A stretch of DNA of 29,491 nt. Origin: a virus. Position 1 is the first letter of the stretch. Each line of letters starts with the position of its first letter. Made by a program: the position numbers and the translations under genes. Shown piece by piece: positions 1 to 29,491 of the stretch. The stretch is from positions 1-29,491 of IMG/VR virus record IMGVR_UViG_3300028581_004268; one strand, given 5' to 3'. The notes beneath the pieces were generated by a model that saw only the letters and a list, made by a program, of their open reading frames with translations, ran no database searches and had not been told where the DNA came from.

Positions 1-207
1 ATGATAAACTTTAAAAATTACGAAATATTAAAAACAATTTCAGAACAACTTAGGTTATTAAGCTGGGCTATTGGTGGGGTTTATGGAATATTAAATCAAT
101 ACTTTGGCATATTTCCAACATTAGTATTTATTATCTATAACTGGGCTATTATTCAGTTTTACTCAATTTACATTCTGAATGTAGCACAAAAATATAAAAA
201 GGAGTAA
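1..207 (+). CDS. small membrane protein of the C4 cassette
   Basis: Hypothetical 68-aa protein of unknown function. The middle (about residues 15-60) is rich in Leu, Ile, Phe, Tyr and Trp and would form two membrane segments, ending in a basic Lys-rich tail. The ATG is the first base of the window, so the true start could lie upstream. It ends in an AAGGAGTAATG context, so the 38-aa gene that begins 5 bases later looks translationally linked. Its place just before the C4 RNA promoter matches that of the tiny membrane gene preceding the second C4 locus at 24830-24940. I do not recognise the family. Confidence 0.55.
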   Translation: MINFKNYEILKTISEQLRLLSWAIGGVYGILNQYFGIFPTLVFIIYNWAIIQFYSIYILNVAQKYKKE

Positions 208-211
208 TGAT

Positions 212-328
212 ATGTTAGTTGGTGTTATATCATCAATTGTAATAACAGTGTTATTTGGGGTTATAACATATTATGTGACACATACTAAAACCAATAATAA
301 AAAGCCACATACACACAACCATGCTTAA
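212..328 (+). CDS. 38-aa single-span membrane peptide
   Basis: Short ORF (ATG 212, TAA 326-328) with a good Shine-Dalgarno AGGAG ending 8 bases upstream, inside the end of the previous gene. Residues 2-22 are hydrophobic and form one predicted transmembrane helix. The tail is polar and rich in Lys, Asn, Thr and His (ends KKPHTHNHA). It is followed within 6 bases by a clear intrinsic terminator, which makes it the last gene of a two-gene unit. No family recognised; a tiny membrane protein encoded by a phage moron is the likeliest description. Confidence 0.55.
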   Translation: MLVGVISSIVITVLFGVITYYVTHTKTNNKKPHTHNHA

Positions 329-333
329 CCGCA

Positions 334-360
334 AGACCAAGTTTTTACTTGGTCTTTTTT
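334..360 (+). terminator. intrinsic terminator
   Basis: Perfect 9-bp stem AGACCAAGT / ACTTGGTCT with a TTTT loop followed by TTTTT. It ends the unit of two small membrane genes and insulates the C4 promoter that starts 10 bases later. Confidence 0.9.
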
Positions 361-369
361 AATGATGAT

Positions 370-399
370 TTGACAGAAAGAGCCATGTTGCGATAGAAT
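370..399 (+). promoter_or_regulatory. sigma70 promoter of C4 RNA, locus 1
   Basis: TTGACA (370-375), an 18-bp spacer and TAGAAT (394-399). Transcription would start about base 406, exactly the first base of the C4 hairpin. The second C4 locus has the same distance between its -10 box and its hairpin. The same promoter would read on into the leader ORF and antirepressor, as in phage P1. Confidence 0.75.
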
Positions 400-405
400 A
401 CCGCT

Positions 406-467
406 AGGACTTAGAAACTCCTTTTTTCAACAGGCGGATTCGCCTATACCGTCATATGGCTTTTTTT
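406..467 (+). ncRNA. C4-type antisense RNA, locus 1
   Basis: Matches the C4 antisense RNA plan of phages P1/P7. Hairpin AGGA-loop-TCCT (406-422) exposes element a' (TTAGAAAC, 411-418). Next comes b' (CAACAGG, 428-434), running into a second hairpin AGGCG-GATT-CGCCT (432-445), and the RNA ends in a seven-T run (461-467). Element a' is perfectly complementary to 617-624 and b' to 606-612, in the correct antiparallel order, both inside the leader of the antirepressor gene. Known role of the family: the processed or short RNA blocks translation of the coupled leader ORF and so keeps the antirepressor off in a lysogen. The assignment rests on structure and complementarity, not on a covariance search. 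Confidence 0.85.
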
Positions 468-500
468 ATATCTATACCCAGCATTGGGTGATCATTCTCT

Positions 501-551
501 TGACTTCGGCAAAATGATACAACCATTTTCCTGACTTCACGAAAATGGTAC
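501..551 (+). repeat. two imperfect direct repeats, 31-bp spacing
   Basis: TGACTTC at 501 and 532, and AAAATG at 511 and 542, keep a constant 31-bp offset over about 21 bases (about 4 differences). It lies between the C4 RNA and its target. It could be an operator pair or part of the leader RNA fold. It is absent from the second C4 locus. Confidence 0.5.
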
Positions 552-563
552 ATCAATGTCGGG

Positions 564-650
564 GTGAGCGAATACAAGAGCCGTAAGGTAAATAAGCTCA
601 GCCGTCCTGTTGCGGTGTTTCTAACCCCCGACTTCCTACTTAGAAACTAG
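564..650 (+). CDS. leader ORF carrying the C4 target (orfX/icd-like position)
   Basis: A 28-codon ORF from GTG 564 to TAG 648-650; the frame is open back to 504 without another ATG. Its peptide has the pattern V-S-E-Y ... S-R-P-V-A-V, which recurs in the leader ORF of the second C4 locus (V-A-E-Y ... S-R-L-V-A-V). The codons for P-V-A-V-F-L-T contain both C4 target elements, and the stop codon follows directly on the second copy of a'. In P1 the C4 RNA acts on an ORF whose translation is coupled to ant; this ORF has that position and would play that part. The start codon is uncertain because no strong ribosome site precedes the GTG. Confidence 0.5.
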   Translation: MSEYKSRKVNKLSRPVAVFLTPDFLLRN

Positions 651-678
651 GAAAAATAGAAACAAATCTTTCAACAGG
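606..678 (+). promoter_or_regulatory. C4 target and RBS-masking leader, locus 1
   Basis: Contains target b (CCTGTTG, 606-612) and a (GTTTCTAA, 617-624), perfectly complementary to C4 elements b' and a'. The same C4 elements are repeated downstream as TTAGAAAC (640-647) and CAACAGG (672-678), 9 bases before the antirepressor ATG and overlapping its weak AGG ribosome site. The target can therefore pair either in trans with C4 RNA or in cis with the ribosome-site region. This is a built-in competition between two folds. Confidence 0.8.
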
Positions 679-687
679 TAAATCATC

Positions 688-1881
688 ATGTCTAATACAT
701 TCAAACTGCCCTGCGGTAGCATTGTCACAAATAATCAAACAACTTATGGTACTCTTGAAAATCTCTACACCATTGATTTGGAAAAAGGTTTAGTTTGCGC
801 TAAACATTTTTTAGAAGATATGAAAATAACGTGGAGTATTGAAGCGGTTAATATGGAGTTTAACTTCGATATTATTCCGATTTATCAAGTTGATGCCATG
901 GACTATTTTCACTCAATCACCAAACAGCCATTTGTAAAACCTCTCGATCTTCTATTACTACTCACGCTCTCCAAAGACAAATATTACATTAAAAGAACGC
1001 GAGATTTTATCTGTTCCACATTAATACCCTTTATCAATAAGAATAAAATTAAACATGATGATTTTAAAAAGGAGACTATCATGTCCAAAGTCACGCCTAT
1101 AGAAAACCACAGCCAAAAATTTCACAGTGATTTATTTGGCGATTTAACCGTTTTAACTCATGCCGATGGTAGCCTATGGTTTATTGGCAATGAAGTATGT
1201 GAAAAACTTGGATATAGCAACCCAAGAAAAGCTATTTCAGATCATTGCAAAGGGTGTAACGAAACGTTACTACCCTCTAAAGGCGGTATGCAAACAATGA
1301 AAATTATCCCAGAGCGCGATGTTTACCGCTTAGTTATGCGCTCTAAATTACCAACCGCAGAAAAGTTTGAAGAATTTGTAGTCAGCGAGGTTTTACCATC
1401 AATCCGCAAAACTGGCGGTTATGGTCAATCTAATGCTGCATTACCGAATTTTGCCGATCCTGCCGAAGCCGCAATTGCTTGGGCGAACCAGTACAAAGAA
1501 AAATCTGCATTGCAATTAGAGCTAAAAGCTAAAGATGAAATATTAGAACAAGCTAAACCAATGATTGGGTTTGCCGAAACTGTACAGAAAGCCGAAAAAG
1601 GTATTTTAGTTCGAGAGCTGGCATATTTAGCACAAAATGAGAGTGAAATTAAAATTGGCGAGAAAAGATTATGGAATTGGCTAAGAACCATGGGATTTGT
1701 GCATCAACGTAGTACTAGGCCTATTCAAGAATATGTTGAGCGTGGCTATTTTGTGATGCAGCCAACAATTGTGCACCATCATACAGGAGCGCAAGAGCAT
1801 ATGACCACCAAAATTACAGGTAAAGGTCAAATTTACTTTATTAACAATAAAAAAGGAGAAACAACATGCCAGAATATATAG
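688..1881 (+). CDS. Bro-N / KilAC phage antirepressor with N-terminal extension
   Basis: A 397-aa regulator predicted to inactivate the phage repressor in the cytoplasm. Three parts are visible. Residues 1-131 form an extra N-terminal domain whose end (TLIPF at 111-115) resembles the N-terminal domain of the Rha-type antirepressor at 23443-24609 (TLIPL). Residues about 146-245 are a Bro-N DNA-binding domain, with the typical wFiGNeVCekLGYsNPrkAI and VLPSIRKTGGY motifs. Residues about 280-392 are a KilAC/Ant C-terminal domain (KGILVRELAYLAQNE, then RLWNWLR). The ATG at 688 is the only start next to the C4-controlled leader and has a weak AGG site. An internal in-frame ATG at 1081 has a far stronger site and would give a usual-length antirepressor of 266 aa. 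Expression is probably controlled by the upstream C4 RNA. Confidence 0.85.
   Translation: MSNTFKLPCGSIVTNNQTTYGTLENLYTIDLEKGLVCAKHFLEDMKITWSIEAVNMEFNFDIIPIYQVDAMDYFHSITKQPFVKPLDLLLLLTLSKDKYYIKRTRDFICSTLIPFINKNKIKHDDFKKETIMSKVTPIENHSQKFHSDLFGDLTVLTHADGSLWFIGNEVCEKLGYSNPRKAISDHCKGCNETLLPSKGGMQTMKIIPERDVYRLVMRSKLPTAEKFEEFVVSEVLPSIRKTGGYGQSNAALPNFADPAEAAIAWANQYKEKSALQLELKAKDEILEQAKPMIGFAETVQKAEKGILVRELAYLAQNESEIKIGEKRLWNWLRTMGFVHQRSTRPIQEYVERGYFVMQPTIVHHHTGAQEHMTTKITGKGQIYFINNKKGETTCQNI
1069..1083 (+). promoter_or_regulatory. strong internal RBS and start inside the antirepressor
   Basis: AAGGAG (1069-1074), 6 bases, then ATG 1081, in frame at codon 132 of the antirepressor and exactly at the junction between the extra N-terminal domain and the Bro-N domain. 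It predicts a second, shorter product, like Ant1/Ant2 of P1. Confidence 0.75.
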
Positions 1882-1985
1882 AGTATTTCAATGGTAAACC
1901 AGTGCGGTTTAAATCTGAGGGTGTAGAATTATGGGTGAACGTCCACGACATTAGTGGATTAATTGATAATAACTCATTTAATTAG
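1866..1985 (+). CDS. 39-aa antirepressor-associated ORF
   Basis: Starts with ATG 1866 inside the last codons of the antirepressor (16-bp overlap, different frame), preceded by AAGGAG. The 39-aa product starts MPEYIEYFNGKPVRFKSEG. It is clearly related to the 40-aa product of 23319-23441, which starts MAEKFSNYFNGRMVRFLE and also directly follows an antirepressor gene; both then have a hydrophobic/acidic stretch with V-[HD]-x-x-D-[IL]. The shared position suggests a partner or modulator of the antirepressor. Function unknown. Confidence 0.7.
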   Translation: MPEYIEYFNGKPVRFKSEGVELWVNVHDISGLIDNNSFN

Positions 1986-1987
1986 AA

Positions 1988-2020
1988 AATAGCCTAGTTT
2001 TTACGCTAGGCTATTGTTTT
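1988..2020 (+). terminator. intrinsic terminator of the antirepressor unit
   Basis: Perfect 10-bp stem AATAGCCTAG / CTAGGCTATT, 8-base loop, then a T-rich tail. It follows the 39-aa ORF by 2 bases. Confidence 0.9.
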
Positions 2021-2067
2021 ATTTAGCGAAATAATTGTAAATAAATGCAATTATTTTGCTTTACCCC

Positions 2068-2097
2068 TAGACAGCATGGTTATGCCCATGCTATAAT
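2068..2097 (+). promoter_or_regulatory. promoter with palindromic spacer
   Basis: TAGACA (2068-2073), 18 bp, then extended -10 TGC-TATAAT (2092-2097). The entire spacer is an inverted repeat: GCATGG (2074-2079) and CCATGC (2086-2091). This is a likely binding site for a dimeric repressor. It drives the 26-aa peptide gene at 2130. Confidence 0.65.
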
Positions 2098-2129
2098 ACA
2101 GTACTAAATCAAAGAAAGGAGGTTAAAAA

Positions 2130-2210
2130 ATGAAAAAACTAGAAATAATTATCGCAGTTTTAACAATAGTTAATTTGTTGCTCGACATAATAACAAAATT
2201 TAAAACTTAG
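2130..2210 (+). CDS. 26-aa hydrophobic toxin-like peptide
   Basis: ATG 2130 with AAAGGAGG 6-7 bases upstream, own promoter and own terminator, so a complete mini-gene. The product starts MKKLEIIIAVLTIVNLLL: one transmembrane helix with a basic start and end (KFKT). It resembles the 32-aa product of 11689-11787, which also starts MKKLE. Size, composition and layout resemble type I toxin or holin-like peptides. An extended -10 on the opposite strand (2252-2260) could give an antisense RNA covering the 3' end. Toxicity is inferred. Confidence 0.55.
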   Translation: MKKLEIIIAVLTIVNLLLDIITKFKT

Positions 2211-2217
2211 ATAACCC

Positions 2218-2233
2218 GAGGGGGAAACCCCTC
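2218..2233 (+). terminator. hairpin after the toxin-like gene
   Basis: GAGGGG-GAAA-CCCCTC, a perfect 6-bp stem with a GNRA loop, 8 bases after the stop. The T-run is weak (TTCTAGTTCTTT). Confidence 0.6.
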
Positions 2234-2299
2234 TTCTAGTTCTTTGACGTAATTATAACATTAATTTTATTAAATAATCAATTTTTGGAGTAACAAATT

Positions 2300-2401
2300 A
2301 TGTTTAGTGTCTTTAAAATAATTCTTGACGTAGTGTGTATTATTGGACTTAGTTGGATAATATACAACCGCATCAAAGAATGTAAAAATAGCAAACATTA
2401 A
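2300..2401 (+). CDS. 33-aa membrane peptide
   Basis: ATG 2300 with TTGGAG 9 bases upstream; TAA 2399-2401. Residues about 5-22 (KIILDVVCIIGLSWIIY region) form a single transmembrane helix followed by a polar, Lys/Asn-rich tail. It is followed at once by a strong terminator. No family recognised. It belongs to the tiny membrane proteins scattered over this prophage. Confidence 0.5.
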   Translation: MFSVFKIILDVVCIIGLSWIIYNRIKECKNSKH

Positions 2402-2408
2402 TAACCGT

Positions 2409-2432
2409 AGGCGGTTAACCACCGCCTTTTTT
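2409..2432 (+). terminator. intrinsic terminator
   Basis: AGGCGGT-TAACC-ACCGCCT stem followed by T6, directly after the 33-aa gene. Confidence 0.9.
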
Positions 2433-2443
2433 GGAAGTATAAT

Positions 2444-2605
2444 ATGGCACGTTCTATTATAGCTGAAAAACGCTATGCAGAAAAAATAAAAGGTACTCGG
2501 GCATCAATAAATATCCCTAAAGGCTTACGCGATCGTCTCAAAGCTCGCGCTGAAGCCGAGGGTGTTACTATGATTGAATTGATTGAAAAGTTATTGGATA
2601 AATAG
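2444..2605 (+). CDS. ribbon-helix-helix (Arc/CopG-like) DNA-binding protein
   Basis: A 53-aa protein starting MARSIIAEKRYAEKIKGT. The part from about residue 17 has the ribbon-helix-helix pattern: a short beta strand (RASINIP), helix A (KGLRDRLKARAEAEG) and helix B (TMIELIEKLLDK). Such proteins dimerise and repress promoters; a palindrome fills the promoter spacer 350 bp upstream, though the link is a guess. Its stop codon lies in the left arm of a hairpin whose right arm carries the stop codon of the convergent gene. No strong ribosome site is seen before the ATG (GGAAGT 6 bases upstream). Confidence 0.75.
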   Translation: MARSIIAEKRYAEKIKGTRASINIPKGLRDRLKARAEAEGVTMIELIEKLLDK

Positions 2606-2619
2606 CCCCGAAAGGGGCT
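2604..2619. terminator. hairpin between convergent genes
   Basis: AGCCCC-GAAA-GGGGCT, flanked by T/A. The TAG of the plus-strand gene and the stop of the minus-strand gene form the two ends of the stem, so it probably ends both transcripts. Confidence 0.65.
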
Positions 2620-2752
2620 ACCCTTGATGTAAAACCAGTATCTTTAAAATATCTTTCAGCTGCCACGCAATCGGCGTAACAACCCCCAACACTATCAAAA
2701 CGCCCCATGCTAAGCGGCGTAGTTTTGGTTTATCTTCTATTTTATCAGCCAT
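2618..2752 (-). CDS. 44-aa tiny membrane protein, MADKIE family
   Basis: Starts MADKIEDKPKLRRLAWGVL, a charged N-terminus followed by one transmembrane helix (about residues 14-34). It is a paralogue of the protein at 11995-12120 (MADKIENKSKFRYFAWGAL), including a shared PIAWQ motif after the helix. The chosen start has AAGGAG 8 bases upstream. An in-frame ATG 12 codons earlier (base 2788) also has an AGGAG, so a 56-aa form is possible. It lies between two terminator hairpins, as a separate unit. Function unknown. Confidence 0.65.
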   Translation of the reverse strand: MADKIEDKPKLRRLAWGVLIVLGVVTPIAWQLKDILKILVLHQG

Positions 2753-2814
2753 ATCATTAGCTCCTTTATTGACAAAAAATCCAAACATCTATATAATTAC
2801 TCCTGTATAAAATG

Positions 2815-2853
2815 AAAACCCCGACATATGAGCTTCCAACTCGTCGGGGTTTT
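2815..2853. terminator. conserved bidirectional hairpin, copy 1
   Basis: CCCCGAC (2819-2825) and GTCGGGG (2843-2849) with an inner GAG/CTC stem, flanked by A4 and T4. First of five copies that mark borders of tiny membrane-protein genes. Confidence 0.85.
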
Positions 2854-2892
2854 GTGTTTTGTGCGATCTAAACTTTCACATTCTTACGACTT

Positions 2893-3081
2893 TTAATCTG
2901 AATTAATTGTATTTTTATCCTTATATCTGATTTTAACTTTTAAATTCAATGGGTTATAACCCAACAAAAGAAGTAATATAATAACCCACCAAGCATTATA
3001 TTTAATAATTAAATACACGCCACCCGCTAAAATAAACATATTCCACAAAACCGCCATGCAAAAGATTAAAGCTTTATCCAT
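2893..3081 (-). CDS. 62-aa two-span membrane protein
   Basis: Starts MDKALIFCMAVLWNMFILAG; hydrophobic stretches at about residues 4-27 and 30-46 suggest two transmembrane helices, followed by a basic, polar tail. Its ATG overlaps the last codons of the upstream 37-aa membrane gene (3074-3187) with a GAGG ribosome site, so the two are translationally coupled and form a unit between hairpin copies 2 and 1. No family recognised. Confidence 0.6.
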   Translation of the reverse strand: MDKALIFCMAVLWNMFILAGGVYLIIKYNAWWVIILLLLLGYNPLNLKVKIRYKDKNTINSD

Positions 3082-3187
3082 GATAAACCTCTAATAATCT
3101 ATAAGTAAGTAATGTTACACATCCAGCGCTAATAGCAAAATACAAAAATATTCTAACCGCTTTACTACGTTCAATAATTTTAAGCAT
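3074..3187 (-). CDS. 37-aa tiny membrane protein
   Basis: Starts MLKIIERSKAVRIFLYFAIS: a charged head, then one transmembrane helix (about residues 11-30). The head pattern (I-I-E/K-x-S-K) matches other tiny proteins here (24830, 25049, 11840). AGGGGGA lies 10 bases before the ATG. An in-frame ATG 12 codons upstream (3223), with its own GAGG, would give a 49-aa form; the same double-start layout is seen in four other modules. The end overlaps the start of the next gene. Confidence 0.6.
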   Translation of the reverse strand: MLKIIERSKAVRIFLYFAISAGCVTLLTYRLLEVYHG

Positions 3188-3260
3188 TTTATTTAAATCC
3201 CCCTTGACATTAACCATAAACATAAACTATAATCCTCTTTGTATAATTCTATTTAAATAA

Positions 3261-3298
3261 AAAATCCCGACATATGAGCGCTAACTCGTCGGGGTTTT
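3261..3298. terminator. conserved bidirectional hairpin, copy 2
   Basis: TCCCGAC (3265-3271) and GTCGGGG (3288-3294), inner GAG/CTC, A- and T-runs on both sides. It lies directly after the split rha gene on the minus strand. Confidence 0.85.
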
Positions 3299-3320
3299 GT
3301 GTTTTCTATTGGTGAAATAA

Positions 3321-3599
3321 TTAGAACAATTTAATTTGAGCTTGATTAATCAAATTAATAAGAATACATTTAGCTTCTTGCTTTTGCTTGCGTTGAATAG
3401 CACCAGCCTTACCCCAAAGACTACCATTAACTTTGATTAACTCCATATCATCGTAAGCGGATTTAATCCTAGCTTTGAGAGAATTATTTTCAAATTCAAG
3501 TTCTGACACTCGGTCAATAATCTTTAGTCTTAATTTGGCAGAATAACCAGACGTTAAACAAAGCGTTAATCTTTTATCCAAATTAAAGCATGGATTCAT
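3321..3599 (-). pseudogene. rha-like gene, C-terminal part (split)
   Basis: A 92-aa reading frame holding the second half of a Rha-family phage regulator: PCFNLDKR, then the SGYSAKLRLKIIDR motif and a helical segment. The end (NGSLWGKAGAIQRK ... QIKLF) matches the end of the Rha-like protein at 10821-11363 (NGTDWGRMGNDQKK ... QLKLF). The first half is in the preceding frame (3596-3778); the two overlap by ATGA. Adding one A near 3600 would fuse them into a 152-aa protein with normal spacing between Rha motifs. Either a frameshift mutation, a sequencing error or coupled translation of two halves. Confidence 0.65.
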
Positions 3600-3778
3600 C
3601 TTTCCAGACTTATTTTGTACTGCGCTGAAAACTCAGCTGAGCTAATTTCTAACTGTTCTAGCATAGTTTTTATATCAGCCATTACATTTCTGTGTTGTTT
3701 GCCGCACATCGCAGCAATTTCTAAACTGCTCATTATCACAACGTTATTTATACGTTCTTCTAATTTAATTAAGTGCAT
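3596..3778 (-). pseudogene. rha-like gene, N-terminal part (split)
   Basis: A 60-aa frame starting MHLIKLEERINNVVIMSSLE. Residues 15-40 carry the winged-helix signature of Rha proteins (VIMSSLEIAAMCGKQHRNVM), followed by a helix and FSAQYK, where the frame stops (TGA 3596-3598). The rest of the domain continues in the -1 frame at 3599. An AGGA ribosome site precedes the ATG. Rha proteins are phage DNA-binding regulators that interfere with some hosts. This copy sits just downstream of the endolysin terminator, as a separate moron. Confidence 0.65.
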
Positions 3779-3797
3779 ATCATTATTCCTACTAAAA

Positions 3798-3821
3798 AAG
3801 CTCCACTAAAAAGTGGAGCTT
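3798..3821. terminator. intrinsic terminator after the endolysin
   Basis: AGCTCCACT / AGTGGAGCT with an AAAA loop, A6 to the left (T6 on the minus strand) and TAAAATTT to the right. It ends the long late operon on the minus strand. Confidence 0.9.
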
Positions 3822-3852
3822 AAAATTTACTGATTATTTGAACTATATTGGT

Positions 3853-4266
3853 TTAGATCATCTTACCAACCTTAAAATCAGCTAACGTCAACCCACCAGT
3901 AAACTGACAATGCGCCAATTCTTTAAACGATTGCCAACGTCCAGCCCATTCAAGCCCAACACTTTCAGCAATTTCACCGCATTTAGTAAATAACTTGGTA
4001 TCGTTCCACGGGATTTGTCCACCAACCACTGGCGCAAAATCAAAAGCTACTTTGTAGTTGTGAAATGATTGACCAGCTTTAGCATTGGTCACAATCTTGC
4101 CAGTTGCGGTTCTGCCCTGAGCATACAGCGCATTTTGACTTTCGGCATCGCGATATGTGCTAGTTATAATTACTTTAACGCCCTGCTCTGCACATTTAGC
4201 GATAAATTGCTCACATAGCGGTTTTACTTTTGGATGTAAATCATTAATATCTTTACTGTTAATCAT
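3853..4266 (-). CDS. endolysin, M15-family L-Ala-D-Glu/D-Ala peptidase
   Basis: A 137-aa enzyme expected to cut peptide cross-links of the cell wall at the end of infection. The zinc site of M15C peptidases is visible: SFHNYKVAFDF gives His69 and Asp76, and ELAHCQF gives His119. The upstream STYRDAESQNALYAQGRT and the GLEWAGRWQSF segment are also typical of VanY/CwlK-like and T5-type endolysins. Length is normal for a single-domain phage endolysin. There is no signal peptide, so it needs a holin for release. It is the last gene of the late operon and ends 30 bases before a terminator. Confidence 0.93.
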   Translation of the reverse strand: MINSKDINDLHPKVKPLCEQFIAKCAEQGVKVIITSTYRDAESQNALYAQGRTATGKIVTNAKAGQSFHNYKVAFDFAPVVGGQIPWNDTKLFTKCGEIAESVGLEWAGRWQSFKELAHCQFTGGLTLADFKVGKMI

Positions 4267-4283
4267 GTTTAACCCTTATCGTT

Positions 4284-4418
4284 TTATTTATCAGAATCGT
4301 CAAAAGAATTAACGTATTTCTGAGTACCCGTGATATTCTTGATGCATACCCAAGTTTCCTTGGACGATGCAAAAGCATTAAAAGTTACAAAACCAAAAGC
4401 CAACAATAATTTTTTCAT
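4284..4418 (-). CDS. 44-aa secreted or periplasmic peptide
   Basis: Too short for most gene finders. It starts MKKLLLAFGFVTFNAFASSK, a classical signal peptide with a likely cleavage after AFA; the mature part is about 27 polar residues with one Cys (WVCIKNITGTQKYVNS). It sits between two lipoprotein genes and the endolysin in the lysis cassette, 17 bases before the endolysin start. Function unknown; a role at the envelope during lysis or superinfection exclusion is a guess. Confidence 0.55.
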   Translation of the reverse strand: MKKLLLAFGFVTFNAFASSKETWVCIKNITGTQKYVNSFDDSDK

Positions 4419-4420
4419 GA

Positions 4421-4561
4421 TTAATTCTTTCTAAATTCACAAGTTAGATTATATGTGCCACGGCAATAACTTGCACTTACCGCAGCACTATTATAATAAT
4501 TAGACGCGCAACTAGATAGCATTAGAGCTATTATGCTTAATACTAATATTCGCAGACGCAT
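4421..4561 (-). CDS. 46-aa lipoprotein
   Basis: Starts MRLRILVLSIIALMLSSCAS; LSSC is a lipobox with the acylated Cys at residue 18. The mature part is about 29 residues, Tyr/Asn-rich, with two further Cys. The ATG at 4561 is chosen because the signal peptide then begins at residue 1; ATG 4573 (4 codons longer) is possible, and a much longer open frame upstream is not. It overlaps the preceding lipoprotein gene by 50 bp in another frame, an arrangement like Rz/Rz1. It could be an outer-membrane spanin subunit; no inner-membrane coiled-coil partner is obvious. Confidence 0.6.
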   Translation of the reverse strand: MRLRILVLSIIALMLSSCASNYYNSAAVSASYCRGTYNLTCEFRKN

Positions 4562-4700
4562 TCGTGCCCCCATAATTAATATTGGTACCAGATTCTTTGC
4601 TATAATCTGTGTGTGTTTTGTTAGTATCAACATTCAACGATTGAACACCTGAACACGCTACCAACACCACACAACTCATTAAACTAATTAGTCTTTTCAT
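4512..4700 (-). CDS. 62-aa lipoprotein
   Basis: Starts MKRLISLMSCVVLVACSGVQ; LVAC is the lipobox with the lipid Cys at residue 16. The mature 46 residues are polar and rich in Asn, Ser and Thr, with no hydrophobic stretch. The ATG at 4700 (AGAGGTG upstream) lies inside the end of the 55-aa membrane gene, giving coupled translation; a GTG three codons earlier is possible. Lysis-cassette position suggests an o-spanin or an envelope-modifying lipoprotein; the sequence alone does not decide. Confidence 0.6.
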   Translation of the reverse strand: MKRLISLMSCVVLVACSGVQSLNVDTNKTHTDYSKESGTNINYGGTNASANISIKHNSSNAI

Positions 4701-4851
4701 TCTTATCACCTCTTCTTAAAATAAAATTAACAATACCTTCTGCGCTACCTTTCATTACTGCCACTAGCACAATCAGTCCAATAATATACAAACCCTCACG
4801 CGCCAAACCCTCTTGACTTAGCCAAGTCAAAAACTCATGTAGCAAATCCAT
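4684..4851 (-). CDS. 55-aa single-span membrane protein (holin/antiholin candidate)
   Basis: Starts MDLLHEFLTWLSQEGLAREG; residues about 20-36 (GLYIIGLIVLVAVM) form one transmembrane helix, followed by a basic end (RRGDKNEK). The ATG overlaps the stop of the upstream membrane protein (TAATG), and its end overlaps the next lipoprotein gene by 17 bp, so the three are tightly coupled. A small one-helix protein here could be a class III-like holin, an antiholin or part of a spanin. I do not recognise a family. Confidence 0.6.
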   Translation of the reverse strand: MDLLHEFLTWLSQEGLAREGLYIIGLIVLVAVMKGSAEGIVNFILRRGDKNEKTN

Positions 4852-5231
4852 TATTCACCACGCTTTTTGTATAAATGTTTAATAGCAAACTTCCAGCAGG
4901 TGAATATAATAATGATAATGATAATCGCTTGATATGAGATTGTCATTGCCACTATGCTATGTGTTTTGATGAATCCATAAATCAATATTACGAATGAACC
5001 AATATCGGTATAATCCCGAATTTTCGGCAGCGGTATAACAACTGTTAGTACGCTGACAATTCCAGATATTACAATCAGCGTTCCGATTAGCGAGTGAATT
5101 AACTTTGCAGCATCGATAACAATTAACGAACCGATGATTATCGTTACTACTGCCAAGATAAATGTTAATTCATCTAATAGGTTACGTTTCCCTATCAATA
5201 GTTCTAGAATTCCTATTAAGACTTTCCTCAT
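4851..5231 (-). CDS. multi-span membrane protein, holin candidate
   Basis: A 126-aa protein with a charged N-terminal helix, about four hydrophobic segments (about residues 22-40, 45-66, 78-90 and 94-116) and a basic C-terminus (KHLYKKRGE). The Ile-rich last span is striking (about eight Ile in a row). AGGTGA precedes the ATG; it starts 11 bp after the fibre gene and ends overlapping the 55-aa membrane gene. By position between tail fibres and endolysin it is the best holin candidate. Holins normally have one to three spans, so the call is by context. Confidence 0.55.
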   Translation of the reverse strand: MRKVLIGILELLIGKRNLLDELTFILAVVTIIIGSLIVIDAAKLIHSLIGTLIVISGIVSVLTVVIPLPKIRDYTDIGSFVILIYGFIKTHSIVAMTISYQAIIIIIIIFTCWKFAIKHLYKKRGE

Positions 5232-5242
5232 TTTTTCACCTC

Positions 5243-6370
5243 TTATGTAATAGTGGCTTGAATATAGAGAGTATCAATCAGCGCAGTAGCATTCTGTTGT
5301 GCATACATAATCGTTATCCGAACTCCGATGGCTGTAATATCAGTTGTAGATGTATCATCACAACTAAAGTTTGCAATCGTGTATCCATTTAACTCTTTAC
5401 TGAGATCAACTTTCGTATATGTACCTAGATTAACTAATTGTCCAGTCGTGCCGACCTTACCAATGACCTGAAGATTAACATAATAATTAGCTTGCGTAAC
5501 GGATTCAACATTATAGAATGTTGCTCTACCTGCAAGTTTCAGCGTTTTACCTTTTGGATAATTCAGACTAAATGATTGATCAATTTGAACAAGACCAGAT
5601 TTTGCTGTTGTAAACAGCGTCTGTTGTTTATTTTGTGTTGAACCATAGTTAGACTTTAAAGTTATAACTGCAGGAGTCATATTATTATCTTCTGCATAAA
5701 GTATATGAGCTGGTACATTGAACTGATATAAAACTGGAGCTGGGTCTCCAGTATCACCTTTATCGCCCTTAACTCCCTGCGCTCCAGTGTCACCTTTTAC
5801 CCCAGTATCACCCTTTGCGCCCTGAGCGCCGTCTTTACCAGCTACGCCTTGGATACCTTGCGCCCCAGTATCACCTTTTATACCTTGGAGTCCAGTGTCG
5901 CCTTTAATCCCTTGAATTCCCTGCTGTCCAGTTAATCCAGTATCACCTTTTATACCAGGTAAACCCTGTGGGCCAATGTCACCTTTATCGCCCTTGTCAC
6001 CTTTTTGACCACCGCCACCACCAAATTGGCTCCACGCACTCCATTTTTTAGTGCCATAATCGTAATACTCTTGCCAGCCAGAACCATCACTATCAAAGAC
6101 AGTTTGATTAACAACTTTATCGTAACTGTCTTTATAGGAGTAAACAACGATAGCTGTTTTAACTCCAGTTGCGGGTGGACCATTTAATAGTGTGGCATCG
6201 CTATAAATGCCATATGTACCCGCATCCAGCATGCTATGAAAATCAACAACTCGATTGCTCTGCTGAACTTGTGGACTAGCTAGCGCAACTGAAGCAGGCG
6301 CTGCTAAGGCAAAAGAAAACTGCGCTATAAGCGCAGTTACAAAAACTAAAAATAATTTCTTTATATTCAT
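5243..6370 (-). CDS. secreted collagen-like fibre protein
   Basis: 375 aa with four parts. Residues 1-23 are a Sec signal peptide (MNIKKLFLVFVTALIAQFSF, Ala-rich end). Residues about 45-115 resemble the knob domain of phage and pyocin tail fibres (GTYGIYS...NGPP, DGSGWQEYYDYGTKKWSAW). Residues 121-210 are 30 uninterrupted Gly-X-Y triplets rich in GDK and GDT. Residues 213-375 are a beta-rich C-terminal domain that could be a trimerising or receptor-binding head. Collagen repeats are common in phage fibres, but a signal peptide is not expected on a virion protein. It is placed after the fibre-assembly gene, before the holin candidate. It may be a second fibre, or a lysogen-expressed surface protein that reuses fibre domains. 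Confidence 0.8.
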   Translation of the reverse strand: MNIKKLFLVFVTALIAQFSFALAAPASVALASPQVQQSNRVVDFHSMLDAGTYGIYSDATLLNGPPATGVKTAIVVYSYKDSYDKVVNQTVFDSDGSGWQEYYDYGTKKWSAWSQFGGGGGQKGDKGDKGDIGPQGLPGIKGDTGLTGQQGIQGIKGDTGLQGIKGDTGAQGIQGVAGKDGAQGAKGDTGVKGDTGAQGVKGDKGDTGDPAPVLYQFNVPAHILYAEDNNMTPAVITLKSNYGSTQNKQQTLFTTAKSGLVQIDQSFSLNYPKGKTLKLAGRATFYNVESVTQANYYVNLQVIGKVGTTGQLVNLGTYTKVDLSKELNGYTIANFSCDDTSTTDITAIGVRITIMYAQQNATALIDTLYIQATIT

Positions 6371-6372
6371 GG

Positions 6373-6732
6373 TTATAACTCCAAAAATTTCTGCATAAAT
6401 TCTGGCGTGGTCGGCATAGTACTACTTTCACCGAGTGCTACATCTAATAACTCAATACGCCAAGCATCAAACTCATTAGATTCACCATCTTTCATTTTTG
6501 ATTGATAAACATCATGCTCAAAGCGATCTGTTTTACACAGCATCGCGTTAGCTTTACTTTTTAAAAATGTTTCAGCTTCAATTGCTTGCTTTTCGGCTAA
6601 TTCATTTGGTATGTATTCAAAATAGGTTAGCGATAATTTTTCAATTGGATTAATACCCTGTTTAGCTAGATTTTCTAAATCTTCATCCGAGTACGCATAA
6701 ATAGCACCATTACTATTTTTGTATAATTTCAT
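6373..6732 (-). CDS. tail fibre assembly protein-like
   Basis: A 119-aa protein starting MKLYKNSNGAIYAYSDEDLE, the usual opening of short proteins encoded just after tail fibres. The middle is a charged helical segment with many Glu/Lys. The end (TMPTTPEFMQKFLEL) is short and hydrophobic. It overlaps the end of the H-like fibre gene by ATGA, so translation is coupled. By position it corresponds to P2 gpG/Tfa-type chaperones that help fibres trimerise. Similarity to those is weak, so the role is by context. Confidence 0.6.
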   Translation of the reverse strand: MKLYKNSNGAIYAYSDEDLENLAKQGINPIEKLSLTYFEYIPNELAEKQAIEAETFLKSKANAMLCKTDRFEHDVYQSKMKDGESNEFDAWRIELLDVALGESSTMPTTPEFMQKFLEL

Positions 6733-8186
6733 CGCAATTCACTCCATCTATTTAAAACTATATTAGACGCTTGCATCTGGTATGTTTGACCTGCAGGAAC
6801 TATTGTGATATTGAACATTAGTTCTCCAGGGTTAGTAGAACCACCATTACCAGCAAGAGTAACGCCATTTACTATCGGGTAAATGCTAGGTGCAGCAGTT
6901 GTAGAAGTTCCTTGTACTTGCACAACAATTGCCTTACTTGTTGTATTGGTATATGTGATATTAAATCCTCTTGCTGTTGCTACATCATAATTCTGCCAAT
7001 TTTGACTTATTCCGAATGGTTGATTAGTTAGGGTTGATATTTGCCCTACTAAAATAGCAATATCAGCATGAGTTGCAACCATTGAGCCACCTAATGCTAT
7101 CATCGTCCATGATGCTTGGTCGGTATATAAAATACATGAACCACCGCTTGGAATGGCAATCGTTACAGCATGTTGAGTGCCATTATTAATTTGTTGATTA
7201 GCGGTGGTTGATATAGTCATACCGTAAGTAGATGCATTATATAGACCGACAACGCTACCGCTCGGTACTGTCGACACATTTGGCAAAATTAAATTTATAT
7301 TTGGTGTGGTTGCTACATTTTCGATTACTTTACCCATGTCCGCAACTGATAATGTAGATGTCGCACCAACTGATGATGCTGTTTTAAAGTTACCTTTTAA
7401 ATTGGATGCGAACTTAGTAGTCGCTAATAGTTCATTATTGGTTTCCAATGGTTGCGTAGATGCTGTAAACTGCCCTTTTATACTTCCATTGAGTAAAGTT
7501 GTCTCATCACTTACATTTAATGTTTTAAATTTTGCAGGCAATATTCCGTTATTTAAAATTTCATCAGTAACCAAATTACCATAATCAGTTTCATCAACAG
7601 TCACTTTAATGCGTTTATTCGTACCATAACCAATATGAATCTTATTTCCTAATTGATCAATTCCACCGCCTTGTTGAACTGGTTTATAATTAAGTTTAGG
7701 CTGATAATTTTCAGCAGTCGACTTTTTAATTAATTCATCTTGCTGAATGACATATCCAATATCAGCATAACCATCTAGCCGAATATTAAACTCTACAGCT
7801 TCAATATTTGAAATTCTAATCCTCGCAGTGAAGCTAATTGTTACAGCTTTAATATCATCCGGTGCCGGCTTATAGGCCTCATTAGCTATTCCAATCGCAA
7901 TTAAATCACCGACATCATCCAAAATTCCATATTCGCGAATATACCACCCGCCAACATTCTCAGGAATGACTGTATTTAAAAGTAATGTATCTTTATTTTC
8001 TGGATCAGAAGATGAGCTGTTTATTGGTTTGCGATACTTTTCGCTTTGCAATTTTGTTTCTTTTCCTGTTGGGGTATAATTCCCATCACCAACAGCAAAT
8101 GTGGTTAATTTAACCGTAGTTTGAGCAGCCCTTGCCGCTGCTATTTTAGCTAGTCCAACCTCTGTGATTATGGTATTTGATGTCAT
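6729..8186 (-). CDS. H: tail fibre protein, P2 gpH-like
   Basis: 485 aa. The N-terminus (MTSNTIITEVGLAKIAAARA ... FAVGDGNYTPTG) and the following GGWYIREYGILDDVGDLIAI block are the conserved baseplate-attachment domain of P2-type fibres, about residues 1-165. The rest is lower-complexity, Thr/Ser/Asn-rich, beta-structured shaft and tip (residues about 230-485), with short repeats such as ISTTANQQINNGTQ. It overlaps gene I by ATGA and the assembly-protein gene by ATGA. The tip decides host recognition and is probably the fastest-changing part. Confidence 0.9.
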   Translation of the reverse strand: MTSNTIITEVGLAKIAAARAAQTTVKLTTFAVGDGNYTPTGKETKLQSEKYRKPINSSSSDPENKDTLLLNTVIPENVGGWYIREYGILDDVGDLIAIGIANEAYKPAPDDIKAVTISFTARIRISNIEAVEFNIRLDGYADIGYVIQQDELIKKSTAENYQPKLNYKPVQQGGGIDQLGNKIHIGYGTNKRIKVTVDETDYGNLVTDEILNNGILPAKFKTLNVSDETTLLNGSIKGQFTASTQPLETNNELLATTKFASNLKGNFKTASSVGATSTLSVADMGKVIENVATTPNINLILPNVSTVPSGSVVGLYNASTYGMTISTTANQQINNGTQHAVTIAIPSGGSCILYTDQASWTMIALGGSMVATHADIAILVGQISTLTNQPFGISQNWQNYDVATARGFNITYTNTTSKAIVVQVQGTSTTAAPSIYPIVNGVTLAGNGGSTNPGELMFNITIVPAGQTYQMQASNIVLNRWSELR

Positions 8187-8749
8187 TGTTTATCTCTCAC
8201 TGTAATATTGATAGTTGTTGCAATCGCTACATATGTAGTTGATTTTAGAGCTACATTTTGTATATAACTCAGCCAACTTCGAGTATTTTTATACTCTAAA
8301 ATTAAAGCATTTAATAATTTCATTCTTTCTGGTGGTAAAGATTCTGTACCAGCGATTGAAATTTGGAAATTATATGGCTTGCCGCCATATTCAAACCATT
8401 CCAAAATATCACCGTGAAACCCCAATAAATTAAGCACATATTGAATCCCAGCTTTAGTACCTTTTAATTTTTTTAGCTGAATATAATTTCCAATAAAATT
8501 AATTTTGTCTTGCCGAGTGGTAATCAGTGTCATTTCTGGTGAATTGGCCATATTGCACTCAACAAGTAAATAATCTAACGTTAAATCATCCAGATAATTC
8601 AGGCGAGTAAATAATATTTTATCGATACACGCGATGATCTCATCGATTTCAGGCTGCACCGACGCGCAAATCCACTGTATTTCTTGACTAAATTTTAAAG
8701 TAGCTGGCATCAAGTCAATTAACTTGGTATTAAGTATATCCATTAGCAA
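8183..8749 (-). CDS. I: baseplate/tail protein I, P2 gpI-like
   Basis: 188 aa; matches the tail protein I family by its opening (LIDLMPATLKFSQEIQWICA) and the KGTKAGIQYVLNLLGF block, which is typical of these proteins at about residue 95-110. gpI is a baseplate component that carries the fibres. The start overlaps gene J by 7 bp; an ATG two codons later is also possible. Normal family length. Confidence 0.9.
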   Translation of the reverse strand: MLMDILNTKLIDLMPATLKFSQEIQWICASVQPEIDEIIACIDKILFTRLNYLDDLTLDYLLVECNMANSPEMTLITTRQDKINFIGNYIQLKKLKGTKAGIQYVLNLLGFHGDILEWFEYGGKPYNFQISIAGTESLPPERMKLLNALILEYKNTRSWLSYIQNVALKSTTYVAIATTINITVRDKQ

Positions 8750-9861
8750 TCTTCCTCAATGCCACCAAACTCAACGCTACAGCTTATATTTTTGCCAACT
8801 TTCCACGAATTTAATTCCGTTTGAACCGGGTTATCAATTTGTGTCCGTCTAGCTCCTGCCGCCATAATTATTTGATTTAATACCGAGGGATTAATCGCGC
8901 GGCCAAGTTTAGTTTTAGTTAAATAAATGAAATTCTGTATCGCTTTATCAACGTTATCTTGCACTTGACTGATTTCAATACTGGTTTTAGAACTAATCCA
9001 GTATTTGAGCTTAATGCTGTAGTCAACTTGTGATGGTGCGATACATTCAACGTTATCAGTTAAAGGACGCTTATCGCTTGGATTACAAGTTGATAAGATT
9101 AATTCCAGTTCAGTTTTGGTTGGCATCCTACCATCAGCCATTAACGGTACGATTCGCACAACTCCAGGCTCAGGCGAATAAACTTCGACATCAATAACGT
9201 CAGTCGTGGCCGATTTAGCCCAATATTTATAGGCATTATCTGGACCAGCCGTGGACAACGCTTCAGGAGCTAGCAACCTACGCTCTCTTAATGAATCATT
9301 GGACTCATCATCAGCGCCACCCGCAGAATCATCGATATTAACTACTCCACCAATATAAGCGATAGGGTCAACCAGATTAGTTATTAACCCAGCCTTATAC
9401 AAATTACCCGCATCACCGCCAATAGCAGCAACACAAATAATTAAAGCCGAAATATCACCTGGTTGAATAGTTACACTCTCAGGAACCTCAAAATAAAACT
9501 TACTGTCTGCAGTTACCCTGGTACCTTTTTTAATCGTTAATCCATAGCTTAACTTCTGCGTCATTGTAAAAATCATGCTAACTCTTGCTTTAACCGCTTC
9601 TTTAGCCTTTAGCCCAAAATCTGATACTCGATGCTTAAGATAATCATCTTCAGCATAAGCCAACAAATTCTGCTTACCCGTGAAATCAATCGCAGCGCGC
9701 ATACTGACACATTGAGCGGTAAACACTTCAAAAAGAGTCATAGTTGGATCAGCTGGTGCTAAGGTTCTACCCGATAACTCTTTATACTTTGCAAGCATAC
9801 CGTTTTTTATAGCATCAGGGTCTTTTGCCGCAAAGGTTATTGGTGGTAAATTGTAAATCAT
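8743..9861 (-). CDS. J: baseplate wedge protein, P2 gpJ-like
   Basis: 372 aa, baseplate J family. Seen are an N-terminal helical part (LPPITFAAKDPDAIKNGMLA), the beta domain with GTRVTADSKFYFEVPESV, and the typical central segment ADDESNDSLRERRLLAPEAL, followed by SAGPDNAYKYWAKSA. It overlaps gene W by ATGA and gene I by 7 bp, giving the W-J-I-H order of P2. It forms the edge of the baseplate and connects to gpI and fibres. Confidence 0.93.
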   Translation of the reverse strand: MIYNLPPITFAAKDPDAIKNGMLAKYKELSGRTLAPADPTMTLFEVFTAQCVSMRAAIDFTGKQNLLAYAEDDYLKHRVSDFGLKAKEAVKARVSMIFTMTQKLSYGLTIKKGTRVTADSKFYFEVPESVTIQPGDISALIICVAAIGGDAGNLYKAGLITNLVDPIAYIGGVVNIDDSAGGADDESNDSLRERRLLAPEALSTAGPDNAYKYWAKSATTDVIDVEVYSPEPGVVRIVPLMADGRMPTKTELELILSTCNPSDKRPLTDNVECIAPSQVDYSIKLKYWISSKTSIEISQVQDNVDKAIQNFIYLTKTKLGRAINPSVLNQIIMAAGARRTQIDNPVQTELNSWKVGKNISCSVEFGGIEEDC

Positions 9862-10181
9862 AAATATCTTTCATCAACTGATAATAAAATTTTTGGTGAG
9901 AGCTCACCATCGATATTAGCTTCGTTCCAACCTATCTTTAATATCTTGGCACGCGGTTCATATTCTTTAACTAGCTTAGTGAAATTCTGAGTGAATTTTA
10001 TTTTAGCAACATCAACCGGTTGATCAATAATATCTGGATCTATACCCTTACTGCGTGCATAAGGCACTTCACCGCGTTTCAAGCTAAACAAGTGCAAGAT
10101 ATTTTGCTGCACCTCTTCTAAAACCGTGGTTGGCTTAAAATTTACCTCAGTTTTGCCAGCTAAATTTAATACAAGTTTCAT
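9858..10181 (-). CDS. W: baseplate protein W, P2 gpW/gp25-like
   Basis: 107 aa, GPW/gp25 family. The central segment (VLEEVQQNILHLFSLKRGEV followed by PYARSKGID) matches the conserved nucleus of T4 gp25/P2 gpW, where a Glu-rich helix precedes the PY/GFG turn. It is a baseplate wedge component that starts sheath assembly. It directly precedes J with an ATGA overlap. An 81-bp gap upstream, with no recognisable element, separates it from gene U. Confidence 0.9.
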   Translation of the reverse strand: MKLVLNLAGKTEVNFKPTTVLEEVQQNILHLFSLKRGEVPYARSKGIDPDIIDQPVDVAKIKFTQNFTKLVKEYEPRAKILKIGWNEANIDGELSPKILLSVDERYL

Positions 10182-10262
10182 ATTTCACCAAATAAAAAAG
10201 ACTGTTATTACAATCGGTTACATTACACACGCTGAGTTTAGCCAATTGAATTAATTTAATAT

Positions 10263-10685
10263 TTAATTATACTCTTTGAATTTCACTGATAAATCTAGCT
10301 CAGTAATTTGCCCGAACCAGTTCACATCTTTATAGCCCTCGCTGGTTGAGGTAATCACATATTCACCCAACACATTTTCGCCTAAAATCAAATCGAAAAT
10401 ATCCCCATTGCTGCGATACTCATCAAACAAGATAAGAGCCTCGGCTGGATTAACCCCAAACCATGACGATAATTTAATGTTCAGACTTACTTCATCAAGA
10501 TTTTCACCAATAAACTCAAGCTTGGGTTTTTCACCGACAATTTTATGCTCAGCATACTCAACCGATGAGTTATGCTCGGCATCGCTAAAGGTCATGGTCT
10601 TTAGCGGATTTACATAAAATATAATCTCGCCAAATCCACCAAGTTTACCCGTAGCAATGCTTATTAAACTATCAACGATGCTCAT
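10263..10685 (-). CDS. U: tail tube terminator, P2 gpU-like
   Basis: 140 aa; family recognised by GFGEIIFYVNPLKTMTFSD near the start, the EHKIVGEKPKLEFIGENLDE block and the SSWFGVNPAEALILFDEYRS block. gpU caps the tail tube. In P2 the order is T-U-X-D; here T-X-D-V are contiguous and U has moved between the rha moron and W. A repeat-derived terminator lies just upstream (10722-10743), so U may start a new transcription unit. Confidence 0.88.
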   Translation of the reverse strand: MSIVDSLISIATGKLGGFGEIIFYVNPLKTMTFSDAEHNSSVEYAEHKIVGEKPKLEFIGENLDEVSLNIKLSSWFGVNPAEALILFDEYRSNGDIFDLILGENVLGEYVITSTSEGYKDVNWFGQITELDLSVKFKEYN

Positions 10686-10718
10686 GCCATAATCCCTATG
10701 CTATTAATTGTTAGTTCC

Positions 10719-10765
10719 AATAAAAAAACCACCCGAAGGTGGCTTTAGTTATAACTATCTGTTTT
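10719..10765. repeat. partial third copy of the terminator repeat
   Basis: About 47 bp matching the terminator part of the 187-bp repeats (11370, 23206) with one difference in the stem (GGTGGC against GGTGGT). On the minus strand it reads as a hairpin with TTCG loop and T7 (10722-10743), about 55 bp after the rha stop. Confidence 0.8.
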
Positions 10766-10820
10766 GTTTCATTACCATTTTGGCGGGTATTGAAGTAATT
10801 CAATGGGTTAGCTAATTTAC

Positions 10821-11363
10821 TTAAGAATGCTTGGCTTCATCAAATAATTTTAACTGAGCTATATCACATAAGGCATTAGCTATTTTATCGATAATTTGCC
10901 GATTTTTCTTTTGATCATTACCCATGCGACCCCAGTCAGTACCATTTAATGCTACACGTTTTTCTAAGTCCACCATATTATCAACAATTGTTTTAAATTC
11001 ATGGTTACACTTAAACGCTTCTTGAAGAGCATCATAAATAAATGCCTGTAATGTGTAACTATATGACATTGCCATTAGCCATGATTCACGTTCTGGGAAT
11101 TTATAGCATGGTATATCTTTGTATCCCCCATTATTTAAAGCTACTTTTGCAACAGCGTAAAATTTCGCTGTTGCACTTTCACCCAGCACAAGAGGTATTT
11201 TCCTCAAAAAATCCTTATGCTGCAATTTAGTAAACTGTTTATTTTTACCCTGTTCAAATTCTTGTTTACGAACTCGATTGATTAAATCAACCAATTCTAA
11301 ACTCGTCATTGTTTTTTCAATTTCCACAGTTTCTACACCAGAAATTAATTTCAATTTTGCCAT
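10821..11363 (-). CDS. Rha-family phage regulatory protein
   Basis: 180 aa. Residues about 19-100 have the Rha layout: TMTSLELVDLINRVRK (winged-helix start), LQHKDFLRKIPL, then NGGYKDIPCYKFPERESWLM and SYSYTLQAFIYDAL. The C-terminal 45 residues (NGTDWGRMGNDQKK ... AQLKLFDEAKHS) form a separate small domain shared with the split rha at 3321. It sits between baseplate genes V and U, bordered by repeat-derived terminators, so it behaves as a moron. Its upstream 30 bp (with AAGGA) is part of the 187-bp repeat and therefore the same as that before the capsid protease. Confidence 0.8.
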   Translation of the reverse strand: MAKLKLISGVETVEIEKTMTSLELVDLINRVRKQEFEQGKNKQFTKLQHKDFLRKIPLVLGESATAKFYAVAKVALNNGGYKDIPCYKFPERESWLMAMSYSYTLQAFIYDALQEAFKCNHEFKTIVDNMVDLEKRVALNGTDWGRMGNDQKKNRQIIDKIANALCDIAQLKLFDEAKHS

Positions 11364-11405
11364 GTTATTTTTTCCTTAAAATTCTATTAAAATGCAATCG
11401 GCAAT

Positions 11406-11427
11406 AAAAAAACCACCCGAAGGTGGT
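11406..11427 (-). terminator. repeat-borne intrinsic terminator, copy A
   Basis: On the minus strand ACCACC-TTCG-GGTGGT followed by T7. Confidence 0.9.
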
Positions 11428-11482
11428 TTTAGTTATAACTATCTGTTTTACTCGGTTACCGGTTTAGCTGGTAACACTCAAA

Positions 11483-11556
11483 TTAATGCTTGGTTGGCTC
11501 GGTAAAGAGTAACGCCAGATCATCGGTATCAACATACAACCGATCTTCATGTTCCA
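11483..11556 (-). pseudogene. truncated 40-aa antirepressor-associated ORF
   Basis: The last 24 codons of the ORF that is intact at 23319-23441 are kept (EHEDRLYVDTDDLALLFTEP, end KH), but the first 16 codons are missing. Homology breaks off at 11556 and the plus-strand toxin-like unit begins. It marks the remains of a former antirepressor cassette. Confidence 0.8.
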
Positions 11557-11566
11557 CATGACAACA

Positions 11567-11606
11567 AAAACCCACTGGTATTATTCAGTGGGTTTTATGC
11601 TATAAT
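11567..11606 (+). promoter_or_regulatory. palindrome and extended -10 promoter of the toxin-like gene
   Basis: Inverted repeat AAAACCCACTG / CAGTGGGTTTT (11567-11577, 11586-11596), directly followed by TGC-TATAAT (11598-11606). The same layout, palindrome then TGCTATAAT, precedes the toxin-like gene at 2130. The palindrome may be an operator or a bidirectional terminator. Confidence 0.65.
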
Positions 11607-11615
11607 CCTCGCCTG

Positions 11616-11684
11616 CTCTCCGCGCTAACCTCTTAATGGTTGGACGCCTGAGTGGTTAGTGCTTTCCGGGCAGAGAAAGGAGAG
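11616..11684 (+). promoter_or_regulatory. structured leader masking the toxin RBS
   Basis: CTCTCC (11616-11621) pairs perfectly with GGAGAG (11679-11684), which covers the AAGGAG ribosome site. Inside it, GCGCTAACC (11622-11630) pairs with GGTTAGTGC (11654-11662), nine pairs with one G-U. The leader should hold translation down, as is usual for type I toxin mRNAs. Confidence 0.65.
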
Positions 11685-11688
11685 TACT

Positions 11689-11787
11689 ATGAAAAAACTG
11701 GAAGCTATGATTGTTGTAATTTCTGCCATTACTTCAATTATTAATTTAGCCAACCAGCTTATTCAATTAATCAAATTGACTAAGTAG
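11689..11787 (+). CDS. 32-aa hydrophobic toxin-like peptide
   Basis: ATG 11689, TAG 11785-11787, with AAGGAG 6 bases upstream. It encodes a one-helix peptide starting MKKLEAMIVVISAITSIINL and ending basic (IKLTK), related to the 26-aa peptide at 2130 (same MKKLE start, same length of helix). It has its own promoter, a structured leader and a strong terminator, and it lies opposite to the late operon. A promoter-like TGATATAAT on the minus strand at 11826-11834 would give an antisense transcript through its 3' half. A type I toxin-antitoxin pair is the most economical reading, unproven. Confidence 0.6.
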   Translation: MKKLEAMIVVISAITSIINLANQLIQLIKLTK

Positions 11788-11793
11788 TTTTTC

Positions 11794-11817
11794 ACCACCC
11801 TTCGGGGTGGTTTTTTT
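11794..11817 (+). terminator. intrinsic terminator of the toxin-like gene
   Basis: ACCACCC-TTCG-GGGTGGT stem followed by T7. Confidence 0.92.
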
Positions 11818-11825
11818 CTCTCGGT

Positions 11826-11834
11826 ATTATATCA
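11826..11834 (-). promoter_or_regulatory. extended -10 promoter, relic of a C4 promoter
   Basis: Minus-strand TGATATAAT in a stretch that also follows the tiny membrane gene at 24830, where it is the promoter of C4 RNA 2. Here no C4 hairpin follows; the transcript would instead run antisense to the toxin-like gene. Confidence 0.55.
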
Positions 11835-11839
11835 CATCA

Positions 11840-11968
11840 TTATAATTTAAATAACCATTTTGCAAACGCCCACGATATTGGAAGCAACAATATCGTAATA
11901 CATATGATTCCAACCAATTCAAGAATAAATCTACGTAAATTTCTGCCTTTTTCTAGTATTTCACACAT
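11840..11968 (-). CDS. 42-aa tiny membrane protein
   Basis: Starts MCEILEKGRNLRRFILELVG; one transmembrane helix (about residues 14-34) after a charged head. It is related to the 42-aa protein at 12134-12262 (MGELIERGKNLRKF). An in-frame ATG five codons upstream is possible. Third gene of a three-gene minus-strand unit that begins after hairpin copy 3. Function unknown. Confidence 0.6.
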   Translation of the reverse strand: MCEILEKGRNLRRFILELVGIICITILLLPISWAFAKWLFKL

Positions 11969-11994
11969 TTTATATCCCAACATTTATTTTACAT

Positions 11995-12120
11995 TCAACG
12001 TACAAATAAAGCAATAATACCCTTTGATTGCCAAGCTATCGGCATTAATATAGTAATACAAATCAATGCACCCCAAGCAAAATATCTAAACTTTGATTTA
12101 TTTTCTATTTTATCAGCCAT
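11995..12120 (-). CDS. 41-aa tiny membrane protein, MADKIE family
   Basis: Starts MADKIENKSKFRYFAWGALI, paralogue of 2618-2752, with a single transmembrane helix and the shared PIAWQ motif. AAAGGAG lies 9 bases before the ATG, at the same position as in the paralogue. Second gene of the unit, 13 bp after the 42-aa gene. Two copies in two separate modules suggest that the whole module was duplicated and then diverged. Confidence 0.65.
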   Translation of the reverse strand: MADKIENKSKFRYFAWGALICITILMPIAWQSKGIIALFVR

Positions 12121-12133
12121 TTTATTAGCTCCT

Positions 12134-12262
12134 TTATTTGTGTAAACAATAATTAACAACGTTGTTAATTATTGATAATGTAGGATACACTACAAATAAC
12201 ACGGTAAGCGTAAAATATAAGAATTTACGCAAGTTTTTACCTCTTTCAATTAATTCACCCAT
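12134..12262 (-). CDS. 42-aa tiny membrane protein
   Basis: Starts MGELIERGKNLRKFLYFTLT, one transmembrane helix (about residues 13-35) and a short polar end. GGGGGTA precedes the ATG at 12262. The open frame reaches much further upstream through the terminator hairpin, but the only other sensible start is a GTG at 12313 with AAGGA; that double-start layout recurs in the other modules. First gene after hairpin copy 3. Confidence 0.6.
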   Translation of the reverse strand: MGELIERGKNLRKFLYFTLTVLFVVYPTLSIINNVVNYCLHK

Positions 12263-12337
12263 TTTATACCCCCATTTGTTCAAGATAAACTTGACACAAT
12301 TATAATTTCTCACATATAATTCCTTATTGTTTATGAA

Positions 12338-12375
12338 AAAACCCCGACATATGAGCGCCAACTCGTCGGGGTTTT
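12338..12375. terminator. conserved bidirectional hairpin, copy 3
   Basis: CCCCGAC (12342-12348) / GTCGGGG (12365-12371), inner GAG/CTC, A- and T-runs. It directly follows the stop of gene V on the minus strand; its flank GCTTTTGCATCAACC is shared with copy 5. Confidence 0.88.
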
Positions 12376-12391
12376 GCTTTTGCATCAACCT

Positions 12392-12889
12392 TTACCCTAC
12401 CATACCATCACCTGACGTACCGCTAACTTGCTTGCTATCTCCATCAAGTAACTTACCAGCTTTATGCTGATGTTCCAGCCACGGCTTATTATTGATGATT
12501 AGCTTACCATTCAGATTAATCACTTCGGCATTAATGGTTACCTCACCTTTACAATCAATAATTAGCTTATGTTTTTCGCTATCATAGCTAACTACCGTAC
12601 CATCAGGATAAGTAGTTGATTTAACATTTTCATCACCACAAGGCGGTAAATCTACGTCATTGTACGTAATCGCAAAAATCACTCCGTCTGATAAACTTGG
12701 TGCGATAAAAGCACACCAGCATTGATCATTTTTATTCGGTAAATCATATCGTCTATTTCTTGTACCAATTACTGCAATTGGTAACTCACCTGACACCGAA
12801 TCACTATCCGCAAAATAGACTCTAGCGGTGTATTTTTTTGGGTTGACGTCGTAAATTTCACCAACCCGAATAATATTATTTGAGCTCAT
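12392..12889 (-). CDS. V: baseplate spike protein, P2 gpV-like
   Basis: 165 aa, phage baseplate assembly protein V family. An N-terminal OB-fold (IRVGEIYDVNPKKYTARVYF, then QCWCAFIAPSLSDGVIFAIT) is followed by a repetitive beta-helix needle (DGTVVSYDSEKHKLIIDCKG, EVTINAEVINLNGKLIIN) and a Gly-rich C-terminus. A His is present near the end (EHQHK), as in the iron-binding tip of such spikes, although the full HxH tip motif is not clear. It overlaps gene D by ATGA. Last gene before a moron. Confidence 0.88.
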   Translation of the reverse strand: MSSNNIIRVGEIYDVNPKKYTARVYFADSDSVSGELPIAVIGTRNRRYDLPNKNDQCWCAFIAPSLSDGVIFAITYNDVDLPPCGDENVKSTTYPDGTVVSYDSEKHKLIIDCKGEVTINAEVINLNGKLIINNKPWLEHQHKAGKLLDGDSKQVSGTSGDGMVG

Positions 12890-14031
12890 TCCTTAATCTC
12901 CCCTAAACATCGATGCGCCACAAAAGATGTCCGATAACCTGTAGTTTTAGTGTGGGTGGTACTCTCAATATAATAGCGTCCGCTATATCGACCATAATCA
13001 ACTATATCCACCGTTATTCCAGCCATTAGTTCAACATTTCCCATAACTTCACCTGATATCACCCATTCGCCACGATTTTTACGCCGTAGTGCGGCTAGTG
13101 CCTTGCGTTCAGCTTCCGCCGCGTTTTTGAATCGTTGTCTGATGTGTAATACTTTACCGCCACCGTTGATATTCGCTTTATCTAAGTAACTCTCAGTGGT
13201 GGTTGGTACATTTTTTGCTTTAGCTTTGCCTTTTTTAACTACCGTATGTGCCTGAACCCACTCTTGGTTAGTTTTAGCCAACTCAGCCATGCTTGCGGTT
13301 TTATGGTTTACTTTTGCAGTATGCGTTTTTTTCTTATTAGGATCATAGTATGTCGCTTTGCATTCTTTATATAAATCATAGCCTTTAGCTCCAGCATTAC
13401 GATTGCTGATATCATGTTTGCTAATAATCAAAGTCGGTGCCGCACATTCTAATTCTACTTGGCTCAATACAAACAAGGTATCGCCATCAAGCTTAAGCAT
13501 AAAATCATTATCATCAGCTAATTGCGATAAGAATTTAAGATCCGTCATTTCAGTTTGGTCGCAAACCTCCAAATCTACATCATCACCACTAAATTTAAGT
13601 TGCATCCCGTGGGTCTCTGCTATTGACTCACACACCTCTTGAAGTGTTGTATGCTCCCATTTTTCGGTGTAAATTGTGCGGCGAATACCAGAATTAAGCG
13701 ATGATACCGCTTTAATCTCAATCTTATTTGGTGGTCCTGACTCAACTACCAAATCAATTTCAAACTCTCCGCAATATAAACTATCCTCATCACCTTGAGC
13801 ATCCCAATCATTAGCCCAAATAGTTGCCTCAATTTTATCGCCACGCTCAGGCATCCATTCGTTAGTAAATAGCTCATCACGGTCATCCAGTGTGATAGTT
13901 AAATCGTCAACTTCAACACTAGTTTTATCATTAAACGTAAAGCCAAGTAAATACGGCGCAAGATCACCAGTAACATTCTTGCCATCTATGCTTATTTGAA
14001 CGTAGCTATTTCGTGCAGTTTTATTTAACAT
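12886..14031 (-). CDS. D: tail hub protein, P2 gpD-like
   Basis: 381 aa from ATG 14031, late control gene D protein family; structurally the hub between tube and spike, like T4 gp27. Seen are the N-terminal barrel (YVQISIDGKNVTGDLAPYLL, VDDLTITLDDRDELF) and the segment WEHTTLQEVCESIAETHGMQ followed by LKFLSQLADDNDFMLKLDGD, typical of the family. GAGGTGA lies 6 bases before the chosen ATG; a GTG five codons earlier is possible and would overlap gene X. Its end overlaps gene V. Confidence 0.92.
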   Translation of the reverse strand: MLNKTARNSYVQISIDGKNVTGDLAPYLLGFTFNDKTSVEVDDLTITLDDRDELFTNEWMPERGDKIEATIWANDWDAQGDEDSLYCGEFEIDLVVESGPPNKIEIKAVSSLNSGIRRTIYTEKWEHTTLQEVCESIAETHGMQLKFSGDDVDLEVCDQTEMTDLKFLSQLADDNDFMLKLDGDTLFVLSQVELECAAPTLIISKHDISNRNAGAKGYDLYKECKATYYDPNKKKTHTAKVNHKTASMAELAKTNQEWVQAHTVVKKGKAKAKNVPTTTESYLDKANINGGGKVLHIRQRFKNAAEAERKALAALRRKNRGEWVISGEVMGNVELMAGITVDIVDYGRYSGRYYIESTTHTKTTGYRTSFVAHRCLGEIKE

Positions 14032-14033
14032 AC

Positions 14034-14240
14034 TCACCTCTTCCACGGCGGTAAATTTATCTTAGATTTATTCTGGACAATCTCAGGAATATTTAGCACT
14101 ACACCAGCTTCAAATTTAACTACTTTTGAATATTTAAAATTGGCATCAATTAACTGGTTGCTAAGATACTCCGAGCCAAGTTGTTCTTTTGCAATTTTAT
14201 CCCACATATCACCAGCTGCAGTTGTGTACGTTTTAGCCAT
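14034..14240 (-). CDS. X: tail protein X, LysM-like
   Basis: 68 aa. The pattern TTAAGDMWDKIAKEQLGSEY followed by LIDANFKYSKVVKFEAGVVLNIP is the LysM-like domain of P2 gpX family proteins. It helps to attach the hub and tape measure. It sits between T and D, 21 bp after T and just before D. Confidence 0.93.
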   Translation of the reverse strand: MAKTYTTAAGDMWDKIAKEQLGSEYLSNQLIDANFKYSKVVKFEAGVVLNIPEIVQNKSKINLPPWKR

Positions 14241-14261
14241 AATTATCCAATGCTTAGTTTT

Positions 14262-16412
14262 TTAATACGCCAATCGAGATGAATCGTTCCACGCTGTAAA
14301 ATTATTACGCTCTTGGCCAGACGCTTTAACCAGCGCTCGTTCAATATCTTTTACATCACCACCACCGCTAACATTTACCGTGTAGTTGGGACTATAATTA
14401 ACTGCAGCTGGTTTTGAGCGTGCTGCGTTACTTTGCTGAAGCTGTTTAATTGACTCATCAAGATTGTTCTTCTCCACTTTGTAATTAACATTTATATTCT
14501 TATCTCCAGCACCAGTCATCCAGTCAAATGCTTGACCTAGTTTCTCGCCAAGTTTATATAATGGATTAAGTTTAGCCATTAAATCCATGATGCTATTTCC
14601 AAAACTGCTTACTGCTTGAGTAATGTCTTTCCAATATATAATTACCGCCGCAATAGCCACTCCCAAAGCAACAACTCCAGCAACTATCCAAGTTATAGGA
14701 TTTGCCAAAACAGCGCTATTAAATACCCACATTGCCGCAGCCGCAGTTTTAAGCGCGATTGCTAGAGTTCCAGAAAATAAAAATGCTAATGAAGATACGG
14801 CAATAGTTACACCAGCTAATGCACCAGCTACCGCTAGCCCCCATTTAACCAATGTACTGTGCGATTCTACCCACGGGCGAATTGTATTCACAATATTTGA
14901 AATTGCCTTCACTGCATTATTAATTGTTGGCAAGAGCATTTCACCTATTGTTATAGCCACTCCAGCAGTTTGATTTTTTAACAATTGAATAGCGTTTTCA
15001 GTAGTTTTACTTCGAATGCCAAACTCTTTAATCATTAACCCAGAGTATTTAGACTCATCGCCAACCAGCGTTAAATTATGCTTCACCTGATCTAGGTTAT
15101 TCATAATTCCTGCAATTGGTGCAATAGACTCCTCACCAAAAATTTGCTTAAGCATTGGTGCTTGTTTTTCTGGGGCTAACCGCTTGATTTTTTTAAGCAC
15201 CTCCAGCATCGGTGTAACACCGCCTTTTTGCAAGTCTTTACCAAGTTGCACAACATTAATTCCAAGCGATGTAAATGCAGTAGCTTGTGATTTAGTTGCT
15301 GTCGTACCCGATGATAGCGTAAGCATCATCTTCTTTATACCCGTTGCAGCAATTTCAGCTTTAACCCCAGCACCAATTGAGGTGGCCGCCAACGCAGCAA
15401 CCTCTTGAGTTGAGACTCCAGCGATTTTACCCAACGCACCAATCCGAGTAACTACATCACCAATTTCGCTACCAGTTGCAGCCGTGTTATCACTTAATAA
15501 ATGTACTTGATCAGCTAACTTAATAACTTCTGGCTGGGTAAGCTGAAATGCTGAACGCCATTTTGCTAACATATCACCAGATTGTTCTGCACTAATACCC
15601 CAGGCTGTAGCCATATGCGCGGCATCTTCAGTAAATGCTAGTAAATCAGGCCGATGGATACCAGCTTGAGCTGCAGCCGCCATAATGTGCCCTAACCCCT
15701 CAACCGTCACAGGTACGCGCGCTGACATATCCTTAAGCTGGCTACTCATTTCTTTAAATTGTTGCGGTGTATCAAAATGCACGAGTTTACGTACTTCGGA
15801 CATTACCGTTTCAAAATGCATTGCTTGTTTAATTGGTTCGGCTAAAAAATTACTCATGCCTACTGTAGTTCTTGCAATCATTGCATAATTGTTTGCATTG
15901 ATTGCATGATTAGCCGCTTTTTGATGTAGCGCTGCTATTTTGGCTTGCTGCTCTTGAATTTTGCCAAACTTAGCAACATTCACACCAGCTTTTGCATATT
16001 CAGCACTTAAATTCTTAACTGATTCAGCTTGTTTTCTACTAGATAGCTCAATATCCTTTTGTTGCTCACGTAATTTTTCAAGTTTGAGCTGTAAATTATG
16101 CGCTTTAGTTTGTGCCTTTTCAAATTCACGAGATTGTGCTTTAGTTGGACTTTCAGTGGATTTAATTGCTTCGCCAAGTTGTTTAGCTTTTACACTTGCC
16201 GCAGCCCACTGAAATTGCATATCTTGAGTACGTTGCTTCATTTTTACAAACGAGGAATCCAAAGCAGTAGCCTTAGCTCCAGCAATTTCAAACTCTTTCA
16301 TCTTTTGTTGCAATGCACTTACTTTTGAAGTTGCATCCATAAAGCTACTCGAAAAAGTAGACTTTATTTTTGCACCAATTTCCATTGCTATTTGGTGTGT
16401 TTTTGACGCCAT
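14262..16412 (-). CDS. T: tape measure protein, TP901/gpT family
   Basis: 716 aa. The N-terminal third is charged coiled coil (residues about 15-185). The TP901-type core follows (EPIKQAMHFETVMSEVRKLV, MAAAAQAGIHRPDLLAF, AATGSEIGDVVTRIGALG). Then come hydrophobic spans around residues 515-590 (LVKWGLAVAGALAGVTIAVS, NPITWIVAGVVALGVAIAAV). It fixes tail length; at about 1.5 angstrom per residue the tail would be near 107 nm, an estimate from the general rule. It is preceded by a plus-strand gene, so the distance to E is unusual. Confidence 0.93.
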   Translation of the reverse strand: MASKTHQIAMEIGAKIKSTFSSSFMDATSKVSALQQKMKEFEIAGAKATALDSSFVKMKQRTQDMQFQWAAASVKAKQLGEAIKSTESPTKAQSREFEKAQTKAHNLQLKLEKLREQQKDIELSSRKQAESVKNLSAEYAKAGVNVAKFGKIQEQQAKIAALHQKAANHAINANNYAMIARTTVGMSNFLAEPIKQAMHFETVMSEVRKLVHFDTPQQFKEMSSQLKDMSARVPVTVEGLGHIMAAAAQAGIHRPDLLAFTEDAAHMATAWGISAEQSGDMLAKWRSAFQLTQPEVIKLADQVHLLSDNTAATGSEIGDVVTRIGALGKIAGVSTQEVAALAATSIGAGVKAEIAATGIKKMMLTLSSGTTATKSQATAFTSLGINVVQLGKDLQKGGVTPMLEVLKKIKRLAPEKQAPMLKQIFGEESIAPIAGIMNNLDQVKHNLTLVGDESKYSGLMIKEFGIRSKTTENAIQLLKNQTAGVAITIGEMLLPTINNAVKAISNIVNTIRPWVESHSTLVKWGLAVAGALAGVTIAVSSLAFLFSGTLAIALKTAAAAMWVFNSAVLANPITWIVAGVVALGVAIAAVIIYWKDITQAVSSFGNSIMDLMAKLNPLYKLGEKLGQAFDWMTGAGDKNINVNYKVEKNNLDESIKQLQQSNAARSKPAAVNYSPNYTVNVSGGGDVKDIERALVKASGQERNNFTAWNDSSRLAY

Positions 16413-16427
16413 TTAAACCTCATTTTG

Positions 16428-16436
16428 TGTTATAAT
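16428..16436 (+). promoter_or_regulatory. extended -10 promoter for the plus-strand gene
   Basis: TGT-TATAAT without a good -35 at the usual distance. It is 29 bp before the ATG of the plus-strand membrane gene. Confidence 0.5.
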
Positions 16437-16464
16437 ATAGTGTTAATTTTCAAAGGATTACGCG

Positions 16465-16692
16465 ATGATTGTAGTAGCAATTTTACTTAGCTTAAGTGCT
16501 TTATTATTTGCACGAGCTGTTTATATAATTAAAGCCGATAAAAATCAGCAGCGTAAACTAGCTAATATGACAAACAGCGAAATGCTAAATGATATGCATG
16601 ATAAACTATCAACATTAAAGCAAATCACTACATCCAACACGTCTAAGCAATCAAACGGACGTAGATCAATCGCTCAATACCCGCAAAATTAA
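16465..16692 (+). CDS. 75-aa membrane protein, plus-strand moron
   Basis: Opposite to all neighbouring late genes. Residues 1-22 are a transmembrane helix (MIVVAILLSLSALLFARAVY); the rest is polar and helical, with a Lys/Asn-rich part and a Ser/Thr-rich end. AAAGGA lies 8 bases before the ATG and an extended -10 lies upstream. It fills the gap between the frameshifted E' end and the tape measure gene and is not a shadow of either. It could be made in the lysogen. No family recognised. Confidence 0.65.
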   Translation: MIVVAILLSLSALLFARAVYIIKADKNQQRKLANMTNSEMLNDMHDKLSTLKQITTSNTSKQSNGRRSIAQYPQN

Positions 16693-16733
16693 GCTAGCGC
16701 GGGTCTCACTCAATTACGTAGTTTTAGCCACGG

Positions 16734-16877
16734 TTATTCACTCATTTCAGCAGTTAATTTTAAATATTTCAACAATTTAGCCAATGGAATACTTTCCCAA
16801 TATTCAATAGATGTATGCGTAGCCTGTGATAGTGTTATACAGGCTTTCATTAATCCATCTAAACTGTCTATCCCAGC
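16734..16877 (-). CDS. E' extension of the tail chaperone (-1 frameshift)
   Basis: After the slippery site the -1 frame stays open for 47 codons (AGIDSLDGLMKACITLSQAT ... LKLTAEMSE, stop TAA 16734-16736). Fused to the 90 codons upstream it makes a 137-aa E+E' protein. This reproduces the E/E' pair of P2, where two chaperones in fixed ratio load the tape measure. No ribosome site or start codon precedes this frame, which supports frameshifting instead of separate translation. Confidence 0.85.
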   Translation of the reverse strand, partial: AGIDSLDGLMKACITLSQATHTSIEYWESIPLAKLLKYLKLTAEMSE

Positions 16878-17146
16878 AAAAAACCTTGCACCGCAAATTT
16901 CAACTTAACATATTCATTCATTGGCAAACCAGTAAAAAATTCAATTGGTTTTTTACAGGCATTAACAAGGATTTGAGTTAAAAATGCTGGCTCCAACTCA
17001 ACTGCACCCGCAAATTTGGGATTAAGCATTTTAAACTGATTACTTGCCATTTCGTAATCTAAACCAGTTAACTCTTCCAGCGGTGCATTAATTTCAGTAT
17101 GCTCTTCACCGTTAAATGTATAAACTTTCTTTAATTGATGTATCAT
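16868..17146 (-). CDS. E: tail assembly chaperone, P2 gpE-like
   Basis: 92 aa. The sequence around PLEELTGLDYEMASNQFKML and the end (MNEYVKLKFAVQGFLL) have the pattern of P2-type tail assembly chaperones, encoded between tube and tape measure. The zero frame stops two codons after a T TTT TTG slippery site. The first half is conserved-looking; the second half is hydrophobic. A terminator lies upstream after FII, so it may have its own promoter. Confidence 0.85.
   Translation of the reverse strand: MIHQLKKVYTFNGEEHTEINAPLEELTGLDYEMASNQFKMLNPKFAGAVELEPAFLTQILVNACKKPIEFFTGLPMNEYVKLKFAVQGFLLG
16877..16883 (-). other. T TTT TTG slippery site
   Basis: In the zero frame GGT TTT TTG, an X XXY YYZ heptamer identical to the site used in P2 gene E. 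Its position nine bases before the zero-frame stop and the long open -1 frame make programmed -1 frameshifting very likely. Confidence 0.88.
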
Positions 17147-17168
17147 CGTATTTCACCTAAAAATGTAA

Positions 17169-17193
17169 AACACCCAGCTTAATGCCAGGTGTT
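17169..17193 (-). terminator. hairpin between tail tube and chaperone genes
   Basis: AACACC / GGTGTT with partial inner pairing, then TTTTA on the minus strand. It is a weak or attenuating terminator that would set a high tube-to-chaperone ratio. Confidence 0.6.
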
Positions 17194-17197
17194 TCAA

Positions 17198-17716
17198 TTA
17201 AAACATATCAGCTAATTTAGTTATCATTTGTTTACCAAATGATTCAAAAATATTATTTAATTTATCGATTTTATAAAGCGATACGTCCGAACCAGCCATC
17301 CAAAATTCAATATATGTGCATTTAATTTTGAACGGGGTTGTCATTAACTCTTGTTTTTTAATTTCACCTGGTCCGAATTCTGAACACGAACCCCTAACCG
17401 CCATTCTAATACCATGCTGTTCTAACGCATGAGTACCAGTATCAAAAGCAGTTTGAGCAACTTTAAATTCCAGAAGCTTACCGTTAAGATCTAGTAACTT
17501 AAACGATTCAGCACAAAGCGAGTTAAATACAACTTCTAGTTCTAAATCATCAGTTTGCCCAAATGCTGCAGCAATAATTTTCCCAGCAATGCCAGTGCCT
17601 TCAATTTCTTTATCCAAAAATTTAATTAAAGGCGGTTTTGCCGATGCGATACCCAAGAAATTATACCCATCAAGGTAAACCCCGAAGTCATATGTTTGTC
17701 CATTAATTTTACTCAT
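17198..17716 (-). CDS. FII: major tail tube protein, P2 gpFII-like
   Basis: 172 aa, standard for the family. Recognised by GYNFLGIASAKPPLIKFLDK, followed by EIEGTGIAGKI, and by the DDLELEVVFNSLC block, the IRMAVRGSCSEFGPGEIKK segment and the final KIDKLNNIFESFGKQM. It forms the inner tube of the contractile tail. It starts 8 bp after the sheath gene; a hairpin follows. Confidence 0.94.
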   Translation of the reverse strand: MSKINGQTYDFGVYLDGYNFLGIASAKPPLIKFLDKEIEGTGIAGKIIAAAFGQTDDLELEVVFNSLCAESFKLLDLNGKLLEFKVAQTAFDTGTHALEQHGIRMAVRGSCSEFGPGEIKKQELMTTPFKIKCTYIEFWMAGSDVSLYKIDKLNNIFESFGKQMITKLADMF

Positions 17717-17724
17717 GATTTACC

Positions 17725-19161
17725 TTATCCAAAAACTTTATCTAAATCATATACATTAAACGCTAGCTCAGTAGTAATTGATGATACCGTAACGCCCGTA
17801 CACCACTCCAGCACAAAAACAATATTCCCCAGAGCTAGCTCCGTTAATGGATTTTTATCTTTTGGAATCGTAAAGCTACCACTGATTAAATAGCCCTGCC
17901 CAACCAACCCATCAAGCCAACCTTGTATCTTATTAGTCAAGCGTAAAATAACTGGGCGTGATAATTGTTCATCAATATTGAATTGAGTTGCTTTAATGCA
18001 AGAGTTCATTAACCAATTGCCACAATCACGCACAGCAATATCAAAATCTTTAACATCAGTAATACCAGGAAAGCACGCAGTTCGATTACCCCAACAGCGC
18101 CATCCGTTATCTGTATTCAACGCGAGAATAATTCCATTACCATTCAAATATTGAGCTTGCGACTCATCAAGATCAGGTGATTTACTATTAATTTGATAGC
18201 CAGTAATGTAGTAAGGTTTATTCGATGGACTTAAATTTGGTACACCATCATTATCAGCGGCAAGGCGCTGCTTAACTGCAGCTAAAAAGATTGATTGCTT
18301 AAATTTAACATCACCAACCAATAAATCGCCAACACAGACATTTAATTGTGGATCAGTTAGTCCAGCTTTAGATTTAGTTTCAACAGCATCAGCATACGTC
18401 GTCATCTTACTTGTATCAAGATCAACAATAGCATTGGCTCTAAATTTAACATTGATGGATTTTGCCGTAGCCAATAATGCAAGTGTAACCGTCAAATCTT
18501 GTGAATAACCAGGAGCAATTAAACTTCCGGGTAATTCTTTAAATTTGGGGTTCATTTTCTGAGCTAATTCAATCCCAGTATAATTATCGTCTTTGTCAAT
18601 TCCACCAATAATTTCTTTAGCCGTTACTTTGGATGGATCAACGCAGCTATAGGTGATAGTCAACGTATCAGCTGGTTTAATCGTGCTACCCGATGGAACT
18701 TTAACCACTAGTTTATTATCGGTGTTATATTCCAGCGTGTAATCTTTGCCAAGCAATTTTTCCACTGCCACAACTTCTACTTTTAATCCAGTTTTTAACG
18801 CACCAGATTTAGATAATACCACCTGATTATTTACTTGGACACCAGTTTCTGGAGCTGCCGCAGTTTTATGTTTGCTTGGATCCAAAACATTCACAAAATA
18901 AACCGGAGCTACTTTATAAACTCTGAAAAAAACATGAATTGCCGCAGATAAACTAAAATCAGTAAAATTATCATCATCACCAAATTGAGCTACCGCTTCG
19001 GCTAAGTTATTCAAGCGGCATAAGCGGTTAACATTCGTTTCATCAACTAGATGAATTGGAGCCGTGCCAACCACAAAGGTGATATTTGCAGTGGTGGTTA
19101 CAACACTAGTTAAGGCTGTAGGCAGCTCTCTAGCAAAAGAGCCGTGTTTATATTGACCCAT
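17725..19161 (-). CDS. FI: tail sheath protein, P2 gpFI-like
   Basis: 478 aa. The N-terminus (ATTANITFVVGTAPIHL family pattern after LPTALTSVV), the long variable insert and the conserved C-terminal domain (DFDIAVRDCGNWLMNSCIKA, then WLDGLVGQGYLISGSFTIPK) identify a contractile sheath. This is the direct evidence for a myovirus tail on a lambda-type head. It begins the P2-derived half; the gene upstream is the last of the lambda-like connector set. Confidence 0.95.
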   Translation of the reverse strand: MGQYKHGSFARELPTALTSVVTTTANITFVVGTAPIHLVDETNVNRLCRLNNLAEAVAQFGDDDNFTDFSLSAAIHVFFRVYKVAPVYFVNVLDPSKHKTAAAPETGVQVNNQVVLSKSGALKTGLKVEVVAVEKLLGKDYTLEYNTDNKLVVKVPSGSTIKPADTLTITYSCVDPSKVTAKEIIGGIDKDDNYTGIELAQKMNPKFKELPGSLIAPGYSQDLTVTLALLATAKSINVKFRANAIVDLDTSKMTTYADAVETKSKAGLTDPQLNVCVGDLLVGDVKFKQSIFLAAVKQRLAADNDGVPNLSPSNKPYYITGYQINSKSPDLDESQAQYLNGNGIILALNTDNGWRCWGNRTACFPGITDVKDFDIAVRDCGNWLMNSCIKATQFNIDEQLSRPVILRLTNKIQGWLDGLVGQGYLISGSFTIPKDKNPLTELALGNIVFVLEWCTGVTVSSITTELAFNVYDLDKVFG

Positions 19162-19172
19162 TTTATTCTTTC

Positions 19173-19757
19173 TTAAAAATCTAATAAATTAACACCAGGT
19201 TGTGGCAACATATAACGCCACGTAGTAGTAAGCGAAATACCAGCCTGTGGTGCTTGCTGATTATCATATAATTGCCATGGTCGAGTTGGTTGCAATTGAT
19301 ACTGACTAGCAACTACTCCATTAGGTAATTTTGCTAACTGTTGACGAATTAGCTTTATCGCCAGCAAACAAAATTCAAAACGTTCGTTTTTATCTAATTC
19401 ACTTACAACTGCAATAATGTCAACCTCAAATTCTGAATACCTCATGTTTTTTTCAGGATCCTCATCATCCTTACCCGAGACTGGACGAATAATAATCGAT
19501 GGATATTCAGGTTCAGCATCTGGTGGTGGTAATGGTGGATCACTAATTACTGATTTACTTGGCTGAAGTTGACCAGATATAACCTCTGGCCGTGGCGGAG
19601 CAACGCGTTCAGGCAAATAGTATTTATGTACTAAAGGCGTTATATCCTTGTTATCATCACCGATTTTACTCGTTGAAAATCTAAAATCAACAACCCAAGA
19701 GGTAATTATTTGTTGAAGTTCATTAATTAAATGGACCTCGTTAGCTTCATAAATCAT
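19173..19757 (-). CDS. tail terminator/completion protein candidate
   Basis: 194 aa; not clearly recognised. It holds a Pro-rich middle (SDPPLPPPDAEPEYPSIIIR) and a C-terminal part (FEVDIIAVVSELDKNERFEF, then TRPWQLYDNQQAPQAGISLT) that resembles small terminator proteins with an alpha/beta fold. Its place after gpZ is that of lambda gpU, and it is before the sheath. It overlaps Z by 4 bp. A gpU-like protein of P2 type also exists at 10263, so two tail-end proteins may be present. Role inferred from position. Confidence 0.55.
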   Translation of the reverse strand: MIYEANEVHLINELQQIITSWVVDFRFSTSKIGDDNKDITPLVHKYYLPERVAPPRPEVISGQLQPSKSVISDPPLPPPDAEPEYPSIIIRPVSGKDDEDPEKNMRYSEFEVDIIAVVSELDKNERFEFCLLAIKLIRQQLAKLPNGVVASQYQLQPTRPWQLYDNQQAPQAGISLTTTWRYMLPQPGVNLLDF

Positions 19758-20341
19758 ACATTAATACCCCTCAGCAAACGGTCAACTTGTCCATCAAATT
19801 CACGGTCAAGGCGATCTTGTGCATAAACTTGAACATCATCGGTAGTTATTAAAGCCTGATCCATCATTTGTGGAACAGATAAAGCGTAAAGCTGTTTAAT
19901 TGGATAGCGTTCAGATCCTTTTCGCATCAAAACTCCAACCCCTCCATTTTTAAATTGTTTGACAAAGGCATTAGGTAATGGTTTAAGCCCAGTGGTAAGT
20001 ACTCCAGCTTTTACTTTCTTGCCTACAATTCGTTTGCTTAGTGCTTTTTTAGGATCTACATTAAATTTAATTAGCGGTAAACCAGTACCACGTGCGGTAA
20101 TTTTCCCAGACTGACCATCCCTATCTGTGGCAACCGCTTTAGTTATCGCTATTGCTTTTCTTACTTCTGGTTGTTTGATATAGTAGCGTTCACAAATTGC
20201 CTTAACCATCATCTGTCTAACCCCAGTTGTGGTTCTATTTATGGCATTTGCCATTGCCTTATTTATACCGTTCGGTATTTCTGAAAGCAATAATTTCGCT
20301 AAATCGAGCTTTTTGCTATCAATCTCAATAAAGTGACTCAT
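19754..20341 (-). CDS. Z: minor tail protein Z, lambda gpZ-like
   Basis: 195 aa from ATG 20341. The pattern NKAMANAINRTTTGVRQMMV, then YIKQPEVRKAIAITKA and a basic middle, is that of the prophage minor tail protein Z family, which in lambda joins tail and head. The upstream open frame adds 10 residues, but the ATG at 20341 overlaps the previous stop as ATGA and is the better start. It is strongly basic, as usual. Confidence 0.85.
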   Translation of the reverse strand: MSHFIEIDSKKLDLAKLLLSEIPNGINKAMANAINRTTTGVRQMMVKAICERYYIKQPEVRKAIAITKAVATDRDGQSGKITARGTGLPLIKFNVDPKKALSKRIVGKKVKAGVLTTGLKPLPNAFVKQFKNGGVGVLMRKGSERYPIKQLYALSVPQMMDQALITTDDVQVYAQDRLDREFDGQVDRLLRGINV

Positions 20342-20664
20342 CCTATGACTCCTTGCAATTTCAAAATACAAACTCCAGAATCAACCGCAAAGTTAAAGAC
20401 TAAATACGGCACGTTATCAAATGTAATTCTTTCACCATTAGCCAACCGGTACGGATAATCAACCCATTTATAAATAACTTCAACATCATATTGAATCAAG
20501 CCATCATTAAACTCATCAACTTTGTTAAAAGAGCGCCCATGAACATCATTTGAACTAATCATGCAATTAATTGTAGCGCCATGAAGTAAGTGAGTCTCCG
20601 TGAACTCATCGGAATTAAAAAACACTTGATTAATATCAAGTGTTATCTGGTCTTTAAAGCTCAC
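20338..20664 (-). CDS. head-tail connector, lambda FII-like
   Basis: 108 aa. The segment EFTETHLLHGATINCMISSN and the end CILKLQGVIG, together with its place after the capsid gene and before Z, match the small head-tail joining proteins of the lambda gpFII type. It overlaps Z by ATGA and follows the capsid gene by 10 bp. The sequence match is moderate; the context is strong. Confidence 0.7.
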   Translation of the reverse strand: MSFKDQITLDINQVFFNSDEFTETHLLHGATINCMISSNDVHGRSFNKVDEFNDGLIQYDVEVIYKWVDYPYRLANGERITFDNVPYLVFNFAVDSGVCILKLQGVIG

Positions 20665-20674
20665 GGTTTACTCC

Positions 20675-21784
20675 TTATGCTTCTTTTACTGCTTTTGATG
20701 AGGATTTTTGAGCTGCAATAATACCATCTAATTTATCAGCAGTAACCGTTGATGGGCAAACTGTAATAGTTAAGAATGCATCCAAGTTTTTTGGAATTGG
20801 AATTGGTCGCGATTTCAATTCTAAATATGTTGCAATTGGATTTGGTGTTTCCCACATCCGAGGATAACGCGCAATTGGCATACCAGCAGCATTAAGCATA
20901 CCAGTATAAACTGCACCGTAACCAAATTGCCCCATACCATCGGTTGAACCGAGAATCACTTTATTGTGATCAATCATCGGCTTCTCTTTATTGCCGTCCA
21001 TTTCATCAATAAACCACTCAAGATATTCGTATAACTCCAACCCCATATAAGATCCAATATACTTAACGCCATTACCCAACCATTTTGGAGTCCAGTTACC
21101 ATAAGTTGTTTTAATGAACTTTTGTTCATTTAACCATGCGGTACTGCGTTTAAACAATTTTGCGGCAGTGCTACCCAAGATAGCTATATCTGCGCGCAAT
21201 CCACTTGCTTGCTTCATGAATTGAGTGGTCCAATCATCAAAGTCTTCAGTAGGATTAAATGCATCGGGTTTGTCCCAGCTCTTAGCTGTTTTAGATATAT
21301 CCAGAAAATTCCATTTTTCAGTCAAGTCTAACTTCTGATCTACACCGTCACCGCGCATATAGACAACACCATCATTGATTAATCGAGCACACAGCCACTC
21401 TTCACGGCGGGTGATCATGTTATCCATCATAACAAAATCCGATTTCATGATCTTACCTGCACGAGCGGCTAATGATTCGCCAGAATACACTGTTGACCCA
21501 AAACCACGTTTAATCACATCAGCAGCAGTGGTTACAGTATGTTGCCCAACATTTGGTGGGGTAAATGATTTAAAATCAAAACCTGGACGCTCAACAGTAC
21601 TAGTCCCTTTTTTTTCAGAAAAGAATGGCGCAACAGCACGACCAAATTTTTTAACATCAAAATCAATATACTCGGCTTCACTTTTTATCACTTCTGGAAA
21701 CAACATACTTTTAACAAAAGTTCGTGGCTCAGGGATTAACTCCAACGCAGCAATCATTCTGCGAGTATCAAAAATATTAATCAT
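20675..21784 (-). CDS. E: major capsid protein, lambda gpE-like
   Basis: 369 aa, normal for the gpE family. Typical segments are MINIFDTRRMIAALELIPEP, EYIDFDVKKFGRAVAPFFSE, RREEWLCARLINDGVVYMRG and the C-terminal MWETPNPIATYLELKSRPIP. It forms the HK97-fold shell, stabilised by gpD. It starts 3 bp after the decoration gene. It is the most recognisable protein of the lambda-like half. Confidence 0.95.
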   Translation of the reverse strand: MINIFDTRRMIAALELIPEPRTFVKSMLFPEVIKSEAEYIDFDVKKFGRAVAPFFSEKKGTSTVERPGFDFKSFTPPNVGQHTVTTAADVIKRGFGSTVYSGESLAARAGKIMKSDFVMMDNMITRREEWLCARLINDGVVYMRGDGVDQKLDLTEKWNFLDISKTAKSWDKPDAFNPTEDFDDWTTQFMKQASGLRADIAILGSTAAKLFKRSTAWLNEQKFIKTTYGNWTPKWLGNGVKYIGSYMGLELYEYLEWFIDEMDGNKEKPMIDHNKVILGSTDGMGQFGYGAVYTGMLNAAGMPIARYPRMWETPNPIATYLELKSRPIPIPKNLDAFLTITVCPSTVTADKLDGIIAAQKSSSKAVKEA

Positions 21785-21787
21785 TAG

Positions 21788-22162
21788 TTACCCTTTCGTA
21801 ACATTATTAAAAAACAGCTGTAATAAACGAGCTGAGTGCTTCATATCAGCTGCAGCGGTTCCTGCAGCAAACGTCAAATGGCTAACATTAAACTCACCAC
21901 TGTAGTAAACTGGAATAATCACATCGGCAGCCGTAGCATCCACATCTTCAGCCAAAACCGCATACGGATTTTTACTATCATCAACGGCAGATTTGTTAAC
22001 TAGTACCATTTTCTGAGTACTAGGAACTAAACCTAAAACAGCACCGCGCTTTAAATTTTGTCCTTTAGTTAAAATTTCTGTACCAGTTATCACTGGACAA
22101 GTAGCACCACTAAATAGACCATCATAATCTTGCCGTTGGCTGGTTGTTACATCTTGAGTCAT
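21788..22162 (-). CDS. D: head decoration protein, lambda gpD-like
   Basis: 124 aa, HDPD family. The opening (QDYDGLFSGATCPVITGTEI), followed by LTKGQNLKRGAVLGLV and the PYAVLAEDVDATAADVIIPV block with YYSGEFN, is characteristic. It binds as trimers to the expanded capsid to hold the DNA pressure. Its start overlaps the stop of the protease/scaffold gene (single base), and it is followed by the capsid gene, the same order C-D-E as in lambda. Confidence 0.95.
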   Translation of the reverse strand: MTQDVTTSQRQDYDGLFSGATCPVITGTEILTKGQNLKRGAVLGLVPSTQKMVLVNKSAVDDSKNPYAVLAEDVDATAADVIIPVYYSGEFNVSHLTFAAGTAAADMKHSARLLQLFFNNVTKG

Positions 22163-22527
22163 TATTTGTTACTCCCTTCAAAAACAGCTAAAAAAGCTGC
22201 GTCTTCTTTTTCTTCCTGCGTATTCCCTGCTGGATCTGTTTGGGTGGATGTAATCTTATTAACCGCACCAGCATCAGCCATTACATTTTTAATATGCGTT
22301 TTACGTTGCTGAGCCTCAGCTTTCATAATTAAAAATGAAACATCAGCAGCCGTAGCACCAGTATCAAATTTAGCTTTCGCTAAAATATCTTTGTGACCAA
22401 GAGCTTCAAGCTCTTCAATTTCTTTAATCCGCGCGCGCTCGGCTGTTTGACCAGCTTGGTATGCAGCGGTATAAACTTCATCATAAGTTGCCTTATGTTC
22501 TTTTTGGAATGCTTCAACTGTCAGCAT
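22162..22527 (-). CDS. nested scaffold protein (Nu3-like internal start)
   Basis: In-frame ATG at 22527, codon 225 of the protease gene, with AAGAAGGAG upstream (9 bases between GGAG and ATG), stronger than the start of the gene itself. It gives a 121-aa, charged, helical protein identical to the scaffold domain. Lambda makes Nu3 from the 3' end of gene C in the same way. Inferred from the ribosome site and domain border. Confidence 0.75.
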   Translation of the reverse strand: MLTVEAFQKEHKATYDEVYTAAYQAGQTAERARIKEIEELEALGHKDILAKAKFDTGATAADVSFLIMKAEAQQRKTHIKNVMADAGAVNKITSTQTDPAGNTQEEKEDAAFLAVFEGSNK

Positions 22528-23199
22528 TACGTGTGCTCCTTCTTTAGATAAAAAATTAGCCACTGGACTAGTGGCTGGTGGTGGTAAATGATGTTTGATT
22601 TTCTCTGCATAAGCATTACCAAAATCAATACCATTTAATATTAAATTTCCATTACTTTCATAATGAGAATCTAATTCTATATCGTCAATTACCATATCAA
22701 CAAAACCAAGCTTTAGTGCTTCATCCGCAGTAAACCATGTCTCATTATTCATCATAGTTGCGATTTCACTATGTGCCATCCCTGTTTTATCGTGATAGAC
22801 TGTTTGCATAGTTGCATTCATCTTTTCCAAAGTTTCTGCAGCCTTAGCGAATTCTTGACTATCGCCATATATAACAGTTGAGGCATTATGAATCATTAGT
22901 AGCGTGTTTCTTGGCATTACTACCTTATCCCCAGCCATTGCAATGATACTAGCGGCACTTGCAGCAAGACCATCAATATAAGTAATTTTATGACCTTTGA
23001 AGTTTTTAATAATGCCGTAAATAGCATGCCCTGTAAATAAATCACCACCAGGGCTATTGATATGCACATGAAGCGTTTCAGATTTTATTGACTTCAACCG
23101 CGAAATCAAATCTTTAGGGTTATTTTCTTCTTTTCCAATAACACCGTAAATATGCAATTCGGCTTCACCATTAGCAGTAGCTTTAATTTCTAAATCCAT
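22162..23199 (-). CDS. ClpP-like head maturation protease fused to scaffold
   Basis: 345 aa. Residues 1-185 are an S14-type protease: HVHINSPGGDLFTGHAIYGI, then the nucleophile Ser81 in GLAASAAS and the general base His104 in LLMIHNAS; an Asp in the following helix region completes the triad. Residues about 225-345 are a charged helical scaffold domain starting MLTVEAFQKEHKATYDEVYT. It plays the part of lambda gpC plus gpNu3, although lambda gpC is S49. The ribosome-site region is part of the 187-bp repeat, and the portal gene is 2.1 kb away because a moron intervenes. Confidence 0.9.
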   Translation of the reverse strand: MDLEIKATANGEAELHIYGVIGKEENNPKDLISRLKSIKSETLHVHINSPGGDLFTGHAIYGIIKNFKGHKITYIDGLAASAASIIAMAGDKVVMPRNTLLMIHNASTVIYGDSQEFAKAAETLEKMNATMQTVYHDKTGMAHSEIATMMNNETWFTADEALKLGFVDMVIDDIELDSHYESNGNLILNGIDFGNAYAEKIKHHLPPPATSPVANFLSKEGAHVMLTVEAFQKEHKATYDEVYTAAYQAGQTAERARIKEIEELEALGHKDILAKAKFDTGATAADVSFLIMKAEAQQRKTHIKNVMADAGAVNKITSTQTDPAGNTQEEKEDAAFLAVFEGSNK

Positions 23200-23205
23200 T
23201 AACGA

Positions 23206-23392
23206 TTTTCCTTAAAATTCTATTAAAATGCAATCGGCAATAAAAAAACCACCCGAAGGTGGTTTTAGTTATAACTATCTGTTTTATTCGGTTACCGGTT
23301 TAGCTGGTAACACTCAAATTAATGCTTGGTTGGCTCGGTAAAGAGTAACGCCAGATCATCGGTATCAACATACAGCCGATCTTCATGTTCCA
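23206..23392. repeat. 187-bp direct repeat, copy B
   Basis: Partner of 11370-11556 (two mismatches). Here the 40-aa ORF that runs into the repeat is complete, so this is probably the original copy. Confidence 0.95.
23242..23263 (-). terminator. repeat-borne intrinsic terminator, copy B
   Basis: Minus-strand ACCACC-TTCG-GGTGGT followed by T7. It ends the antirepressor unit before the capsid protease gene. Confidence 0.9.
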
Positions 23393-23441
23393 GAAAACGC
23401 ACCATCCGCCCATTAAAATAATTACTAAATTTTTCTGCCAT
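23319..23441 (-). CDS. 40-aa antirepressor-associated ORF
   Basis: Starts MAEKFSNYFNGRMVRFLEHE, 1 bp after the stop of the antirepressor, so coupled translation is likely. Homologue of the 39-aa ORF at 1866-1985 (YFNG-[KR]-x-VRF motif), which likewise follows an antirepressor, and truncated in repeat copy A. The end is acidic and hydrophobic (VDTDDLALLF). Conservation of both sequence and position in two loci with different antirepressors suggests a common functional role. Unknown family. Confidence 0.72.
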   Translation of the reverse strand: MAEKFSNYFNGRMVRFLEHEDRLYVDTDDLALLFTEPTKH

Positions 23442-23442
23442 T

Positions 23443-24609
23443 TTATGCCACCTTATTTAAAACTGCATTTATATCAATCTGATACACATCTCGCCATGCT
23501 TGCGCTGGATACGAATGTACCGCACCATAGCGGTCATCTGGAATATCTTTAATAACTAAACCATTTCGATTACAGAAGTAAGTTAATTTCAAACCGCTAA
23601 CTTTTATATATTTTAGCCGACTTTGCACCGCTAAAATTGTGGCATACTCATATTCTGACACAGGGCTGCTTAATTTTGCTTCAAGTTGACAAATTTTCTC
23701 ATCGCGTAACTTGAGCTTATCATTCGCGCGGGCTAATTTGCCTAATGCTGAAGCTTCGCGTTTGGAGCCAATTTGCGCCTTTTCTCGAATGGCTTGGCAA
23801 AGTTCATCACCCAAGAAATTATAACTACGTTGTAACTGCTCTTTCTCTTCCTCGGATTTGATCACCATCAAGGCTAAATCTTTGGCGCTCGGTAACGCTG
23901 GAGCTGTAGCAACAGGCTGTGCGCTAATTTGCGGCACACCACCAGCTAATTGATTTTCTAATTCTTGCCAGCGGTCCACTAAATCGGCGGTAAATTCTGG
24001 CGAGAGTTGCGCGACTACCACATAGCTATCTCGTTTGTTGACATGATACACTGTTTTAGGGCGGCCAACTTTACTTTCAGAGTTTTCCTCAATTTGAGTA
24101 AAACTAATTAACTCTTTGTTCTGTAACATTTCCATCGTGCGTTTTACGTTATCATGACGACGTTTAACAACATTTGCAATCTCTTGGCTCGACATCATTA
24201 ATGGCTCGCTTGCCTTAACTGAATTTAATTCAATTTTATTTGTCTCTGGTGACGTTTGAGGTGCTGCTGGCTTAAATAATGGTATTAGAGTGTTTTTTAC
24301 AAATTCAAGTACATGAGATATATATTTAGCTTCTGGCGCATTAACAATTAGCTCACCAATTTGAGCTATGCTAATGAAAAAATCTTCTCGTGGGACAAAT
24401 CCTTTATGGTTAGTATATTGCAACAGCATCGGCTTAGATAAAACTGCCTGTGCTGATTCTTTGGTATACCCCAAATGCAAAAAGACTGGATAAGCAATAA
24501 CCAGTTTGTTTTCGGTGTCAACAAATGTGAAGCAGTTAAGTAGATTTTCTAAAACGTGTTGTTTGGATGTTCTGGACGAATTTGTCGCCATTGGCATAGT
24601 ATTTAACAT
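23443..24609 (-). CDS. Rha-type antirepressor with C4-controlled leader
   Basis: 388 aa. Residues about 20-112 are an N-terminal domain whose end (EFVKNTLIPLF, 102-112) resembles that of the Bro-N antirepressor at 688. Residues 138-222 are a Rha domain (MSSQEIANVVKRRHDNVKRT, then KRDSYVVVAQLSPEFTADLV). Residues about 250-305 are charged coiled coil. The final 75 residues (LKYIKVSGLKLTYFCNRNGL, then DDRYGAVHSYPAQAWRDV) are a C-terminal domain found in phage antirepressors. The gene lies within the late operon between portal and protease but has its own C4 locus upstream and terminator downstream. The ribosome site AGGA is covered by element b'' of the leader. Confidence 0.82.
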   Translation of the reverse strand: MLNTMPMATNSSRTSKQHVLENLLNCFTFVDTENKLVIAYPVFLHLGYTKESAQAVLSKPMLLQYTNHKGFVPREDFFISIAQIGELIVNAPEAKYISHVLEFVKNTLIPLFKPAAPQTSPETNKIELNSVKASEPLMMSSQEIANVVKRRHDNVKRTMEMLQNKELISFTQIEENSESKVGRPKTVYHVNKRDSYVVVAQLSPEFTADLVDRWQELENQLAGGVPQISAQPVATAPALPSAKDLALMVIKSEEEKEQLQRSYNFLGDELCQAIREKAQIGSKREASALGKLARANDKLKLRDEKICQLEAKLSSPVSEYEYATILAVQSRLKYIKVSGLKLTYFCNRNGLVIKDIPDDRYGAVHSYPAQAWRDVYQIDINAVLNKVA

Positions 24610-24618
24610 GATTATTTC

Positions 24619-24688
24619 CTAGTAGAAAATATTGTTACGAATTATCTACCTTGTGGGTAGAGCTGGAGCTTCGTAACACCGCTACTAG
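24619..24688 (-). promoter_or_regulatory. C4 target and RBS-masking leader, locus 2
   Basis: On the minus strand: target b CTAGTAG (24688-24682), a GTTACGAA (24677-24670), then the C4-like copies TTCGTAAC (24641-24634) and CTACTAG (24625-24619), the last running straight into AGGA of the ribosome site, 9 bases before the ATG. All pairings with C4 RNA 2 are perfect. The order and spacing of the target pair are the same as in locus 1: 4 bases between b and a in both. Confidence 0.82.
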
Positions 24689-24730
24689 ACGGCTGTTGCT
24701 TATTGGATATTCGGCAACACTCCAACCCAT
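24635..24730 (-). CDS. leader ORF carrying the C4 target, locus 2
   Basis: 31-aa ORF starting MGWSVAEYPISNSRLVAVLR. The V-A-E-Y and S-R-L-V-A-V motifs match the leader ORF of locus 1 although the nucleotides of the C4 target differ. Its TAA stop lies within the second copy of a' (TTCGTAAC), so a translating ribosome would open the fold that masks the antirepressor start. It is in the position of P1 orfX/icd. No strong ribosome site is seen before the ATG. Confidence 0.55.
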   Translation of the reverse strand: MGWSVAEYPISNSRLVAVLRSSSSTHKVDNS

Positions 24731-24749
24731 TGATTTTGAGCGTGGAAAT

Positions 24750-24809
24750 AAAAAAAGCCATTGAACGGTTGGCGCCGCTAGTAGTTAATTGTAGGAGTTA
24801 CGAATTCCT
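24750..24809 (-). ncRNA. C4-type antisense RNA, locus 2
   Basis: Minus strand, 5' end at the hairpin AGGA-loop-TCCT (24809-24793), which exposes a' TTCGTAAC (24804-24797). Then b' CTACTAG (24784-24778), a GC-rich segment (GCGGCGCC) and the seven-T run (24756-24750). Same length (60-62 nt), same 9-base hairpin loop, same end (ATGGC then T7) as C4 RNA 1. a' and b' differ from locus 1 in 3 and 4 bases, and the targets changed with them, so the two RNAs should not cross-react. Confidence 0.83.
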
Positions 24810-24815
24810 GCCCGT

Positions 24816-24824
24816 ATTATATCA
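24816..24824 (-). promoter_or_regulatory. extended -10 promoter of C4 RNA 2
   Basis: TGA-TATAAT on the minus strand, six bases before the C4 hairpin, the same distance as in locus 1. No good -35. It overlaps the region just after the stop of the tiny membrane gene. Confidence 0.68.
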
Positions 24825-24829
24825 CATCA

Positions 24830-24940
24830 TTATTTCAATACCATAATTAATGGCGGTAAATATTTTATGACGAATATTGCAATTATACCCCATGCTATTG
24901 CTTGTAATGCTTTAGATTCTTTAATTAATTTTAGGCACAT
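24830..24940 (-). CDS. 36-aa tiny membrane protein
   Basis: Starts MCLKLIKESKALQAIAWGII; charged head, one transmembrane helix (about residues 11-33). The head and A-W-G motif resemble the 41-aa protein at 25049 (LEIIRDSVSLQALLWGVI). A GTG 12 codons upstream (24976) with AAGGGA is an in-frame alternative start, the same layout as in other modules. It lies between hairpin copy 4 and the C4 promoter. Confidence 0.6.
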   Translation of the reverse strand: MCLKLIKESKALQAIAWGIIAIFVIKYLPPLIMVLK

Positions 24941-25001
24941 ATAAAACCACCTATTGACTTTTTGAAAAATTACCACTATAATATCCCTTGTTAAATATCA
25001 C

Positions 25002-25039
25002 AAAACCCCGACATATGAGCTCTAACTCGTCGGGGTTTT
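25002..25039. terminator. conserved bidirectional hairpin, copy 4
   Basis: CCCCGAC (25006-25012) / GTCGGGG (25029-25035), inner GAG/CTC, A4 and T4. Between two tiny membrane genes. Confidence 0.88.
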
Positions 25040-25048
25040 GCTTTTGCG

Positions 25049-25174
25049 CTATTTTTTAATGTTATCAAACCATGATTTTATTGTTGGTGCAACTCCACGA
25101 ATAGTTAACATTGCTATAACACCCCACAATAACGCCTGTAATGACACAGAGTCGCGTATAATTTCTAGAGCCAT
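25049..25174 (-). CDS. 41-aa tiny membrane protein
   Basis: Starts MALEIIRDSVSLQALLWGVI; one transmembrane helix (about residues 12-30), basic end (DNIKK). AGGAG lies 7 bases before the ATG; an in-frame ATG ten codons upstream (25204) has an AAGGA. Paralogue of 24830-24940. It is bounded by hairpins 5 and 4, so it is a self-contained unit placed directly after the portal gene. Confidence 0.62.
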   Translation of the reverse strand: MALEIIRDSVSLQALLWGVIAMLTIRGVAPTIKSWFDNIKK

Positions 25175-25234
25175 GATAAAACTCCTATTACTATATAAAT
25201 CCATTTATGGTATAATTCCTTTCTTCTCAATATA

Positions 25235-25273
25235 AAAACCCCGCATTAAGAGCGTCTAACTCTGCGGGGTTTT
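25235..25273. terminator. conserved bidirectional hairpin, copy 5
   Basis: CCCCGCA (25239-25245) / TGCGGGG (25263-25269): compared with the other copies both arms changed together (GAC/GTC to GCA/TGC), so the stem is under selection. Follows the portal gene. Confidence 0.88.
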
Positions 25274-25317
25274 GCTTTTGCATCAACCAATACAATAATT
25301 ACTTTACGTTAATAAAA

Positions 25318-26904
25318 TCATCGCTCAACTTTCTGAAGTTTATTTAGCATTGAATCACTTGAAACTGTTCCAGTATAAACAGGCTTTTCTGTTCTTCTAA
25401 TTTTATCCATGCCTAATTGCTCAGCTTCAAGAATTTTTATAATTTCATCATGATTTAACCCTGTAAGCTCTGCAGCTTCCCTAGCTCGAGTACTAAATCC
25501 ATATCTAACCCTCAATTCTGCGGCATTAACCTCTTTCTCACTATCAATCTGCGGCATACTATAACCATTGAAGTTAGCGCTGGACCAAGCAGCTTGAATT
25601 GCGAGGTCATCAAAGAAACCAGGCATCGCAATTCGACCTTTAGCAACAGCTTCCGATAACCATTCGCGATAAACTGGTTCACAGAACTTATTAACTAACC
25701 ATTTGCGACGAGTTTTAAACATTTCATGTGCTGCAATAATTGCTGCACGCGAAGCTGAATAACTCGAAGTAAAGTTTTTCATCATATATTCTGGTGGTAT
25801 TTCCAGTGCAACAGCTATCTGTTTGAGTATTGAATCAATAAAGGTATCAAATGATTGATTAGCTCCACCAGGGGTTGCTGTAACCATTTTTTCTCCTGGC
25901 TTTAATGTCATAACCATACCAGGAGCCATTTTATATAACGGGCTATCTTTGTAACCCTGTGCCTTGATTTCTTCAAGTAATTCACCAGTTGGGTCGTCCG
26001 TTTGAATGAATGCCGCAAACATAGTACGGACAATTGCACCCATAATTTCAGCTTCAGTATAGCGCGATAATTGCTTAAATGTATTAATCACAGGCGATAA
26101 CAACGGGATTCCTCGCCGTTGCTCAGGACGTTCAACGGTAAACAAATGCAAAATATTCCTACGTCCAGATTTTTCACCAAATACAGGTACTCGCGCCCAT
26201 TCTGTAGGTTTTACCGTTGCGTAATTAACCGCATACGGCAACTGATTAACTATATGATAGTGCGATGGCCTGCCAGTTGTGTCATCAATCTCAATCCCAG
26301 CTAAAATATTTTTATGTAAATCTCTAGATCTAGGATTTTGTACCCGATCCGCTTCGAGAAACTTTAGTTTTAAATCATAAATTGAGTTTTTACGCTCAAT
26401 TATTGGCATCAGAATAAATACATCACCGCTTAGTAATACTGAAAGCATGGCTAATTGTTGCATTTGTTCAAAATTTAATGTTCCAGTACTATCGCAACAA
26501 TCAGCATCGTTCGCCCACAGACCAAACTCAAACTCTATTTTCTTCTCTAATTCCCGTGCCACTTCGCGGTCAATACCAAGGTATTCATAATTAATATTAG
26601 CTGATAGTGTTAATCCACCGCCAACTACTCCGCTGGCAATACTTTTAATCGCTCCAGTCGCTAATGGTGTGGACATAAATAAATCACGACTGCGCTGTAC
26701 TAGTGTGTCACGATTTACAATTAAATCACTATCCGCAGATGTACTGAATGAATTCCAAAGCGCCGTAGTTGCGCTGCTAGCTGCACCGCCACCCCCTGAT
26801 CCACCGTAACCTGTTTGACTGTTCTGACCATATGAAGTATTTGAACCAGTTGTTGCATACGCATTAAATACTTGCTTTACTTTCGCTGTCAATTTTTCAA
26901 ACAT
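25318..26904 (-). CDS. B: portal protein, lambda gpB-like
   Basis: 528 aa, lambda-type portal family and normal length. Conserved parts: RDTLVQRSRDLFMSTPLATG at the start, then EFGLWANDADCCDSTGTLNF, HLFTVERPEQRRGIPLLSPV and the segment PPEYMMKNFTSSYSASRAAI. It forms the dodecameric ring through which DNA enters. A Gly/Ser-rich stretch lies near residues 20-45. It starts at the stop of gpW (overlap of one base). Confidence 0.95.
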   Translation of the reverse strand: MFEKLTAKVKQVFNAYATTGSNTSYGQNSQTGYGGSGGGGAASSATTALWNSFSTSADSDLIVNRDTLVQRSRDLFMSTPLATGAIKSIASGVVGGGLTLSANINYEYLGIDREVARELEKKIEFEFGLWANDADCCDSTGTLNFEQMQQLAMLSVLLSGDVFILMPIIERKNSIYDLKLKFLEADRVQNPRSRDLHKNILAGIEIDDTTGRPSHYHIVNQLPYAVNYATVKPTEWARVPVFGEKSGRRNILHLFTVERPEQRRGIPLLSPVINTFKQLSRYTEAEIMGAIVRTMFAAFIQTDDPTGELLEEIKAQGYKDSPLYKMAPGMVMTLKPGEKMVTATPGGANQSFDTFIDSILKQIAVALEIPPEYMMKNFTSSYSASRAAIIAAHEMFKTRRKWLVNKFCEPVYREWLSEAVAKGRIAMPGFFDDLAIQAAWSSANFNGYSMPQIDSEKEVNAAELRVRYGFSTRAREAAELTGLNHDEIIKILEAEQLGMDKIRRTEKPVYTGTVSSDSMLNKLQKVER

Positions 26905-27122
26905 TAATTTCCCCCTGGTGCAATTTGCATAACTCGTCTAAATGTTCCACTTAATCGCGCCACCTCACCACGCCAAAAAATAATCTCATCACGGATATTG
27001 GCCAAATCATAACGTGTTAACTGTCGGCTGCCAATCATGTAAGACTTTGCCCCGCGTAACGCCGCTAACTGTGCCGCTTTACACGCGCTTAGCATTTCTT
27101 TAGCTTCTTCCAATTCAGTCAT
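26904..27122 (-). CDS. W: head-tail connector, lambda gpW-like
   Basis: 72 aa. Small two-helix protein (MTELEEAKEMLSACKAAQLA, then YDLANIRDEIIFWRGEVARL) of the lambda gpW family, which plugs the portal after packaging. The place between terminase large subunit and portal is diagnostic. Seven bp after the terminase stop. Confidence 0.9.
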   Translation of the reverse strand: MTELEEAKEMLSACKAAQLAALRGAKSYMIGSRQLTRYDLANIRDEIIFWRGEVARLSGTFRRVMQIAPGGN

Positions 27123-27129
27123 GTTTTAC

Positions 27130-28965
27130 TCACTCATAAATATTAATGCTGCTAACAATTTTACGCTCTGAAATTACTCGGCGCTGTGCTGGTTTAACTT
27201 CTTTGGGTAATTCTGCAACCTCTAATTTTAATCGCTCAAAATTAGGTGGATATATTTCCAGCGCACCTAACGCATAAACGGCGGTGTCCAATGGTTCATT
27301 TCTGGCCACAATCTTTTTCCATTCCCATTTTTTCTTACCACTCTTGAAATTCATTTCTAATTTCTCAGAAAGCAAACCTCTTAAATAAAAGTCATCACAA
27401 AGCTTTTCAGTTTCAAATGGAAAATGTATAAATCCTGGACCCACTGTCTGTAAGTGTAGCCGCTGATATAAAGTTGCTTTTGCATTATCAACTCCGATTG
27501 TAAATAACATTACTTTGGCTTTATTATTTGTCGTAAAATTACCCGCTATCGGACGTCCTTGTCCTGCTCGACCAATAATCGCATGAATTCTTTTACCTCG
27601 GCGTGATTTAGTAAATTTATATACCTCTGAGGTATGATGACCACCACTATCTACGCATGCAGCGCCAATAGCTAATTTTCTACCATCAGCAAAAGAAAAA
27701 CTTTGCGATAATTTCTCATCTAGTTTTTGCCATACCTCATCACCAGTTGGATTACCATAAAATTGACGATATTCAATTATCCATGATTCTTTACCTATTC
27801 CCCAACCAATAATTTGACATTCTAAACGGTCATCTTGTACGTCAACACCGGCGGTTAAATATAAAACACCTTCAGGTAAATCACAATTGTAATATTCGCG
27901 CCGTGCTTGCAACGTTTCAATCTCAATCTCTTCTGCAGCATCCTCAAACGGCTCACCGAGTTTCAAATTAATAAACTCACGAAGCTTGGATTTATCTCGT
28001 GAACGACTTGCCTCAATAAACTCTGCAGCCAATTCAGCAAATTTAACCCAAGGGCTGTATAAACTGGAGATATGAAAACCAGGCATGGTTTTATGTTCTG
28101 CAGTTCTAACCCAACGACCGTTTGCTAAAAATTCAGGTTTATGGCGGTCTGTAATATGAAAACTACAGGCTGGACATTCTAAATAGACCGAATCAATTAA
28201 TAATTCACCATTTTCAGCTTTTTGCCACTTAACCATCTCCCACGTTAACACAAATTCATGTCCACAATCTGGGCATGGAATGTAGTAGTAGCGTTTGTCA
28301 GATTTCTCAAACCACTCGATTATTCGTGATTTCTCTCTCGTTGTTGGAGTAGAAATAAATAAAATTTTACGATTAAAAAAGTTAGTCGTGCGCTGTAAGG
28401 CAAGTTTTATCGGATCACCTTCTCTTGCTAATTCATCAGGAAAACGATCTATTTCATCAGCAATCAATACCCGAATTGGTTTACTTGCTAATTTAGTTGG
28501 TGTACTCGCGCCATAAATCGCCACATATCCTGATGGAAAAGTTTTTAACTCAATCGTATTGTCACTGTCCCGAGTATTACCACTAAACAATTCTTTAAGT
28601 ACGGGACTAGCTTTAATCATCGGCTCAATGCGTGTTTTACTAAAATCATTTGCCATTCCCTCAGTTGGGAGTAAGTACATAATCGAAGCTGCATCTTCAG
28701 CCATATAAAAACCGAGAATGTTTAATCCAATCTCGGTTTTGCCAACTTGCGAACTAGCACAGACTACTACTAAATTAGCAGCAGAATTAAATATATCCAT
28801 AATTTCTCTAGTATATGGAGTTCTATGCGTCTGCCAGCGTCCAGGCTCTGGACTAGTACCACGAGCAATATAGCGATACTGATCTGCCCATTGCGAAATA
28901 GTTAATTTAGGCTTTGGTTTACAAGCGCTAATAAAATTATGATAAATATTCTGCCGATTGCTCAT
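27130..28965 (-). CDS. A: terminase large subunit, lambda gpA-like
   Basis: 611 aa, GpA family. Packaging ATPase: Walker A SSQVGKTE (71-78), Walker B VLIADEID (166-173). A zinc-finger-like CPDC/CPAC pair follows at about residues 233-275. The nuclease domain is in the C-terminal half (AGVDVQDDRLECQIIGWGIG with its acidic residues, CVDSGGHHT). It makes cos ends, so a cos site would be expected upstream, to the right of this window. It overlaps the small subunit gene by 29 bp. Confidence 0.95.
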   Translation of the reverse strand: MSNRQNIYHNFISACKPKPKLTISQWADQYRYIARGTSPEPGRWQTHRTPYTREIMDIFNSAANLVVVCASSQVGKTEIGLNILGFYMAEDAASIMYLLPTEGMANDFSKTRIEPMIKASPVLKELFSGNTRDSDNTIELKTFPSGYVAIYGASTPTKLASKPIRVLIADEIDRFPDELAREGDPIKLALQRTTNFFNRKILFISTPTTREKSRIIEWFEKSDKRYYYIPCPDCGHEFVLTWEMVKWQKAENGELLIDSVYLECPACSFHITDRHKPEFLANGRWVRTAEHKTMPGFHISSLYSPWVKFAELAAEFIEASRSRDKSKLREFINLKLGEPFEDAAEEIEIETLQARREYYNCDLPEGVLYLTAGVDVQDDRLECQIIGWGIGKESWIIEYRQFYGNPTGDEVWQKLDEKLSQSFSFADGRKLAIGAACVDSGGHHTSEVYKFTKSRRGKRIHAIIGRAGQGRPIAGNFTTNNKAKVMLFTIGVDNAKATLYQRLHLQTVGPGFIHFPFETEKLCDDFYLRGLLSEKLEMNFKSGKKKWEWKKIVARNEPLDTAVYALGALEIYPPNFERLKLEVAELPKEVKPAQRRVISERKIVSSINIYE

Positions 28966-29491
28966 TTTCTGGATCCACTAAGTACTTATCACGAAGACTG
29001 TAAATATCTGTCAAAATATCATTCACCGCATCTTCTAGCTTTAACTGAATCTCTGCAGCACTTAACCCTTCGAGCTGTGGTGCAATTTTATTGGGTAAAC
29101 TAATAAAATTATTTCTGACAATTGTTATACCAGCAACCACTTGTGCGCTAACTTCTTCAACTGATAATAACTCACCTTTAATTTTTTTTAAGTTCGTATC
29201 ATGAAGATCACCAAGTGCATTTTCTTTTTTACATTTAGCATTTAGCAAATCTTGCATAGTTGCATCACCATCAGATTTTACTGGAAATTGTCCAGGTTCT
29301 AAAATTTCAGGTACTGCTGCTGGAGCTGTTAATCCCAAACCGCTTTTAAGTAAGTGGTAGGCACGCTCGGCATCTGGCATAATTATTTTTTTACCCTGAT
29401 GAGGTAATTTATCTTGAGCTACTAATTGTGAAACAGCTGATTTTGAGATGCTCATTTTTTTTGCAAACGCTATTTGTGATATTAAAACCAT
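28937..29491 (-). CDS. terminase small subunit, Nu1-like (possibly partial)
   Basis: 184 aa visible; ATG falls exactly at the window edge, so a longer start is possible. Residues 1-50 are a winged helix-turn-helix (ISQIAFAKKMSISKSAVSQL, then IIMPDAERAYHLL). The C-terminal part is helical and charged (NLKKIKGELLSVEEVSAQVV), typical of Nu1-like small subunits that recognise cos DNA and recruit the large subunit. Confidence 0.88.
   Translation of the reverse strand: MVLISQIAFAKKMSISKSAVSQLVAQDKLPHQGKKIIMPDAERAYHLLKSGLGLTAPAAVPEILEPGQFPVKSDGDATMQDLLNAKCKKENALGDLHDTNLKKIKGELLSVEEVSAQVVAGITIVRNNFISLPNKIAPQLEGLSAAEIQLKLEDAVNDILTDIYSLRDKYLVDPENEQSAEYLS

Follow-up and report, generated by a model that had tools for sequence, protein, structure and literature searches.

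A probable C4-type antirepressor cassette inserted among the late genes of a phage

What is a locus with the plan of an immunity switch doing among the late genes of a phage? The question arises from an IMG/VR virus record of 29,491 bases, analyzed over its whole length and called the window here. An earlier note had described in it a second C4-type antirepressor control locus, on the minus strand between the portal and protease genes, and our analysis supports this description. The locus (locus 2) lies, according to the annotation of its neighbors, between a portal gene (25318-26904) and a head maturation protease gene (22162-23199). Judged from its letters, it has the plan of the classic C4 switch of phage P1 with a pairing code of its own, and near-identical cassettes in other phages, at other positions, have different codes. 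We consider it very probable that locus 2 is an antirepressor cassette complete in itself, controlled by a C4-type antisense RNA and carried as a moron among the late genes.

Layout of the two loci

Locus 2 consists of three matched element pairs: a1/b1 upstream, a central pair b'/a' complementary to the other two, and a2/b2 at the ribosome site of the antirepressor gene. The hairpin, the copies of a and b, the T7 run, and the middle target claimed previously were all found on the minus strand by inspection of the sequence, and so were the copies of both elements at the ribosome site of a large antirepressor. The parts of the cassette are as follows.

24816..24824, minus: extended -10 promoter-like box TGATATAAT (sequence; invariant in four cassettes with unrelated upstream DNA)
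24793..24809, minus: 17-nt hairpin AGGA-ATTCGTAAC-TCCT with a1 in its loop (sequence)
24804-24797, minus: a1 TTCGTAAC, loop of the 17-nt hairpin (sequence)
24778..24784, minus: b1 CTACTAG (sequence, covariation)
24750..24771, minus: weak stem GCCA..TGGC plus T7 (24756-24750), putative partial terminator of a short, IsrK-like a1/b1 RNA (sequence)
24660..24728, minus: putative antisense RNA core, in the C4 position (predicted three-helix fold, -23.4 kcal/mol)
24728-24719/24669-24660, minus: helix P1 of the core (invariant in close relatives)
within 24660..24728, minus: helix P2 of the core, GTTGC/GCAAC (predicted fold)
24682..24688, minus: b' CTAGTAG, loop of helix P3 (sequence, covariation, fold)
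24670..24677, minus: a' GTTACGAA, single strand between helices P3 and P1 (sequence, covariation, fold)
24634..24641, minus: a2 TTCGTAAC, upstream of the ribosome site (sequence, covariation)
24619..24625, minus: b2 CTACTAG, overlapping the Shine-Dalgarno AGGA at 24620-24617 (sequence, covariation, table of 21 loci)
23443..24609, minus: antirepressor ORF of 388 aa, ATG at 24609 (pRha domain; PHROG anti-repressor Ant)
23319..23441, minus: 40-aa ORF MAEKFSNYFNGRMVRFLEHEDRLYVDTDDLALLFTEPTKH, the part of the cassette directly 3' of ant (also after ant in L116 and L143)
23245..23266, minus: intrinsic terminator CACCTTCGGGTGGTTTTTTT, 3' boundary of the cassette (terminator scan; common to L116, L143, and L141 in other surroundings)

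The middle block, CTAGTAG-CGGT-GTTACGAA, spans 24688-24670 on the minus strand. The antirepressor ORF matched Pfam pRha with 38.6 bits (cut-off, 29.9) and also PHROG anti-repressor families. The stem before T7 is weak and is missing from the terminators listed by the scan tool, and the -35 region is not conserved among the compared cassettes. Locus 1, on the plus strand (397-690), has the layout of locus 2 in other letters.

397..470, plus: leader with the a1 hairpin (406-422), b1 CAACAGG (428-434), and T7 (sequence)
558..640, plus: antisense RNA, RF02221 (sRNA-Xcc1), with b' at 606-612 and a' at 617-624 (58.5 bits; cut-off, 53)
640..678, plus: ribosome site with a2 TTAGAAAC (640-647) and b2 CAACAGG (672-678) (sequence)
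688..1881, plus: antirepressor with Bro-N and ANT domains (domain and PHROG annotation)

A search for relatives of the locus 1 antirepressor recovered the same phage alone.

The architecture of locus 2 is real and not a product of chance: the window contains the triple pattern (8-nt a, 7-nt b) two times, whereas 200 dinucleotide shuffles averaged 0.005 occurrences. The triple pattern was used because the match between the upstream and middle elements alone is insignificant, 8+6-nt pairs giving about 43 chance matches per shuffled window. The same arrangement recurred in the 21 loci that we tabulated, which have 21 distinct a/b codes and all three copies in 20 cases. The a1 element lay within a hairpin of at least 3 bp in 19 of them, a T run of at least 5 followed b1 in 17, and b2 adjoined or overlapped the Shine-Dalgarno or the start codon across the table. 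The folded RNAs all showed helices P1, P2, and P3, b' lying in the loop of P3 in almost every case, a topology shared in predicted folds by locus 2, the RF02221 RNAs, the C4 RNA of phage P1, and Gifsy-1. As a separate observation, the a1 hairpin of L090 (G006) and its surroundings resemble, on the opposite strand, a tRNA 3' half with its terminal CCA.

Identity and family of the putative antisense RNA

The earlier note took the upstream hairpin for the C4 RNA and the middle element for its target, roles that are interchanged relative to the annotation of phage P1. In the P1 record, a1/b1 (48255-48276) is followed by the C4 RNA (48343-48419) and then by a2/b2, icd, and ant, with a2/b2 marked as sites of repression. 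The order of the elements in the window is exactly that of P1 in sequence comparison. Because C4 is the middle element in P1, the antisense RNA of locus 2 should be that at about 24728-24660 on the minus strand, and the upstream hairpin becomes the a1/b1 leader, the counterpart of Salmonella IsrK. It is very improbable that the upstream hairpin (24809-24750) is instead the C4 repressor RNA acting on the middle element. Complementarity is equal in both readings and the T run is present, so that the hairpin could be a free small RNA, but the annotated C4 RNA of P1 is the middle element, RF01695 and RF02221 match middle elements in relatives whereas the isrK family matches upstream ones, and the known upstream RNA, IsrK, is an activator (of anrP; PMC4825925). 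Moreover, the upstream a1/b1 could not pair with the ribosome site, because it has the same sense as a2/b2. Matches of isrK (RF01394) were found at the a1/b1 leader of P1 (E = 2.5e-7) and at the upstream leaders of two prophages that have C4, the scores being noisy near E = 0.01, with matches in 10 of 14 control genomes and none above the cut-off.

Locus 2 has in common with immI of phages P1 and P7 (c4-icd-ant) the order a1/b1, antisense RNA, a2/b2, and antirepressor. In P1, too, the RNA folds into three helices, the loop of P3 presenting b' and a' being located between P3 and P1, and a T run follows b1. Unlike P1/P7, locus 2 has no RF01695 match and no icd between the RNA and ant; its antirepressor is Rha-type, its a/b code is different, and it is an insertable unit among late genes. 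DNA similarity to named phages was confined to chance 40-bp matches. The seqA-CI RNA-seqC region of phage P4 also places an antisense RNA between two complementary sites, following the same logic (PMC4825925), but there the RNA acts on termination before the replication genes, without an antirepressor, and the likeness is by description only.

The link to IsrK is found in Gifsy-1, where isrK (34316-34240) is directly followed by an RF01695 match (34214-34131; 69 bits). The published positions of the IsrK mutants (C18, G28, G31, C159, C162, G173, and C175; PMC4825925) coincide with the corresponding letters of the Gifsy-1 sequence at offset 0 and at no other offset. Among them, G28-C162 and G31-C159, which are compensatory pairs, fall in a1 and a'. 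In the published activation of anrP by IsrK, a1/b1 thus pairs with the C4-type element; a stable RNA downstream of IsrK, STnc1160, is plausibly the C4-type RNA itself. Gifsy-1 (isrK-STnc1160/orf45-anrP) has, as locus 2, an a1/b1 leader with a terminator, followed by the RNA (here matching RF01695), a2/b2, and an antirepressor. It differs in that RF01394 has no match at locus 2 and that the isrK terminator is strong, while that of locus 2 is weak. Published models of this system invoke translation of orf45 (PMC4825925). In the region concerned (NC_010392, 34131-34316), the orf45 reported downstream of isrK overlaps the C4 RNA match, and the conservation of its nucleotides, together with the variability of its amino acids, points to an RNA and not to a protein.

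To which family does locus 2 belong? The earlier note had looked to an Rfam C4 covariance search, in which RF01695 proved to have no match on either strand at either locus; locus 1 is RF02221 instead. The gathering cut-offs are 45 bits for RF01695, 53 for RF02221, and 50 for RF01394. Rfam scans of the window and of locus 2 alone, with E up to 10, returned no C4, no isrK (including the upstream leader of locus 2), and nothing at locus 2, which has no RF02221 match at that limit and fails its cut-off. At the equivalent element of close relatives, RF02221 matched weakly and below threshold (26.3 bits in L116 and 15.7 in L141). Locus 2 resembles sRNA-Xcc1, of which locus 1 is a member, in fold and position, but it has no Rfam match, and its helix P2 is short, without the inner CCC..GGG hairpin. 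We kept it out of both families because the cut-offs failed, the relatives match RF02221 weakly, and helix P2 is short. Features of a C4 switch were nevertheless found: a'/b' is complementary to a2/b2 around the ribosome site of the antirepressor operon, copies of a1/b1 lie upstream in the same putative transcript unit, and the three stems of the predicted fold place b' in the loop of P3 and a' at the joint between P3 and P1. Locus 2 probably works like C4, as a divergent relative of sRNA-Xcc1 that belongs to neither Rfam family.

The sRNA-Xcc1 RNA is described as a virulence-linked trans-acting small RNA of Xanthomonas and not as an antirepressor lock (PMC2996969, PMC12444791). Complements of a and b were found downstream in 25 and upstream in 22 of 36 RF02221 matches (P ≤ 0.05 versus shuffles; about 2 expected), matches that are partly non-independent, several being from the same genomes or near-identical. 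Next to its integrase, the L116 prophage carries one more locus, a canonical one (57.9 bits). Alignment of RF02221-type RNAs by sequence only left phage P1 out of register. In G042, G043 (Bartonella), and G044 (Rodentibacter), each genome contained 5 to 9 elements of sRNA-Xcc1 type, among which many codes were represented.

Concerted change of the pairing code

Covariation was analyzed in an alignment of the window cassette with its relatives L003, L116, and L141, in which, with four sequences only, the 15 pairs between b'/a' and a2/b2 were paired in 59 of 59 cells. Both sides had changed in 7 of the 15 pairs, with 100% of the pairing kept. None of 500 shuffles reached this covariation score, and controls in which the segments were slid were 27-51% paired. 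The numbers for b'/a' against the upstream a1/b1 were identical, and since the pairings with the ribosome site and with a1/b1 give equal covariation, the three places change in concert. Helices P1 and P3 showed zero variation among the close relatives and, being invariant, give no covariation support.

The a/b code differs at the three sites while the 388-aa antirepressor is 90-95% identical. By analogy, this concerted change would fit selection to escape the lock of a resident phage, as P1/P7 heteroimmunity would predict (PMC5320573). Cognate duplexes had predicted energies of -11.4 to -15.5 kcal/mol. For the two loci of the window, the predicted energy of the cross-duplex was about 0, against -11.5 and -14.8 kcal/mol for their own duplexes. 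By these energies the two loci should not interfere with each other, and partial cross-talk is expected only between loci that have b in common, as locus 2 and L141 do.

Cassette boundaries and proposed mechanism

The four cassettes are homologous from the extended -10 box to the terminator CACCTTCGGGTGGTTTTTTT. The late-operon slot that a cassette occupies is a different one in each of four phages.

window (and L142 for the protease side): between portal and protease
L143: between a small membrane-protein ORF and a tail-sheath-like gene
L116: immediately before gpU
L141: immediately upstream of a tail gene

In L141, a different antirepressor (KilA-N) stands behind the same RNA unit. An RF02221-antirepressor unit near tail genes is also present in the Pasteurellaceae-type phage G009; a late-gene position is thus common for such units. 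As an observation apart, a 40-aa ORF of the form YFNGxxVRF... lies 3' of both antirepressors of the window (minus 23441-23319; plus ~1866-1985), and likewise in L116, L143, and L141.

The cassette is an extra gene with its own predicted promoter and terminator, found at varying places between conserved phage genes. This layout makes it a moron, an additional gene unit that a phage genome has acquired by insertion, and no late-operon switch. The suggested coupling of late transcription to antirepressor control was left unsupported. That locus 2 belongs to the late program, with late read-through yielding antirepressor late in infection, is unlikely: locus 2 is on the same strand as the late genes, and those downstream need transcription past it or a new start, but a promoter box and a terminator belong to the cassette itself, and its slot differs in each relative.

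Could locus 2 instead be a decayed, nonfunctional remnant of an immunity region left in the late operon? A real remnant does exist elsewhere in the window, but at locus 2 the ORF, promoter box, and terminator are all intact and the compensatory changes are complete in all four relatives, and we regard decay as extremely improbable. The real remnant, at minus 11557 to ~11400, consists of the 3' end and terminator of a deleted antirepressor cassette, and it adjoins an upstream terminator, CCCACTGAATAATACCAGTGGG, the one that precedes the intact cassette in L141. Two Rha-like ORFs (minus 11363-10821 and 3599-3321) are alike near their C termini, and the second matches PHROG anti-repressor families. 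A search for cassettes before these ORFs found the remnant before 11363 and nothing before 3599.

The layout, the covariation, the predicted fold, the cassette boundaries, and the predicted lack of pairing between the two loci come from the present analysis; for the antirepressor cassette under C4-type control, transcription, processing, the sign of regulation, and the role in superinfection are modelled on P1/P7 and Gifsy-1. A single transcript from the extended -10 box at 24824 would contain a1/b1, the antisense RNA (24728-24660), and the ant mRNA, and the middle RNA would probably be cut out of it; processing by RNase P is among the traits that define C4 RNAs, as is repression in trans. This RNA would pair through b', in the P3 loop, with b2 and through a', in the P3-P1 joint, with a2, covering the Shine-Dalgarno and silencing the antirepressor in cis and in trans. 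The lock would be lifted when a short a1/b1 RNA, terminated at T7, pairs with these same b'/a' elements, the role that IsrK has in Gifsy-1. Immunity specificity would then reside in the a/b code, a resident with the same code silencing an incoming ant and a resident with another code not doing so.

The same parts might also work as a riboswitch-like attenuator in cis only, the choice between a1b1.b'a' and b'a'.a2b2 setting the translation of ant without a trans-acting RNA. The three segments can fold in mutually exclusive ways, and pairing in cis was demonstrated by mutants in Gifsy-1 (PMC4825925). The C4 RNAs of P1 and P7, IsrK, and the C4-like RNAs of Acinetobacter, however, act or accumulate as separate small RNAs, and the compact predicted fold, three helices with b' in a loop, is of the kind that a stable small RNA has, making a purely cis-acting device improbable. 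The balance between the two pairings, and hence between cis and trans action, is unpredictable from sequence.

We put at about even chances a wider reading, in which C4, sRNA-Xcc1, and IsrK are one widespread antisense system made of an a1/b1 relief RNA, an antisense lock, and an a2/b2 ribosome site. The late cassette of the window would belong to a mobile branch of it, moving between phages as an antirepressor moron while its code is changed jointly at the three places, which would leave each phage with several non-cross-reacting locks. Such a reading would give a testable function to sRNA-Xcc1, otherwise widely annotated as a virulence-linked small RNA, and would join IsrK (activator) and C4 (repressor) as two halves of one circuit. 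With a code that changes in concert at three sites, reporter fusions would offer a direct test of how antisense immunity specificity evolves. These three names were nowhere joined in this way in the literature searched, a scope outside which the primary P1 papers and the 2011 Xcc1 paper lie.

Several units encoding a small membrane peptide (e.g., MCLKLIKESKALQAIAWGIIAIFVIKYLPPLIMVLK and MALEIIRDSVSLQALLWGVIAMLTIRGVAPTIKSWFDNIKK) with an upstream hairpin AAAACCCCGAC..GTCGGGGTTTT were also found in the window, at 24831-25276 and 2641-3300. One such unit is preceded by a site on the plus strand that strongly resembles a promoter (24954-24982; 11/12) and points at the hairpin. This arrangement of peptide, hairpin, and promoter-like site is as in type I toxin-antitoxin systems.
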